A DNA stretch of 64,000 bases from assembly GCA_027315365.1 (NCBI GenBank), contig DAHUYF010000131.1:1-64000 (forward strand). The letters are read 5' to 3'. The translations under genes and the position numbers were made by a program. The notes under the pieces are model-generated. The model was not told the origin of the DNA, made no database searches, and saw only the letters and a program-made list of their open reading frames with translations. This DNA comes from Rhodospirillales bacterium (GTDB lineage: Bacteria > Pseudomonadota > Alphaproteobacteria > ATCC43930 > CGMCC-115725). Below, in pieces: positions 1 to 64,000 of this stretch; the first letter of the stretch is position 1; each line of letters starts with the position of its first letter.

Positions 1-62
1 CGCACGACGCGGCAGTTCTTGTCGCGGGTCTTGGCCGATTTCAGGCTGTTGCGAATCTTCAT
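1..62 (-). CDS. rpmJ: 50S ribosomal protein L36, partial (5' end only)
   Basis: The ATG lies at 62-60 on the minus strand and the first 20 codons read MKIRNSLKSAKTRDKNCRVV. This matches the N-terminus of the alternative (YkgO-like) L36 common in Alphaproteobacteria, a small component of the large ribosomal subunit. The rest of the gene lies beyond the window edge. The two cysteines of a zinc-ribbon L36 are not in their usual pattern in this stretch, as expected of the C-minus form. Nothing else is recognisable between this gene and the next at 197. Confidence 0.85.
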   Translation of the reverse strand, partial: MKIRNSLKSAKTRDKNCRVV

Positions 63-196
63 GGTCAGGGCCTTGCAAGCGCGCGGGTCAGGAAGGGCGG
101 CCGATTAATCCGCGGGCAGCGCGGAGTCAAGCCGGCCACCCCCGCATTGACCGCGCGCCGCCGCCACGCGATGACCCGTCCGCAAAGGAGAGCCAC

Positions 197-604
197 ATGC
201 AGGGTGACGGTTCCGGCGGCAGTTGGACGGCGTTCCTGGCGATGGTGTTCGTCGTGGTCGGGCTGGCCGGGATGTTCGGCACCTACGCCGCGCCGGCCCC
301 CCTGGTGCGCGCCGTGGAGCGGGAGGGGGCACTGGACGAAGCCCTCGCCGCCGCCCACCGCCCCGACGCCCAGGCCGCGATCGAGGCGCTGCGGCCGAAA
401 CTGGCCGAAAGCGCGGACGCACTGCTGCCGGTCGGCGGCGACATGGACGCCCGCATCGCCGCCGAGCGCCGTGCCATGCGCACCCGCCTGCTGGCGGAGG
501 CCGGCGCCGCCACGACCCGCGTGCGCTGGATCATCGGCGTGGTCACGCTGATGGGCTTCGCCATGGCAACGGCGATCCTGCACGCCGCCCGGGTGCGGCG
601 CTAA
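197..604 (+). CDS. small two-helix membrane protein of unknown function
   Basis: The product is 135 aa. The ATG at 197 follows a good Shine-Dalgarno sequence (AAAGGAGAG). Hydrophobic segments at about residues 10-32 and 108-130 flank an Ala/Glu/Arg-rich helical middle of about 75 residues, so the likely topology is two membrane spans with a soluble helical loop. I do not recognise a family. Its stop overlaps the 3' end of folD by 4 bp on the opposite strand (convergent). Codon use resembles the neighbours. A shadow frame is unlikely because of the RBS and the clean hydrophobic pattern. Confidence 0.7.
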
Positions 605-1458
605 CGCCGCCGCGCCTCGGCCGCGCGCAGCGTGTTCTCCAGCAGGCAGGCAATCGTCATCGGTCCGACGCCGCCCGGCACCGGCGTGATCGCGCCGGCC
701 ACCGCCAGCGCCTCGGCATAGGCCACGTCGCCGACCAGCCGGCCGTCCGGTAGCCGGTTGATGCCGACATCGATCACGGTCGCGCCGGGCGCGATCCAGG
801 CGCCGCGCACCATCTCCGGCCGGCCGACCGCCGCCACCAGCACCTCGGCGCGGCGGCACTCGGCCGGCAGATCGCGGGTGCGGGAATGCGCGATGGTCAC
901 GGTCGCGTCCGCAGCGGTCAGCAGCGCCGCCATCGGCTTGCCGACGATGTTCGAGCGGCCGAGCACCACCGCCTCGGCGCCGGCGATGCCGCCCAGGGTC
1001 TCGCGCAGCAGCATCAGGCAGCCATAAGGCGTGCACGGCACCAGTGCGGTGCCGCCGCTCCACAGCCGCCCGACATTCTGCGGATGGAAGCCGTCGACGT
1101 CCTTGGCCGGATCGATCGCCTCGATGACGCGCTGCGGCTCGATCTGCGGCGGCAGCGGCAGTTGCACCAGGATGCCGTCGATGGCGGGGTCGGCGTTGAG
1201 CGATGCCACGAGGCGCAGCAGCTCCGCCTCGCCGGTGGCCGCGGGCAGGCGATGCTCGACGCTGGCGAGGCCAGCCTCGCGCGTCGCCTTGGCCTTGCTG
1301 CGGACATAGACGTCGCTGGCGGGGTCGTCGCCCACCAGCACCGCCGCGAGCCCAGGCACGATGCCGTGCCGCACCTTGATCTCCGTGGCGGCGGCAGCAA
1401 TGCGCGCGCGCAGCGCCGCGGCCGCGGCCTTGCCGTCGATCAGTCGCGTCTCAACCAT
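601..1458 (-). CDS. folD: bifunctional methylenetetrahydrofolate dehydrogenase / cyclohydrolase
   Basis: This cytoplasmic enzyme interconverts 5,10-methylene-, methenyl- and 10-formyl-THF with NADP. The 285-aa length is normal. Visible signatures are YVRSK at 51-55 (catalytic Tyr and Lys), [10 protein letters not shown] near 100, the dinucleotide-binding [12 protein letters not shown] region, and [11 protein letters not shown] near the C-terminus. It is the last gene of yggT-yggU-folD, with its start inside the 3' end of yggU (19-bp overlap), which suggests translational coupling. The assignment is secure. Confidence 0.97.
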
Positions 1459-1781
1459 GCGCCGAGCCTTTCCTCGAGCTGCGCGGCAAGCGCCGCAGGA
1501 TCGCCGGCGATATGCACCAGCTTGCGCCGGTCGGCGGCGCCGAGCACGAGGCTGAGCGCGCCGCGCCTGACGCCGAGCGCCTTCGCCAGCAGCGCCAACA
1601 GCGCGTCATTGGCCTTGCCCGCCTCGGGCGGTGCCGTCACCGCGACCTTGAGCGCGCGCCCGCCGGCACCGTCCTCGATCACGCCCAGGATGCGCGCCGC
1701 CGCCGCCTTGGGCGTCAGTCGCACCGCCAGCCGCACGCCGCCGGACGCGGCGGCGAAGGGCCGCGCCGGCGCCGCGCTCAC
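1440..1781 (-). CDS. yggU: DUF167 / YggU family protein
   Basis: This is a small (113 aa) cytoplasmic protein of the DUF167/YggU family, whose biochemical role is unknown. The core has the family pattern [12 protein letters not shown], then [10 protein letters not shown], then a C-terminal helix. I chose GTG at 1781-1779 because it overlaps the yggT stop in the classic GTGA arrangement. A longer frame begins at 1832 inside yggT but adds residues not typical of the family. It sits between yggT and folD, an order often seen in Alphaproteobacteria. Confidence 0.88.
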
Positions 1782-2083
1782 AGCTGTGCGATGTAGAACT
1801 CCAGCTGTATCAGCTCGCGCTCGATGAACCACAGGATCAGCAGCAGGATGATCGGCGAGATGTCGAGGCCGCCGAGATTGGGCAGGAACTGGCGGATCGG
1901 CCGCAGCGCCGGCTCGGTGGCGCGATAGAGGAAATCGCCGATCATCGCGACCGGGCGGCTATGGGTGTTGATGACGTTGAAGGCAATGAGCCAGCTCATC
2001 ACCGCCGAGATGATGATGATCCACCAGTAGATGTGAAGCACCACGACGACGACGTCGATGACCGGAACCAGGAAACCGCCCAT
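1778..2083 (-). CDS. yggT: YggT family integral membrane protein
   Basis: The product is 101 aa with hydrophobic segments at about residues 5-30 and 72-92. Between them is the family block [16 protein letters not shown] followed by [12 protein letters not shown]. YggT proteins are small inner-membrane proteins, sometimes linked to osmotic shock tolerance or division-site organisation, but the function here is not established. It heads the yggT-yggU-folD operon and couples to yggU by a 4-bp GTGA overlap. Confidence 0.92.
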
Positions 2084-2207
2084 GAGCCCGCCCTAATCCC
2101 CTCGCGAAGCGGCGGTAAGCTAGCGGCGGCCGGGGAGCGGCACAAGGCCGATGCGGAGCCCTCCGTTATCCCGCCCGCGCTGGCGGCGCGATCACGCCGT
2201 CCAAGCC

Positions 2208-2237
2208 TTGACAGCGCCGGGGGGCGGCCCACATAGT
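2208..2237 (+). promoter_or_regulatory. sigma-70-type promoter for tRNA-Ala
   Basis: A consensus TTGACA at 2208-2213 is followed 18 bp later by CATAGT at 2232-2237, which matches TATAAT at four of six positions. The predicted start, about 7 bp downstream, falls just before the tRNA 5' end at 2251. A perfect -35 in a 70% G+C context, correctly placed, supports this site. Confidence 0.7.
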
Positions 2238-2250
2238 CGCCGCCCGTCGC

Positions 2251-2326
2251 GGGGCAGTAGCTCAGTTGGGAGAGCGCGACGTTCGCAATGTCGAGGTCAG
2301 GGGTTCGATCCCCCTCTGCTCCACCA
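2251..2326 (+). tRNA. tRNA-Ala (anticodon CGC)
   Basis: A 76-nt cloverleaf can be folded by eye. The acceptor is GGGGCAG/CUGCUCC and contains the G3-U70 wobble pair that is the alanine identity element. The D stem is GCUC/GAGC, the anticodon stem CGACG/UGUCG, the loop UUCGCAA (anticodon CGC, reading GCG) and the T arm AGGGG-UUCGAUC-CCCCU. The CCA end is encoded. It is transcribed alone toward the convergent cinA. Confidence 0.95.
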
Positions 2327-2334
2327 GTTTCTCC

Positions 2335-2364
2335 AAGGGCTCAGCCGGTGTCGGCTGGGCCCTT
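2335..2364 (+). terminator. hairpin downstream of tRNA-Ala, probable terminator
   Basis: AAGGGCTCAGCCG at 2335-2347 pairs with CGGCTGGGCCCTT at 2352-2364 (13 bp with one G-U pair, 4-nt loop), beginning 9 nt after the tRNA CCA. No strong T-run follows on the plus strand, so it may act as a weak terminator or as a 3'-end processing barrier. Confidence 0.6.
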
Positions 2365-2451
2365 GTCGTCTGCGCTCCAATAATCCAATAAATAGATCGC
2401 CTGATCTCGTATATACCCTCATGAGTATTATTGCGACGTCCCCGGCGTTGC

Positions 2452-3723
2452 TCAGACTCTCTCGAAATCCGTGCGCTCGTCGAGCGGCAGGCCCTGGAGG
2501 CGGCGGCGGAGCGTATCGAGCGCCATTTCCACCGCGCCCAGGCGCAGCCAGTCGCGCCCGCCCAGCAGCCGCGCCCGCCGGCTCGCGGTGGCATCCGCGG
2601 TGGCGATGCCGAGGGCGATGGTGCCGCCGAATTCGAGCCGGTCTTCGCCTTCGTCGACATCGACCAGCACGGCAAGGCCGAGCGCCGCGCCCGAAGCGCG
2701 CCGCGCCGCCTGCGCCGCCGCCTCGGCGGCCGTCCCGCCGGCCGCGCCGGCCCACGCGGCGCCGGCTTCGCCCAGTGCCGCGGCGATCTGCGCCAGATCG
2801 CGCGACACCACCGCGCGGCGCAGCACCTGCTCCGATCCCGGCAGGCCGGCAAGCCGCGCCGCGACCAGTCCGCCGGTGAAGGTCTCGACCAGCGCCAGCG
2901 GCCAGCCGCGCTGCTCGAGCGCGGTGAGAACGACACCCTCCAGCGTCTGGTCGTCCTCGGCGATGATGAAGTTGCCAAGCCGCCGGCGTAGCTCCGCCGC
3001 TACCGGGTCGAGCTTGCGCCGCACGTCTTCCCGGCCGGTGCCGCGCACCGCGAGCTTGGTCTCGAGCTGCGGGTAATGGGCGCGGAAGCCGAGCTTGACG
3101 CCGCCGCCCGGCGCCAGCGCCTCGATGCCGGCGAGCAACGCGTCGACATGCGATTCGCCGAGGCCGTAGGAATGGAAGCGCTTCAGATGGATCACCGTCT
3201 GCAGGCCGCTGCGGGCCAGCAGCCGCGGCACCACCTGTTCCTCGACCATGCGGCGCATCTCGCGCGGCACGCCGGGGGTGAAGAAGAAGCGCGCCTTGCC
3301 GATGTCGAGCGCGAAGCCGCAGGCGGTGCCGACGGGGTTGTCGAGCCGCTCGGCGGTTGCCGGCAGCATCGCCTGCTTGCGGTTGTTGGGCGGCATCACC
3401 CGGCTGCGCCGGTGGAAAAACTCCTCCATCCGCGCCAGCCACGCCGCGTCGAGCACGAGATCGACCCCGGCGGCGCGGGCCGCGACCTCCTGCGAGAGGT
3501 CATCGACGGTGGGGCCGAGGCCGCCATTCACCACCACCGCATCGGCGCGCTCGGCCGCCAGGCGGAAGGCGTCGAGCAGTGCCTCGCGATCGTCGCCGAT
3601 GATCGTTCCCCAGCGCACCGCGAGCCCGACATCCTCGAGCTTCTGGCTGATATGGCTGAAATTCGTGTTGACGGTCTTGCCGGTGAGCACCTCGTCGCCG
3701 GTGCAGATGATCTCGATGCGCAT
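2452..3723 (-). CDS. cinA: CinA-family protein with degenerate C-terminal NMN-deamidase domain
   Basis: The product is 423 aa, the normal two-domain CinA length. Residues 1-170 form the MoaB/MogA-like COG1058 domain, with CTGDEVLTG, NTN, NGGLGPTVDD (66-75) and a GVPREM segment, a fold linked in the family to nucleotide pyrophosphatase activity. The C-terminal part (about 262-415) aligns with PncC, which hydrolyses NMN. In place of the usual ESCTGG it has ETFTGG (280-285), the SNEAK segment is absent, and the TGIAGP block reads VDVDEG (354-359). I infer loss of deamidase activity. It stands alone, convergent with the tRNA. Confidence 0.88.
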   Translation of the reverse strand: MRIEIICTGDEVLTGKTVNTNFSHISQKLEDVGLAVRWGTIIGDDREALLDAFRLAAERADAVVVNGGLGPTVDDLSQEVAARAAGVDLVLDAAWLARMEEFFHRRSRVMPPNNRKQAMLPATAERLDNPVGTACGFALDIGKARFFFTPGVPREMRRMVEEQVVPRLLARSGLQTVIHLKRFHSYGLGESHVDALLAGIEALAPGGGVKLGFRAHYPQLETKLAVRGTGREDVRRKLDPVAAELRRRLGNFIIAEDDQTLEGVVLTALEQRGWPLALVETFTGGLVAARLAGLPGSEQVLRRAVVSRDLAQIAAALGEAGAAWAGAAGGTAAEAAAQAARRASGAALGLAVLVDVDEGEDRLEFGGTIALGIATADATASRRARLLGGRDWLRLGAVEMALDTLRRRLQGLPLDERTDFERV

Positions 3724-3754
3724 CAGGGAACCCGCGTGCTTTCGCCCGCGGCCA

Positions 3755-4321
3755 TCATATCCGACGGTGCGACCGAGGACAGTCGGCCGCTGCGGCTTTC
3801 TCGGCGCGCGCCGAGAGCCGGCCGCGCTCTCCCGCCGCCGGCGGTCGCGCCCAATGCGCCGTGTACCAGAGGCTGCCGATCTCGCGCCGGCCGGTGGCGG
3901 GATCCACCAGCACGACGACGAAGGTGGTGATCAACACCTCGGCGTCATTGACCGTGGGATCGATGCTTCTGAACGAGGCGATCTTGGCATAGACCGTCTC
4001 GCCGGCGGCGACGGTCACGACTTTCGCCTGATCGGGCCAGAGCCCCTCGCTCTGCGCTTCGATGCGATAGGCGCCGGGCGGCACGTCGCGCAGCAGCACA
4101 TGGCCGGGGCCGACCGCGCCGATAGTGGCGCCATTGAAGAAGACGGGAACCCAGGACAGGCTCTGATAGGGCTCGAAATCGCGATAGATGAAGATGCGCG
4201 CCGCACCTTGCGGCACCGGCGGCAGGCCGGCGGCGATATCATCGAAGCGCGGCCCCGCGCCGGCGCATCCCGCCAGTCCAAGCGCCAGCAGCAGCCATAC
4301 CCGCCGCGCCGCTGCTGCCAT
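3755..4321 (-). CDS. DUF2846-like lipoprotein
   Basis: The product is 188 aa. The ATG at 4321 follows a strong GGGGGAAG Shine-Dalgarno. Residues 1-19 are a lipoprotein signal ending LGLAGC, so the mature protein is probably lipidated at that Cys. The body has ARIFIYRDFEPY, VFFNGATIGAVGPGHVLLRDVPPGAYRIEAQSEG and VTVAAGETVYAKI, the beta-rich pattern of DUF2846 proteins. Their function is unknown. The gene ends 31 bp before the cinA start, so the two may be co-transcribed. Confidence 0.75.
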   Translation of the reverse strand: MAAAARRVWLLLALGLAGCAGAGPRFDDIAAGLPPVPQGAARIFIYRDFEPYQSLSWVPVFFNGATIGAVGPGHVLLRDVPPGAYRIEAQSEGLWPDQAKVVTVAAGETVYAKIASFRSIDPTVNDAEVLITTFVVVLVDPATGRREIGSLWYTAHWARPPAAGERGRLSARAEKAAAADCPRSHRRI

Positions 4322-4389
4322 GTCTTCCCCCGTCCCGGTGCCCGCGCGCGTCGTACATCGCGGCGCGACGGTGACGGCGTTCGACGTCG

Positions 4390-4824
4390 TCAGGTCGCGC
4401 CGGCGATGAAGCTCCTGAGCGAGGTGGTTTCGTACTCCATCTCGTCCAGCCGCGCCTTGACCACGTCGCCGATGCTGACGATGCCGGCGAGCGTGCCGTC
4501 GCGCAGCACCGGGATGTGGCGGATGCGCCGCTGCGTCATCTCGGCGGCGAGGTCGGCCACGTTGTCGCGCGGCGTGCAGGTGAACACCCGCCGCGTCATC
4601 AGCTGCTCGACCTTGGTCTCGAGCAGTCCGGCGCCGAGCCCCGCCAGACCGTGGACGATGTCGCGCTCGGACAGAATGCCGTCGACCGAATCGCCGTCGC
4701 GGCTCACCACCAGCGCGCCGACTTGCTCGCGCTGAAGTGTAGCTGCGGCTGCGGCGATGCTGGTCTGGGGCGAAACCGTAGCGACCCGGCTTCCCTTGCC
4801 GCGCAGAATGGCTTCGACGTTCAT
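4390..4824 (-). CDS. CBS-domain pair protein
   Basis: The product is 144 aa, almost entirely two CBS motifs. The first spans about residues 8-65 and ends GILSERDIVHGL. The second spans about 70-128 and ends GIVSIGDVVKARL. A YETTSLRSFIAG tail follows, common in stand-alone alphaproteobacterial CBS proteins. Such proteins bind adenine nucleotides and act as energy sensors, but the partner here is unknown. ATG 4824 was chosen for its GGAGGAG Shine-Dalgarno. A 68-bp gap separates it from the downstream lipoprotein gene. Confidence 0.85.
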   Translation of the reverse strand: MNVEAILRGKGSRVATVSPQTSIAAAAATLQREQVGALVVSRDGDSVDGILSERDIVHGLAGLGAGLLETKVEQLMTRRVFTCTPRDNVADLAAEMTQRRIRHIPVLRDGTLAGIVSIGDVVKARLDEMEYETTSLRSFIAGAT

Positions 4825-5064
4825 CGGCGTCTCCTCCGGACAGACCGGGGCGACCCTGAGCGGTGCGGCGACGGGGCCGCCCTTTCTTAGCGAAGCCGGC
4901 GCCGGCCGAGCAGGGCCGGGCTCCGGCGCACCGGCAGATAGCGTACGACGAAACCCGGCGGCGTCCAATGGCGACCAAAAAATGACGCAGCATCAGGCGC
5001 TTGGCCGCTCCGCTCCGGGGCCGGGCATTAACCTTTGGCGCGGCTTTCGCGCTAGACTGGGCCG

Positions 5065-7206
5065 ATGACCGACAATCCCTTCTTCGAGCCCTGGACGATG
5101 CCGTTCGGATTGCCGCCCTTCGATCGCATCCGGGCGGAGCATTTCCCGCCGGCCTTCGAGCGCGGCATGGCGGAGCATGCCGCCGAGATCGCCGCCATAG
5201 CGCAGAACCCGGAGCCGCCGAGCTTCGCCAACACCGTCGAGGCGCTGGAGCGCAGCGGCCGGCTGCTCACCCGAGTGGGCAGGGTCTTCTCCAACCTCAG
5301 CGCCAGCAACACCAGCGCGGCGCTGGAGGCGGTGGCGCGCGATTACGCGCCGAGGCTCGCCCGGCATCGCCTCGCCATCGCGCTCGATCCCGGGCTCTTC
5401 GCCCGCATCGCCGATCTCCATGCGCGGCGCGATGCGCTCGGCCTGGCGCCCGATCAGCGCCGGCTGCTCGAGCGCCACCAGCTCAATTTCGTGCGCGCCG
5501 GCGCGCGGCTGGCGCCGGCGGCGAAGGCGTGGCTGGCGGCGATCGCGCAACGGCTCGCGACGCTGCACACGCAGTTCGGGCAGAACGTGCTGCATGACGA
5601 GAAAGCCTGGCACCTGGCGCTGGGCGAGGGCGATCTCGCGGGCTTGCCGGATTTCGCTCGCGCCGCCGCCGCCGAGGCGGCGCGCGAGCGCGGCATCGCC
5701 GGCGGCCATGTGGTCACGCTCGCCCGCTCTTCGGTCGAGCCGTTCCTCACCTTCTCGGCGCGACGCGACCTTCGCCGCGCGGTGTTCGACGCCTGGACGC
5801 GGCGCGGCGCGCACGACAATCTGCCGCTGATTCCCGAGATCGCGGCGCTGCGCGCCGAGCAGGCCCGGCTTCTCGGATATGACGACTACGCCGCCTACGC
5901 GCTCGACGACGCCATGGCGAAGGACGCCGCCGCGGTCGAGCGCCTGCTGCTGGCGGTATGGGAGCCGGCCAAGCGCAAGGCCGCCGCCGAGGCGGCCGAG
6001 CTACAGGTGCTGGCGCAGGCCGATGGTCTCAACGGGCCGATCGAGGCCTGGGACTGGCGCTACTATGCGGAGAAGCTGCGGCAGGCGCGCTACGCGCTCG
6101 ACGAGGCGGAACTGAAGCCCTATTTCGCCCTCGACGACCTCGTGCGCGCGGCCTTCGACACCGCGGGGCGGCTCTTCGGCCTCCGTTTCAGCGAGCACCG
6201 CGGCCTGCCGCTCTATCATCCCGACGTGCGCGCCTACGCGGTGAGCGACCGCGAGGGCCGCCCGGTCGGTCTCTTCCTGCACGACAATTTCGCGCGTCCC
6301 GACAAGCGTTCCGGCGCCTGGATGAGCAGCTATCGCGACCAGGAATCCTTCGACGGCGAGGTCGCGCCGATCATCGTCAACAACAACAATTTCGCCAAGG
6401 GCGCGCCGACCCTGCTCAGCTTCGACGAGGCCGAGACGCTGTTCCACGAATTCGGCCATGGCCTGCACGGGCTGCTCAGCCGCGTGCGCTATCCCTCGCA
6501 ATCCGGCACTGCGGTGCGACGCGATTTCGTCGAGTTCCCGTCGCAGATCTTCGAGCATTGGATGTCGGCGCCCGAGACGCTCCGGCGCTACGCTCGGCAT
6601 CACGCGACCGGCGAGAAACTGCCGGAGGAGCTGCTGCGCCGCCTGCTCGCCGCGCGCAACGTCAGCCAGGGATTCGCCACGGTCGAATACACCGCCGCGG
6701 CGCTGTACGATCTCGCGATCCACCGCCGCGCGACGACCGAGCCGCTCGACCCCGTGGATTTCGAGCGCGAGGTGCTGGCGCGCATCGGCATGCCGGCGGC
6801 GATTCCGCTGCGCCACCGCCCGGCGCATTTCCAGCATCTCTTCGCGGGCGGCGGCTATGCCGCGGGCTACTACGCCTATCTCTGGGCGGAGGTGCTCGAT
6901 GCCGACGGCTTTGCCGCCTTCGGCGAGACCGGCGACATCTTCGACCCCGCTCTCGCGGCGCGGCTCCAGCGTATCTACGCCGCCGGCGACACCGAGGACC
7001 CGATGGCGCTCTACACCGCCTTCCGCGGCCGGCCGCCGCTCATCGAGGCGCTGCTGCGCCAGCGCGGGCTGATCGACGCGCCCGTCCAGGGTGGCGCGGC
7101 CGCGATCGCAGCCCTACATTCCTTTCGGGCCGCACACCGCGAGGACACGCCATGCTCGTCGAGCAGATCTGGACCGCCAACAACTATCGTAATTTCAACT
7201 ATCTGA
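5065..7206 (+). CDS. M3-family oligopeptidase (Dcp/OpdA-like)
   Basis: This is a cytoplasmic zinc metallopeptidase that degrades short peptides. It is 713 aa, against about 680 for relatives, and the extra length is the tail overlapping the next gene. The zinc motif is H461-E462-F-G-H465 in LFHEFGHGLHGLL, preceded by GAWMSSYRDQESF and NNNNFAKG and followed by DFVEFPSQIFEHW, all M3 landmarks. The C-terminal GGGYAAGYYAYLWAEVLDAD block is present. Its last 55 bp overlap the start of the MBL-fold gene at 7152 in another frame. Dcp and OpdA cannot be told apart here. Confidence 0.93.
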   Translation: MTDNPFFEPWTMPFGLPPFDRIRAEHFPPAFERGMAEHAAEIAAIAQNPEPPSFANTVEALERSGRLLTRVGRVFSNLSASNTSAALEAVARDYAPRLARHRLAIALDPGLFARIADLHARRDALGLAPDQRRLLERHQLNFVRAGARLAPAAKAWLAAIAQRLATLHTQFGQNVLHDEKAWHLALGEGDLAGLPDFARAAAAEAARERGIAGGHVVTLARSSVEPFLTFSARRDLRRAVFDAWTRRGAHDNLPLIPEIAALRAEQARLLGYDDYAAYALDDAMAKDAAAVERLLLAVWEPAKRKAAAEAAELQVLAQADGLNGPIEAWDWRYYAEKLRQARYALDEAELKPYFALDDLVRAAFDTAGRLFGLRFSEHRGLPLYHPDVRAYAVSDREGRPVGLFLHDNFARPDKRSGAWMSSYRDQESFDGEVAPIIVNNNNFAKGAPTLLSFDEAETLFHEFGHGLHGLLSRVRYPSQSGTAVRRDFVEFPSQIFEHWMSAPETLRRYARHHATGEKLPEELLRRLLAARNVSQGFATVEYTAAALYDLAIHRRATTEPLDPVDFEREVLARIGMPAAIPLRHRPAHFQHLFAGGGYAAGYYAYLWAEVLDADGFAAFGETGDIFDPALAARLQRIYAAGDTEDPMALYTAFRGRPPLIEALLRQRGLIDAPVQGGAAAIAALHSFRAAHREDTPCSSSRSGPPTTIVISTI

Positions 7207-7943
7207 TCGCCTGCCCTGAAACCGGCGAGGCGCTGGCGGTCGATCCCCTCGACCATGGGAAATGCCTGGCCTCCGCCAAGGCGAAGGGCTGGACCATCAC
7301 CCAGATCCTCAACACCCACGAGCACCATGACCACACCGGCGGCAATGCGGCGATGATCGCCGCGACCGGCGCCAAGCTGCTGGCGCATGCCAATGCCAAG
7401 GACAGGATCGCCGGCATCGATCGCGGGCTCGAGGCGGGGGACGTGATCCGGGTCGGCAAGACGGTCGAGCTGGAAAGCCTGGACACGCCGGGTCACACCA
7501 TGAGCCATGTCTGCCTGATGGCGCGGGGCGACACGCCGGCGCTGTTCTGCGGCGATACGCTGTTCAATGCCGGCGCCGGCAACTGCCACAATGGCGGCCA
7601 TCCGAGCGAGCTCTACAACACCTTCTCCCGCCAGCTCGCCAAGCTGCCGGAGACGACGCTGATCTATCCCGGCCACGATTACATCGCGCGCAATCTTGCC
7701 TTCACCCTCGACCGCGAGCCCGACAATGCCAAGGCCAAGGCGCTGCTGCCGGGGGTGGAGAAGCAGGATCCGGCGCGGGCGCTGGTCACCACGCTCGCCC
7801 TGGAGCGGGAGATCAACGCCTTCTTCCGGCTCGCCAGCCCGTCGGTGATCAAGCGGCTGCGCGAAGCCTTTCCCGATCTGCCCGAGGCGCTCGACGAGAA
7901 GACGGTATTCCTGAAGCTGCGCGAGCTGCGCAACAAGTGGTGA
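7152..7943 (+). CDS. MBL-fold hydrolase, hydroxyacylglutathione hydrolase (glyoxalase II)-like
   Basis: The product is 263 aa. The metallo-beta-lactamase signature T55-H-E-H-H-D-H61 and the downstream ligands in DTPGHT, FCGDTLF and YPGHDY are those of glyoxalase II, which hydrolyses S-lactoylglutathione to lactate and glutathione. The C-terminal part (about 180-263) is the helical extension of that family. Its ATG lies inside the 3' end of the M3 peptidase gene and is preceded by GAGG. Other acyl-glutathione thioesters are possible substrates. Confidence 0.88.
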
Positions 7944-7950
7944 CGGCCGG

Positions 7951-8961
7951 GTGATCCCTCTCTCCGTCCTCGATCTCTCGCCGATCATCGCCGGCGGCGA
8001 TGCGAGCCAGGCGTTGCGCAACACGCTCGATCTCGCCCGCCATGCCGAGCGCTGGGGCTATCGGCGCTATTGGCTCGCCGAGCATCACAACATGCCCGGC
8101 ATCGCCAGCGCCGCCACCGCGGTGGTGATCGGGCATGTCGCCGGCGGCACCTCGACCATCCGTGTCGGCGCCGGCGGCATCATGCTGCCCAACCATGCGC
8201 CGCTGGTGATCGCCGAGCAGTTCGGCACGCTGGCGGCGCTTTATCCCGGCCGCATCGATCTCGGCCTCGGCCGCGCGCCCGGCACCGATCAGCTTGCCGC
8301 CCGCGCGCTGCGGCGCACTCTCGCCGGCGACGAGGATGATTTTCCGCAAAGCGTCGTCGAGCTGATAGGCTATTTCGCGCCGGTCGAGCCGGGGCAGCGT
8401 CTGCGCGCGGTGCCCGGCGCCGGCCTCGACGTGCCGGTCTGGATCCTGGGCTCGAGCCTCTACGGCGCCCAGCTCGCCGCGGCGCTTGGCCTGCCCTTCG
8501 CCTTCGCCTCGCATTTCGCGCCCGGCCAGATGATGACCGCGCTCGAGCTCTACCGCAGCCGCTTCCGCCCGTCCGAGCAGGGCGGCCGGCCGCATGTCAT
8601 GCTCGGCCTCAACGTCTTCGCCGCCGAGAGCGATGCCGCGGCGCGGCGCCTCTTCACCTCGCTCCAGCAGGCCTTCGTCAATCTGCGCCGCGGCCAGCCC
8701 GGGCCGCTGCCGCCGCCGGTCGACGACATCGAGGCGCTGCTCTCGCCGCTGGAGCGCTCGATGCTGGCGCAGTCGCTGTCCTGCGCGGTGGTGGGCTCGC
8801 CCGAGACGGTGCGGCAGGGGCTCGCGGCCTTCGTCGCGCGCACCGGCGCCGACGAGATCATGGTCACGGCGCAGATCTTTGACCACGCCGCGCGGCTGCG
8901 CTCGTTCGAGATCACGGCGGCGGCGCAGGACGAGCCTTTGGCCGGGGCGGGGCGGCGATGA
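7951..8961 (+). CDS. LLM-class flavin-dependent oxidoreductase
   Basis: The product is 336 aa with a GTG start 7 bp after the previous stop. It is a bacterial-luciferase-like TIM barrel of the MsnO8/YhbW type: [12 protein letters not shown] at the start, [17 protein letters not shown] (the AEHH segment), [39 protein letters not shown], and a C-terminal [15 protein letters not shown]. Such enzymes use FMNH2 and O2, and the substrate here is unknown. It couples to the next gene through an ATGA overlap. Confidence 0.92.
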
Positions 8962-9698
8962 TCGAAGAGACGTTGGACATCGCCTCCCGGGACGGCGCCA
9001 TGGAAACCTTCCTTTGCCGTCCCGAGCGCGGCGGTCCGTTTCCGCCGGTGCTGTTCCTGATGGATGCGCCGGGCATCCGCGAAGAACTCCGCGACATGGT
9101 GCGCCGCCTCGCTACCGTCGGCTACGTCGTGCTGCTCCCCAACCTCTATTACCGGGCCGGCCGCGACACGACCTATGGCCCGGACGTGCTCACCGAGGGC
9201 AGCGCCGAGCACAAGCGCATGCGTGCGGTGCGTACCAGGATGACCATCCCGCCGGTGATGGAGGACGTTGCGGCGATGATGGCGTTTCTCGCCCGGCGCG
9301 CCGAGGCGCGGGCGGGGCCGGTCGGCTGCCATGGCTACTGCATGAGCGGCCCCTATGCGCTGGCGGCGGCGGCGCGATATCCCGACCGCATCGCCGCCGC
9401 CGCCTCGTTCTACGGCACCTGGCTGGTCAGCGACGCCGAAGACAGCCCGCATCTCTCGTTCGGCAAGGTGCGCGGCGAGCTCTACGTCGCCTGCGCCGAA
9501 CATGACAATCTCGCGCCGCTGCCCATGGTCGAGGAGCTGCGCCGCCGCTTCGAGGGGGCGCGTGCCGCGGGCGAGATCGAGCTCTATGCCGGCGTCCATC
9601 ACGGCTTCGCCTTCCCGCAGCGCTGGTGCTACGACAAGCCCGCCGCGGAGCGGCATTGGGAACGGCTGATCGCGCTCTACCGACGGCGGTTGGGGTGA
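8958..9698 (+). CDS. dienelactone hydrolase family protein
   Basis: The 246-aa alpha/beta hydrolase has the cysteine nucleophile of the DLH family in GYCMSG (C128), a later acid in CAEHD and the histidine in GVHHGF. The family hydrolyses dienelactone in chloroaromatic breakdown, but most members have unknown substrates. The ATG overlaps the stop of the flavin-dependent oxidoreductase gene by 4 bp, so the two are probably made together. An oxidation-then-ester-hydrolysis pair is an inference. Confidence 0.9.
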
Positions 9699-9772
9699 GA
9701 TCGGTTGCGCGGTCCGATCGGGGCTTCTAAGCCGGCGCGCGGCGCGAACCCGGGAAAGCAAAGGAGAGGGCG

Positions 9773-10699
9773 GTGAAAGCGGTGCTGCTGATGAAGCATG
9801 GCGGGCCGGAGATGCTGCGCTATGGCGAGGCGCCGGACCCGGTGGCGGGACCGGGCGATGTGGTGGTCGACATCCACGCCGCCAGCGTCAACGCCGCCGA
9901 CTACAAGGTGCGGCTGGGCGGCGGCCGCTACACGCTCACCCAATTTCCGCACATCCTCGGGCGCGACTTCTCCGGCGTGGTCAGCGCGCTGGGCGCCGGC
10001 GTCGGCGATCTCGCGATCGGCGATGCGGTGTTCGGGGTTACCGAGCAGGGCGTCGAAGGCGCCTATGCCGAGAAGATCGCCATCAAGGCGGCGATCGTCG
10101 CCCGCAAGCCCGATCGTCTCGGCCATGACCAGGCGGCGGCCGTGGCGCTGACCGGGCTCACCGCTCTCTGGGCGGTCGAGGACACGGCGCGGCTCAAGCC
10201 CGGCGAGACCATCTTGGTCCATGGCGGCGCCGGCGGCGTCGCCGGTTTCGCCATCCAGCTCGCCAAGCATCTCGGCGCCCGCGTGATCACCACCGCCAGC
10301 GCCGGCAACCATGTCTATGTGCGCGATCTCGGCGCCGACCAGGTGATCGACTACAACGCCGAGGATTTCGCCAAGGCGGTCTCCGGCTGCGACGTGGTGT
10401 TCGACACGGTGGGCGGCGCGGTGCAGGTCGCCTCCTATGCCGTGCTGAAGCCCGGTGGCAGGCTGGTCTGGATCGCGCCGGCGCCGGAGGGCTTCAAGCC
10501 CTCCCGCCAGGACGTGGCGACGCTCCGCCCGAACGTTATCCGCGACCGCACCCATCTCGAGCGGATCCTGGCGCTGCTCGCGGAGGGTGCGGTCCGCCCG
10601 CCCGCCATCGTCCACTACAAGCTCGCGGACGCCGTCGAGGCCCATCGTGTCAGCGAGGCGCGCCACCTCAGGGGCAAGCTTGTCTTCGACATCCGCTGA
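9773..10699 (+). CDS. zinc-independent MDR-family alcohol dehydrogenase / quinone oxidoreductase
   Basis: The product is 308 aa. The GTG start follows AAGGAGAGGGCG, a strong Shine-Dalgarno. A GroES-like N-terminal domain (about 1-115, with ILGRDFSGVV) is followed by a Rossmann domain with the NADP motif VHGGAGGVAGFAIQLAKHLGA and a substrate-free zinc site, as in NADPH:quinone reductases. Substrate is unknown. A 74-bp gap separates it from the dienelactone hydrolase gene. Downstream lies the gene-free operator array, so it could be controlled by the TetR gene at 11341 (speculative). Confidence 0.88.
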   Translation: MKAVLLMKHGGPEMLRYGEAPDPVAGPGDVVVDIHAASVNAADYKVRLGGGRYTLTQFPHILGRDFSGVVSALGAGVGDLAIGDAVFGVTEQGVEGAYAEKIAIKAAIVARKPDRLGHDQAAAVALTGLTALWAVEDTARLKPGETILVHGGAGGVAGFAIQLAKHLGARVITTASAGNHVYVRDLGADQVIDYNAEDFAKAVSGCDVVFDTVGGAVQVASYAVLKPGGRLVWIAPAPEGFKPSRQDVATLRPNVIRDRTHLERILALLAEGAVRPPAIVHYKLADAVEAHRVSEARHLRGKLVFDIR

Positions 10700-11233
10700 A
10701 CGCGGCAGGGCCGGCCTGCGGGGTGTCGGTCGGGCGCGCTGCGCCTTCGCTCAAGGAGCGAGGCGCGGTTCACTCTTTGCGAGGTCGGCTCCATTTTTCG
10801 GCCGGTGCGGCGATTCTATGCGACCGGTCATTTGCATCGTCACGCCCCCGATTGGATCTTGGCAGCCGGCGGGGCGCTGCTGTCGGGGCTCGGATTGCCG
10901 CCGTTACGCCCAAGTTCAAGAAATGAATTTAGACTCATAACAACCAGCCCGGTTCTTCTTTCGAGCCTTGATGGCGCCACGCCGCCGCATCGCCGCCGGG
11001 AAGCCAGCGCGGCGAGTGTCTGGCCTCAAAAAAAATGAAACTATGCTCACTGCCGCCCTGCTCAGCTCGCCGGTGACTGGCGGCGCGGTCGGCGCGCGGC
11101 GTTCGCTCTCGGTGAGGCGAGCGCGCATCCATGGCGCCGCCAAGTGCCGCGCGCTCAAGAAATGAGGTTGGATTCATTATCGGGGGACCTCGACTCATAC
11201 CGGCGGCTATACTTTCCTGCCGAGCGCCCGTCC

Positions 11234-11275
11234 TGTCCGGCGGGAGCGATCCGCCTCCCGCGGCCCCGCCGGACA
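11234..11275. other. 11-bp perfect inverted repeat inside the operator array
   Basis: TGTCCGGCGGG at 11234-11244 is exactly complementary to CCCGCCGGACA at 11265-11275, with a 20-nt loop. No T-run follows on either strand. It lies between the fourth and fifth TGA-N8-TCA sites. It could be an RNA hairpin or a second protein site. Confidence 0.45.
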
Positions 11276-11286
11276 CAGCGCTTGAC

Positions 11287-11335
11287 TCAAGAAATGAACC
11301 CTGGCTCACTTAGTGAGGCTCAATTCACTTCTTGG
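11287..11335. promoter_or_regulatory. paired inverted operator abutting the tetR start
   Basis: The fifth and sixth sites face each other and share a central TCACTTAGTGA palindrome (11306-11316), giving an inverted repeat of nearly 50 bp that ends 5 bp before the ATG at 11341. A TTGACT hexamer at 11282-11287 could serve as a -35. Binding here would block transcription or initiation of the tetR gene, so autoregulation is likely. Confidence 0.6.
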
Positions 11336-11340
11336 TCCGG

Positions 11341-11979
11341 ATGGCCTATCGGCGCACCCCTGCGGTCGTCTCCCGGTTGGAGGATAAGCGCGCGCGCATC
11401 CTCGCTGCCGCGCGCTCGCTCGTCGCCGAGGGCGGCTGGCGGCGCGCGCATATCGCGACGGTGGCCGAAACGGCCGGCATGGCGACGGGGACGGTCTATC
11501 GCTACTTCCCGTCCAAGGCGGAGCTGTTCGCCGAGGTTCTGACCAATGTCTCGCGCCGCGAGCGTGACGTCGTCGCCGCCATCGTCGATGGCGACGGCAG
11601 CCCGGCGGCGCGGCTGGCAGGTGCGGTGAGCGCTTTCGCCAAACGAGCCCTCCGCGGCCGCAGGCTCGCCTATGCCCTGATCGCCGAGCCCTGCGATCCC
11701 GAGATCGACCGGGCCCGGCTGTTCTGGCGCGCCGCGCTCGGCGAGGAGTTCGTGCGGCTCGTCCGGATCGGCCAGGATCAGGGCGCGTTCCGCCGCGGCG
11801 ATCCGCGCCTGGCCGCGTCCTGCGTGGTCGGCGCCTTGATGGAGGCGCTGGTCGGGCCGCACGCTCCCGACCCCATCGAGGATGATGCCACGGCGGAACG
11901 GCTCGTCGCCGAGGTCACGGAAGCCTGCCTGGCGATCGTCACCCGGCTGCCGGCGCGCGGCATCGGAAGGATCGCATGA
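11341..11979 (+). CDS. TetR/AcrR-family transcriptional regulator
   Basis: The product is 212 aa from the ATG. The N-terminal helix-turn-helix (about residues 12-58) contains ILAAARSLVAEGGW, HIATVAETAGMATGTVYRYFPSKAELF, a textbook TetR DNA-binding domain. The C-terminal ligand domain is divergent and gives no clue to the effector. A TTG at 11332 is in frame but lies inside the operator and has no Shine-Dalgarno. The operator nearly abuts the ATG, so the mRNA may be leaderless or very short-leadered. It converges with argG, 27 bp away. Confidence 0.92.
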   Translation: MAYRRTPAVVSRLEDKRARILAAARSLVAEGGWRRAHIATVAETAGMATGTVYRYFPSKAELFAEVLTNVSRRERDVVAAIVDGDGSPAARLAGAVSAFAKRALRGRRLAYALIAEPCDPEIDRARLFWRAALGEEFVRLVRIGQDQGAFRRGDPRLAASCVVGALMEALVGPHAPDPIEDDATAERLVAEVTEACLAIVTRLPARGIGRIA

Positions 11980-12006
11980 CCGGTCTGCGCCAGCGCGCCG
12001 CGCTCA

Positions 12007-13224
<1,218 letters not shown>

Positions 13225-13298
13225 GACGCGACCCGTCCCGGGAATGATTGCGGCCGGTTTCTAGAGCGGCGACGCTGCCGCGGCAAGCGGCCGGGCGC

Positions 13299-14141
13299 TC
13301 AGCCCTTGCCGGTCTTGCGCATCTCCTTGGGCAGCAGCAGCCAGTCGATCGCCCGCCAGTAGCCGACCGGCATCAGCCAGCGCAGCGCGGCCATCAACTT
13401 GGCGTCCTGGCCGACCAGGATGCGCTGCTCGCCGCGCTTGATGCCGCGCAGGATGCGCGCCGCCGCCTGGTCGGGCGTGGTGCGCGCCAGCCGCTCGAAG
13501 CGCCTCACCATGCGATCGCGCCGCACCGGGTCGAATTTTGCCGGCAGCCGCGCGTTGCGCGCGATGTTGGTGCGCACGCCGCCGGGATGGACGGTGGTGA
13601 CGCGGATGCCGCTGCCGGCAAGCTCGTGGCGCAGCGCCTCGCTGAGACCGCGCACCGCGAACTTGCTCGCGGCATAGGCGCTCTGTCCGGCCACCGCGAT
13701 GATGCCGAAAATGCTGGAGATGTTGACGATCTGCGCTTCGCGGTTCTCCCGCAGCAGCGGCAGGAAGAGCCTGGTGCCATGCACCACGCCCCAGAAATTG
13801 ATGTCGAACAGCCAGCGCATGTCCTCGACCGAGATCTCCTCCAGTTCGCCCGCCAGCGCCACCCCGGCGTTATTGATCAGCAACTGGACATAGCCGTGCG
13901 CCTGCTTCACCTCGTCGCGGAACCGGGTCATGGCGGCGAGATCGGCGACATCGACGCCATGGGTCGAGACGGTGCCGGCGCCGGCCTTCTTGGCGTCCGC
14001 GGCGGTATTGGCGACGGCGGCCGCATCCTTGTCGGCGAGCGCCAGCCCGCAGCCCTCGCACGCCAGCGCCAGAGCCAGCGCCCGGCCGATGCCGCTGCCG
14101 GCGCCGGTGATGACGGCCACGGTGCTCCTGGCAAGTCTCAT
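13299..14141 (-). CDS. short-chain dehydrogenase/reductase
   Basis: The product is 280 aa. The cofactor motif TGAGSGIG is at residues 12-19, NNAG follows the fourth strand, the catalytic Ser is in NISSIFG and the YAASK (YxxxK) motif is present. PGGVRT suits the classical SDR fold. The C-terminal extension (RWLMPVGYWRAIDWLLLP) is hydrophobic, as in membrane-associated SDRs. Substrate is unknown. Its Shine-Dalgarno is GGAGGGAG. It lies 51 bp downstream of the esterase gene and is probably in one operon with it. Confidence 0.92.
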   Translation of the reverse strand: MRLARSTVAVITGAGSGIGRALALALACEGCGLALADKDAAAVANTAADAKKAGAGTVSTHGVDVADLAAMTRFRDEVKQAHGYVQLLINNAGVALAGELEEISVEDMRWLFDINFWGVVHGTRLFLPLLRENREAQIVNISSIFGIIAVAGQSAYAASKFAVRGLSEALRHELAGSGIRVTTVHPGGVRTNIARNARLPAKFDPVRRDRMVRRFERLARTTPDQAAARILRGIKRGEQRILVGQDAKLMAALRWLMPVGYWRAIDWLLLPKEMRKTGKG

Positions 14142-14192
14142 GGGACATCTCCCTCCGGCACCCTTGTCCGGCCTCCGGCGCCGGTCAAGTTG

Positions 14193-15095
14193 CTAAGGCG
14201 CCATGCGCCGGATGAACCGCGCCGCTTCGTCAAGTGCGGCGCGGCCCTCGGGCAGGAAATTAGCGAAGATCTGCCAGACATGCGGCAGGCCGTGCCAGGC
14301 GCGGTACTCGACTTCGACCCCGGCCCGGCGCGCCTTCTCGGCGAGCCGGGTGGAATCGTCGAGCAGCACCTCGCTGTCGCTCGCCTGGATGAAGAGCGGC
14401 GGCAGGCCGGCGAGGTCGGCATAGAGCGGCGAGGCCAGCGGCTCGGTGGGCGGCGTCGCGCCGAGATATATCCGCGCCGCCTTGCCGACCGTGCGGCCGT
14501 CGAACAAGGGGTCGCTGCGGTTGTTGCGGATCAGCGAGTCGCCGGTCGCGGCGAGGTCGGTCCAGGGTGAGAACAGCACGGCGGCCGCCGGGCGGGGGTC
14601 GCCGGCCTGGCGCAGCGACAGCAGCAGGGCGAGTGCCAGGCCGCCGCCGGCGCTGTCGCCGGCCACGACGATGCGCGTCGCCGGGATGCCGGCGGCGAGG
14701 AGGCCGCGATAGGCCATCAGCGCGTCCTCGACCGCCGCCGGGAAACGATGCTCCGGCGCCAGGCGGTAGTCCGGCACGAAGACGCGCGCGTCGGCGCCGA
14801 CGCCGAGGGCGAGCGTGACGACGCGATGCGTCGCCGGGGAGCAGAAGTAGTAGCCGCCGCCATGGAGATAGAGCAGCGTGCGGCTGGGCTGTAACGTCGC
14901 CTCGGCCTCGCGCTCGATCCATTCGCCGGCGATCGGCAGGCCGGTCTCGCGGATGCGCCAGCCCGGCGGCCGGCGCGGCTCGGCCGTCATCCTGGCGGCG
15001 AGCCGGCGCGCCTCGGCGACATCGGGCGGGCCGCCGGCGCGGCGCTTCACCCGCCAGCGCAGCACAGGTTTCAGCACGAGATTTTGCCAGCTCAT
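14193..15095 (-). CDS. HSL-type alpha/beta hydrolase (esterase/lipase)
   Basis: The 300-aa protein has the hormone-sensitive-lipase oxyanion motif HGGGYYFCS, the DYRLAPEHRFPAAVED block, the nucleophile elbow GDSAGG, an acid in ASDSEVLLDD and the catalytic His in GLPHVWQ. Such enzymes cleave short to medium acyl esters. It is the first gene of the esterase-SDR pair and is transcribed divergently from the TetR gene at 15253, which is its likely regulator. Confidence 0.92.
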   Translation of the reverse strand: MSWQNLVLKPVLRWRVKRRAGGPPDVAEARRLAARMTAEPRRPPGWRIRETGLPIAGEWIEREAEATLQPSRTLLYLHGGGYYFCSPATHRVVTLALGVGADARVFVPDYRLAPEHRFPAAVEDALMAYRGLLAAGIPATRIVVAGDSAGGGLALALLLSLRQAGDPRPAAAVLFSPWTDLAATGDSLIRNNRSDPLFDGRTVGKAARIYLGATPPTEPLASPLYADLAGLPPLFIQASDSEVLLDDSTRLAEKARRAGVEVEYRAWHGLPHVWQIFANFLPEGRAALDEAARFIRRMAP

Positions 15096-15198
15096 GACGC
15101 GTGCGCCTCGCTGCCTGCGAGATCGGTGGCGGGCCGCCGTTCCGGCCGCCGCAGCCGCCCTCCGGCCGCACTCCTAGGCAACGCAAAGCGCATCGGCT

Positions 15199-15217
15199 AG
15201 GGTGATTTTGTCACCCT
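15199..15217. promoter_or_regulatory. inverted-repeat operator between esterase and tetR genes
   Basis: AGGGTGA at 15199-15205 and TCACCCT at 15211-15217 form a perfect 7-bp inverted repeat with a TTTTG centre. It lies between two divergent promoters, upstream of a TetR gene, which is the usual place for a TetR operator. The same bases would be coding if the GTG at 15202 were the regulator start, which argues for the downstream start. Confidence 0.6.
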
Positions 15218-15252
15218 CTAGGGTTATTCCCCTATTTCCTGACGGAATTCGT

Positions 15253-15915
15253 GTGACGCGCGCTGTGGCGGTGAAGACCCGGGACAGGATCCTGAAGGCG
15301 GCGCTCGGCCTGTTCAACGAGCGCGGCGAGGCGCATGTGTCGCTGGCGCAGATCGCCGGCCGGCTCGGCATCAGCGAAGGCAATCTCTGGTACCATTTCC
15401 GCGCCAAGCACGACCTCGTCGCGGCGCTGTTCGCCGAGCTCGAGGAGCGCATCGAGCGCAACCTGTCGCGCAAGCCGCCCGCGGCCGGCACCCATCTCGC
15501 CGATTTCGGCGACTACACGCGCCAGAGCTTCCGCGACATCTGGGAGTACCGCTTCCTCTATCGCCACCGCTACGATCCCGCGGCGGAAAGCGAACTTGCC
15601 CGGCGCATGGCCGATCTCGCCCAGCGCGCGCACCGTCACACCGAGCGCATCCTCGCCGAGATGGTAGCGCGCAAGCTGCTCGCCGCCAGCCCGCAGGAGA
15701 TCTCGGAGCTCGCCGCCAACGCCTGGATCATCTCCCGCTACTGGCTCGACTATCTGCAGGAACGGCACGGCCTTGCCCGCATCACCGAGGCGGAGCTGCA
15801 GGCCGGCGTCAAGCAGCTCTTCGCGCTCTACCGCCCCTATCTGACCGATGCCGCCCGCGCCCAGATCGCCGCCGCCCACCCGCCCGCCGGCAAGAAGAAG
15901 GCGGCGCGCGGCTGA
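15253..15915 (+). CDS. TetR-family transcriptional regulator
   Basis: The product is about 220 aa from GTG 15253 (VTRAVAVKTRDRIL). The helix-turn-helix is RILKAALGLFNERGEAHVSLAQIAGRLGISEGNLWYHFRAKHDLVAALF, and the C-terminal half resembles the domain found in other esterase-linked TetR proteins. A longer frame begins at GTG 15202, but that codon is inside the palindromic operator. It ends in a Lys-rich KKKAARG tail. It probably represses the divergent esterase-SDR operon. The ligand is unknown. Confidence 0.88.
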   Translation: MTRAVAVKTRDRILKAALGLFNERGEAHVSLAQIAGRLGISEGNLWYHFRAKHDLVAALFAELEERIERNLSRKPPAAGTHLADFGDYTRQSFRDIWEYRFLYRHRYDPAAESELARRMADLAQRAHRHTERILAEMVARKLLAASPQEISELAANAWIISRYWLDYLQERHGLARITEAELQAGVKQLFALYRPYLTDAARAQIAAAHPPAGKKKAARG

Positions 15916-15930
15916 ATCGCCGGTCGCGGG

Positions 15931-16365
15931 TTACTGGTCGTACAGGCCGAGATGCACGACGTCGCTCGCGGCATCGTGGAAAAAGAGTCCGGCGCACGTG
16001 CCCCAGCCGACCACGGCGCGGGCATGGCGGTCGATATCGCCGACGGGCGAAGCCTGCCGCTCTCTCAAGACCTCGACCAGCGCGGCCATTGTCAGGCGGA
16101 ATTGCGGCTGCCGCACCAGCGCCGCGACGATGGCGCCGGTCAGCGGCACGCTACGCTTGAGCCGCTGCCTCAGGCTCTGTTGCGCCGCATCACCGCTCGG
16201 GCCCGCCTGCGCCGCCTCGGGCGTTCTTTCGGGCGCGTCGATCAGCCCGCAGGCGGCAAGACAGTCCAGCAGCAGCGGCACGTCGTGCCGGTCGCCGACC
16301 AGGCTGGCAACCAGCGCGCCGATTTCGCTGGCGCCGGCAACGCCGGGCGATTTTCGGATCGTCAT
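15931..16365 (-). CDS. stand-alone protein resembling the AAA-associated C-terminal domain of ABC ATPases
   Basis: The product is 144 aa. The N-terminal third looks like a winged-helix segment (EIGALVASLVGDRHDVPLLL, then CLAACGLI). The C-terminal half (VPLTGAIVAALVRQP, VVGWGTCAGLFFHD) resembles the domain fused to the C-terminus of NitT/TauT-type ABC ATPases, whose usual motif is close to inWGRyaelF-YD. Here it is a free-standing protein 78 bp downstream of glpV. A strong terminator lies between them, so expression would need read-through or its own promoter. The assignment rests on pattern only. Confidence 0.5.
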   Translation of the reverse strand: MTIRKSPGVAGASEIGALVASLVGDRHDVPLLLDCLAACGLIDAPERTPEAAQAGPSGDAAQQSLRQRLKRSVPLTGAIVAALVRQPQFRLTMAALVEVLRERQASPVGDIDRHARAVVGWGTCAGLFFHDAASDVVHLGLYDQ

Positions 16366-16384
16366 GCGATCGCCTGCGCGTGCG

Positions 16385-16428
16385 AGAGGAAAGAAAAGAA
16401 GGACAGGGTCGTCGCCGACCCTGTCCTT
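16385..16428 (-). terminator. intrinsic terminator of the glpSTPQUV operon
   Basis: A perfect 13-bp stem (AAGGACAGGGTCG at 16399-16411 against CGACCCTGTCCTT at 16416-16428, 4-nt loop) begins 16 bp past the glpV stop. Reading on the minus strand it is followed by CTTTTCTTTCC. This is a strong rho-independent terminator by sequence. Confidence 0.85.
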
Positions 16429-16443
16429 CGATAGCGGCCGGCG

Positions 16444-18225
16444 CTACTTGCTGTGCGGCGCTTCGGCCTTCCATGTCTTGAGCAGTTCGTCGTAATCGAT
16501 GGTGACGCCCTGCGGCTTCTCGTTCGCGAGCTTGCGTTGCGGCGCGAGATTGCCGTCCTTCTCCGCCTTGGCGTACCAGTATTCGGGGTCCCTCTCTTCG
16601 TTGAGCTTCGGACCGAGCTTGCCCTGAACGCCGGATTTCTCGAGCCGGGCCATGATCGAATCCTGGGCCGCGGCGAGCGCGTTCATCGCCTGCTGCGGCG
16701 TCGTCTCGCCGGAGATCGCCTTGGACACGTTCTGCCACCACACTTGGGCCAGCTTGCCGTATTCGGGCACGTTGACGCCGGTCGGTGTCCACAGCTTGCG
16801 TGCGGGGCTGCGGTAGAACTCGACCAGCCCGCCCACCTTGGGCGCCAGCGCCGTCATCGCCGGATGCCAGATGTCGCTCTCGCGGATCAGATGCAGCGAG
16901 GTGACGGATTTCTTCAGCGTCACCGTCTTCGACACGCAGAACTGACCGTAGAGCCAGCCGGCCTTGACCCGCTCCAGCGGCGCGTATTTGAGGTAGGTCC
17001 AGCAGCCCTGATCCTGATAGCCGAGCTTCATGCCCTCCTTCCAATAGGCGCCATGCGGGCTCGGCGCCATGCGCCATTTCGGCGTGCCGTCCTTGTTCAT
17101 GACCGGCAGATCCGGCTGCGACAGCGCGTGCGTGAAGGCGCTGTACCAGAAGATCTGCTGCGCGATGTGGCCTTGGCCGGGCACCGCGCCGGCTTCGAGG
17201 AAGTCCATGCCCGCGGCCTCCGGCGGCGCGTACTTCTTCAACCATTCGACGAATTTCGTGAGCGCGTAGACCGCCGCCGGTCCGTTGGCGTCGCCGCCGC
17301 GGGAGATCGACGATCCTCTCGGGATGCCGTCCTCCATGCGGATGCCCCACTCGTCGACCGGCCGGCCGTTGGGCAGGCCGCGGTCGCCGTTGCCGGCCAT
17401 CGACAGCCAGGCGTCGGTGAAGCGCCAGCCGAGCGAGGGGTCCTTCTTGCCGTAATCCATATGGCCGTAGACGCGCTGCCCGTCGATCTCCTTGACGGTG
17501 TTGGTGAAGAACTCGGCGATGTCTTCATAGGCCGACCAGTTTACCGGCACGCCGAGTTCGTAGCCGAACTGCTTCTTGAAACCCGCCTTGAGTTCGGGCC
17601 GCTGGAACCAGTCGTAGCGGAACCAATAGAGATTGGCGAATTGCTGATCGGGCAGCTGATAGAGCTTGCCGTCGGTGAAAGTGGCAAACGACAGTCCGAT
17701 GAAGTCGGCGAGGTCGAGATTGGGGTTGGTTATGTCCTTGGCGTCATTCTTCATGAAGTCGGTCAGCGAGCCGCCGACGATGTCGTTGTAGCGCGGATGC
17801 GTGCCGATGAAGTCGGAATCGTTCATCCAGAAATCGTAGATCGGCTTGCCCGACTGGATTTCGACCTCGATCTTGTCGACCAGCAATCCCTCGTCCATCA
17901 TCTCGTGATTGACCTGGATGCCGGTGATCTCGGCGAAAGCCTTGGTCAGCGTCTTCGATTCGTATTCGTGGATGCTGAGGATTTCCGAGACGCAGCTGAC
18001 CTTCATCCCCTTGAAGGGCTGCGCCGCCTTGATGAACCATTCCATCTCGGCCATCTGCTGCTCTTTGCTGAGGGTCGAGGGCTGGAATTCCGAATCGACC
18101 CATTTCTTGGCCGCGTCGATCTGTTGCGCGTAGCTCGGCGTCGGGGTCAGGATCGCTGCGCCGCCGGCGGCGACGGCCGCCGTCGCTGCCGCGCCTTTCA
18201 ATACATCGCGACGTTTCATGCCCAT
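16444..18225 (-). CDS. glpV: glycerol ABC transporter, periplasmic substrate-binding protein
   Basis: The product is 593 aa. It starts MGMKRRDVLKG, a Tat-type signal with a hydrophobic stretch and cleavage near TPSYA-Q, so it is exported folded to the periplasm. The body is a large extracellular solute-binding protein (family 1 type) with EILSIHEYESKTLTKAFAEITGI near 65-90. Length and operon context match the GlpV glycerol-binding protein of Rhizobium. It is the last gene of glpSTPQUV, 58 bp after glpU and directly before the terminator. Confidence 0.9.
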   Translation of the reverse strand: MGMKRRDVLKGAAATAAVAAGGAAILTPTPSYAQQIDAAKKWVDSEFQPSTLSKEQQMAEMEWFIKAAQPFKGMKVSCVSEILSIHEYESKTLTKAFAEITGIQVNHEMMDEGLLVDKIEVEIQSGKPIYDFWMNDSDFIGTHPRYNDIVGGSLTDFMKNDAKDITNPNLDLADFIGLSFATFTDGKLYQLPDQQFANLYWFRYDWFQRPELKAGFKKQFGYELGVPVNWSAYEDIAEFFTNTVKEIDGQRVYGHMDYGKKDPSLGWRFTDAWLSMAGNGDRGLPNGRPVDEWGIRMEDGIPRGSSISRGGDANGPAAVYALTKFVEWLKKYAPPEAAGMDFLEAGAVPGQGHIAQQIFWYSAFTHALSQPDLPVMNKDGTPKWRMAPSPHGAYWKEGMKLGYQDQGCWTYLKYAPLERVKAGWLYGQFCVSKTVTLKKSVTSLHLIRESDIWHPAMTALAPKVGGLVEFYRSPARKLWTPTGVNVPEYGKLAQVWWQNVSKAISGETTPQQAMNALAAAQDSIMARLEKSGVQGKLGPKLNEERDPEYWYAKAEKDGNLAPQRKLANEKPQGVTIDYDELLKTWKAEAPHSK

Positions 18226-18283
18226 TGTCGTTTCCTCCTGCTAAGACCCCCCGCGCCCGATGCACGGCAGGCAATTTTTTTCT

Positions 18284-18559
18284 CTATGCGAAAGCGAACA
18301 TGGCGACGCCGAACGTCGCCGCGATGGCAAGCGGGTACCACAGCGAGCCGCCGCCGAACCACATCCAGGCGATGAAGATGTAGGCCGCGCCGAGCATCGA
18401 GACGAAGAACCGGTCGCCGCGCATCGTGGGAAATCCCAGGATGCCGTTGCGCGGCGTCTCCGGCCGGAAGACCGCCAGCGACGTCAGCACGACCAGCGCC
18501 AGTCCGATCAGGCAGAAAAAGAGCGCCGTCTCCCAGGTCCACGCCATCCAGGCGAGCAT
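18284..18559 (-). CDS. glpU: DUF2160 small membrane protein of the glycerol transporter operon
   Basis: The product is 91 aa with three probable membrane segments (about residues 8-30, 50-66 and 72-90). The pattern MAWTWETALFFCLI, RGDRFF, IFIAWMWFGG is that of DUF2160 proteins, found in glycerol ABC operons and named GlpU in Rhizobium leguminosarum. The role is unknown, possibly an accessory transporter subunit. It lies between glpQ (12-bp gap) and glpV. Confidence 0.82.
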   Translation of the reverse strand: MLAWMAWTWETALFFCLIGLALVVLTSLAVFRPETPRNGILGFPTMRGDRFFVSMLGAAYIFIAWMWFGGGSLWYPLAIAATFGVAMFAFA

Positions 18560-18571
18560 GTCGACCTCCCT

Positions 18572-19381
18572 TCAAACCCGGCCCAGGGCGAAGCCCTTGG
18601 CGATGTGATGCCGCACGAACCAGATCACCACCGCGCCGGGGATCATCGTCAGCACGCCGGCGGCCGCGAGCAGCGACCAGTCCATGCCGGCGGCGGAATA
18701 GCTGCGCGTCATCACCGCCGCGAAGGGCAGCGCGTTGGTCGCCGTCAGGGTCGTGGCGAGGAGCTGCTCGACCCACGAGAACATGAAGCAGAAGAACGCG
18801 GTGACGCCGATGCCGTTGGCGATCAGCGGCAGGAAGATGCGGATGAAGAAGCGCGGAAACGAATAGCCGTCGATCGCCGCGGTCTCGTCGATCTCGCGCG
18901 GCACGCCGCTGACGAAGCCCTCGAGAATCCACACCGCGACCGGGATATTGAACAGGCAATGGGCGAGTGCCACCGCCCAGACCGTGTCGAAGAGGCCGAT
19001 GGCGTAGTAGAGATTGAAGAACGGCATGGCGTAGACCGAGGCGGGCGCCATCAAATTCGTCAGCAGCCAGAAGAACAGGTGTTTGTCGCCGACGAAGCGA
19101 TAGCGGTTGAACGCATAGGCCGCCGGCAGCGCGACGGTGACGGAGATGACGGTGTTGATCGCGACGTAGGTGAGCGAGACGCCGAAGGCATGGACCCAGG
19201 TGCTGTCGTTGAAAATGAAGAAGTATCGGCCCAGCGAGGGGTGATGCGGCCATAGCGACAGGCCTGACATGATGTCCTCGTTCGATCGCAGGCTCATGTT
19301 GACGAGCCAGTAGATCGGCAGCATCAGCGCGAGGAGATAGATCGCGAGGCCGATCCGCGGCAGCACGCCGGTGCGCGTCAT
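18572..19381 (-). CDS. glpQ: glycerol ABC transporter permease
   Basis: The product is 269 aa with about six membrane segments. The EAA-type loop EIDETAAIDGYSFPRFFIRIFLPL couples it to an ATPase. It belongs to the MalG-like permease class (CUT1). The ATG at 19381 overlaps the glpP stop by ATGA. Together with GlpP it forms the membrane channel of the glycerol importer. Not to be confused with the glycerophosphodiesterase also called GlpQ in E. coli. Confidence 0.9.
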   Translation of the reverse strand: MTRTGVLPRIGLAIYLLALMLPIYWLVNMSLRSNEDIMSGLSLWPHHPSLGRYFFIFNDSTWVHAFGVSLTYVAINTVISVTVALPAAYAFNRYRFVGDKHLFFWLLTNLMAPASVYAMPFFNLYYAIGLFDTVWAVALAHCLFNIPVAVWILEGFVSGVPREIDETAAIDGYSFPRFFIRIFLPLIANGIGVTAFFCFMFSWVEQLLATTLTATNALPFAAVMTRSYSAAGMDWSLLAAAGVLTMIPGAVVIWFVRHHIAKGFALGRV

Positions 19382-20265
19382 TCCTCCCTCCGGCGGTCGA
19401 GCTGCGTCATGATGGTGAAGAAGATCCAGGACAGCGTGATGGTGATCAGGTTGTAGATGAGGGACATGCTGGCGGCATTGCCGAGGTCGACCTGGCCTAG
19501 CGCGATCTTCACGAGATCGATGGAGAGGAAGGTCGTGGCGTTTCCGGGGCCGCCGCCGGTGACGACGAAGGGCTCGGTGTAGATCATGAAGGTCTGCATG
19601 AAGCGCAGCAGGATGGCGATGACCAGGACCTTGTGCAGCTTTGGCAGCTCTATGTTGATGAAGACCGCCCAGCGCCCGGCGCCGTCGATCCGCGCGGCCT
19701 GATAGAAGGCGTCGGGTATCGCCCGCAGCCCGGCATAGCTCAGCAGGACGACCAGCGGCGTCCAATGCCAGACGTCGATGATCACGATCGTGCACCAGGC
19801 AGAGACCGGATCCTGCGTGTCGTTGTAGTGCAAGCCGAGCCCGGTCAGCGCGGCGCCGAACAGGCCGATATCCTGGCGTGCGAAGATCTGCCAGATGGTT
19901 CCCACCACGTTCCACGGAATAAGCATCGGCAGCGCGATGACCACCAGCGTCGCGCCGACCGTCCAGCCCTTGCGCGGCAGGCACAGCGCGACCGCGATGC
20001 CGAGCGGGACCTCGATCAGCAGCGCGGTGACGGAAAACGCCAGGTTCCGGACCAGCGCGCCGGCGAAGCGGGCGCCGACCTCGGTGGCGGGGTTCAGGAG
20101 ATCGCGAAACCACGCGTCGCCGTTCCAGAAGAAATGGTTTTCGCCCATCTGGTCCTGGACCGAGTAGTTCACCACGGTCATCATCGGCAGCAGCGCCGAG
20201 AACAGGACGAAGAGCAGGACCGGCGCGACCAGCAGCCAAGCGCGGTTGTTGAGCGGCTTGTCCAT
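19378..20265 (-). CDS. glpP: glycerol ABC transporter permease
   Basis: The product is 295 aa with about six membrane helices, starting MDKPLNNRAWLLVAPVLLFVLFSALLP. It is MalF-like, with the coupling loop AIPDAFYQAARIDGAGRWAVFINIELPKL. The start overlaps the glpT stop by one base (TGATG), and it overlaps glpQ downstream, so glpT-P-Q are translationally coupled. It partners GlpQ in the inner membrane. Confidence 0.9.
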   Translation of the reverse strand: MDKPLNNRAWLLVAPVLLFVLFSALLPMMTVVNYSVQDQMGENHFFWNGDAWFRDLLNPATEVGARFAGALVRNLAFSVTALLIEVPLGIAVALCLPRKGWTVGATLVVIALPMLIPWNVVGTIWQIFARQDIGLFGAALTGLGLHYNDTQDPVSAWCTIVIIDVWHWTPLVVLLSYAGLRAIPDAFYQAARIDGAGRWAVFINIELPKLHKVLVIAILLRFMQTFMIYTEPFVVTGGGPGNATTFLSIDLVKIALGQVDLGNAASMSLIYNLITITLSWIFFTIMTQLDRRREE

Positions 20266-21347
20266 CAGCGCGCCTGCCCGGCGACGCGCTGCTCGTCGAC
20301 ATAGACGAAGAGCCGGTCCTGCTCGATCAGCAGCCCGGCCTCCTCGCGCTCGATCGACACGCCGTGCGGGATCGTCGCGAAGATATCGTTCTCGCCCAGC
20401 GCCACGCGCGCCAGCCGCCGCCGCCCGAGATCCTCGATGCGGCGCACGCGCACCGGGATGCCGCCGGCGGGAACGAGGGAGGCGTAGTCGGGTCGGAAGC
20501 CGAGCCGCACCGAGCTTCCCGGCGCCGGCGCGGCATAGCGCCTGCCGAGCTCGATGGTCTGATCCGCCACCCGGGCGAGATGGCCGTCGACCTGCGCCTC
20601 GACCAGGTTCATTCCGGGCGAACCGATGAAATAGCCGACGAAGGTGTGCTCGGGCTGCTCGAACAGCTCCGCCGGCGTGGCGATCTGCAGCACCCGCCCG
20701 TCCTTCATCACCACCACCTCGTCGGCGAAGGTCAGCGCCTCGACCTGATCGTGGGTGACGTAGACCATCAGCAGGTCGAGCGCGCGATGGATGGCTTTGA
20801 GCTTCGAGCGAAGCTCCCATTTGAGCGCGGGGTCGATCACCGTCAGCGGCTCGTCGAACAGCACGGCGGCGACGTCGGACCGCACCAGCCCGCGCCCGAG
20901 CGAGATCTTCTGCTTGGCGTCGGCGGTGAGGCTGCGCGCGCGGCGATGGAGCTCGGGGGTGAGGCCGAGCATTGCGGCGATCTCGGCCACCCGGGCATCG
21001 ATGGCGCCGCGCGCCACGCCGCGGTTCTTCAGCGGGAATGCCAGGTTCTGGGCGACCGTCATGGTGTCGTAGACGACCGGAAACTGGAACACCTGGGCGA
21101 TGTTGCGCTGCTCGGTCGGCAGATGCGTCACGTCCCTGTCGTCGAACAGCAGCCGGCCGCTCGACGGTACCACCAGCCCCGAGATGATGTTGAGCAGCGT
21201 GGTCTTGCCGCAGCCCGAGGGTCCCAGCAGCGCATAGGCGCGGCCCTGCTCCCAGACGTGGTCGAGGCGCTTCAGCGCGAAGTCGGCCTCGCTGGTCGAT
21301 CCCGGGTTGTAGCTGTGGGCGATGCCGTCGAGGGTGATGCGCGCCAT
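20265..21347 (-). CDS. glpT: glycerol ABC transporter ATPase with degenerate signature motif
   Basis: The product is 360 aa, a MalK-like ATPase with C-terminal TOBE-type beta domain. Walker A is GPSGCGKTT (42-50), Walker B VLFDEP (E166) and the H-loop His is in YVTHD (H199). The signature, normally LSGGQ, reads LTADAKQ at 140-146. It would pair with GlpS to energise glycerol uptake. This is the ABC-transporter GlpT, not the G3P/phosphate antiporter of E. coli. It lies 12 bp after glpS. Confidence 0.9.
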   Translation of the reverse strand: MARITLDGIAHSYNPGSTSEADFALKRLDHVWEQGRAYALLGPSGCGKTTLLNIISGLVVPSSGRLLFDDRDVTHLPTEQRNIAQVFQFPVVYDTMTVAQNLAFPLKNRGVARGAIDARVAEIAAMLGLTPELHRRARSLTADAKQKISLGRGLVRSDVAAVLFDEPLTVIDPALKWELRSKLKAIHRALDLLMVYVTHDQVEALTFADEVVVMKDGRVLQIATPAELFEQPEHTFVGYFIGSPGMNLVEAQVDGHLARVADQTIELGRRYAAPAPGSSVRLGFRPDYASLVPAGGIPVRVRRIEDLGRRRLARVALGENDIFATIPHGVSIEREEAGLLIEQDRLFVYVDEQRVAGQAR

Positions 21348-21359
21348 GCCTCGCTCCCG

Positions 21360-22439
<1,080 letters not shown>

Positions 22440-22675
22440 GCGCCCTCTTGCCGCTGGGTCGAGCATGGTTGCGGAAAGCTGTCGCGGGGAAGAGTAAGCC
22501 AGTGCAGGTGGCCGGGGTAAGATGCCGGCGGCCTCGATCTTCATAGGCGCGCGTCCCGACGTCGCGGCGCCCGCGCGCCGGAACGGCACGCCGCGAGGTC
22601 GCATCGCGTCATGCCGCAAGCGCGCCGCGGACGAACCCCGACCATTAACGGACACCGACCCTCCCCCGGGAGCAT

Positions 22676-22760
22676 TTCGCTCCTTTGTTAACTTTCTGAG
22701 ATACGAAACCAATTTCGAGCGTAAACGACCAAAACGAAAATATAAAGAAAAATCTCCCGG
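22676..22760. promoter_or_regulatory. AT-rich divergent control region with GlpR-like palindrome
   Basis: The 425-bp gap between glpS and glpR has no gene, and its only AT-rich part is here. CGAAA-CCAA-TTTCG (22704-22717) is a perfect inverted repeat, and TCG-TTT/AAA-CGA elements recur beside it (22722-22739). DeoR-type GlpR proteins bind TTCG-containing palindromes, so I infer one or two operators controlling glpSTPQUV and possibly glpR. The GC-rich remainder (22440-22675 and 22761-22864) shows nothing I can name. Confidence 0.6.
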
Positions 22761-22864
22761 GCCTGCCGTCAACCCTGCCGCAGCGGAAGGGTCTGGACTT
22801 TGGCGGCGCGCGGCCGCCATTATCGACGCCGCCGCGCCCCCCTCACGCCCCGGGATGCTCGCTG

Positions 22865-23653
22865 ATGCAGCCCCTCAATGACCGCCAGAACGATATCATC
22901 GTGCTGGCACGCTCGGTCGGCCGCGTCAGCGTCGAGGAGCTGGCGGCGCGCTACGAGGTCACGCCGCAGACCATTCGCCGCGATCTCAACGAACTATGCG
23001 ACCGGCGGGTGCTGACGCGCACCCATGGCGGCGCCATCATCTCCTCCTCGGTCGAGAACCTGTCCTACGAGGCGCGGCGCTTCATCGCGGCGGCGGAGAA
23101 ACGGGCGATCGGCATCGCCGCCGCCACGCTGATCCCGAACGACTCCTCGCTCTTCATCAATATCGGCACCACCACCGAGGAAGTCGCCGCCGCACTCACC
23201 AAGCACCAGGATCTGCTGGTCATCACCAACAACCTCAACGTGGCGATGACGCTGTACCGCCATCCGTCCATCGAGGTGATCGTCGCCGGCGGCCCGGTGC
23301 GTCGCTCCGACGGCGCCGTCGTCGGCAGCGCCGCGGTTGATCTCATCCGCCAGTTCAAGGTCGACACCGCGGTGATCGGCGCCTCGGCGCTCGACAGCGA
23401 CGGCTCGCTGCTCGACTTCGACGCGCTGGAGGTCAATGTCTCGCGCGCCATCATCAGCAACGCGCGCCGCGTCATCCTGGTCTGCGATCACATGAAGCTC
23501 GAGCGGGCGGCGCCGGTTCGCATCGGCCACATCTCGCAGATCCATGCCTTTGTCACCGACCGCCTCATCTCGGCCGCACTCCGCCAAGTCTGCATCGCCC
23601 ACGGCGTGCAGATCATCGAGACCAGTGCCGGCGACCCGCCGCCCGAGGACTGA
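22865..23653 (+). CDS. glpR: DeoR-family glycerol regulon repressor
   Basis: The product is 262 aa. The N-terminal winged helix (residues 5-57: NDRQNDIIVLARSVGRVSVEELAARYEVTPQTIRRDLNELC, then THGGA) is the DeoR signature. The C-terminal sugar-phosphate sensor domain has the NIGTTTEEVAAAL and DGSLLDFDALEV patterns. In characterised relatives glycerol 3-phosphate releases the repressor. Its position between the transporter and glpD supports the GlpR call over other DeoR members. Confidence 0.9.
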   Translation: MQPLNDRQNDIIVLARSVGRVSVEELAARYEVTPQTIRRDLNELCDRRVLTRTHGGAIISSSVENLSYEARRFIAAAEKRAIGIAAATLIPNDSSLFINIGTTTEEVAAALTKHQDLLVITNNLNVAMTLYRHPSIEVIVAGGPVRRSDGAVVGSAAVDLIRQFKVDTAVIGASALDSDGSLLDFDALEVNVSRAIISNARRVILVCDHMKLERAAPVRIGHISQIHAFVTDRLISAALRQVCIAHGVQIIETSAGDPPPED

Positions 23654-23788
23654 CGCCAGCCGCCGTCGGGCCTGCGCCTGCCACGCGACCTCGCTCGCGC
23701 CGGGCCTGTGCCTTGGCGCGCGGCGCCGTGGCGTTCGTTTTTGAGGTTCGGAAACGCCGATTGTATTCGCATTTATATTCATTTATGG

Positions 23789-23817
23789 TTCGTTCAATCA
23801 AATAACGAAATATCGTT
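23789..23817. promoter_or_regulatory. GlpR-like operator upstream of glpD
   Basis: An AT-rich patch before glpD contains TTCGTT (23789-23794) and AACGAA (23804-23809) as inverted arms, and overlapping AACGA-AATA-TCGTT (23804-23817), a perfect 5-bp inverted repeat with the same N4 centre as the site at 22704. It ends 18 bp before the glpD start, so binding would block transcription. Confidence 0.6.
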
Positions 23818-23835
23818 TAGGGCGCCCAGGAGACA

Positions 23836-25362
23836 GTGTTGAACGGAACCTATGACCTCGCGATCATCGGCGGCGGGATCAATGGCTGCGGCATCGCCCG
23901 GGACGCGGCCGGGCGCGGGCTTTCCGTCTATCTCTGCGAGCAGGCGGATCTGGCGAGCGGCACCTCTTCGGCGGCGACCAAGCTGATCCATGGCGGGCTG
24001 CGCTATCTCGAGTATTACGAGTTCCGCCTGGTGCGCGAGGCGCTGATGGAGCGCGAGGTGCTGTGGCGCATCGCACCGCACATCATCTGGCCGCTGCGCT
24101 TCGTGCTGCCCTATCACAAGCGCCTGCGTCCGGCCTGGCTGCTGCGCCTGGGGCTTTTCCTCTACGACCATCTCGGCGGCCGCAAGCTGCTGCCGGCGAG
24201 TCGCGCCATCGATCTCGGCAAGGACGCCGCGGGCGCGCCGCTCAAGCCGGGGCAGTACAGGCTGGGCTTCGAGTATTCCGATTGCTGGGTCGAGGATGCG
24301 CGGCTGGTGGTGCTCAATGCGCGCGACGCGGCCGAGCACGGCGCCACCATCCGCACCCGCACCAAGCTGATCGCCGCCGAGCGCGAGGCGGCGGTGTGGC
24401 GGCTGACCGCGCAGGACCGCCATCGCGGCGGCGCGACCGAGACGATCTCCGCCAGGATCCTGGTCAACGCCGCGGGCCCCTGGGTCGGCCAGGTGCTGTC
24501 GGTGACGCAGGGGCGGAACGCTCCGGCGCATGTCCGGCTGGTCCAGGGCTCGCACATCGTGGTGCGCCGGCTCTACGAGCATGACCGCTGCTACATGTTC
24601 CAGAACGCCGACGACCGCATCATCTTCGTCATCCCGTTCGAGGGCGACTTCACCCTGATCGGCACCACCGACAGCGACTATGTCGGCGACCCCGCCCAGG
24701 CGAGGGCGACGGAAGCGGACATCGCCTATCTCTGCGCCGCGGCGAGCGAGTACTTCGCCGCCTCGATCACGCCGGCGGATGTGGTCTGGACCTATTCCGG
24801 CGTCCGCCCGCTCTATGACGACGGCGCGAGCGAGGCGCAGGCCGCCACCCGCGACTACGTGCTCGACCTCGATGTCGGCGGCGCGCCGCTGCTGTCGATC
24901 TTCGGCGGCAAGATCACCACCTATCGCCGCCTCGCCCAGCACGCGCTCGAGAAGCTCGAGCCGCATCTGCCGGCGACGGCGCGCGCGCGGCGCAGCTGGT
25001 CGGGCGAGGCGCCGCTGCCCGGCGGCGACTTCCCGGTCCGCGGCTTCGAGGCGCTGGTCGCCGGCCTCGCCCGCGACTACCCCTGGCTCGAGCCGGCGCA
25101 GTGCCGTCGCCTCGCCCGCGCCTACGGCACCCGGGCGCGCGCGATCCTCGGCGATGCCGCCGGCACGCAGGAACTCGGCCGCAATTTCGGCGGCGGCTTG
25201 ACCGAAGCCGAGGTGCACCATCTGATGCGCTGCGAATGGGCCGAGGAGGCGGCCGACATAGTCTGGCGCCGCTCGAAGCTCGGCTTGCGCCTGTCGCCGG
25301 AGCAGATCGCCGCTCTCGACACCTTCATGGCCGAGCGCCGCGGCCGGTTCGCCGCCGGGTGA
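23836..25362 (+). CDS. glpD: aerobic glycerol-3-phosphate dehydrogenase
   Basis: This FAD enzyme oxidises glycerol 3-phosphate to dihydroxyacetone phosphate and passes electrons to quinone at the inner membrane. It is 508 aa with a GTG start behind CAGGAGACA. The FAD motif is IIGGGINGCGIARDAAGRG (residues 9-27), followed by LIHGGLRYLEYYEFRLVREAL, and a GTTDSDYVGDP segment, all GlpD hallmarks. It lies between glpR and the 2OG oxygenase/glpK pair. Confidence 0.96.
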   Translation: MLNGTYDLAIIGGGINGCGIARDAAGRGLSVYLCEQADLASGTSSAATKLIHGGLRYLEYYEFRLVREALMEREVLWRIAPHIIWPLRFVLPYHKRLRPAWLLRLGLFLYDHLGGRKLLPASRAIDLGKDAAGAPLKPGQYRLGFEYSDCWVEDARLVVLNARDAAEHGATIRTRTKLIAAEREAAVWRLTAQDRHRGGATETISARILVNAAGPWVGQVLSVTQGRNAPAHVRLVQGSHIVVRRLYEHDRCYMFQNADDRIIFVIPFEGDFTLIGTTDSDYVGDPAQARATEADIAYLCAAASEYFAASITPADVVWTYSGVRPLYDDGASEAQAATRDYVLDLDVGGAPLLSIFGGKITTYRRLAQHALEKLEPHLPATARARRSWSGEAPLPGGDFPVRGFEALVAGLARDYPWLEPAQCRRLARAYGTRARAILGDAAGTQELGRNFGGGLTEAEVHHLMRCEWAEEAADIVWRRSKLGLRLSPEQIAALDTFMAERRGRFAAG

Positions 25363-25452
25363 GCCGCAGGCGGATCGCGCGGCCGCGGTTTGAGTTTCGC
25401 CGCCGGAGGCGGTAAGCCAAGCGCAACCGGCCGCCGGCGGTCAGGGGAAGGG

Positions 25453-26106
25453 ATGCCCAGCATGTCGCGCATCGAGATCGAGGTGAAGGGCCTGTTCGCC
25501 ACCCCGGTCGCGGCGGTATTGCTGCCCGACGCCGAAGCGCGCAATGCCGAATTGGCGGAGATCATTCTGCGCCGCCGCGCCGAATTCCCCACCCTCGGCG
25601 CCTCGAATATCGGCGGCTGGCATTCGACGCGCGATCTCCCGGCCTGGGGCGGCAAGCGCGCCGAGGAACTGCTGGCCTTCGCGCGCTCGGCGGTGACGCA
25701 ATTGACCACCGACCGCGACGGCCGCCAAGTGCGGCCGGAGTGGAGCGTGGAGGCCTGGGCCAATGTCAATGCTGCCGGCGATTCGAATTCGTGCCACTAC
25801 CATCCCGGCTCGTTCTGGTCGGGAAGCTACTACGTCGCCGATGGCGGCTGCGCCGAGGACCCGTCGCTGGGCGGCGAGTTCGAGATCTTCGATCCGCGCG
25901 GTCCCGCGCCGATGATGCACGCCCCGGCACTGAAATTCGGCGGCGAGGACGGGCTGTCGGCCGGCAGCGCCGAGACCATCCGTCCGCGTCCCGGGCTGAT
26001 GTTCCTCTTCCCCTCGTTTCTGCTGCATGCGGTGCGGCCTTATCGCGGCAACGGGTTGCGTATCTCCATCGCCTTCAATTTCGGCCTTTACCGGGAGCTC
26101 GCATGA
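25453..26106 (+). CDS. putative 2OG-Fe(II) oxygenase (TIGR02466-like)
   Basis: The product is 217 aa from ATG 25453. A second ATG at 25462 is possible. The pattern [36 protein letters not shown] and FEIFDPRG, then [25 protein letters not shown], matches the TIGR02466 family, a cupin-fold putative dioxygenase group. The two His segments and the final Arg/Ser suit iron and 2-oxoglutarate binding. Its stop overlaps the glpK start (ATGA), tying it to glycerol metabolism by expression. Substrate unknown. Confidence 0.8.
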
Positions 26107-27617
26107 CCACCCGGCGCTGCGTCGTCGCCGTCGACCAGGGAACCACCTCGACGCGCTCGATCGTCTTCGGAGCCGATGCCGTGCCGATCGCGACCGCGCA
26201 ACAAGAATTCAAGCAGATCTACCCGCATCCCGGCTGGATCGAGCATGCGCCGGAGGATCTCTGGCAGACGACGCTGAGCACGCTGCGTCAGGCGCTGCGC
26301 CAGGCGGCGCTGCAGCCGGGCGACGTGGCGGCTCTCGGCATCACCAATCAGCGCGAGACCGCCCTGCTCTGGAGCCGGAAGACCGGCGAGCCCATCCACA
26401 ACGCCATCGTCTGGCAGGACCGCCGCACTGCCGAGCTCTGCGCGCGTCTCGAGGCGGAGGGGTGCGGCGGTCTGGTCGGCGAGCGCACCGGGCTGCTGCT
26501 CGATCCCTATTTTTCGGCGACCAAGATCGCCTGGCTGCTCGACAACGTTCCCGGCGCGCGCGCCCGCGCCGAACGCGGCGAGCTGGCCTTCGGTACCGTC
26601 GATACCTATCTGCTCTGGCGGCTCACCAACGGCGCGGTGCATGCCACGGACGCGACCAACGCGGCGCGTACGCTGCTCCTCGACATCCGCTCCGGCACGT
26701 GGGACGACGAGCTGCTGCGTCTCTTCCGCGTGCCGGCGTCGCTGCTGCCGGAGGTGAGGGACACCGCCGGCGAGTTCGGCGTGGTGGCGCCTGAGCATCT
26801 CGGTGCGGCGATGCCGATCCGCGCCGTCGCCGGCGATCAGCAGGCGGCGCTTATCGGCCAGGCCTGTCTCGATCCCGGGATGGTGAAGGCGACCTTCGGC
26901 ACCGGCGGCTTCGTGCTGCTCAACACCGGGCCGACGCTGGTGCGTTCGACGCACCGCGCGCTCGCCACCATTGCCTATCAGTGGCGCGGGCTGCGCCATT
27001 ATGCGTTGGAGGGCTCGATCTTCGCCGCCGGCGCGACGGTGCAGTGGCTGCGCGACGCGCTCGGCCTCGTCGCCTCCTCGGCCGAGGCCAGCGCGCTCGC
27101 CGCCGAGGCGGATCCGGAGCAGGCGGTCTATCTTGTCCCGGCCTTTGCCGGGCTCGGCGCGCCGCATTGGAGCAGCACGGCGCGCGGTACGATCACCGGG
27201 CTCACCCGCGGGACGACGCGCAAGGAGCTGGCGCGCGCCGCGCTCGAGAGCGTGGGCTATCAGACGCGCGATCTGCTGGAGGCGATGTACGCCGATGTCG
27301 GTGACGCTTGGCAGCGCGGAACCAAGCCCGTGATCCGCGTCGATGGCGGCATGTCGGCGAGCAATTGGACGATGCAGTTTCTCGCCGATGTGCTCGACGC
27401 GCCGGTCGACCGGCCGATGGTGCGCGAGACGACGGCGCTGGGCGTGGCCCTGGCGGCCGGCTGGCAGGCGGGATTCTATGCCGGGCCGGAAAGCTTCGCC
27501 GAGGCCTGGCGTCTCGACCGCAGCTTCCGGCCGGCGATGGCGGAAGCCGATCGCCGGCAGCGCTGCCGCGGCTGGCGCGACGCGGTGGCGCGCGCCCTGC
27601 TCGATCCCGCCGAGTAG
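26103..27617 (+). CDS. glpK: glycerol kinase
   Basis: This cytoplasmic enzyme phosphorylates glycerol with ATP, trapping it after uptake. It is 504 aa. The FGGY-kinase motifs are clear: [15 protein letters not shown] near the start, ITNQRET, IVWQDRR, the [14 protein letters not shown] block, [18 protein letters not shown] and the C-terminal [14 protein letters not shown] 26103 overlaps the preceding stop by 4 bp. In many genomes glpK adjoins glpD. Here an oxygenase gene intervenes. Confidence 0.97.
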
Positions 27618-27629
27618 GCATCTGGCCGC

Positions 27630-28346
27630 ATGCGCATCGTCTTCCGCTGCGATCCCGCCCTCTATGACGTCTTGCCGCGGCCGGTTCCCGCCCGCAGCGC
27701 GCTGCCTGACTGGCTGCGTCGCATGCCCGCGGCGGCCTTCTCCGGCACGCACGGACAAGAGGTGCGCACGGTCAAGCAGTGTCCGCCCTTCGTCGACGCC
27801 ATGGCCTATGGCTTCATCATGCCGCTGCCCTGCGATGTCGCGGTCCGCGACGGCAGGTTCTCGTGGAGCTGGGATCTGCCGCCGCTTTCCGTCGAGGCGC
27901 ATCCGCGCTCGCCGCTCAGCTTCCATGTGCCCGCGCAGGTGACGGGGACGCCGTTCCATGCCGCCGAGCGCGCCATCGTCAAGTTCAACAGCTTCTGGAC
28001 GATCGAGGTCGAGCCTGGCTATGCGCTCTTCGCGACGCATCCCGTCAATCGCGCCGATCTGCCCTTCCGCCTGCTGACCGGTCTCGTCGACGCCGATCGC
28101 TTCAATCAGGTCGGGATCCTGTTCCCGGCGGTCTGGGTCGATCCCGGCTTCGCCGGCGTGCTGCCGGCCGGAACGCCGGTGGCGCAATGCTTTGCCGTGG
28201 CCCGCGAGGCGCCGCAGCTCGCCTTCGCGCCGCTCTCCGACGAGGAGCGTCGGCGCTATGACACGACCGCCGCCGCGCTGCTGTCGAAGCCGGGCGTCTA
28301 TCGCCGCCGCTACCGCGCGCGGCGGCCGCGCTCATCCGCCGAGTGA
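27630..28346 (+). CDS. conserved protein of unknown function (DUF6065-like pattern)
   Basis: The product is 238 aa, soluble, with no signal peptide. The start reads IVFRCDPALYDVLPRPVPA, then LPDWLRRMP, then TVKQCPPFVDAMAYGFIMPLPCDV. This pattern recalls a family (I believe DUF6065) seen in phages and near 2OG oxygenases, but I cannot confirm it. It follows glpK by 12 bp and so probably belongs to the glp operon. It ends overlapping the convergent TPR gene by 15 bp. The basic tail YRRRYRARRPR may be unstructured. Confidence 0.65.
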   Translation: MRIVFRCDPALYDVLPRPVPARSALPDWLRRMPAAAFSGTHGQEVRTVKQCPPFVDAMAYGFIMPLPCDVAVRDGRFSWSWDLPPLSVEAHPRSPLSFHVPAQVTGTPFHAAERAIVKFNSFWTIEVEPGYALFATHPVNRADLPFRLLTGLVDADRFNQVGILFPAVWVDPGFAGVLPAGTPVAQCFAVAREAPQLAFAPLSDEERRRYDTTAAALLSKPGVYRRRYRARRPRSSAE

Positions 28347-29255
28347 GCGGCGCAGGGCGTCGAGATCGAGCCACACCTCGCCGGTCGGCGCCGCGGCGAG
28401 CGCCTGCGCGATGCGGCCGAAACTGTCGGCACGCAGCCGCAACGCGCGGGCGTAGGCCGCTTTTGCCGCCGCCATGTCGCCGCTCTGCTGCAAGCAGATC
28501 CCGAGATTGACGGCGGCCTCCGCCAGCCCCGGCCGCCGGTCCAGCGCCTGGCGATAGGCGGCGGCGGCGGCGTCGGCGTCGCGCGCGTCCTGCCGCGCGA
28601 GGCCGAGCGCGAACCAGCCCTCGGCGACGCCGGGGTCGAGCGCGACGGCGCGCTCCAGCGCCGCCCGCGCGCCGTCGCCGTCACCGAGGTGTCGCAGGCA
28701 AAGCCCGAGCTTCAGTGCGGCATCGAAGCTGTCGGGCGCTGCGCGTGCCGCGCGCCTGAAGGCGACCAGCGCCGCCGGCAATTGTTCGGCGTGCTGCAGC
28801 GCCGTGCCCAGCGCGCGCCATCCCTCGGCATCATCGGGGAATTGCTCCAGCAACCGGTCGACCATGGTCCGCGCGTCGCCGTCGCCAAGTTCGAGCAGCA
28901 CGATGCAGGTCAGGAAGGCGGCCTCGGCCTTGGCCGGCGCGAGTCCGGCGGCGCGGCGGAAGAAGCCCAGCGCTTCCCGGTGCTCGCCGGCCATGCGCGC
29001 GGCGCGCCCGGCGAGCAGCAGCGTCGGCGCATGATCGGCGCGAAGCTCGAGGCTCGATCCGGCCCAGCGGGCCGCCTCCCGAGCGTGTCCCCGCCGCAGC
29101 GCGATCGCGGCGGCGAGCTGATGCAGCGCCGGATCGCGCGGCGCCGCCTGCAGCAGGCGCCGGCAGGTCCCCTCCGCGCCGGCGAGATCGCCCTGGCGCA
29201 GCGCGGCCAGGGCCGCGGCGAGCGCGCCCGCGCCTCCGCCCGTTGGCTTGCTCAC
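28332..29255 (-). CDS. tetratricopeptide repeat protein
   Basis: The product is 307 aa from GTG 29255, which overlaps the upstream hydrolase stop as GTGA. At least seven TPR units can be traced, for instance GWRALGTALQHAEQLPAAL, then AALKLGLCLRHLGDGDGA, then GWFALGLARQDARDADAA and AAVNLGICLQQSGDMAAA. It is a helical scaffold, partner unknown. There is no signal peptide. TPR proteins often accompany TIGR02466-type oxygenases, so a link to the gene at 25453 is conceivable. Confidence 0.88.
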   Translation of the reverse strand: MSKPTGGGAGALAAALAALRQGDLAGAEGTCRRLLQAAPRDPALHQLAAAIALRRGHAREAARWAGSSLELRADHAPTLLLAGRAARMAGEHREALGFFRRAAGLAPAKAEAAFLTCIVLLELGDGDARTMVDRLLEQFPDDAEGWRALGTALQHAEQLPAALVAFRRAARAAPDSFDAALKLGLCLRHLGDGDGARAALERAVALDPGVAEGWFALGLARQDARDADAAAAAYRQALDRRPGLAEAAVNLGICLQQSGDMAAAKAAYARALRLRADSFGRIAQALAAAPTGEVWLDLDALRRSLGG

Positions 29256-29836
29256 GGCAGCCACTCGCGCCACGCCCCCCAGCCTTCCACGATCTCGGCG
29301 ATCACCGCGTAGCCGGCCGCGCCCGGATGGGCGCCGTCGCCGGCGGCGAGTTCGATCCGCCACAGCCCGATCGCCGACAGCGGCCGGTGCAGCTCGAGAT
29401 AGGGGATGGCGAGTTCGCGGCAGAGTCCTGCCAGCGCCGGCGACAGCGTCGCGATTGCGGCATCGGCGGCGTCCGACAGCGGCGGCGGCCCCAGCATCAG
29501 CGTCGGGTGATGCGTCTTGGCGGTGCCGAGGATGGCGCGGGCGTTGGCGAGCGAGGCTCCCGGGTCGACGCGCGGCGTGCCGGTCTCGCCGCGGCAGTCA
29601 TTGGCGCCGAACGAGAAGACGAGGCGGCCGTCGATCCCGGCGGGGAGCCGACGCGCCGCCTCCTCGCGCCAGCGCCGGGCGATGTCCGCGCTGGTGTCGC
29701 CGCGAATGCCGAGAGTGTAGCAGGTGACGTCGTGACCGCGGCGGCGCGCCGCGGCACAGGCGCGGCCGACCCAGCCAAGGCCGACGGGGTCGCCGGTGCC
29801 GTTGACGAAGCTGTCGCCGATGAAGCAGAGCCGCAT
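29252..29836 (-). CDS. SGNH/GDSL-family hydrolase
   Basis: The product is 194 aa. Block I is FIGDSFVNGTGD (Ser at residue 9), block III is GAND, and the catalytic Asp/His pair lies in DGAHP near the C-terminus. No secretion signal is visible, so a cytoplasmic esterase or thioesterase is likely. It is the first gene of a pair with the TPR protein. Its substrate cannot be inferred. Confidence 0.9.
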   Translation of the reverse strand: MRLCFIGDSFVNGTGDPVGLGWVGRACAAARRRGHDVTCYTLGIRGDTSADIARRWREEAARRLPAGIDGRLVFSFGANDCRGETGTPRVDPGASLANARAILGTAKTHHPTLMLGPPPLSDAADAAIATLSPALAGLCRELAIPYLELHRPLSAIGLWRIELAAGDGAHPGAAGYAVIAEIVEGWGAWREWLP

Positions 29837-29896
29837 CGCTTGTTCCTTCGCGTGCCTCTACCTATCATGCGCCGGCAGCGGCCGGCGAGAGGGGCC

Positions 29897-30238
29897 ATGA
29901 GCGTTACCATCTATCACAATCCGCGCTGCGGCAAGTCGCGCGCCACCTTGGCGCTACTGGAGAAGAAGGGCGTTCGCCCGCGCGTCGTCGAGTATCTGAA
30001 GACGCCCCCCGACAAGGCCGAGCTGAAGCGGCTGCTGGCGCTGCTCGGCATGACGCCGCGCGCCCTGCTGCGCGCCAAGGAGGCGAAGGAGGCGGGACTC
30101 GACCGGGCGGAGCTTTCCGACGACGCGATCATCGCCGGGATGGTCGCGCATCCCATCGTCATCGAGCGCCCGATCGTGGTCTCGGGCAGCCGTGCGGCCA
30201 TCGGCCGCCCGCCGGAAGCGGTGCTCAAGATACTGTAG
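29897..30238 (+). CDS. arsC: arsenate reductase (glutaredoxin-type, ArsC/Spx fold)
   Basis: The product is 113 aa. The redox site HNPRCGKSRATLALL carries the single catalytic Cys (C12 in MSVTIYHNPRC), and VVEYLKTPP and HPIVIERPIVV are family blocks. ArsC reduces arsenate with glutathione/glutaredoxin, although many chromosomal members are of unclear physiological role. There is no ars operon around. ATG 29897 is preceded by GAGAGGGG. It converges with the transpeptidase gene 13 bp away. Confidence 0.9.
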   Translation: MSVTIYHNPRCGKSRATLALLEKKGVRPRVVEYLKTPPDKAELKRLLALLGMTPRALLRAKEAKEAGLDRAELSDDAIIAGMVAHPIVIERPIVVSGSRAAIGRPPEAVLKIL

Positions 30239-30250
30239 CCTCGGTGCGCC

Positions 30251-31189
30251 TCACCGCGCCGGCGCGATGATCGCCACCGGGATGCCGTTGCGCGCGAGCC
30301 CGGCGCGCCGCACCGTTGTCCAATCGACGCGGCTGATCTGGTCGCCCGCGGCGGCGGCGATGCGCGCCACCAGATCGCTCGGCGGCTGCGGCGTCATCGC
30401 CGACCCGTCATCAAGCTGGTCGGCCTGCGCCTTGTCGGGATGAATTTCGAGCAGGAGCCGGTCGCCCACCCATTCCACCCGGCTCTGCGCGCGGTCGACG
30501 CGGACCGGCGTCCCCAGCGCGACCTCGCGATAGAGGCGCGCGATATCCTCGGGATAGAGGTGAAGGCAGCCATGGCTGACATTGCGGCCGACCCCGTCCG
30601 GCTTGTTGGTGCCGTGGATGAGGTAGTCGGGCCAGCCGAGTCGCAGCTCATAGGCGCCAAGCGGATTGTCGGGCCCCGCCGGCACGACGTGCGGCAGGTC
30701 GGGGCGCTCGGCGCGGATCGAGGGTGGCGGATACCAAGCGGGGTCGGCGAGCTTGGCGACGACGCGCGTTTCGCCCAGGGGCGAGTCCATGCCAGCGACA
30801 GCCACGCCGACCGGGAAGGTCTCGACCGTGCGGCCATCGGGCGGGAAATAGAACAGCCGCCGCTGCGCCAGCGCCACGACGATGCCGCGCCGCTTCCCGT
30901 CCGGCAGGAGAAAGTGCTGCGGCAGGACGATGCGCCGCCCGACGCCCGGCAGCCAGGGATCGACGCCGGGATTGGCGACCACGAGCTCGGTGTAGCCGAG
31001 ATCATAGCGCCGCGCGATGTCGAGCAGCGTCTCGCCCGGGGCAGTGACGGTGCTTGCCACCGCGCCGACTGCCTCCTGGCCCGGCGCCAGCGGAAATTCC
31101 GCCGCCCGCGCCGGGACCGCGCACGAGGCGAGAAGCGCGCTCAGCCACAGCCACGCACGCAGCCGCCGCCATGCTCTCTGTCGTCGCAT
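30251..31189 (-). CDS. L,D-transpeptidase (ErfK/YbiS type) with LysM domain
   Basis: The product is 312 aa. A signal peptide covers residues 1-30. LASC at 20-23 also fits a lipobox, so lipidation is possible. A LysM-like module spans about 48-90 (APGETLLDIARRYDLGYTELVVANPG). The YkuD catalytic domain has H192 in IHGTNKP and the nucleophile C208 in SHGCLH. Such enzymes make 3-3 cross-links or attach Lpp-type proteins to peptidoglycan. It follows a small Lpp-like gene by 37 bp. Confidence 0.92.
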   Translation of the reverse strand: MRRQRAWRRLRAWLWLSALLASCAVPARAAEFPLAPGQEAVGAVASTVTAPGETLLDIARRYDLGYTELVVANPGVDPWLPGVGRRIVLPQHFLLPDGKRRGIVVALAQRRLFYFPPDGRTVETFPVGVAVAGMDSPLGETRVVAKLADPAWYPPPSIRAERPDLPHVVPAGPDNPLGAYELRLGWPDYLIHGTNKPDGVGRNVSHGCLHLYPEDIARLYREVALGTPVRVDRAQSRVEWVGDRLLLEIHPDKAQADQLDDGSAMTPQPPSDLVARIAAAAGDQISRVDWTTVRRAGLARNGIPVAIIAPAR

Positions 31190-31226
31190 CAGGAATTCTC
31201 CGGCGAACTCCTGCCGGAGCCGCCGC

Positions 31227-31490
31227 TTACTTGTGCAGGCTGCGATTGTACATCTGCTCCGCGCGCTGGTTGGCGGCCTGCGCCTCCTGCTGCGCCTGCT
31301 GCGCCGTCTGCAGCGCCTGCTGCGCGGTCTGCATTGCCTTGTCGGCTTCCGCCTTGCTCTGATCCGCGGTCGCCATCGCCGTCGACAGCTGGCTGTTCGC
31401 TGCCGGCTGCTCGCTGGCGCAGGCGGCCAACAGCAACGGCGCGGCAAGCAGCAGGTAGGATGCGCTACGCAGGGTTTCCTTACGCATCAT
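31227..31490 (-). CDS. Lpp-like alanine-zipper outer-membrane lipoprotein
   Basis: The product is 87 aa, or 86 from ATG 31487, which has the better spacing from GGAGG. The lipobox ends LLAAC near residue 24. The rest is one long helix with Ala every few positions and Gln-rich heptads (ATADQSKAEADKAMQTAQQA and onward), ending SLHK. The C-terminal Lys is the residue used for covalent attachment in Braun lipoprotein. It is probably co-transcribed with the L,D-transpeptidase downstream. Confidence 0.82.
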   Translation of the reverse strand: MMRKETLRSASYLLLAAPLLLAACASEQPAANSQLSTAMATADQSKAEADKAMQTAQQALQTAQQAQQEAQAANQRAEQMYNRSLHK

Positions 31491-31580
31491 GAGCCTCCAT
31501 GGGAAGTGCGCGGCCGGTTGGTGCCGCGCGGGCAGCTACTAAACTGTAGCGTGACAGCTAACGCCGAGATGGCCGCGGCA

Positions 31581-31608
31581 TGACAAAATTTTCGTTAAAA
31601 ATTTGTCA
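31581..31608. other. AT-rich palindrome between rlmN and the Lpp-like gene
   Basis: TGACAAA and TTTGTCA enclose TTTT-CGTT-AAAA with a single mismatch pair, an unusually AT-rich block in this genome. On the minus strand it starts 9 bp after the rlmN stop and about 90 bp before the Lpp-like gene. It could terminate rlmN transcripts or bind a regulator of the envelope gene pair. Confidence 0.5.
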
Positions 31609-31616
31609 GCCTGCTC

Positions 31617-32738
31617 TCACGGGGCGTCGGGGGCCTGCTCCGCGCCGAGCGCGCTTCGGCGGTGCCGGACGCTGGCGGATTTGAGCTGGCCGCAGGCGGC
31701 CATGATGTCCTCGCCGCGCGGCGTGCGCACTGGCGAGGAATATCCCGCGGCGTTGACGATATCGGAGAACTCCTTGATCGCCGCCGCGTTCGAGCGCTCG
31801 TAAGGCGCGCTGGGCCAGGGGTTGAACGGGATCAGGTTGACCTTGGCGGGGATGCCGGCGAGCAGCCGCACCAGCTCGCGCGCCTCGGCGGGGCTGTCGT
31901 TGACGCCCTTCAACATGACGTATTCGAAGGTGATGCGCCGCGCATTGCTGGCGCCGGGATATGTCCGACAGGCATCGAGCAGCTCGGCCAGCGGATACTT
32001 GCGATTGATCGGCACCAGCACGTCGCGCAACTCGTCGGTAACCGCGTGCAACGAGATCGCGAGGTTGACGCCGAGCTCGGCGCCGCAGCGGCGGATCATC
32101 GGCACGATGCCCGAGGTCGACAGCGTGATCTTGCGCCGCGACAGCGACAGCCCCTCGTGATCCATCACGATCCTGAGCGCCTGCGCGACGTTGTCGTAAT
32201 TGTACAGTGGCTCGCCCATCCCCATCAGCACGATGTTGGTGAGCTGGCGGTCGTCCTGGGGCGAGGGCCATTCGCCGAGCGCATCGCGCGCCAGCATCAC
32301 CTGGCCGACGATTTCCGCCGCGGTCAGGTTGCGCACCAGGCGCTGCGTGCCGGTATGGCAGAAGCTGCAGGTCAGCGTGCAGCCGACCTGCGAGGAGATG
32401 CACAGCGTGCCGCGATCCTCTTCGGGGATGTGGACGCATTCCACCTCCTGCCCGTCGGCAAAACGCAGCAGCCATTTGCGTGTGCCATCGACCGAGGCGA
32501 GCGCGCGCGTCACCGCCGGCCGGCCGACGCCGCAGCGTTCCGCCAGCGCGGCGCGAAACGTCTTGGACAGCGTTGTCATGGCGCCGATGTCGGTGACGCC
32601 GCGGTTGTAGATCCAATGCCAGAGCTGGCGCACGCGGAAGGCCTCGGCGCCCATCGCCGTCATCTCGGCCAGCAGTTCCTCGCGGCTCAGGCCGACGAGT
32701 TCCCTGAGGCCCTCGGTTGCAGGTGTGACGCTTGCCAT
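31617..32738 (-). CDS. rlmN: dual-specificity 23S rRNA/tRNA adenine C2 methyltransferase
   Basis: This radical-SAM enzyme makes 2-methyladenosine at A2503 of 23S rRNA and A37 of some tRNAs. It is 373 aa. The iron-sulfur Cys triad is C120-x3-C124-x2-C127 (CTLTCSFC), with [34 protein letters not shown], and the C-terminal [16 protein letters not shown] containing the mechanistic Cys. Start ATG 32738. It is monocistronic by spacing. Confidence 0.96.
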
Positions 32739-32864
32739 GATGGCGCAAGATATAGGGGCGTCCGGGGAGGGTGCAAAGGAAAAGGCGGGCGCCGAGCCCG
32801 CGGTTGCGCCGGCGTGCGGCGCCGGGCAAGCTGCCGCCCGCCGCCATCAACCGGTTAGGAACGC

Positions 32865-33821
32865 ATGGCCCTCGATCCCGCCAAGGTTAACCTCGACCTG
32901 CAGGCCAAGGCGCTGCTCGACATGATCGCGCAGGCCGGCCGCATTCCGTACAGCCAGATCACCCCGGCGCAGGCGCGGGCGCAATACGCCGAGCTCTGCC
33001 GGCGCACGCGCAAAACCGCGGAGTTCCCGGTAAGCGTCGCCGACCGCGAGATTCCCGGCCCCGCCGGTACGCTCCGTACCCGTCTGGTGCGGCCGCGCGC
33101 GGGCGGCGCGGCGCTGCTGCCGGTGCTCGCCTTCTTTCATGGCGGCGGCTGGTGCATCGGCGATCTCGACACCCATGACGCCGCCTGCCGCCAGCTTGCC
33201 GCCGAGGCGGGTTGCGCCGTGCTGTCGGTCGATTACCGCCTCGCCCCCGAGCACCCGTTCCCGGCGGCGGTCGAGGATTGCTTCGCCGCGCTGCGCTTCC
33301 TGGCGGCGGAAGGTTCCGGCCTCGGCCTCGATCCCGCGCGCATGGCGGTCGGCGGCGACAGCGCGGGCGGCAATCTCGCCGCGGTCGCGGCGATCCAGGC
33401 GCGCGACGTCGGCATCGCCCTCAAGGGCCAGGTGCTGATCTATCCCGCCACCGATTTCAGCGAGGCGCGGCCGTCGCATGAGGATTTCGCCGAGGGCTTT
33501 CTCCTGACCCGGGACTCGATGGCGTGGTTCGGCGGCAATTACCTCCCGGAAAGCCGGCATCGCGACTGGCGCGCCTCGCCGATCCTGGCGCCCGACCTCA
33601 CCCGCCTGCCGCCCGCCATCATCATCGTCGGCGACTGCGATCCCCTGCGCGACGAGAGCCGCGACTATGCCGAGAAGCTGCGTCAGGCCGGCAACGATGC
33701 GGCGTTCCACCTCTATCCCGGCATGATCCACGGCTTCTTCACCATGGGCGGCGCGATCGCTGCCGCCGACCGCGCCATCGCTCAGTCGGCGTCACTGCTA
33801 CGCCGCGTCTTCAGCGTTTGA
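32865..33821 (+). CDS. HSL-type alpha/beta hydrolase (esterase)
   Basis: The product is 318 aa. FFHGGGWCIGDLDTHD supplies the oxyanion motif, SVDYRLAPEHPFPAAVEDC follows, the nucleophile is in GGDSAGG and the His in GMIHGFFTM. Its N-terminal cap has IPYSQITPAQARAQY, typical of this group. It is a paralogue-like match to the esterase at 14193. Substrate unknown, and no linked regulator. It converges with the IalB-like gene, overlapping by 11 bp. Confidence 0.92.
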   Translation: MALDPAKVNLDLQAKALLDMIAQAGRIPYSQITPAQARAQYAELCRRTRKTAEFPVSVADREIPGPAGTLRTRLVRPRAGGAALLPVLAFFHGGGWCIGDLDTHDAACRQLAAEAGCAVLSVDYRLAPEHPFPAAVEDCFAALRFLAAEGSGLGLDPARMAVGGDSAGGNLAAVAAIQARDVGIALKGQVLIYPATDFSEARPSHEDFAEGFLLTRDSMAWFGGNYLPESRHRDWRASPILAPDLTRLPPAIIIVGDCDPLRDESRDYAEKLRQAGNDAAFHLYPGMIHGFFTMGGAIAAADRAIAQSASLLRRVFSV

Positions 33822-34344
33822 CGCCGCAGGCCTTGTCGATCTCGCCGAGCGCCTGCCTGAAGCCGTCAAGGGCGTAGATATCAGTGGTGGCGGTGCCGCG
33901 CGCCGAGACGCCCTTGATGATCGCCTCGCGCCCCTTCGCCATCGCCTCGACCACCGCCTTGTCGGTGGCGGCGTCGCGCGTCCAAGCGCCTTCCTTGTCG
34001 GTGAACAGCGAGAATTTCCTGCCGTCGACCGTGAGTTCCGCGTCCGAGCCTTCCTTGAACAGGTATCCCGAATTGAAGCTCACTTCGTTGAGGCGCTTTT
34101 CGCTCGGCCGATGGGTGACGTTGGCGAAGATGGCCGTGCGCTTGGCATTGGCCGGCTCGCTCTTGCTCGGCTTGCCGACGAGATAGCATATCTTGGCGCC
34201 CTTCACGGTGTCGATATAGGCGTCCCAGCCCTTGGCGCCGCCGAGCCGGTTGACGCCCGGGCCCGGCGCCGCCCCCTCCGCCGCGATCGCGCCCGAGGTG
34301 GCGAGCAGTAGGCCGACGGCAAGCGAAAGCGCGAAACGTTGCAT
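33811..34344 (-). CDS. IalB-like exported protein
   Basis: The product is 177 aa from ATG 34344. Earlier in-frame starts up to 34362 are possible but none has a clear Shine-Dalgarno. A cleavable signal ends near AIAAEG. The core KICYLVGKPSKSEP, VTHRPSEKRLNEVSF and GYLFKEGS, with GVSARGTATTDIYAL near the end, follows the invasion-associated locus B pattern common in Alphaproteobacteria. These are periplasmic proteins of uncertain role. The two Cys (in KICYL and KACGV) may form a disulfide. Confidence 0.72.
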   Translation of the reverse strand: MQRFALSLAVGLLLATSGAIAAEGAAPGPGVNRLGGAKGWDAYIDTVKGAKICYLVGKPSKSEPANAKRTAIFANVTHRPSEKRLNEVSFNSGYLFKEGSDAELTVDGRKFSLFTDKEGAWTRDAATDKAVVEAMAKGREAIIKGVSARGTATTDIYALDGFRQALGEIDKACGVKR

Positions 34345-34383
34345 GGTGCAAACCATACCCAAAGTGCCGGCGGGAGAAAAGAG

Positions 34384-34485
34384 GAGCCGTCAGCTATCAG
34401 CCTGCGCCGATCGACAGGCCGGCGATTGACAACGGACGGCTGAAAACTGACAACTCCGGCTGATGGCTGAGAGCCGACGGCTCTC
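34384..34485. repeat. imperfect inverted repeat / hairpin before quinone oxidoreductase
   Basis: GAGCCGTCAGCTATCAGCC (34384-34402) is mirrored by GGCTGATGGCTGA (34458-34470) and GACGGCTC (34476-34483), with a 5-nt interruption. The right side also folds on itself as GAGAGCC-GAC-GGCTCTC (34469-34485), just before the GGAGG of the next gene. A TTGACA lies at 34426-34431. Sequences like this can be dispersed intergenic repeats. Confidence 0.5.
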
Positions 34486-34500
34486 CATGGAGGCGGAACG

Positions 34501-35478
34501 ATGCGTGCGGTGTTGTGCCAGGAACTGGGCGGGCCGGAAAAGCTGGTGGTGGCGGAGGTGCCGTCACCGTCGCTCGGCGATGGTGCGGTGCGCATCGAGA
34601 TCCACGCCGCGGGGGTCAACTTCGCCGACACGCTGCTGATCGCGGGCCAGTACCAGGACCGCCCGCCGCTGCCCTTCATTCCAGGCATGGAGGTGGGCGG
34701 GGTGGTGCGCGAGGTCGGCGCCGGCGTCGGCCATCTGAAGCCCGGCGACCGCGTGCTGGCTTCGGTCGGGCGCGGCGGCTATGCCGAGGAGGTGGTGGCC
34801 GAGGCGGAGATCGTGCACCGCATTCCCGACGCCATGGATTTCGCCACCGCCGCCGGCTTCCCCGTCGCCTACAGCACCTCGCACGGCGCCTTCGACTGGC
34901 GGGCGCGGCTTCAGCCCGGCGAAACCGTGCTGGTGCTGGGCGCGTCGGGCGGCGTCGGGCTGACCGCGGTCGAGATCGCCAAGGCGATGGGCGCCAGCGT
35001 CATCGCCGCCGCCGGCGGTGCCGAGAAGCTCGCCGTGGCGCAGCGCGCCGGCGCCGATCATCTCATCGACTACACGCGCGAGGATCTGCGCGAGCGCATC
35101 AAGACCCTCACCGGCGGTCGCGGCGTCGACGTGGTCTACGATCCCGTCGGCGGCGACGCCTTCGATCAAAGCCTGCGGTCCATCGCCTGGGAAGGGCGGA
35201 TCATCGTCATCGGCTTCGCCGGCGGCCGAGTCCCGCAGATCCCGGCCAATATCGTGCTGGTCAAGAACATCGACGTGATCGGCTTCTTCTGGGGTTCTTA
35301 TCGCCGCCACAAGCCGCAGCTCATGACGCAATCCTTTCAGCAACTCTTTCGCTGGTTCGAGCAGGGCAAGCTCAAGCCGCATATCTCGCATCGCCTGCCG
35401 CTGGCGCAGGTGGCCGACGCGCTGGCGCTGCTCAAGACGCGCAAATCCACCGGCAAGGTGGTGCTGACCGTGCGGTGA
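34501..35478 (+). CDS. NADPH:quinone oxidoreductase family (MDR superfamily)
   Basis: The product is 325 aa. The GroES-like domain (about 1-120) contains GVNFADTLLIAGQYQ and PFIPGMEVGGVV. The Rossmann domain has VLGASGGVGLTAVEIAKAMGA, and VYDPVGGDAFDQSLRSIAWEGRIIVIGFA follows, the QorA-like pattern without zinc ligands. It reduces quinones or enones with NADPH, substrate unknown. The GGAGG Shine-Dalgarno falls right after a small hairpin. Confidence 0.92.
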   Translation: MRAVLCQELGGPEKLVVAEVPSPSLGDGAVRIEIHAAGVNFADTLLIAGQYQDRPPLPFIPGMEVGGVVREVGAGVGHLKPGDRVLASVGRGGYAEEVVAEAEIVHRIPDAMDFATAAGFPVAYSTSHGAFDWRARLQPGETVLVLGASGGVGLTAVEIAKAMGASVIAAAGGAEKLAVAQRAGADHLIDYTREDLRERIKTLTGGRGVDVVYDPVGGDAFDQSLRSIAWEGRIIVIGFAGGRVPQIPANIVLVKNIDVIGFFWGSYRRHKPQLMTQSFQQLFRWFEQGKLKPHISHRLPLAQVADALALLKTRKSTGKVVLTVR

Positions 35479-35619
35479 TCCTCAGAGCTGCTGGTTGCGG
35501 TCTCGCCGAATTGCGCAACCTTAGGCGTCAAAGATTACAGATCGTTCATCCCCGGGGATGCCGCCCGCGCGACAGCCTTAGCATAAGGGGCGTCACGGCG
35601 ATGCCTTGGGAGGCGTGGG

Positions 35620-35814
35620 ATGCATGGGATTCTTCGCGTTGCGATCGCGGCTCTGATGCTGACGGGCTTGGGCGGCTGCGTCGTCGCGCCGCCCCCCTAC
35701 GGTTATGCGCCGGGCTACGGCTATGCGCCGGGCTATGCCTATCCGCCGGCGCCCTACTATTACGGTCCGCCGGTCGTGTTCGGTTTCGGCGGCGGCTGGG
35801 GCCATTGGCGGTGA
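35620..35814 (+). CDS. small Gly/Tyr/Pro-rich lipoprotein
   Basis: The product is 64 aa. The first 20 residues form a lipoprotein signal ending LTGLGGC, followed by a low-complexity tail of PYGYAPGYGYAPGYAYPP type and a Gly-rich end (FGGGWGHW). Such short exported proteins are common in Alphaproteobacteria, with no known function. ATG 35620 follows GGGAGG. A weak hairpin (35493-35499 with 35514-35520) precedes it. Confidence 0.72.
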   Translation: MHGILRVAIAALMLTGLGGCVVAPPPYGYAPGYGYAPGYAYPPAPYYYGPPVVFGFGGGWGHWR

Positions 35815-35926
35815 TCCTGCCGCGGGAGCGGGTGGCGGCGCGCTGATCCGTCGCCGGGCGGGACGCATGGCCGCGGTCGAAACTTCGCCGGCTTCGTATT
35901 ATGATGGCGCCGCCATGGGGTCGGAG

Positions 35927-36472
35927 ATGAGCGTCATCAGGCAGGCGAAGCTCGGGGATGCGCGGGCGATCGGCCGCATTGAGGTCGAGACTTGGCGCTC
36001 CACCTATGCCGGGATGCTGCCCGACCGGGTTCTGCTCGGCATGTCGGAGCAGCGCCAGACCGCCTCCTGGGCGGGCTTCCTGCGCCATCGCTCGGGCGAC
36101 GTCTATGTTGCCGAGGCCGAGGGCGGAAAGCTGCTCGGCTTCGGCAATTGCGGCCCGCAGCGCGACCCCGCCTTCGGCTTCGGCGGCGAGGTCTATACGC
36201 TCTATGTCTCTACCGATGCGCAGGGCGCCGGGCTCGGGCGGCATCTGCTGCTGGCGCTCTTCGCGCGCCTGCTGCATTGCGGCCACCGCTCGGCGATGAT
36301 CTGGGTGGTGCGCGCCAATCCGGCGCGCTTCTTCTACGAGCGGCTCGGCGGCAAACTCGCGCTTCACCGCCCGATCCCCCTCGGCGGCCAGGCGGTCGAT
36401 GCGGCGGGCTATGGCTGGAGCGATCTGCGCGCCGTGATCGAGCGCGAGGCGCGCTCGCGCGCCGGATTCTGA
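35927..36472 (+). CDS. GNAT-family N-acetyltransferase
   Basis: The product is 181 aa from ATG 35927 (an in-frame ATG at 35915 is the alternative). MSVIRQAKLGDARAIGRIEVETWRSTYAGMLPD is a typical GNAT opening, and the acetyl-CoA loop is VSTDAQGAGLGRHLL. VRANPARFFYERLGG is the usual C-terminal motif. The acceptor is unknown. It precedes the exported hydrolase gene by 22 bp and may share its transcript. Confidence 0.88.
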   Translation: MSVIRQAKLGDARAIGRIEVETWRSTYAGMLPDRVLLGMSEQRQTASWAGFLRHRSGDVYVAEAEGGKLLGFGNCGPQRDPAFGFGGEVYTLYVSTDAQGAGLGRHLLLALFARLLHCGHRSAMIWVVRANPARFFYERLGGKLALHRPIPLGGQAVDAAGYGWSDLRAVIEREARSRAGF

Positions 36473-36494
36473 CCGGGGTCGAAGGGGACGGCAC

Positions 36495-37526
36495 ATGATG
36501 GGCGAGGAGCGGGGACCGACGCGGCGCGCCGTGGTGGCGACGGCGGGGCTCGGGCTTGGGGCGGCACTGGCCGGCGGCGCGGCGCTCGCGCCGCGGGCGT
36601 CGGCCAAGGAGGCGCTGCCGCCGGAGATCTGGAGCGGCGACTACTGGGCGAAGAAGGGCGATGTCGCGCTCTACATGTATAGGAAGCGCGCCACACCGCC
36701 GCATCCGGGCGAAAAGAAGCTGCCGGTGCTGTTTCTGGTGCACGGCTCTTCGGTCTCCGGCCGCTCCTCCTTCGACCTCTCCGTGCCCGGCGCCGGCGAG
36801 TATTCGCTGATGAACGTCTTCGCCCGCTGGGGCTATGACGTGTGGACCATGGATCACGAGGGCTACGGCCGTTCCACGATCACCGCGGGCAATTCCGACA
36901 TCAAGAGCGGGGTCGCCGATCTCGAGGCCGGCAGCGCCGTGGTGGCGCGCGAAACCGGCGCCGCGAAGTTCCATCTGTTCGGCGAATCCTCGGGCGCGCT
37001 GCGGGCCGCTGCCTTTGCCATGGCGCGGCCCGAGCGCGTCGAGCGGTTGGTGCTGGAGGCGTTCGTGTGGACCGGCCAGGGCTCGCCGACGCTCGCCAAG
37101 CGCGCCGAGCAGCTCGACTACTTCCGCACCCACAACCGGCGCAAGCGCGACCGCGCCATGATCCGCAGCATCTTCACCCGCGACAAGCCCGGCACCTCGG
37201 ATCCGCGCGTCGCCGAGGCGCTCGCTGACACCGAGCTCAAATACGGCGATAGCGTGCCGACCGGGACCTATCTCGACATGACCGCCCATCTGCCGCTGAT
37301 CGATCCCGCCAAGGTCGCGTCGCCGGTGCTGGTCGTGCGCGGCGAATATGACGGCATCGCCTCGGTGCAGGATATCCTGAACTTCTTTGCGAAGCTGCCC
37401 AATCCCGACCGGCAGTTCGCCATTCTCGCCGGTGCCGCCCATGCCATGACGCTCGGCATCAATCGCGCGCAGCTCTGGCACACCATGCACGGCTTCCTCG
37501 ACATGCCGCCGCGGCTCGACGTCTAG
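36495..37526 (+). CDS. Tat-exported alpha/beta hydrolase
   Basis: The product is 343 aa. The N-terminus MMGEERGPTRRAVVATAGLG with an Ala/Gly-rich core and ASA-K site is a Tat signal. The fold has the oxyanion HGSS, the nucleophile elbow GESSG (near residue 166), an acid in RGEYDGI and the His in GAAHAM. The mature enzyme would be periplasmic. It couples closely to the amidohydrolase gene (7-bp gap), so the two may act on one compound. Substrate unknown. Confidence 0.88.
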   Translation: MMGEERGPTRRAVVATAGLGLGAALAGGAALAPRASAKEALPPEIWSGDYWAKKGDVALYMYRKRATPPHPGEKKLPVLFLVHGSSVSGRSSFDLSVPGAGEYSLMNVFARWGYDVWTMDHEGYGRSTITAGNSDIKSGVADLEAGSAVVARETGAAKFHLFGESSGALRAAAFAMARPERVERLVLEAFVWTGQGSPTLAKRAEQLDYFRTHNRRKRDRAMIRSIFTRDKPGTSDPRVAEALADTELKYGDSVPTGTYLDMTAHLPLIDPAKVASPVLVVRGEYDGIASVQDILNFFAKLPNPDRQFAILAGAAHAMTLGINRAQLWHTMHGFLDMPPRLDV

Positions 37527-37533
37527 GGAGGGG

Positions 37534-39027
37534 ATGGCGTTGCTGAGCCCGGAGGAACTCGCTCAGCTGCTGCCTGCCGAGGAGGCGTCCTTCCCGTCGC
37601 CGGTGCCGACCCAGATCGTGTCGAGCGACGAGTATTTCCCGCAGCCCCAGACGCGCGAGCAGAAGGAGGTCGAGGCGCGGCTCGTCGCCATGGCCGATCG
37701 GCTTGCCGCGCGGCAGGGGTTGACCCGCCGGCGCTTCTTTCAGACCGCTGCGGGCATGGCCGCGTCCTTCCTGGCGATGAATCAGGTCTATGGCGATCTG
37801 TTCGCCGCGAGCGAGGCCGAGGCGGCAACGCCGGATCTCGCCGAGGAGCGCGCCCGCGCGCTGGCCGCGCAATTCGTCATGGACACGCACACACATTTCC
37901 TGCGCGAGGATACCCGCCTCGCGGGCTTCGTCGCCATGCGCGAGGCGGTTGGCCGCGCCGGCTGGAACAAGGCGATCGGCGACCGGCCGCAGACCATCGA
38001 CGATCTCAAATACGCCAACTATGTCAAAGAGATCTTTCTCGACAGCGATACCAAGGTGGCGCTTCTCACCAATGCGCCGTCCGAACTGCCGGAGGATTGG
38101 TTCCTGACCCAGGACCAGGTCTTCGCCGCGCGCGCCAAGGTGAACGCCGCGTCGGGCACGCGGCGGATGCTGGCGCATTACACGCTGACCCCCGGCTTTC
38201 CCGGCTGGATGGAGGGGGTCGACAAGGCGATCGAGGTGTACAAGCCCGACAGCTGGAAGGGCTATACCATCGGCGACAACACGCACAAGAACCTGTCGCA
38301 TCATCCCTGGCGCCTGGACGACGAGAAGCTTGTCTATCCCGCCTATGAGAAGTTCGTGAAGGCGGGAATCAAGACGGTCTGCGTCCACAAGGGCCTGTTC
38401 GCGCCCTCGGTGGAAAAGCAGTTTCCGAACCTCGCGCGCTACGCCGATGTGAGCGATGTCGGCCGGGCGGCGAAAGACTGGCCCGAGATCAATTTCGTCA
38501 TCTACCATTCGGGATACCGTCATGTCGGCGGCAGCCCCGCCGTGGCGATGAAGGAATGGGAGGAGACCGGCCGCATCTCCTGGGTGAGCGACCTCGCCGA
38601 TATCCCGGCCAAATACGGCGTCCGCAACGTCTATGGCGACCTCGGCCAGCTCTTCGCCTTTTCCACCGTGGTGCATCCGCGGCTCTGCGCCGCGCTGATG
38701 GGCGTCCTGCTCCGCGGGCTCGGCACCGATCGCGTCATCTGGGGCACGGATGCGGTGTGGACCGGCTCGCCGCAATGGCAGATCGAGGGGCTGCGCCGGC
38801 TCGAGATCCCGCAGGACATGCAGAAGGCGCATGGATTCAAGCCGCTCGGCGCCGCCGACGGCCCGGTCAAGACGGCGATCTTCAGCGGCAATGCGGCGCG
38901 GCTCTACGGCTACGAGAAGCACGCGGCGCTGGCCGGCGACCGCTTCGCCCAACTCAAAGCCGACGACGAGCGCGCCGGCGCCGCGCGCAGCAACCTGCGC
39001 TACGGCTATGTCAGGAAACCGACATAA
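37534..39027 (+). CDS. amidohydrolase (PF04909-type) with internal twin-arginine signal
   Basis: The product is 497 aa. A polar N-terminal region of about 63 residues (with SSDEYFPQPQT) precedes LTRRRFFQTAAGMAASFLAMN, a Tat-like motif. An in-frame ATG at 37690 would give a normal 11-residue n-region. The metal site starts MDTHTHFL near 116, followed by H in YHSGYRH and D in WGTDAVW, as in amidohydrolase-2 enzymes. It follows the Tat hydrolase by 7 bp. Substrate unknown. Confidence 0.85.
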   Translation: MALLSPEELAQLLPAEEASFPSPVPTQIVSSDEYFPQPQTREQKEVEARLVAMADRLAARQGLTRRRFFQTAAGMAASFLAMNQVYGDLFAASEAEAATPDLAEERARALAAQFVMDTHTHFLREDTRLAGFVAMREAVGRAGWNKAIGDRPQTIDDLKYANYVKEIFLDSDTKVALLTNAPSELPEDWFLTQDQVFAARAKVNAASGTRRMLAHYTLTPGFPGWMEGVDKAIEVYKPDSWKGYTIGDNTHKNLSHHPWRLDDEKLVYPAYEKFVKAGIKTVCVHKGLFAPSVEKQFPNLARYADVSDVGRAAKDWPEINFVIYHSGYRHVGGSPAVAMKEWEETGRISWVSDLADIPAKYGVRNVYGDLGQLFAFSTVVHPRLCAALMGVLLRGLGTDRVIWGTDAVWTGSPQWQIEGLRRLEIPQDMQKAHGFKPLGAADGPVKTAIFSGNAARLYGYEKHAALAGDRFAQLKADDERAGAARSNLRYGYVRKPT

Positions 39028-39209
39028 GCGCCGTCGCCTGCAAGTTGCGCGCGCGCGGCGCGTTTCGACCGCGCGAGGGGTTGTCCGGCAGGTGATCGAT
39101 CGCTAAACAGGATGTCGTCGACGGTCGCGAAGAAAGGTCGCGCCGCCGGCATTGCCCGTCATGTCGTGGAAGCTTGCGCATGCTCCCACTCAGCGATCAG
39201 GGGGCCGCG

Positions 39210-39476
39210 ATGCTCGATCCCGACCAGCTCCGCCGCCAGGCCGAACGCTGCTTCCGTCTTGCCCGCGGGGTCAACGACCAGGATGCGGTGAAGATGCTCG
39301 AGGCGCTCGGCCGCGAGCTCGAGCAGCAGGCGTCCATGCTCGATGCCGCGCCCGGGGGCGATCCTTGGCCGTCCGCCCGGGGGCTGGCCTCGGCCACCTT
39401 CCTCGCTTATGGTGGCGGCAAGGCTGAAAATAGGCCGCCGCCCCTAGAGGCGCGGCGCCACCTTGGGAGGACGGCA
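39210..39476 (+). other. small helical ORF open in frame into the acyl-CoA synthetase gene
   Basis: From ATG 39210 (behind AGGGGG) the frame reads MLDPDQLRRQAERCFRLARG, then VNDQDAVKMLEALGREL and EQQASML. This resembles short helix-hairpin proteins found widely in Alphaproteobacteria, and a second one lies at 54760. No stop occurs before the synthetase ATG at 39477, so it may be an N-terminal extension of that enzyme or a decayed small gene that lost its stop. The stretch after codon 45 looks non-coding. Confidence 0.45.
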
Positions 39477-41168
39477 ATGGCGCATCTGTGGGAGAAATCC
39501 TATCCCCCGGGCATCAGCTGGGGCGACGCGCTGCCCGTCCCGGTGCCGGTCGAAAGCCTGCTCGAGACCGCGGCGCGGCAATGGCCGGACAAGACCGCGA
39601 TCGATTTCTACGACCGCAGGCTCGGCTATCGCGAACTCCACGACCTCGCCGCGCGCGCGGCCAAGGGCCTGCAGGATCTCGGCGTCGGCCCCGGCGTCAA
39701 TGTCGGGCTGCACCTGCCGAACACGCCGCATTACGCCGTCTGCTTCTTCGCCGTGCTGATGGCCGGCGGCCGCGTCGTCAATTTCAGCCCGCTGGCGGCG
39801 CCGCGCGAGCTCAGGCACCAGCTCGCCGACAGCGATGCCGAGATCATGATCACGCTCGGGTTGCCGGTGCTCTATCCCCAGATCGCCGCGCTTAAGGGCG
39901 CGTCGCGGCTGCGGGCGGTGGTGGTGTGCGCGATCGAGGATTTCCTGCCGGCGGCGGTGGCGCGCGCCGCCTTCGGCGCCGGCGCCGAGCGCGTCGCCGG
40001 GCCGGGGCGTGAGCTCGACTTCGCCGAGCTCGTCGCCGGCGCCGGCGACTATCGGCGCCATCCCCATGCCGCGCTCGAGGAAGAGGTGGCGGTGCTGCAA
40101 TACACCGGTGGCACCACCGGCGACCCCAAGGGCGCGATGCTGACGCACGCCAATTTCTGCGCCGTGGTCAACGCCCGGAACCGCTGGGTCGGCGCCGAGG
40201 CCGCGGACGCCCAGAAGGCGCTGGCGGTGCTGCCGCTGTTCCACATCTACGGCCTCTCCTTCATCCTGCTGCTGTCGATCGCCACCGGTGCCGAGATGGT
40301 GATGCATATCCGCTTCGACGCCGAGCGCGTGCTGCAGGACATCGCGCGCAAGAAGATCACGGTCTTCGCCGGCGTGCCGACGATGTACACGGCGCTGGTC
40401 AACCATCCGCGGATTCGCGAGTTCGATCTTTCTTCGTTGACGATCTGCGCCTCGGGCGGCGCGCCGCTGCCGGTCGAGGTGCTGAGCCGGTTCAAGGAGC
40501 TCACCGGCATCACGCCCTCGGAAGGCTATGGCCTCACCGAGACCGCGCCGCTGGGCACGATGCAGGCGACGAGCACCGGACCGCGTCCCGGCACGGTCGG
40601 CCTGCCGGCGCCGCACATCGTCATCGAAGTCGTCGATCTCGATACCGGCATGACGGTGCTGCCGCCCGGCGAGAAGGGCGAGATCTGCGTGTGCGGCCCG
40701 TCGGTGATGAAGGGCTATTGGAAGAAGCCCGACGTCACCGCGGAGGTGTTCCGCGGCGGCCGCTTCCACACCGGCGATATCGGCTTCATCGACGCCGACG
40801 GTTACGTCACCCTGATCGACCGCAAGAAGGACATGATCCTGTCCGGCGGCTTCAACGTCTTCCCGCGCAATATCGAGGAGGCGATCTACGAGCATCCGTC
40901 GGTAGCCGAGGTCACGGTGATCGGCGTGCCCGATGCCTATCGCGGACAGTCGGCGAAGGCCTTCATCATGCTTAAGCCCGGCGCCGCGGAATTCAGCCTC
41001 GATCAGCTCAAGACGTTCCTCGCCGACAAGCTAGCCAAATACGAGATGCCGACCGAGATCGAGTTCCGCGCCAGCCTGCCCAAGACTCCGGTGGGCAAGT
41101 TGTCGAAGAAGGAACTCGTCGCCGAGGAGTTGGCCAAGCGCGAGAAGGCAGCCGCGCCCGGCGGTTGA
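39477..41168 (+). CDS. long-chain acyl-CoA synthetase (FadD-like, AMP-forming)
   Basis: The product is 563 aa from ATG 39477, which has a GGGAGGACGGCA leader. The AMP-binding motif is YTGGTTGDPKGAMLTH, followed by EGYGLTE, the GRFHTGDIGFID hinge, DRKKDMILSGGFNVFPRNIE and the catalytic Lys in PKTPVGKLSKKEL. It activates fatty acids to acyl-CoA through acyl-AMP. The frame is open upstream to 39174, with a possible small ORF fused in front. Chain length cannot be read from sequence. Confidence 0.94.
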   Translation: MAHLWEKSYPPGISWGDALPVPVPVESLLETAARQWPDKTAIDFYDRRLGYRELHDLAARAAKGLQDLGVGPGVNVGLHLPNTPHYAVCFFAVLMAGGRVVNFSPLAAPRELRHQLADSDAEIMITLGLPVLYPQIAALKGASRLRAVVVCAIEDFLPAAVARAAFGAGAERVAGPGRELDFAELVAGAGDYRRHPHAALEEEVAVLQYTGGTTGDPKGAMLTHANFCAVVNARNRWVGAEAADAQKALAVLPLFHIYGLSFILLLSIATGAEMVMHIRFDAERVLQDIARKKITVFAGVPTMYTALVNHPRIREFDLSSLTICASGGAPLPVEVLSRFKELTGITPSEGYGLTETAPLGTMQATSTGPRPGTVGLPAPHIVIEVVDLDTGMTVLPPGEKGEICVCGPSVMKGYWKKPDVTAEVFRGGRFHTGDIGFIDADGYVTLIDRKKDMILSGGFNVFPRNIEEAIYEHPSVAEVTVIGVPDAYRGQSAKAFIMLKPGAAEFSLDQLKTFLADKLAKYEMPTEIEFRASLPKTPVGKLSKKELVAEELAKREKAAAPGG

Positions 41169-41175
41169 GCGCGGA

Positions 41176-41694
41176 TCAATCCGCCGCGCCATCCTCGCGC
41201 GCCTCGGCGCCGAGCGCCGCGATCTCGGCGCGCAGCTCCCGCGCCGATGGCGGCACCGCGTCGCCGAAGCCGGAGAGCAGGTAGTCCTCGGGCACGCGCG
41301 CGCCATCCGCTTCGGCTTCGGCGAGGCGGCCGAGCCGGGCGCGGCAATGCCCGCGCAGCAGCGGAATCAGCGGCCAGTAATGGCCGTCGTCGAGCTTCTC
41401 GGCGCGGTCGAGATCGGCGGCGGCGGCGGTGAAATCGCCGAGCCGCAGATGATCCTCGGCGCGCGCCATGTAGGCACCGGGCAGGTGCGGGCAGAGCGAG
41501 ACCACCTTGTCGCGGTCGGCGAGCGCCAACCTGGCCTCGCCCATCAGCACGCGCACCACGGCGCGCAGGTGATAGCCGTGCGGATGGTCGCGATGCTCGG
41601 CCACGAACTCGCCGCAGAGCCGAAGCGCCTCGGCGAAGCGCCCGGCTTCGCACAGCGGGCCGACACTATCCAAATCCTGCTGCGACAGCGGCAC
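41176..41694 (-). CDS. TPR-containing protein
   Basis: The product is 172 aa. Three helical repeats are visible (LCEAGRFAEALRLCGEFV, YHLRAVVRVLMGEARLAL, YMARAEDHLRLGDFTAAA), followed by a less regular C-terminal helix. There is no signal peptide. It lies 12 bp downstream of the PAS-domain gene and is probably co-transcribed. It converges with the acyl-CoA synthetase gene, 7 bp away. Function unknown. Confidence 0.8.
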   Translation of the reverse strand: MPLSQQDLDSVGPLCEAGRFAEALRLCGEFVAEHRDHPHGYHLRAVVRVLMGEARLALADRDKVVSLCPHLPGAYMARAEDHLRLGDFTAAAADLDRAEKLDDGHYWPLIPLLRGHCRARLGRLAEAEADGARVPEDYLLSGFGDAVPPSARELRAEIAALGAEAREDGAAD

Positions 41695-41706
41695 GGGTGC
41701 TTCCCC

Positions 41707-42297
41707 TCACTCCAACAGGTCGACGTAGCTGGCGCCGAGGTCGATCTGCGCCTGACGCCCGATTCCGGCCGCGCCGGGCCGGGTGAATTCGAAGATGAGC
41801 GCGCCCAGGATCTGGCTCACCTCGACATCGTCCTCCGAGAGCGGCAACGGCACGCGATTGGCGCAGAGGTCGATGTTTGTGGTGGTGACGTAGCGACTGC
41901 GCGCGAAGGCCGGCCGCCGCGAGGCGCAGACGGCGCGGTAACAGGCATGGACGAAGCCGTCGCGGGCTTCGGTGACCAGTTCGTCGACGAATTTCCCGGT
42001 GAATTTCGCGCCGAACGCCTCGACGATGGCGGTGCCGACCAGTCGGTAGCGGAAGCTGCTGCCGCCGCTCACCACCTCCGTGATCTGCAGATACGGCAGC
42101 ACCGGGCGCAGCTCGGTCGGATCGATGTCGCGCCGCCGCGGCATGGTGCGGTCGCCGCGTACCGTCTCCCAATAGTCGAGGGCCGTGCGCAGCGCCCGGT
42201 CGGCGCGGAAGTCATAGCGAGCGGCGGTCGACGTCGCGCCTTGAAGCGGCATGGTCCCGCCCGATCCTTTGCCTGGTAAGTCAGACGGTGCGATCAT
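41707..42297 (-). CDS. PAS-domain protein (PAS_5 type)
   Basis: The product is 196 aa from ATG 42297. An internal ATG at 42252 is also plausible. The pattern LDYWETVRGDRTMPRRRDIDP, LRPVLPYLQI, FRYRLVGTAIVEAFG and FTGKFVDEL is that of the PAS_5 family abundant in Rhodospirillales and Hyphomicrobiales. No output domain is attached, so it is a stand-alone sensor or scaffold. It is followed by the TPR gene in what looks like a two-gene unit. Confidence 0.8.
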   Translation of the reverse strand: MIAPSDLPGKGSGGTMPLQGATSTAARYDFRADRALRTALDYWETVRGDRTMPRRRDIDPTELRPVLPYLQITEVVSGGSSFRYRLVGTAIVEAFGAKFTGKFVDELVTEARDGFVHACYRAVCASRRPAFARSRYVTTTNIDLCANRVPLPLSEDDVEVSQILGALIFEFTRPGAAGIGRQAQIDLGASYVDLLE

Positions 42298-42387
42298 GTC
42301 TTTCGCCGGCGGCGGGCGGCGCCTGTCACGCGGGCTGTGAGAGTGGCGGCCGCCGGTTGATTTTTCCTTAAGTGCCGGGGCTGCCGG

Positions 42388-43752
42388 TCACTTGCCTTTG
42401 ATCGCATCGAGGGCCGCGGCTACCGCCTGGTGCTGGTCGCTATCGGGCGGCAACAGCGCCAGCAGCCGCTTCCAATAGAGGCTCGCTTGGGCGAAATTAC
42501 GCTGCTGCGTCGCGGCCAGGCCGAGATACCACAGTGCCGCCGGCTGCTTCGGATCGAGCTGGTCGACGCGCTGCAGCAGCCGCACTGCCCGCTCGGGCAG
42601 CGGCGTCTCGATCTTCCGGTCGGGCAGCAGCGCCTCGGCCGCGGCGAGCAGGATGGTCGCATCCTGCGGCTTCAGCTTGGCCGCGTGCTCGAAAGCGTCG
42701 GCGGCCTTGTCGCGCTCGCCCAGCACACCATAGGCGCGGCCGAGGCGCAGCCAGCCTTCGACATCGCCGGGATTGGCCTGCAGTTCGCCGGCCAGCCGTT
42801 CGACCATGCCGCGGATCATCTGCTGGCGAGCTTCGGGCGTCATCCCGGCGGCGTCCGCCATCTGTGCCGCGCTCGGCCCCGAAGCCGGGGGTGCCAGGGC
42901 CGGCGCCGCGATTCCGGCCTCGCGCGCGCTTTCCACGATCCGCGCCTGCAGCTCGGCGCGCAGCGGCGAGTCCGCCGGCTGCTCCGCCGCGAGCCTCTGC
43001 CAGGCGGTGATCGCCGCCGTCGCATGGCCGGCCTGCGCCTCGCCCAGCGCAAGGTAATAGCGCGCCTCGGCATTGCCGGGGTCCTTGGCGATCGCCGTGT
43101 CGAGGGCGCGCTGCGCATCGGGCGTGACGATGCCGTCCGCCGCCATCACCAGCATCTCGCCATAGCTCGCGGCCACGTCCGGGCGATCCTGCGTCAGCCG
43201 CAGCGCCTGTTGATAGGCCGCGTCGCTCTTCTGCCACAGGCCCAGCGCCGCGTCGCTGCGCGCCAGCAGCAGCCATTCATCGGCGTTGCCGGGATCGGAT
43301 TTGAGCCGCTGCTCCAACGCGGCGACGGTCTTCGCGAGATCGCCGTGGTCGCCTTCCGCCCTCCGCGCCCGTTCTTGCTCGCGCGCGGCGTAAGGCTGGT
43401 CGGGCACGCCGGGCGCGCCCAGGCCGAGATAGATCAGTGCCGCCGCCGCCGGCAGCGTCAGCGCCAGCATCAGCGCGAGAACCGGGCTGCCGACACCGCG
43501 GTCGGGCGGGGGCGTGTCCGGCGCATCGGCAGCGAGCAGCCGGCGCTCGATCTCCAGCCGCGCGGCCGCGGCCTCGCGGGCATCGATCAGCCCGCGCGCC
43601 GCGTCGCGCTCGAGCTCGCTCAGCTGGTCGCGGTAGACGGCGCGGTCGAAGACCGCGCGCTCGACTGCCGGGCGCGCCGCCTTCATCAGCGGTAGCACCA
43701 CCGTTGCCACCACCACCAGGCACATGAGCGCCAGCGCGGCTGCCAGCAGCAT
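42388..43752 (-). CDS. ccmI: cytochrome c maturation protein CcmI
   Basis: The product is 454 aa. Two N-terminal membrane helices (about residues 2-23 and 93-113) flank a cytoplasmic loop with DRAVYRDQLSELERDAARGLI, the CcmI1 domain. The periplasmic part has TPR units (ADEWLLLARSDAALGLWQKS, ARYYLALGEAQAGHATAA, GWLRLGRAYGVLGERDKA) that hold apocytochrome c for heme ligation. The ATG overlaps the ccmH stop (TGATG). It is the last gene of the operon. Confidence 0.93.
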   Translation of the reverse strand: MLLAAALALMCLVVVATVVLPLMKAARPAVERAVFDRAVYRDQLSELERDAARGLIDAREAAAARLEIERRLLAADAPDTPPPDRGVGSPVLALMLALTLPAAAALIYLGLGAPGVPDQPYAAREQERARRAEGDHGDLAKTVAALEQRLKSDPGNADEWLLLARSDAALGLWQKSDAAYQQALRLTQDRPDVAASYGEMLVMAADGIVTPDAQRALDTAIAKDPGNAEARYYLALGEAQAGHATAAITAWQRLAAEQPADSPLRAELQARIVESAREAGIAAPALAPPASGPSAAQMADAAGMTPEARQQMIRGMVERLAGELQANPGDVEGWLRLGRAYGVLGERDKAADAFEHAAKLKPQDATILLAAAEALLPDRKIETPLPERAVRLLQRVDQLDPKQPAALWYLGLAATQQRNFAQASLYWKRLLALLPPDSDQHQAVAAALDAIKGK

Positions 43753-44213
43753 CACGTTCCCTCGTCGAGGAGTCGCGCCAGGCGCCGTCGTTCCTCGGCA
43801 CTGAGCGGCGCCGGCGGCGCGGACGTGTCGCGGCGCCGCAGCCGCAGCGCGATGGCGATCGCCGCCAGCGCCAGCAGCGCCGGCGGCCCGAACCACAGTG
43901 CATAGGTGGCGGGCTCGACCGGCGGCTTCAACAGCACGAACTGGCCGTAACGCGCGACGATATAGGCGATCGCCTGCCGGTCGCTGTCGCCGGCCTTGAG
44001 CCGCTCGCGCAGCAGCACGCGCAAATCATGCGCGAGATCGGCGCCGCTGTCGTCGATCGACTCATTCTGGCAGACGAGGCAGCGCAGCTCCTTGCCGATG
44101 GCGCGCGCGCGCGCTTCGAGCGCGGGATCGGCGAGCCGCTCGCCGGGTTCGACCGCCCGAGCGATGCCCCCGGCCAGCAGCAGGAGCAGCACCGCTGCCG
44201 CCAAGCGCCTCAT
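43752..44213 (-). CDS. ccmH: cytochrome c maturation protein CcmH
   Basis: The product is 153 aa. A signal peptide is followed by the thiol-redox motif LRCLVCQ (C45, C48) of the CcmH/CycL family, which reduces the apocytochrome CxxCH thiols in the periplasm. A C-terminal membrane helix (about 105-127) anchors it. Its ATG overlaps the ccmG stop by ATGA, and its stop overlaps ccmI. Confidence 0.96.
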   Translation of the reverse strand: MRRLAAAVLLLLLAGGIARAVEPGERLADPALEARARAIGKELRCLVCQNESIDDSGADLAHDLRVLLRERLKAGDSDRQAIAYIVARYGQFVLLKPPVEPATYALWFGPPALLALAAIAIALRLRRRDTSAPPAPLSAEERRRLARLLDEGT

Positions 44214-44746
44214 GACGCGCCCAGCGCCTTCACGCGCGGCAACAGCTCCCGCTCCAGCGTCTCGGCGGTGAGCGGCCCGACATAGCGGAAGCGGATGTGC
44301 CCGGCCTGGTCGATGATGTAGGTCTCGGGTACGCCGTAGACGCCGAAATCGATGCCGGTGCGGCCGCTCTCGTCGACACCGATGCGGCGATAGGGATCGC
44401 CGAGCTGAGCGAGATAGCGCTGGGCGTCCGCCGGCTTGTCCTTGTAGGCGATGCCATAGAGCGGCACATGCTCCTGCTCGGCCAGCCGCAGCAGCAGCGG
44501 CTCCTCGGCGCGGCACGGCACGCACCACGAGGCAAAGAAATTCACCACCGCCACCTGACCCTTGAGTGACGCGAGGCTCAGTCCCGGCGTACCGTCCAAC
44601 CCGGCGAGCGCGAAATCGGGCGCCGGCTTGTCGATGAGCGCCGACGGCAGCAGCGACGGGTCGCGCCCGGGACGCAGCGCCACCGCGAAATACCCGGCCA
44701 GCACCAGGAAGAGCGCGACCGGGAGCAGATAGAGCGCGCGCTTCAT
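44210..44746 (-). CDS. ccmG: thiol:disulfide interchange protein CcmG/DsbE
   Basis: The product is 178 aa from ATG 44746. A GTG at 44773 would add nine residues. The N-terminal anchor is LYLLPVALFLVLAGYFAVAL, followed by the thioredoxin-like domain with FFASWCVPCRAEEP (CxxC) and the GVYGVPETYIID cis-Pro loop. It passes reducing power to CcmH/apocytochrome in the periplasm. The gap to ccmF is 54 bp, the longest inside the operon. Confidence 0.95.
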   Translation of the reverse strand: MKRALYLLPVALFLVLAGYFAVALRPGRDPSLLPSALIDKPAPDFALAGLDGTPGLSLASLKGQVAVVNFFASWCVPCRAEEPLLLRLAEQEHVPLYGIAYKDKPADAQRYLAQLGDPYRRIGVDESGRTGIDFGVYGVPETYIIDQAGHIRFRYVGPLTAETLERELLPRVKALGAS

Positions 44747-44800
44747 GATGCGAAGGCGCGTCCGCTGCACCACGGCAGACGATCGTCGCCGTTCATGCCG

Positions 44801-46780
44801 TCACTCCGCCGGCCGCGCGCCGCGCGGCGCCCGGGCGCGGGCGGCGACGCCGATGCGCCAGCGGCGATCGCTGAGGCTGACGAGCCCGCCCGCTGCCATG
44901 GCCACCGCGCCGATCCAGATCCACGGCACCAGCGGCTTCCAGTAGGCGCGCACCGTCCAGCCGCCCTTGCCGTCGCTGTCGCCCAGCGCGACGTAGAGAT
45001 CGGCGAGCAGGTTGGTGTGGATCGCGGTCATCGCCGTCGCCATCTGCTGCAGCGGGAAGAAGCGCTTTTCGGGATGCATGACGGTGACGGTCTCGCCGCC
45101 CCGGGTCACGGTGATGCTGGCGCGATCGGCGGTGAAGTCGGCGCCCGGGAGCTTGGTCATGCCGTCGAGATGCAGCACGTAGCCGGCGATGGCGAGCGTG
45201 CCGCCCGGCGCCACCACCTCGATGCGCTCCTGCTGCCAGGCCGAGGCGGCGATGCCGGCAACCGTGATCGCGAGGCCCATATGCGCGAGCGTCATGCCGT
45301 GCGCCGCCCGCGGCAGGCTCCGCGCGCGCCGCCAGCTCTCCCGCCAGGGCGCCCGCAGCAGCCGGATGCGCTCGGCCCATTCCACGGCTGCGGCCAGCAG
45401 CACCCAGGCGGCAAGGCCCAATCCCAGCACCGCCAGCACCGGGCCGCCGCCGGTGACGTAGAAGCCGATCAGCACCGCCGCCACCGTGCCCGCCAGCGCC
45501 AGCCACAACCGCTGCAGCGCCGCGGCGAGATCGCCGCGCTTCCAGGCCAGCAGCGGTCCGATCGCAACCGCGATCAGTACCGGCACCATCAGCGGCACGA
45601 AGGTGCGGTTGAAGAACGGGAAACCCACTGACAGCTTGGGGCCGCCCACGGCGTCGGAGAACAGCGGGTAGAGCGTCCCGAGGAACACCGTGGCGCAGCC
45701 GGTGCACAGCAGCAGGTTGTTGAGCACGAGCGCGCCTTCACGCGAGATCGGCGCGAAGATGCCGCCGGATTTGAGCCGCGGCGCCCGCGCCGCATAGAGC
45801 GCCAGCGAGCCGCCGATCGCCACCAGCAGCAGCAGCAGGATGAAGGTGCCGCGCGCGGGATCGACGGCGAAGGCATGCACCGAGGTCAGCACGCCCGAGC
45901 GCACCAGGAATGTCCCCACCAGCGACAGCGAGAAGGTGACGATGGCGAGCAGGATGGTCCAGCTCTTGAGTGCGTCGCGCTTCTCGACCACGATCGCCGA
46001 ATGCAGCAGCGCCGTGCCGACCAGCCAGGGCATGAAGGACGCGTTCTCCACCGGGTCCCAGAACCACCAGCCGCCCCAGCCCAGCGTGTAATAGGCCCAC
46101 CAGCTGCCCATGGCGATGCCGACGGTGAGCGCGCACCAGGCCGCGAGCGTCCAGGGTCGTACCCAGCGCGCCCAGGCGGCGTCGACGCGGCCTTCGATCA
46201 GCGCCGCGACGGCGAAGGAGAAGGCGACGGAGAAGCCGACATACCCCAGATAGAGGAAGGGCGGGTGGAAGGCGAGGCCGGGATCCTGCAGCACGGGGTT
46301 GAGGCCGCGCCCGTCGAGCGGCGCCGGTACCAGGCGATGGAACGGGTCGGAGGTCAACAGGATGAAGAGCAGGAAGCCGGTGCCGATCATGCCCTGCACG
46401 GCCAGCACGCGCGCGCGCAGCGTCGGTGGCAGATTGTCGCCGAACCAGGCCACCGCGGCGCCGAACAGCGACAGGATGAAGACCCAGAGCATCATCGAGC
46501 CTTCATGATTGCCCCAGACGCCGGTGATCTTGTAGAGCAGCGGCTTGGTCGAGTGGCTGTTCTCGGCCACGTTGGCGACCGAGAAATCCGAGGTGACATA
46601 GGCATTGATCAGCGCCGCGAAGGCGAGGCTCACCAGCACGAACTGCGCCACCGCCGTGCTCTGCCCCAGCGTCATCCAGCCGGCCTTGCGCCGCGCCGCG
46701 CCGAGCAGCGGCACGCTCGCCTGCACCATCGCCAGCAGCAGCGCCAGGATCAGCGCGAAATGGCCGAGTTCGACGATCAT
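44801..46780 (-). CDS. ccmF: heme lyase subunit CcmF
   Basis: The product is 659 aa, the usual length, with about 15 membrane helices. The tryptophan-rich WWD-type motif is WGGWWFWDPVENASFMPWL. Conserved heme-ligand histidines occur nearby, for instance in AFHPPFLYLGYVG. CcmF takes heme from CcmE and attaches it to apocytochrome c with CcmH and CcmI. The ATG overlaps the ccmE stop by ATGA. Confidence 0.97.
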   Translation of the reverse strand: MIVELGHFALILALLLAMVQASVPLLGAARRKAGWMTLGQSTAVAQFVLVSLAFAALINAYVTSDFSVANVAENSHSTKPLLYKITGVWGNHEGSMMLWVFILSLFGAAVAWFGDNLPPTLRARVLAVQGMIGTGFLLFILLTSDPFHRLVPAPLDGRGLNPVLQDPGLAFHPPFLYLGYVGFSVAFSFAVAALIEGRVDAAWARWVRPWTLAAWCALTVGIAMGSWWAYYTLGWGGWWFWDPVENASFMPWLVGTALLHSAIVVEKRDALKSWTILLAIVTFSLSLVGTFLVRSGVLTSVHAFAVDPARGTFILLLLLVAIGGSLALYAARAPRLKSGGIFAPISREGALVLNNLLLCTGCATVFLGTLYPLFSDAVGGPKLSVGFPFFNRTFVPLMVPVLIAVAIGPLLAWKRGDLAAALQRLWLALAGTVAAVLIGFYVTGGGPVLAVLGLGLAAWVLLAAAVEWAERIRLLRAPWRESWRRARSLPRAAHGMTLAHMGLAITVAGIAASAWQQERIEVVAPGGTLAIAGYVLHLDGMTKLPGADFTADRASITVTRGGETVTVMHPEKRFFPLQQMATAMTAIHTNLLADLYVALGDSDGKGGWTVRAYWKPLVPWIWIGAVAMAAGGLVSLSDRRWRIGVAARARAPRGARPAE

Positions 46781-47253
46781 CGGGCGGTCTCCTGCGCCGG
46801 CCCGCCGGCAGCCCCCTCCTGCCAGTGGCCGGATTTCTTGAGCGCGTCCACCACCTCGCGCGGCATGTATTTCTCGTCGTGCTTGGCCAGCACCGTGTCG
46901 GCATCGAGCGCGCCGTCGGCGCCGAGCTTGCCCTCGACCACGACCCCCTGGCCCTCGCGGAAGAGATCGGGCAGCAGACCGGTATAGGTCACGGCTACCG
47001 CATTGTTGCCGTCGGTGACGCGAAAACGCACCGTCTTTCCGTCGGCCGAGCGCACCACGCTCGACTGCTGGACCAGGCCGCCGAGGCGCAGGCGGCGTCC
47101 GTCCGGACCCTTCTCGGTCTTGAGCTCGGAGGGGCTGATGAAGAAGGCGAGGCTGTCGTTCGAGCTCAGCGCCAGCAGGACCAGCGTCGTCGCCACGGCG
47201 AGCATGCCGAGACCCAGCAGCACGGCGAACAGGCGGCGGCGCTTGCGCGTCAC
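46777..47253 (-). CDS. ccmE: periplasmic heme chaperone CcmE
   Basis: The product is 158 aa with GTG start overlapping the ccmD stop (GTGA). One N-terminal membrane helix (about 9-29) is followed by the OB-fold domain. The heme-binding His is in LAKHDEKYMP (H125), which carries covalently bound heme before delivery to CcmF. Spacing and the YMP motif are standard. Confidence 0.96.
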   Translation of the reverse strand: MTRKRRRLFAVLLGLGMLAVATTLVLLALSSNDSLAFFISPSELKTEKGPDGRRLRLGGLVQQSSVVRSADGKTVRFRVTDGNNAVAVTYTGLLPDLFREGQGVVVEGKLGADGALDADTVLAKHDEKYMPREVVDALKKSGHWQEGAAGGPAQETAR

Positions 47254-47420
47254 GGCTCGTCCCGGCCTTGCAGCCGCTCCAGCTCGCGCCGATGGCGGCG
47301 ATAGGAGCCGAGGCTCCAGGCGAGCAGCCCGCCGAGCACGATGAATGTGAGCGCATAGGCCGGCCAGACATAGGCGGCATAGCCGCCCATGGCGAGGAAG
47401 TGCATCGCCTCGCCCCTCAT
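47250..47420 (-). CDS. ccmD: heme exporter accessory protein CcmD
   Basis: The product is 56 aa with a single membrane helix (about 18-36, YVWPAYALTFIVLGGLLAW) and a basic, helical tail (SYRRHRRELERL). This is the form of CcmD, which helps release holo-CcmE from CcmABC. It overlaps ccmC (ATGA) and ccmE (GTGA), so translation is tightly coupled. Confidence 0.9.
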   Translation of the reverse strand: MRGEAMHFLAMGGYAAYVWPAYALTFIVLGGLLAWSLGSYRRHRRELERLQGRDEP

Positions 47421-48175
47421 GACGCCGCCGCCGGACGCCGCGCCGCGGCAAGCCGGTCGATCTCGGCCAGCCGCAGCGCGCGGATCTTCGCCGCCATCAG
47501 CGTGGTGCGCATGCGGATCATCAGCAGCGCGAAGAAGAACAGCATGAACCCCACCGCCATCACCAGCAGCGGCCACAGCATCGCGGCCGCGATGGTCGGG
47601 CCGCCGAGGCGGAAGACGCTCGCCGGCTGGTGCAGGGTGTGCCACCAATCGACCGAGAATTTGATGATCGGCAGGTTGACGATGCCGACCAGCGCCAGGA
47701 TGGCGCCGGCGCGCGCGCCGCGCCCGGGATCGTCGAAGGCGTTCACCAGCGCGAGATATCCGAGATAGAGGAAGAACAGCACCAGCACCGAGGTCAGCCG
47801 CGCATCCCACACCCACCAGGTGCCCCACATCCGCTCGCCCCACAGCGAGCCCGTTACCAGGCAGAGCAAGGTGAAGCCGGCACCGAGCGGCGCCGCGCCT
47901 TGCGCCGCGATGTCGGCGAGCGGATGGCGCCAGATCAGCGCGACGGCGCTGGCCACCGCGATCAGCGCGTAGACGAAGCTCGCCATCCAGGCGGACGGTA
48001 CATGCACGAACATGATGCGCACGGCCTCGCCCTGCTGGTAGTCGGGCGGCGCGACGAACAGCGCGAGATAGAGCCCGATCGCGATGAGCGCCGCCGCCGC
48101 CGCGCTGCACCAGGGCAGCAGCGCCGCGGAAAGGCGCATGAAGCGGGCGGGATTGGCGAAGCGATGCAACGACAT
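47417..48175 (-). CDS. ccmC: heme exporter protein CcmC
   Basis: The product is 252 aa with six membrane helices. The tryptophan motif WGTWWVWDARLTS and a flanking conserved His (for instance in VHVPSAWMA and WWHTLHQPAS) bind heme and load it on CcmE. It lies between ccmB (15-bp gap) and ccmD (overlap). Confidence 0.97.
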   Translation of the reverse strand: MSLHRFANPARFMRLSAALLPWCSAAAAALIAIGLYLALFVAPPDYQQGEAVRIMFVHVPSAWMASFVYALIAVASAVALIWRHPLADIAAQGAAPLGAGFTLLCLVTGSLWGERMWGTWWVWDARLTSVLVLFFLYLGYLALVNAFDDPGRGARAGAILALVGIVNLPIIKFSVDWWHTLHQPASVFRLGGPTIAAAMLWPLLVMAVGFMLFFFALLMIRMRTTLMAAKIRALRLAEIDRLAAARRPAAAS

Positions 48176-48190
48176 GCTCGGACGGTCCGG

Positions 48191-48856
48191 TCACTCCAGC
48201 GCCTGACGCAGGGCGGCGGCGGCGGCAAGCGGGGAGAGCGGCAGCGCCCCAGCCAGCAGCGCGCCCAGCAGGAGCAGATGCGGTCGCGCCGCGAAGCCCC
48301 CGATGCTTGCCTCGATGGCGCCAACGCCGAAGATCAGCACCGGTATATAGAGCGGCAGCACCAGCAGCGACAAGAGCACGCCGCCGCGCCGCGCCCCCAG
48401 GCTCAGCGCCGCGCCCACCGCGCCGATCAGGCTGAGGGTCGGCGTTCCCAGCAGCAGGCCCGCGAGCAGCGCCGGGTATCCGGCCGCGTCGAGATTGAGC
48501 AGCAGTCCCAGCAGCGGCGCCGCCACGATCAGCGGCAGGCCGGTGACCAGCCAATGCGCCAGGCACTTCGCCAGCACCTGCGCCTCCAGCGGCAGCGGCA
48601 TCAGCGCCAGCGCTTCGAGGCTGCCGTCCTCCCAATCCGCCTGGAACAGGCGCTCCAGCGAGAGCAGCGCCGCGAGCAGCGCCGTTACCCACAGGATGCC
48701 GGCGGCAATGCGCTGCAGCAGCGCCGGCTCGGGCCCGACGCCGAAGGGAAAGAGGATGGTGGCGAGCACGAAGAACCCCACCACCATGGCGGCGTCGCCG
48801 CCCTGCCGCAGCGCCAGCCGCAGGTCCCGCTGCACCAGGAGGCGGAACGGGCTCAT
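48191..48856 (-). CDS. ccmB: heme exporter protein CcmB
   Basis: The product is 221 aa with six hydrophobic segments. The start MSPFRLLVQRDLRLALRQGGD and the LERLFQADWEDGSLE loop are typical. CcmB is the membrane half of the CcmAB ABC complex that drives release of heme-loaded CcmE. Its ATG overlaps the ccmA stop (ATGA). Confidence 0.96.
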   Translation of the reverse strand: MSPFRLLVQRDLRLALRQGGDAAMVVGFFVLATILFPFGVGPEPALLQRIAAGILWVTALLAALLSLERLFQADWEDGSLEALALMPLPLEAQVLAKCLAHWLVTGLPLIVAAPLLGLLLNLDAAGYPALLAGLLLGTPTLSLIGAVGAALSLGARRGGVLLSLLVLPLYIPVLIFGVGAIEASIGGFAARPHLLLLGALLAGALPLSPLAAAAALRQALE

Positions 48857-49518
48857 GGCGTGAAATCGGCCAGCGAAAGATTGGTGGCCCCGGCCAGCGG
48901 CAGCGCCGCATGCGTCGACAGCGCGACCCGGCCCCCCTGGGCGCGATGCGCCGCGATCGCTTCCAGCAGATCGGCAAGTGCATCGCTGTCGAGCGCGGTG
49001 GTGGGCTCGTCCAGCAGCCACAGCGGCGCCGGGCTTGCCGCCAGCCGCGCCAGCGCCAGCCGGCGGCGCTGCCCGGCCGACAGCATCCGGCATGGCCAGT
49101 CCGCCAGCGTCTCCAGGCGGAAGCGCCCGAGCGCCGCCGCCACATCGCCGCCGCCGCGCATCCCGGCCCAGAAGGCGAGCGTCTCGGCGACGGTGAGTAC
49201 CGGCTTCACCGCCTCCTGATGGCCGATGAAGTGCAGCCGGGCACGATGCGCCGCGGGATCATCGCCGACCGCGGCGCCGTCCCAGGCGAGCAGCCCCGCT
49301 TCCGGCCGGGCGAGTCCGGCCATCAGCCGCAGCAGGCTGGACTTGCCGCTGCCATTGGGCCCGGTCAGCAGCAGCGCCTCGCCCGGCGCCAGGAGGAAGG
49401 AGAGCCCGGCAAAGACCAGACGCTCGCCGCGGCGGCAGGCGAGGCCGGTTGCGGCGAAGCCGATGGCGGGAAGCGGGGGGGGCGGCGGGGCGGGCATGCG
49501 GGCGGCGGATGATGCCAT
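48853..49518 (-). CDS. ccmA: heme exporter ATP-binding protein CcmA
   Basis: The product is 221 aa from ATG 49518, with ATG 49497 as an alternative that removes a proline-rich stretch. Walker A is GPNGSGKSS, the signature LSAGQRRRLALARL and Walker B LWLLDEPTTALD. It powers the CcmAB complex. It is the first gene of ccmABCDEFGHI and lies 22 bp after the T-run of a leader terminator-like hairpin. Confidence 0.96.
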   Translation of the reverse strand: MASSAARMPAPPPPPLPAIGFAATGLACRRGERLVFAGLSFLLAPGEALLLTGPNGSGKSSLLRLMAGLARPEAGLLAWDGAAVGDDPAAHRARLHFIGHQEAVKPVLTVAETLAFWAGMRGGGDVAAALGRFRLETLADWPCRMLSAGQRRRLALARLAASPAPLWLLDEPTTALDSDALADLLEAIAAHRAQGGRVALSTHAALPLAGATNLSLADFTP

Positions 49519-49539
49519 GGCGCCCCGGCCGCTTCCCGC

Positions 49540-49619
49540 AAAAAAGCGACGGCCCCGGCGGGGGGAGGAGGCCGGGGCCGTCTATGAAGCGGTCGGGGGG
49601 GGACCGCTCGCGAAGAGCG
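49540..49619 (-). promoter_or_regulatory. terminator-like attenuator in the ccm leader
   Basis: Reading the minus strand toward ccmA there are three stems: CGCTC/GAGCG (49605-49609 with 49615-49619), GCGGTC/GACCGC around a C7 loop (49589-49607), and a perfect 12-bp stem GACGGCCCCGGC/GCCGGGGCCGTC (49548-49559 with 49571-49582), followed by GCTTTTTTGC. The first two share bases, so they compete. No gene upstream needs this terminator, which suggests control of read-through into ccmA. Confidence 0.6.
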
Positions 49620-49648
49620 CGGACGAGCCGATATCGTCCCGCGCCCCG

Positions 49649-49690
49649 CTAATAGACCCGGGGAATGCGACCCGAATTCGATCGAATCAT
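49649..49690 (-). other. 13-codon open frame in the ccm leader, possible leader peptide
   Basis: ATG at 49690 and TAG at 49651-49649 enclose MIRSNSGRIPRVY. It sits about 30 nt before the first leader stem, the usual geometry of attenuator leader peptides. It shows no run of one amino acid apart from three Arg, and no clear Shine-Dalgarno, so it may be chance. The remaining gap to 49866 shows nothing further. Confidence 0.3.
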
Positions 49691-49865
49691 GGCGAAACCG
49701 TGATTTCTGGCCGGGCGCGCCGGCGGCGGACCGCCTCGACGTCGCATCTCCGCGCCGCGCGCGGCGACGATTCCAGGCCGGATCGGAAACCTTCGGATTT
49801 CGGCGAGCGTTACGACATCGCTGCGGCGCCGCGCACCCGCTGCGCCGTCAAGGGGAAACCGGGCA

Positions 49866-50327
49866 ATGACGATTCTGGACGACATCAAGGCCGACCACGA
49901 CGAGGCGAAAAGCCTGCTGAAGACCATTCTGGCGACCGAGGAGACCGCGGAGCGGGCCGCGCTCTTCAAGGAATTCCGGAAGAAGATGACGGCGCACAAC
50001 CGCTCCGAGGAGAAGATCTTCTACCGCCGGCTGGAAGCGACCGAGGCGGGCAGACCCCGGGCGCTCGAAGCCGAGGTCGAGCATGAGGCCGCCGACCGCC
50101 TGATCGACGACCTCTCGCGCATGCGCGGCAAGGATAGCGACAAGTGGACGGCGCGTTGCATCGTGCTGCGGGAGCTGCTGGAGCATCACATCGAGGAAGA
50201 GGAAAGCCAGGTCTTCGCGGCGGCGCGCAAGCTGTTCGACCGGCCGGCACTGGACAAGATGGGCGAGGCGTTCGCTGCGGAGAAGGCCAAGCACGGCGTG
50301 CCGGCCGGCGCTACGGTCGACGAGTAG
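49866..50327 (+). CDS. hemerythrin HHE-domain protein
   Basis: The product is 153 aa. The helical bundle has iron-ligand candidates in DIKADHDEAKSLL, TAHNRSEEKIFY, VEHEAADRLIDDL and ELLEHHIEEEESQVF. Such proteins bind a di-iron centre and are linked to O2, NO or oxidative stress sensing. ATG 49866 follows AAGGGGAAAC. It opens the block of accessory genes between ccmA and acnA, and is 49 bp from the next gene. Confidence 0.9.
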   Translation: MTILDDIKADHDEAKSLLKTILATEETAERAALFKEFRKKMTAHNRSEEKIFYRRLEATEAGRPRALEAEVEHEAADRLIDDLSRMRGKDSDKWTARCIVLRELLEHHIEEEESQVFAAARKLFDRPALDKMGEAFAAEKAKHGVPAGATVDE

Positions 50328-50375
50328 CGGACCGGTCCCTTTGGGCTCTCAAGCGCGGCGGCCTGGGGGCGGCGC

Positions 50376-50675
50376 ATGGCCACCGACCTGATCGGCTGGG
50401 CCGCGGCGGTCGCGCTGCTCGCGACGCTGGGGCGGCAGATCTATACGCAGTGGCGGTCCGGAATGTCCGCCGGCGTATCGAGATGGCTCTTCGCCGGGCA
50501 GCTCTCGGCGTCGACCGGCTTCGTGGTCTACAGCTGGCTGCGGGCCAGCTGGGTGTTCGACGCGACCAACGCGCTCATTCTCGTCACCGCCCTGTCGGGC
50601 CAGTGGATCTACTGGCGCAACGAGCGGGAGCGCCGAAGAACGCCGCCGCCAGGACGGTCTTCGGCGCGGCGCTGA
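50376..50675 (+). CDS. small PQ-loop / SemiSWEET-like membrane protein
   Basis: The product is 99 aa with three membrane helices (about 5-25, 38-60 and 65-82). GWAAAVALLATLGRQIYTQW, SAGVSRWLFAGQLSASTGF and NALILVTALSGQWIYW fit the triple-helix pattern of SemiSWEET and related PQ-loop proteins. If so it would work as a dimer, perhaps in sugar movement. The neighbouring glycogen debranching enzyme is suggestive but proves nothing. Confidence 0.65.
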   Translation: MATDLIGWAAAVALLATLGRQIYTQWRSGMSAGVSRWLFAGQLSASTGFVVYSWLRASWVFDATNALILVTALSGQWIYWRNERERRRTPPPGRSSARR

Positions 50676-50850
50676 GCCCGGCACGCAATCGGGCGCGCAA
50701 CCACTTGCCGATGCGGAGCGTTTCCGCTGCCGAGAAGCGCTTCAGGATCCCGTCGGCACGCCCGAAAACCCGACCACTTCCGCCGCGGCGCCGGCGGGCG
50801 CGCCGGCGTGCGAGCCCGGGCATGGCGGCGGGCAATGCGGAGGAGAGCAG

Positions 50851-52971
50851 ATGGCGACGAACGCGGCACAGCGGCTCAAGGAAGGCCTGCCTCACCCGCT
50901 CGGCGCGAGCTGGGACGGAAAAGGCACGAACTTCGCCATCTTCTCGGCGAACGCGACCAAGGTGGAAGTCTGCCTCTTCGACGAGAAGGGCGAGCGCGAG
51001 CGCGAGCGCGTCGAGCTTCCCGAGTTCACCGACGAGATCTGGCACGGCTACCTGCCGGAGATTCATCCCGGCACGATCTACGGCTACCGCGTGCATGGGC
51101 CCTATGAGCCCGATTCCGGCCATCGCTTCAATCCGCACAAGCTGCTGCTTGATCCCTATGCCTGCGGCCATTTCGGCGATCTCGACTGGAATCCCGCAGT
51201 TTTCGGCTACGTGATGGAATCGGGCGACGACAGCACTTTCGATGAGCGCGACAGCGCGCCCTTCGTGCCCAAATGCGTCGTCGTCGATCCCGCCTTCGAG
51301 TGGCGCGGCGAGCCGGCGCGGCGTGCGGTGGCCTGGGACCGCACCGTGCTCTACGAGACGCATGTCCGCGGCTTCACCAAGCTGCATCCTGCCGTGCCGG
51401 AGCGCTGGCGCGGCACCTACGCCGGCTTCACCAAGGAGGTCGTGGAATACATCCGCTCGCTCGGCGTCACTTCGGTCGAGCTGCTGCCTATCCATACCTT
51501 CATCAGCGACAGCCACCTGCTCGAGAAAGGCCTCACCAACTACTGGGGCTACAATTCGATCGGCTTCTTCGCGCCGGATCCGCGCTATGCCTCCGAGCGC
51601 GAGCAGACGCTGCGCGAATTCAAGGAGATGGTCGCCCGCTGTCACGAAGCCGGCATCGAGGTCATCCTGGATGTGGTCTACAACCACACCGCGGAGGGTA
51701 ACGAACGCGGTCCGACGCTGTCCTTTAAGGGCATCGACAACGCCTCCTATTACCGGCTGCTGCCGGATCAGCCGCGCTTCTACATCAACGACACCGGCAC
51801 CGGGAACACGTTGAACCTCAGCCATATGCGGGTGATCCAGATGGTCGCGGACAGCCTGCGCTACTGGGCGAGCGAGACCCATGTCGACGGCTTCCGCTTC
51901 GATCTCGGCACCATCCTGGCGCGCGAGCCGAACGGCTTCGACAATCAGAGCGGCTTCCTCAAGGCCTGCTGCCAGGATCCGGTCCTGGGGGCGGTGAAGC
52001 TCATCGCCGAACCCTGGGATTGCGGGCCCGGCGGCTATCAGGTCGGCGGCTTCCCGCCGGGCTGGGCGGAATGGAACGACCGCTTCCGTGATACCGCTCG
52101 CGATTTCTGGAAGGGCGCGGCGCCGGCCGCGAGCCTCGCCGCCCGCCTCTGCGCGTCGGGCGACGTCTTCAACCATCGCGGCCGCAGGCCCTGGGCCAGC
52201 GTCAACTTCATCGCGGCGCATGACGGCTTCACGCTCAACGACCTCGTGACCTACAACGAAAAGCACAACGAGGCGAATGGCGAGGAGAACAAGGACGGCA
52301 GCTCCGACAACCGCTCCTGGAACTGCGGCGTCGAGGGCCCGTCCGACGACAAGGCGATCGTCGCGCTCCGGGCTCGCCAGCGCCGCAACCTGCTCGCCAC
52401 GCTGCTGCTGGCGCAGGGCACGCCGATGCTGCTCGCCGGCGACGAATTCGCGCGCAGCCAGAAGGGCAACAACAACGCCTATTGCCAGGACGACGATATC
52501 AGCTGGGTCGATTGGGCGGCGGCCGAGAAGCACAAGCCGCTCACCAACTTCGTGCGCAAGCTGACGGCGCTGCGCGCCAAATATCCGATCCTGCGCCGCA
52601 GCCGCTTTCTCACCGGCGCCTACGACGAAAGCCTGGGGGTGAAGGACGTCGCCTGGATCAACGCCAACGGCGCCGAGATGACCGCCGAGCAGTGGGGCGA
52701 CGAGGCCATGCGCTGCTTCGGCATGCTGATGGACGGCCGCGCGCAGCCGACCGGCATCCATCAGCGGGGACAGGAGGTCACGCTGCTGGCGATCCTCAAC
52801 GCGCATCACGACGTGGTGCAGTTCACCCTGCCGGAGGTCACGCGCGGCGGCAGCTGGCGCCTGCTGATCGACACCAACCTGCCGGAGCGGGAGGAAAAGG
52901 CCGGCTTCGCGGCGGGAGATGTCTACGAGGTGACCGCTCGCTCGCTGCTTCTGCTGGAGCTCGAGCGCTAG
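50851..52971 (+). CDS. glgX: glycogen debranching enzyme GlgX
   Basis: The product is 706 aa. A CBM48 domain (about 10-120, GLPHPLGASWDGKGTNFAIFSANAT) precedes the GH13 barrel. Barrel motifs are DVVYNHTAEGN, the nucleophile Asp in VDGFRFDLG, the acid/base Glu in IAEPWDCG and the Asp in AAHDGF. It hydrolyses alpha-1,6 branches of limit dextrin. No glgA/B/C/P lies nearby. Downstream is a DUF2252 gene, 31 bp away. Confidence 0.95.
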   Translation: MATNAAQRLKEGLPHPLGASWDGKGTNFAIFSANATKVEVCLFDEKGERERERVELPEFTDEIWHGYLPEIHPGTIYGYRVHGPYEPDSGHRFNPHKLLLDPYACGHFGDLDWNPAVFGYVMESGDDSTFDERDSAPFVPKCVVVDPAFEWRGEPARRAVAWDRTVLYETHVRGFTKLHPAVPERWRGTYAGFTKEVVEYIRSLGVTSVELLPIHTFISDSHLLEKGLTNYWGYNSIGFFAPDPRYASEREQTLREFKEMVARCHEAGIEVILDVVYNHTAEGNERGPTLSFKGIDNASYYRLLPDQPRFYINDTGTGNTLNLSHMRVIQMVADSLRYWASETHVDGFRFDLGTILAREPNGFDNQSGFLKACCQDPVLGAVKLIAEPWDCGPGGYQVGGFPPGWAEWNDRFRDTARDFWKGAAPAASLAARLCASGDVFNHRGRRPWASVNFIAAHDGFTLNDLVTYNEKHNEANGEENKDGSSDNRSWNCGVEGPSDDKAIVALRARQRRNLLATLLLAQGTPMLLAGDEFARSQKGNNNAYCQDDDISWVDWAAAEKHKPLTNFVRKLTALRAKYPILRRSRFLTGAYDESLGVKDVAWINANGAEMTAEQWGDEAMRCFGMLMDGRAQPTGIHQRGQEVTLLAILNAHHDVVQFTLPEVTRGGSWRLLIDTNLPEREEKAGFAAGDVYEVTARSLLLLELER

Positions 52972-53002
52972 GCGGCGCCGGGACCCGCGGCGTGATGCCA
53001 GG

Positions 53003-54211
53003 ATGACAGGGTCGCCGCGGCCCTCGGACCGACCGGCGCTTCTGGCCGAGCGCCAGCGCCTGAAGATGGCGCGCTCGGTCCACGCCTATGTCCGCGGCAA
53101 CACGACCAAATTCTACGAGTGGCTGGCCTCGGGCGGGAGCGGGCGTCCGCAGGGACCGCCGATCTGGATCTGCGGCGACTGCCACGTCGGCAATCTCGGC
53201 CCCGTGGCCGACGCCGAGGGCGAGGTCGAAATCCAGATCCGCGATCTCGACCAGTCGGTGATCGGCAATCCGGCGGACGATCTCATCCGGCTCGGCCTGT
53301 CGCTGGCAGTGGCGGCGCGCGGCTCGGACCTGCCCGGCGTCACCACGGCCAAGATGATGGAGCAGATGATCGACGGCTACCGCCGCGCCCTGGCGCCGCG
53401 CGCCGAAACCCGCCGGCGCGAAGGCAAGTGGCCGCAATCGGTCAGCGTGGTGATGCGCCAGGCCGTTGATCGCAGCTGGAAAAAGCTCGCCAAGGAGCGC
53501 CTGGAAGATGCGAAGCCCGCGATCCCCCTCGGCAAACGCTTCTGGCGGCTTTCCCGTGCGGAGCAGCACGCGGTCGGCGCCCTCTTCGAGACCGAGGAGA
53601 TGCGGCATCTGGCGACCTGCCTGCGGACGCGGAAGGACGGGGCGGAGATCGAGCTGCTCGACGCCGCCTATTGGGTGAAGGGCTGCAGTTCGCTGGGCCG
53701 GCTGCGCATCGCCGTGCTCCTGGGCGTCGGCAAGGACCGTCGCGAGGAGGGCGGGCTCTCCCTCATGGATATCAAGGAGGCGGTCCAGGCCGCGGCGCCG
53801 CGCGCGGCCGATGCCGACATGCCGCGGGACAACGCCGCCCGCGTCGTGGAGGGCGCGCGCAATCTGGCGCCGGCGCTGGGCGAGCGCATGCTGGCGGCGC
53901 GTCTGCTGGGAAAGGCGGTGTTCATCCGCGAGCTTTTGCCCCAGGACCTGAAGGTGGATATCGAGCGGCTGACGCAAGCGGACGCCATGCGCGCCGCGCA
54001 TTACCTCGCCTGGGTGGTGGGCACCGCGCATGCCCGGCAGCTCGACGCCGACGACCGCGACCGCTGGCGCCGGGAGATGAGCCGGCATCATTCCAAGCGC
54101 CTGGACGCGCCGTCCTGGCTGTGGAGCAGCGTCGTCGACCTCGTCTCCAGCCACGAGGCTGCCTATCTCGACCATTGCCGGAAATACGCCCTGGCGCGCG
54201 CCGGAACGTGA
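53003..54211 (+). CDS. DUF2252 family protein
   Basis: The product is 402 aa, soluble. The diagnostic kinase-like motifs are ICGDCHVGNLGP and IRDLDQSVIGNPADDLIRL, with FYEWLASG upstream and a later VVGTAHARQLDADD. DUF2252 resembles aminoglycoside-phosphotransferase-type kinases, but activity is unproven. ATG 53003 lacks an obvious Shine-Dalgarno. It lies 31 bp after glgX and is probably read with it. Confidence 0.9.
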   Translation: MTGSPRPSDRPALLAERQRLKMARSVHAYVRGNTTKFYEWLASGGSGRPQGPPIWICGDCHVGNLGPVADAEGEVEIQIRDLDQSVIGNPADDLIRLGLSLAVAARGSDLPGVTTAKMMEQMIDGYRRALAPRAETRRREGKWPQSVSVVMRQAVDRSWKKLAKERLEDAKPAIPLGKRFWRLSRAEQHAVGALFETEEMRHLATCLRTRKDGAEIELLDAAYWVKGCSSLGRLRIAVLLGVGKDRREEGGLSLMDIKEAVQAAAPRAADADMPRDNAARVVEGARNLAPALGERMLAARLLGKAVFIRELLPQDLKVDIERLTQADAMRAAHYLAWVVGTAHARQLDADDRDRWRREMSRHHSKRLDAPSWLWSSVVDLVSSHEAAYLDHCRKYALARAGT

Positions 54212-54230
54212 CCGCGGCGCCGCACCGCTT

Positions 54231-54686
54231 TCATCGCGGCGGGGCGATGATGACCGCGGGATCGAAGCACACCAGCTCGATCGTGTTGTCCTCGGGATCC
54301 CTCAGATAGATCGATCGCCAGCCAATCCAGGAATGGACCGCGGTGTCGGTCGCAATGCCCATGCCTTGGAGACGGGCGAGGGCGCTCTCATGATCCTCTC
54401 GTGCGATCTCCAGCGCGAAGTGATGGAGCGTGGTGCGCGCGGGATCATGTCCCGCCCATTTCCGGCGGCGGAAATTGGAGGGTTGCCGATCGCGAAAGAA
54501 GCCGACGATCTGGGTGTGGCCGCCGAAGCCCTCGTCAATGTGCAGGAAGGCGATATCGTCGCCGATGCGATGCAGCAGCTCCAATCCCAAGACCCGGCAA
54601 TAGAACGCAATCATGCCGTCGAGGTCGCGCACACGCAGCACGATCTCACCGACGCCTCTGACTGTAAAGCCGTTCCCGGTCTTCAT
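54231..54686 (-). CDS. VOC (glyoxalase/bleomycin resistance fold) protein
   Basis: The product is 151 aa. GEIVLRVRDLDGMIAFYCRVLGLELLH opens the first beta-alpha unit, TTLHHFALEI supplies a metal-ligand His, and YLRDPEDNTIELVCF carries the terminal Glu. The vicinal oxygen chelate fold covers dioxygenases, lyases and binding proteins, so function is open. It converges with the DUF2252 gene, 19 bp away. Confidence 0.9.
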   Translation of the reverse strand: MKTGNGFTVRGVGEIVLRVRDLDGMIAFYCRVLGLELLHRIGDDIAFLHIDEGFGGHTQIVGFFRDRQPSNFRRRKWAGHDPARTTLHHFALEIAREDHESALARLQGMGIATDTAVHSWIGWRSIYLRDPEDNTIELVCFDPAVIIAPPR

Positions 54687-54759
54687 CGCCGCGCCTTCGC
54701 CGCTCCGCGTGCAATATGTCGCGCGGTTCCGGCGGTTTTGCAGGACACCCGCTCGGGCC

Positions 54760-54915
54760 TCACCCGGCCGGGGCGCGATCCTCGATCGATTCGGCGACTT
54801 CCTCGCAGATCGCCGCCAGCTCCAGCAGCTCCGTCAGCAGCGCGTCATCGGTGACGCTCCGCGCGCGCTCGCGGAACTTCACCCCCTGCTCACGCCAGAA
54901 CGCCGCGTCCTCCAT
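54760..54915 (-). CDS. very small helical protein (51 aa)
   Basis: From ATG 54915 the frame gives MEDAAFWREQGVKFRERARS, then VTDDALLTELLELAAICEEV, AESIEDRAPAG. It forms a probable helix hairpin similar in pattern to the frame at 39210 (R-x-Q near the start, R-A-R-x-V-x-D in the turn, L-x-x-L then E near the end). Proteins like this are common in Alphaproteobacteria without a known role. No clear Shine-Dalgarno. Conservative start choice. Confidence 0.62.
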   Translation of the reverse strand: MEDAAFWREQGVKFRERARSVTDDALLTELLELAAICEEVAESIEDRAPAG

Positions 54916-55052
54916 GGCGCATCTCCCGAGACGCCCGACACCGGCAAAGGGTAACACGCACCCTGCGGCGGCAAAAGCCAAGCCTGGACCGGCGATAAAA
55001 TGTCACATCCCTACGGTCTCCGCCGAAACACCGTCCGACCCGTCCGCGCTAG

Positions 55053-55259
55053 AGGAAGGGCGACGCCCACCAGTATAAGGACGGTGCCGCCATCGCGGCG
55101 CTGGGGCTGATCGACTTCCCCAGCCTCGCCGAATACGAGTGCTATCGCGAGCGTCTGGCGAGCGATCCCCAGGCGATCGATATCCTGCGCCAAGCCGAGC
55201 ACGCCGGCTGCATCCCGGCCGAGGACCGCACCATCCTGGAGCGCGTTGCCGCCAGGTGA
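55053..55259 (+). pseudogene. remnant of a small protein gene (NIPSNAP-like C-terminus)
   Basis: An open frame between a TAG at 55050 and a TGA at 55257 has no ATG but reads ALGLIDFPSLAEYECYRERL, then ASDPQAIDILRQAEHAGC and EDRTILERV. This has the composition and pattern of the C-terminal half of dimeric alpha/beta-barrel proteins such as NIPSNAP. The N-terminal half is missing, so I read it as a decayed fragment. The resemblance is from memory only. Confidence 0.4.
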
Positions 55260-55343
55260 TGCCGGCGACATCGGGGTGTACTTTCTTCCCCGAAAGCGAC
55301 CCGAAGGCTATTCGGGCGTGCCCAGCTGCCGTCGGAAAGTCTC

Positions 55344-55601
55344 ATGGTGAACCTGCCCGGAATCGGTCTCACGTCGCTGCCCACGATTTGGAACGGCGTC
55401 GCTTATGTCGAGATCGAATTGCGCGATCTGCGCCCCGGGCGGAGCGCCAATTTCACGGTGCCGCTCGGCGCCGAGCATGTCAACGCGAACACGCTCGGCT
55501 ATCTCACCGCTCAGAGCGTCGCAAACTCGGCCCGGGAGGATGTGAGCCCGAGGACCGTTGCCTCCCTGGATGCCGCGGGCAAAAAATTGGGCACGGAATA
55601 A
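55344..55601 (+). CDS. hypothetical protein (85 aa)
   Basis: The product is MVNLPGIGLTSLPTIWNGVA, then YVEIELRDLRPGRSANFTVP and onward to KKLGTE. The start is preceded by GGAAAG. It has no signal, no membrane helix and no family I recognise. It sits beside a decayed fragment and before acnA, in a lower-density patch. Codon use is ordinary for the window. It may be an accessory gene or a chance frame. Confidence 0.45.
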   Translation: MVNLPGIGLTSLPTIWNGVAYVEIELRDLRPGRSANFTVPLGAEHVNANTLGYLTAQSVANSAREDVSPRTVASLDAAGKKLGTE

Positions 55602-55788
55602 ACACCGTCCGATCGTCATTTCGCGCGGGATGCGAGACGGGGAGCGACTTTCATCGGCGGTGTTCGCGCTGTGTTCACGCCGTTGCCGGCGGCGCGTCCG
55701 GGCGGGACGCTCTCTTGATCTCGGTTATGATAAGCTGTAGCAGCAGGTCGAAGACACCCTTCGCCTCGCCTTCCAGGAGACCGCCCCC

Positions 55789-58491
<2,703 letters not shown>

Positions 58492-58663
58492 CGCTCGTCG
58501 CGAGCGGCGCCAGTGGTTGCGCAGCAACCGCGAAAGCCGCCCCGTGCGGGCTAACTGCCTGCCCACGCGCCGCCCACCCTGCCGGCGCGGCGGCGCCTCT
58601 CCTTCACCCCTTTGTGAAGGCGATTGACTGGCGCCGGCGCGGTCGCCGCCTCATCATGGATGG

Positions 58664-59413
58664 ATGCTTGACAATCGCCTGATGGCCGCACGAAGCCTGC
58701 TCGTCGGCGCGCTGGCGTTGCTGCTCGCCCCGGCGCCGCCGGTGCGGGCGGCCGAGGCGCAGCCGCGCGCGGTGGTCGAGCTCTTCACCTCCGAGGGCTG
58801 CAGCTCCTGCCCGCCCGCCGATGCCTATCTCGGCGAGCTGGCGCGGCGTCCCGACGTGCTGGCGCTGGCCTTCCATGTCGACTACTGGAACTACATCGGC
58901 TGGACCGATCCCTATGCGAGCCGGCTGGCCACCGAGCGCCAGCACGACTATGCCCGCCGCCTCAACCTGCGCTACGTCTACACCCCGCAGATGGTGATCA
59001 ACGGCACCACCGAAGGCGTGGGGTCCGAGCCGCGGGTCATCGGTCCGCTGATCAAGGCGGCGGAGGACGAGACCGCGCTGCGCCAGCACGTCACTGTCGC
59101 GCGCGAGCCCGGCGGCCGGCTCGCCGTCCATGTCGATGCCGGCGCCGCCGGCGAGCCGGCGACGCTCTGGCTGGTGGGCTTCGACCGCGAGCACAAGACG
59201 CCGGTGCTGCGCGGCGAGAACGAAGGCCATACGCTCGAGGAATATCAGGTGGTGCGGCGTTGCGAGCCCATCGGCACCTGGCGCGGGCCGGCGCTCGATC
59301 TCACGACCGCCGCGGCCGATCCGGGCGGCGAGGGCGGCGTCGCCGTGTTGCTGCAGCTCGGCGGCACCGGCCGCATCATCGGCGCGGCGCTGTTGAAGCC
59401 GCCGGAGAGTTAG
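58664..59413 (+). CDS. DUF1223 thioredoxin-like exported protein
   Basis: The product is 249 aa from ATG 58664, with ATG 58682 as an alternative giving a tighter signal peptide. The signal ends near VRAAEA. The key motif VVELFTSEGCSSCPPAD carries a CxxC that suggests a thiol-redox role. HVDYWNYIGWTDPYAS and YTPQMVINGT are family blocks. It probably acts in the periplasm. A 170-bp gap from acnA holds a weak hairpin (58515-58529). Confidence 0.9.
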   Translation: MLDNRLMAARSLLVGALALLLAPAPPVRAAEAQPRAVVELFTSEGCSSCPPADAYLGELARRPDVLALAFHVDYWNYIGWTDPYASRLATERQHDYARRLNLRYVYTPQMVINGTTEGVGSEPRVIGPLIKAAEDETALRQHVTVAREPGGRLAVHVDAGAAGEPATLWLVGFDREHKTPVLRGENEGHTLEEYQVVRRCEPIGTWRGPALDLTTAAADPGGEGGVAVLLQLGGTGRIIGAALLKPPES

Positions 59414-59433
59414 CGCGACGCGCTGCGCTCTGG

Positions 59434-61299
59434 CTACGCGGCCAACCCTCTCTCCAGCACCGAGGCAAGGCGGCGCGCGAAGGCGCCGGGATCGGGCAGC
59501 TGCTCGCCTTCGAGAATGCGCGCCTGGTCGAGCAGCAGCCAGGCGAAGTCGCCGAGTTCGCCGGCCGCGCCGTCCTTGTCGACCATGGCGGCCAGCCGCG
59601 CGATCAGCGGATGGCGCGGATTGACCTCGAGGATGCGCTTGGCGGTGGCGGCGAGCTGGCGATGCTGCTTCAGCAGCCGCTCCAGATGCATGTCGAGATC
59701 GCCCTCGTCGGCGACGAGGCAGACCGCGCTGTCGGTCAGCCGGTCCGAGCTGCGCACGTCCTTCACCGCCTCGCCCAGCGACAGCTTGAACAGCGCAATG
59801 AGGCTGGCGAGCGCGCCTACCGGCGTGTCGGGCCTGGTCTCCGGCGCTTTTTCCGCGTCGCCGATCTTGGCGAGGTCGGCGGCGCCCCGCGTCACCGATT
59901 TCAGCGCGTGCGCCTCATAGGCGCCGACCGCCGGCATCCAGAATTCGTCGATGGCGTCGGTGAGCAGCAGCACCTCGACGCCCTTGGCGCGGTACCCTTC
60001 GATCTGCGGGCTCTTGCGCAGCAGCTCGAGATCGTCGCCGGTGATGGTGTAGATCGCCTCCTGCCCCGGCTTCATCCGCGCGACGTATTCCTCGAAGGAG
60101 ACCAGTCCGTCGCCGGCGGTGCTGCGGAAGCGCATCAGGGGCAGCAGCTGGTCGCGATGCTCGTGATCCTCGTAAAGGCCTTCCTTCAGCACGGCGCCGA
60201 AATTCTCCCAGAACTTGGCGTAGTCCTCGGGCGCGTCCTTTGCCTTCTTGGCGAGCTCGGAGAGCACGCGCTTGGTGATCTGGCCGCGCATCTTGGCCAG
60301 CATCGGGTTGTTCTGCAGCATCTCGCGGCTGACGTTGAGCGGCAAATCCTCGCTGTCGACGATGCCGCGCAGGAAGCGCAGATAGGCGGGCAGCAGCTCG
60401 GCGCAGTCCTCGGTGATGAAGACGCGGCGGACATAGAGCTTGACGTGCGGCTTGCGCACGGGGTCGAACAGGTCGAAGGGCTTGGCCGCTGGCACGAACA
60501 GCAGGCTGGTATATTCGAGCGTCCCTTCGGCCTTGCTGTGCAGCGTCAGCCAGGGTTCGTCGAAAGCGTGCGCCACGTGATGATAGAATTCGCGGTACTG
60601 GTCGGCGGTGATCTCCGACCGCGGCCGCGTCCAGAGCGCGGCCGCGGTGTTGAGCGTATCCTCCTTGCCGTCGGCCGCGAGCCGGATAGGCAGCGCGATG
60701 TGATCGGAGTAGGTCTTGACGATCTGCCGCAACCGCACCGGCTCGGCATACTCCGTCGCATCGGCCAGCAGGTGGAGGATGATGGTGGTGCCGCGCCCGG
60801 CCTTCTCGGCGGGCTCGACGGTGAACTCGCCCTTGCCGTCGGAGGTCCAGCGCCAGGCCTGCTCCTCGCCGGCCTTGCGCGCGACCACCTCGACGTGGTC
60901 CGCGACCATGAAGGCGGAATAGAAGCCCACGCCGAACTGGCCGATCAGCGACATGTCCTTGCGCTGGTCGCCGGAAAGCTGCTGCACGAAGCGGGCGGTG
61001 CCGGAGCGCGCGATGGTGCCGAGATTTTCCACCAGCTCGTCATGGTTCATGCCGATGCCGTTGTCGGCAATGGTGAGCGTCCGCTGCGCCTTGTCCGGGG
61101 TCAGCACGACCTTGATCTCGGGGTCGTCGGCGATCAGCCCCGGCTCGGTCAGCGCCAGGTAGCGCAGCCGGTCGCAGGCGTCGGAGGCATTCGAGATCAG
61201 CTCGCGCAGGAAGATCTGCTTCTCGCTGTAGAGCGAATGGGCGACGATGTCGAGGAGGCGGCTGACTTCCGCCTGGAAGCTTCTTTTTTCTTGCGGCAT
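59434..61299 (-). CDS. htpG: molecular chaperone HtpG (Hsp90)
   Basis: The product is 621 aa from ATG 61299. The GHKL ATP site is clear: FLRELISNASDACDRLR, DNGIGM, GTIARSGT and GQFGVGFYSAFMVAD. The middle domain has LYVRRVFI and LPLNVSREMLQ, and the dimerisation domain fills the C-terminus. It folds client proteins in the cytoplasm under stress. It converges with the DUF1223 gene, and its start faces a PH-domain gene at 61434. Confidence 0.97.
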   Translation of the reverse strand: MPQEKRSFQAEVSRLLDIVAHSLYSEKQIFLRELISNASDACDRLRYLALTEPGLIADDPEIKVVLTPDKAQRTLTIADNGIGMNHDELVENLGTIARSGTARFVQQLSGDQRKDMSLIGQFGVGFYSAFMVADHVEVVARKAGEEQAWRWTSDGKGEFTVEPAEKAGRGTTIILHLLADATEYAEPVRLRQIVKTYSDHIALPIRLAADGKEDTLNTAAALWTRPRSEITADQYREFYHHVAHAFDEPWLTLHSKAEGTLEYTSLLFVPAAKPFDLFDPVRKPHVKLYVRRVFITEDCAELLPAYLRFLRGIVDSEDLPLNVSREMLQNNPMLAKMRGQITKRVLSELAKKAKDAPEDYAKFWENFGAVLKEGLYEDHEHRDQLLPLMRFRSTAGDGLVSFEEYVARMKPGQEAIYTITGDDLELLRKSPQIEGYRAKGVEVLLLTDAIDEFWMPAVGAYEAHALKSVTRGAADLAKIGDAEKAPETRPDTPVGALASLIALFKLSLGEAVKDVRSSDRLTDSAVCLVADEGDLDMHLERLLKQHRQLAATAKRILEVNPRHPLIARLAAMVDKDGAAGELGDFAWLLLDQARILEGEQLPDPGAFARRLASVLERGLAA

Positions 61300-61433
61300 G
61301 GCTCGCGTCGGGGTTGGTCGGGCTGGCGCAGAGATATGCAGGCTCGCGGCCCGTTGCAAGGGCCGATTGCCGTGCAATGACCGGGCGGGAGGGCGTGTTA
61401 GACTGGCCGTCCGACCAAGGGGGCGGCGCGTCC

Positions 61434-61931
61434 ATGAGCTATGTCCAGAAGGTGCTGTTGCCGGGCGAGCAGGTGGTCTACGAGACCGGGCTGCACTGGC
61501 TGGTCTATGGCCGGGCCATCCTTGCCCTCCTCGCCGCCGCGGCGCTTGCGGCGGGCTCGCTCTATGCCCCGTCCGACGCGGCGCCGGCGCTGCGGATCCT
61601 GGCCGCGCTGATGGCGCTGCTCGGGCTGCTGCTGTCGCTGGCCGCGGCGGTGCGCCGCGCCGGGACCCAGCTCGCGGTCACCGACCAGCGGGTGCTGTTC
61701 AAGCGCGGCATACTGGCCCGCCACACCATCGAGATGAACCGCTCCAAGGTCGAAAGCGTCGATGTCGACCAGTCGCTGTCCGGCCGGCTCTTCGGTTATG
61801 GCACGGTGACCCTGCGCGGCACCGGCGGCTCGCTCGAGCCGATGGCGATGATCGGCGATCCGCTTACGGTGCGCAGCCACATCACCGCCGAGCCGGTGCG
61901 GCACCGTTCCTCGGGCGCCGGCACCGGATAG
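61434..61931 (+). CDS. PH-domain (bPH2/YdbS-type) membrane protein
   Basis: The product is 165 aa from ATG 61434. MSYVQKVLLPGEQVVYETGLHWLVY is followed by two adjacent membrane helices (about 31-49 and 60-78) and a small beta-rich C-terminal domain with VTDQRVLFKRGILARHTIEMNRSKVESVDVDQSL. This is the bacterial PH/YdbS arrangement. Role unknown. The gap to htpG is 134 bp. Confidence 0.88.
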   Translation: MSYVQKVLLPGEQVVYETGLHWLVYGRAILALLAAAALAAGSLYAPSDAAPALRILAALMALLGLLLSLAAAVRRAGTQLAVTDQRVLFKRGILARHTIEMNRSKVESVDVDQSLSGRLFGYGTVTLRGTGGSLEPMAMIGDPLTVRSHITAEPVRHRSSGAGTG

Positions 61932-61997
61932 CGGCAGGCCGGTCCCGGGCCGGCGTTTCGGCTTGCCTTTGCCGCCGCCACCCCCAATTCTTGACCT

Positions 61998-64000
61998 ATG
62001 GGCTTCTTGCGTTCCGCCCCGCGCGTTCTTGCCGTCCTCGGCCCTACCAATACGGGCAAGACTCACCTAGCCATCGAACGCATGCTCGGTCATGCAACCG
62101 GCATGATCGGCTTCCCGCTGCGCCTGCTGGCGCGCGAGAATTACGACCGGGTGGTGCGGATCAAGGGCGTCCGCGCCGTGGCGCTGATCACCGGCGAAGA
62201 GAAGATCGTCCCGCCCAACCCCGCCTATTTCGTCTGCACCGTCGAATCGATGCCGCTCGACCGGCCGGTCGAATTCCTCGCCGTGGACGAGATCCAGCTC
62301 TGCGGCGATGCCGAGCGCGGCCACGTCTTCACCAACCGCCTGCTGGTGGCGCGGGGTCTTTCCGAGACCATGTTCCTCGGCGCCGATACCATCAGGCCGC
62401 TGCTGCGCCGCCTGGTGCCGGAGGCCGAGTTCGTCGGCCGGCCGCGCTTTTCCACGCTGCGCCATCTCGGGCCCAAGAAGCTGACGCGGCTGCCGCCGCG
62501 CAGTGCCGTGGTCGCCTTCGCGGTGGCCGACGTCTTCGCCCTGGCCGAGCTGATCCGCCGCCAGCGCGGCGGTGCGGCGGTGGTGCTGGGCGCGCTCAGT
62601 CCGCGCGCGCGCAACGCCCAGGTGGCGATGTTCCAGTCGGGCGAGGTCGACTACCTCGTCGCCACCGACGCTATCGGCATGGGCCTCAACATGGATCTCG
62701 ACCATGTCGCCTTCGCCCGGCTGGTCAAGTTCGACGGTCAGGCGCCGCGCCGGCTCGCTCCGGCCGAGATCGCCCAGATCGCCGGCCGCGCCGGCCGCCA
62801 CATGAGCGATGGCACCTTCGGCACCACCGCCGAGCAGGGCGAGATGGAGCCGGAGCTGGTGGAGGCGGTCGAGAACCACCGCTTCGACCCCCTGACGCGG
62901 CTCTACTGGCGCAACGCGCGGCTCGACTACGGCTCGCCGGCGGCGCTGCTGCGCAGCCTCGAACAGCGCCCGCCGGCGCCGGGGCTGGTGCCGGCGCGCG
63001 AGGCGGATGACCACCTCGCGCTGCGCAGCCTGGCGCGGCAGGGCGAGATCGCCGAGCGGGCGCGCCATCCGGCGGCGGTGCGCCTGCTCTGGGAGGTCTG
63101 CCAGATCCCGGATTTCCGCAAGGTGATGAGCGACACCCACGCGCGCCTCCTGGGCCAGATCTACCGCCATCTGTCCGGCCCGCAGGAACGGCTGCCCACC
63201 GACTGGGTGGCGGCGCAGGTGCAGCGCCTCGACCGGTTCGACGGCGACATCGACGGGCTGATGACGCGCATCGCCCACATCCGCACCTGGACCTATATCG
63301 CGCATCGCCCGGACTGGCTCGCCGGCGCCGCGCAGTGGCAGGAGCGGGCGCGCTCGATCGAGGACAAGCTCTCCGATGCCTTGCACGACCGCATCACGCA
63401 GCGCTTCGTCGACCGCCGCTCCGCTTTTCTGATGCAGCGGCTCGCCGCCGATGAGGAACTTCTGGCCTCGGTCAGCCATGGCGGCGAGGTCAAGGTCGAG
63501 GGCCATTACGTCGGGCGGCTCGAGGGATTCCGCTTCGTGCCCGATCCCGACGCCGGCGGTAGCGCCGCCAGGACGCTGCTCGCCGCCGCCAACCGCGTGC
63601 TGCGCGGCGAGATCGCCGTCCGCGCCCGGCGGCTCGCCGCGGCCGCGGATGCCGAGTTCAGCCTGGCCGAGGATGGCGGCCTGTGCTGGCGCGGCGGCGC
63701 GGTCGGGCGGCTGCTGCCCGGCGACAGCGCGCTGTCGCCGCGGGCGGAGGTTCTGCCGGGCGATTTCCTCGACGGCGAGCTGCGCGACGGCGTGCGGCGG
63801 CGGCTGTCCGAATTCCTGCGCGTCGCGATCGCGCGCGGGCTGCAGCCGCTGTTTCGCGCGCGGGCGGCCGATCTGTCGGGCGCGGCGCGCGGCCTTGTCT
63901 TCCAGCTCGGCGAGGCGCTCGGCAGCCTGCCCGCCGCCGCCGCCGCCGGCCAGCGCGCGGCGCTGAGCGGCGCCGACCGCCAGGCCTTGGCGCGGCTCGG
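61998..64000 (+). CDS. SUV3-like ATP-dependent RNA helicase, partial (3' end beyond window)
   Basis: At least 667 codons are present, and the frame is open at the window edge. Walker A is GPTNTGKTH (residues 14-22), motif II is DEIQ, and motif VI is QIAGRAGR, with ATDAIGMGLNMDLDHVAF just before. This pattern is that of SUV3, the mitochondrial RNA-degradosome helicase, which has close relatives in Alphaproteobacteria. The ATG at 61998 is preceded by TTGACCT, with no clear Shine-Dalgarno. Its RNA role here is inferred. Confidence 0.9.
   Translation, partial: MGFLRSAPRVLAVLGPTNTGKTHLAIERMLGHATGMIGFPLRLLARENYDRVVRIKGVRAVALITGEEKIVPPNPAYFVCTVESMPLDRPVEFLAVDEIQLCGDAERGHVFTNRLLVARGLSETMFLGADTIRPLLRRLVPEAEFVGRPRFSTLRHLGPKKLTRLPPRSAVVAFAVADVFALAELIRRQRGGAAVVLGALSPRARNAQVAMFQSGEVDYLVATDAIGMGLNMDLDHVAFARLVKFDGQAPRRLAPAEIAQIAGRAGRHMSDGTFGTTAEQGEMEPELVEAVENHRFDPLTRLYWRNARLDYGSPAALLRSLEQRPPAPGLVPAREADDHLALRSLARQGEIAERARHPAAVRLLWEVCQIPDFRKVMSDTHARLLGQIYRHLSGPQERLPTDWVAAQVQRLDRFDGDIDGLMTRIAHIRTWTYIAHRPDWLAGAAQWQERARSIEDKLSDALHDRITQRFVDRRSAFLMQRLAADEELLASVSHGGEVKVEGHYVGRLEGFRFVPDPDAGGSAARTLLAAANRVLRGEIAVRARRLAAAADAEFSLAEDGGLCWRGGAVGRLLPGDSALSPRAEVLPGDFLDGELRDGVRRRLSEFLRVAIARGLQPLFRARAADLSGAARGLVFQLGEALGSLPAAAAAGQRAALSGADRQALARL

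Follow-up and report, generated by a model that had tools for sequence, protein, structure and literature searches.

Why a TetR-type repressor gene should be preceded by several copies of what appears to be its own operator is the question raised by positions 10700-11340 of the window (the whole 64-kb stretch of DNA analysed). This region, array A, lies between a zinc-type oxidoreductase gene (end 10699) and the TetR gene (ATG 11341). The first-pass annotation had described it as some 640 bp free of genes and holding six TGA-N8-TCA sites. Inspection of open reading frames bore out the first point, only chance-like frames and no convincing gene being found in 10700-11340. The sites are likewise real: the TCAAGAAATGA-N8-TCA form is present in three exact copies, two of the others are close variants, one of them inverted, and the remaining one is degenerate. 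This last site, at 10751, carries two mismatches, CGA replacing TGA, so that it is not strictly TGA-N8-TCA and is better described as a degenerate double copy. The first-pass count also needs correcting, since the sites at 11287 and 11314 together form one 49-bp double operator (11287-11335) whose halves are related by two-fold symmetry. The features are listed below with scores from a matrix derived from other species; operator roles are predicted.

10751..10801, + strand: A1, degenerate double-operator copy (matrix 12.4; best partner half at the canonical offset of 21 among 21 offsets)
10916..10937, + strand: A2, extra operator TCAAGAAATGAATTTAGACTCA (matrix 34.5, the top score in array A)
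11028..11049, + strand: A3, extra operator with arm AAAAAAAATGA (matrix 20.7; no partner half at the canonical offset)
11155..11176, + strand: A4, extra operator TCAAGAAATGAGGTTGGATTCA (matrix 24.9; partner half at offset 21 degraded)
11282..11287, + strand: -35-like TTGACT adjoining the proximal operator, a putative promoter element judged from sequence
11287..11308, + strand: A5, first half of the putative autoregulatory double operator (matrix 29.2)
11314..11335, - strand: A6, inverted second half, CCAAGAAGTGA-N8-TCA with one mismatch (matrix 22.0), ending 5 bp before the TetR ATG
11341..11979, + strand: TetR-family repressor gene, 212 aa (Pfam TetR_N 5.6e-15; ATG at 11341, TTG at 11332 also possible)

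The array A sites were confirmed to be real and far beyond chance. TGA-N8-TCA occurs eight times in the window, against 5.6 expected over its whole length, and five of these occurrences fall within 10924-11327. The other-species matrix gave six readings of at least 20 in the region, corresponding to five distinct palindromes, and a maximum of 11.7 in the rest of the window, while 1000 dinucleotide shuffles of array A gave no reading of at least 20. The G+C content of 10700-11340 is 64%, compared with 69% for the window.

Structured RNA was rejected as an account of array A. An Rfam search gave three matches with E of 1.5 to 4.2, none of which came near its gathering score. The 641-nt region had a folding z-score of -2.98 relative to 20 shuffles, but the N8 centres judged by eye (A1 and A5/A6) are not complementary between the two halves, and a protein-binding site therefore fits better than a hairpin RNA.

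The product of the downstream gene belongs to the TetR family, with a TetR_N (PF00440) match of 5.6e-15 and 55.3 bits against a cut-off of 24. Among NCBIfam models, 17 of TetR type were matched, the best at 47.9 bits against a cut-off of 280, and by sequence the closest protein of known structure is 3he0, a distantly related TetR (E 2.5e-12). The TetR has homologues of 75% identity in two Hyphomicrobiaceae MAGs (loci L047 and L048); matches in 68 plasmid records were every one below 60% identity. Palindromes of the same kind lie directly upstream of TetR homologues in alpha-, beta- and gammaproteobacteria and in actinobacteria, as classed by record title. Under a strict rule (TGA-N8-TCA plus arm, at most 110 bp upstream of the TetR start), 33 of the best 80 of 116 homologue loci carry a site, 17 of them two and none more. 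The 47 loci missed comprise 46 actinobacterial ones, by record title, and L049; seven of eight misses inspected have a near-palindrome that fails the rule. The matrix reached at least 20 near the TetR start in 49 of the 80 loci, a figure to be read with its training on 50 sites from upstream of these same homologues. The present genome was outside that training, and its array sites rank top in the genome. Across 385 genomes of the class, five have the TetR at E <= 1e-45, this genome included, and all of the other four carry two palindromes beside the start codon (orientation checked).

A characterized relative by setting is PA3973 of Pseudomonas aeruginosa, a TetR encoded beside the aidB homologue PA3972. 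The available text of that study describes two 14-bp palindromes in the PA3973 promoter, reports no binding to a fragment from which one palindrome and part of the second were missing, and proposes autorepression (PMC9736018). PA3973 is also named among motility and biofilm regulators in the available part of a further report (PMC13086498). Because the other-species matrix finds the array A sites and the PA3973 promoter has such palindromes, the sites in all likelihood serve the downstream TetR gene as operators, as the first-pass annotation had proposed. Operator identity is in this sense well supported.

The group of repressors to which this operator belongs can be narrowed further. An AidB-type acyl-CoA dehydrogenase gene adjoins the TetR gene in all five loci scanned (L047, L049, L054, L056 and L066), with NF008594 scores of 448 to 521 bits, below the model cut-off of 545, and an AidB setting seems to be common to many of these TetR homologues. 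On account of these AidB neighbours and the PA3973 palindromes, the array motif appears to be the operator recognised by repressors of an AidB-associated TetR type. The TetR studied here has the double TGA-N8-TCA operator in its own promoter expected of that type (11287-11335; 29.2 and 22.0). It does not have aidB in the same cluster, the next gene being argG, which is convergent. At E <= 1e-60 the genome contains a single AidB match; it is encoded on contig C19 and shares 49% identity with its L047 counterpart. A weak operator-like palindrome, TGAATCCTGATTCC (1340-1369 of locus L142; score 17.4), precedes this aidB by about 100 bp and overlaps the start of a divergent SDR-like gene, so named by eye. 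Ten other aidB loci in genomes of the family, lacking the TetR at E <= 1e-30, had no operator-like palindrome scoring at least 10. Three of 489,566 positions in a background partly chosen for resemblance reach 17, and the palindrome on C19 is therefore only a lead.

The first-pass annotation had also raised the possibility of a site family dispersed in the genome and suggested a genome-wide scan. The 22-bp form TCAAGAANTGA-N8-TCA occurs three times in the 4.97-Mb genome, always in array A (10916, 11155 and 11287). With up to two mismatches allowed, 22 places were found (three exact, four with one mismatch and 15 with two). All seven exact and one-mismatch places belong either to array A or to another array, B, which lies on contig C110 (29583-29865) and has three strong units, B1 to B3. 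The two-mismatch places are divided between the arrays (4 of 15) and elsewhere (11 of 15); a reversed control pattern gave six places in all. A profile, R1, built from 11 sites of both arrays recovered at E <= 10 only those 11 (150 of 264 first-look candidates scored). Dispersal thus amounts to the one second array found, and that array is not in a recognisable promoter.

The intergenic stretch holding array B is about 490 bp long and is bounded by the 3' ends of two convergent genes, polA and one for an NRAMP-like transporter, both identified from their translations without a family search. The units of array B are spaced by 133 and 128 bp, compared with the 112, 127 and 132 bp separating A2 to A5, and score 34.0, 31.4 and 28.6 (B1, B2 and B3) with the other-species matrix, shuffles (1000 dinucleotide) giving at most one reading of at least 20 each. 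A2, B1 and B2 score above the proximal A5, and B3 just below it. No convincing open reading frame was found in array B, only chance-like frames. A sigma-70 scan gave no promoter match in either array, and it also missed the proximal promoter of array A. Scanning for terminators gave three terminator-like sites in array B, against a shuffle average of 0.5; one, located between B1 and B2, is a hairpin with a T run and lies on the strand read from polA (positions 5801-5782, that is 5782-5801 of locus L010). The one Rfam match in B, to CC3513, a Caulobacter sRNA, covers the full model and extends across the array (L010 5809-5998, + strand), but its 19.4 bits (E 0.34) fall short of the family's gathering score of 40. 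In the sister genome G017 only about 10 bp separate polA from the NRAMP-like gene. That genome also has, between oxidoreductase and argG, about 4 kb of other sequence replacing the TetR gene and array A (6688-10837 of its locus L170), marking this as a variable locus.

The seven extra units (A1-A4 and B1-B3) were compared with the proximal double operator by seeking the best reverse-strand partner half among 21 offsets. The best offsets were 21, 19, 15 and 21 for A1 to A4 and 21, 21 and 22 for B1 to B3, so that six of seven lie within 19-22, close to the 20 and 21 of L047 and L048. The chance of at least six of seven falling in a four-offset window is about 3e-4 (calculated by hand), the window having been picked after the data were seen. 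A perfect double operator in each unit was rejected, as offset 19 of A2 is nearly tied with 26 and the best offset of A3 is 15. Partner halves score positively only in B2 (11.9) and are degraded in the remaining units, and affinity for these units may be lower as a result. The proximal operator and those of L047 and L048 share TTGACTCAAG and an adjoining TTGACT, both missing from all seven extra units; even the shorter TTGAC, present at A5, was found at the operator edge in none of the seven. No detectable spacer similarity emerged when nine spacers or flanks and the 5' end of the TetR gene, ten segments in all, were compared with one another in both orientations, no pair falling in the best 3% of 200 shuffles, and tandem duplication of a unit of about 130 bp was rejected on this basis. 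The sole hint of it is a 45-nt stretch, 76% identical, shared by B1 and B2 and taking in the operator with some flank.

In most of the homologues compared there is one operator, single or double, at the start codon, which agrees with the first-pass remark that the number here is high for a TetR gene. The present genome keeps this start-codon operator (11287-11335) and adds four upstream copies in A and three in B. Searching whole genomes with a second profile, R2, built from other-species operators, gave one to three matches in each of six other TetR-bearing genomes, all at the TetR locus by coordinates, and none in the TetR-less relatives G017, G019 and G011, the number of scored candidates being capped at 150 in each genome. 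Of the sites in the present genome (G000), R2 recovers only four at E <= 1, and weaker extra sites in relatives could therefore be missed. Strict uniqueness was rejected. Three of the best 80 of 116 homologue loci have sites of at least 20 away from the TetR start, namely L049 and L054, with two palindromes each near aidB, and L055, with one further operator at -189 from the TetR start. Locus L054 is from Reyranella, its two palindromes lying between TetR and aidB (5625-5680) with a single divergent one upstream of TetR. A one-mismatch search for the single site matched 13 of 39 genomes of the family, none of which, other than this one, showed an array like A or B. The exact paired pattern was found in one of 385 class genomes, this one, in none of a species genome collection that may exclude this genome, and in no viral contig. 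These data support an operator count that is unusual among the relatives compared; with no similar array found in a relative, conservation of the arrays is not demonstrable.

The reading we favour, with moderate confidence, is that autorepression of the TetR gene works through the proximal double operator and that the extra units are promoterless auxiliary or decoy sites lowering the level of free repressor. By comparison with PA3973, the operator at 11287-11335 would be the autoregulatory site of this TetR family, and its occupation by repressor would mask the promoter, switching off the TetR gene itself. Further copies at 10751, 10916, 11028 and 11155, and the three in array B, would act as binding sites only, having no -35-like element and, at B, no recognised downstream gene. 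They would hold TetR in reserve, lower free repressor and so shift or buffer the set point of autorepression; the upstream copies in array A might in addition raise occupancy at the promoter. This reading is favoured because the first halves are strong, the promoter element is missing and no gene is recognised at B; it is from the last two that we infer a decoy role. Points against it are that the sigma-70 scan misses the proximal promoter as well, that B contains the sub-threshold CC3513 match and that most second halves are degraded. That dedicated arrays evolved as a built-in sponge setting the response threshold of one autorepressor is a speculative extension, and we consider it rather doubtful.

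Cooperative or looped repression, in which TetR at the upstream A units, perhaps also at B, would strengthen repression through a bridge to the proximal operator, was suggested in the first-pass annotation and appears unlikely. The left arms of A1 to A5 are all oriented towards the TetR gene, four units are no more than 550 bp from the promoter, and the double form of the operator points to binding by more than one dimer. On the other side, the A1-A5 spacings of 165, 112, 127 and 132 bp are neither constant nor whole multiples of a helical turn, array B between convergent genes is not readily explained, and bridging is not the usual mode of TetR-family proteins, most of which bind as single dimers or as dimer pairs.

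We give similarly low weight to the copies being passive, that is, duplicated by chance and decaying without function. Degradation of most second halves and the lack of arrays in any other genome searched would fit, as would the 308 ChIP-seq peaks of PA3973, 169 of them in gene bodies according to the available text, which suggest that such repressors tolerate many sites (PMC9736018). However, first halves mostly near or above the score of the working site, next to spacers without detectable similarity, would not be expected of neutral recent duplicates, and the pattern is present at two separate loci. It is improbable that array B regulates an unannotated small RNA or forms a roadblock between the convergent polA and NRAMP-like transcripts: the hairpin between B1 and B2 and the CC3513 match could point that way, but the match is far below the family threshold and B has neither a sigma-70 match nor a convincing open reading frame. 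Spread of a small mobile element carrying the operator, compatible with the 490 bp present here in place of about 10 bp in G017 and with the B1/B2 match, is very improbable, as only two loci were found in the genome, the spacers lack similarity, no inverted repeats were found bounding B and no target-site duplication was evident by eye.

What is new here is the presence, beyond the known single or double operator, of extra operator copies in two arrays. To our knowledge the literature on decoy sites consists largely of models or engineered circuits, and natural inert PhoB sites have reportedly been described in E. coli (PMC10294691). Two compact natural arrays of one repressor's operator, one of them at a position nearly devoid of sequence in a sister genome, would offer a clean test of titration as a selected regulatory device, and the operator type concerned is apparently tied to an AidB-associated TetR group that, by record titles, occurs in Proteobacteria and actinobacteria.

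Among the closest known systems are L047 and L048, which have a TetR of 75% identity and a double operator at the same place with TTGACTCAAG; unlike the present genome they have one double operator only, and in L047 the AidB-type gene is directly downstream. PA3973 is likened to this TetR by operator and by the gene setting of its homologues, both being TetR-family proteins with two TGA-N8-TCA palindromes in their own promoters. The ChIP-seq motif given for PA3973, SAAGRNMTGAACG, and the proximal site of the present genome, CAAGAAATGAACC, have 12 of 13 positions in common, while the gap between palindromes is 5 bp here and 11 bp in the PA3973 promoter as described in the available text (PMC9736018). 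The present system differs in having no aidB after the TetR gene and in having its operators in two arrays, compared with 308 peaks genome-wide for PA3973. The arrays also resemble engineered decoy circuits, in which gene-less operator copies are able to compete for an autorepressor; in a LacI system of this kind, decoys are reported in the available text to raise expression of the auto-repressed gene (PMC7505660), and a similar effect would be predicted for the arrays. Such decoys are plasmid-built, whereas the arrays described here are natural, chromosomal and putative decoys.
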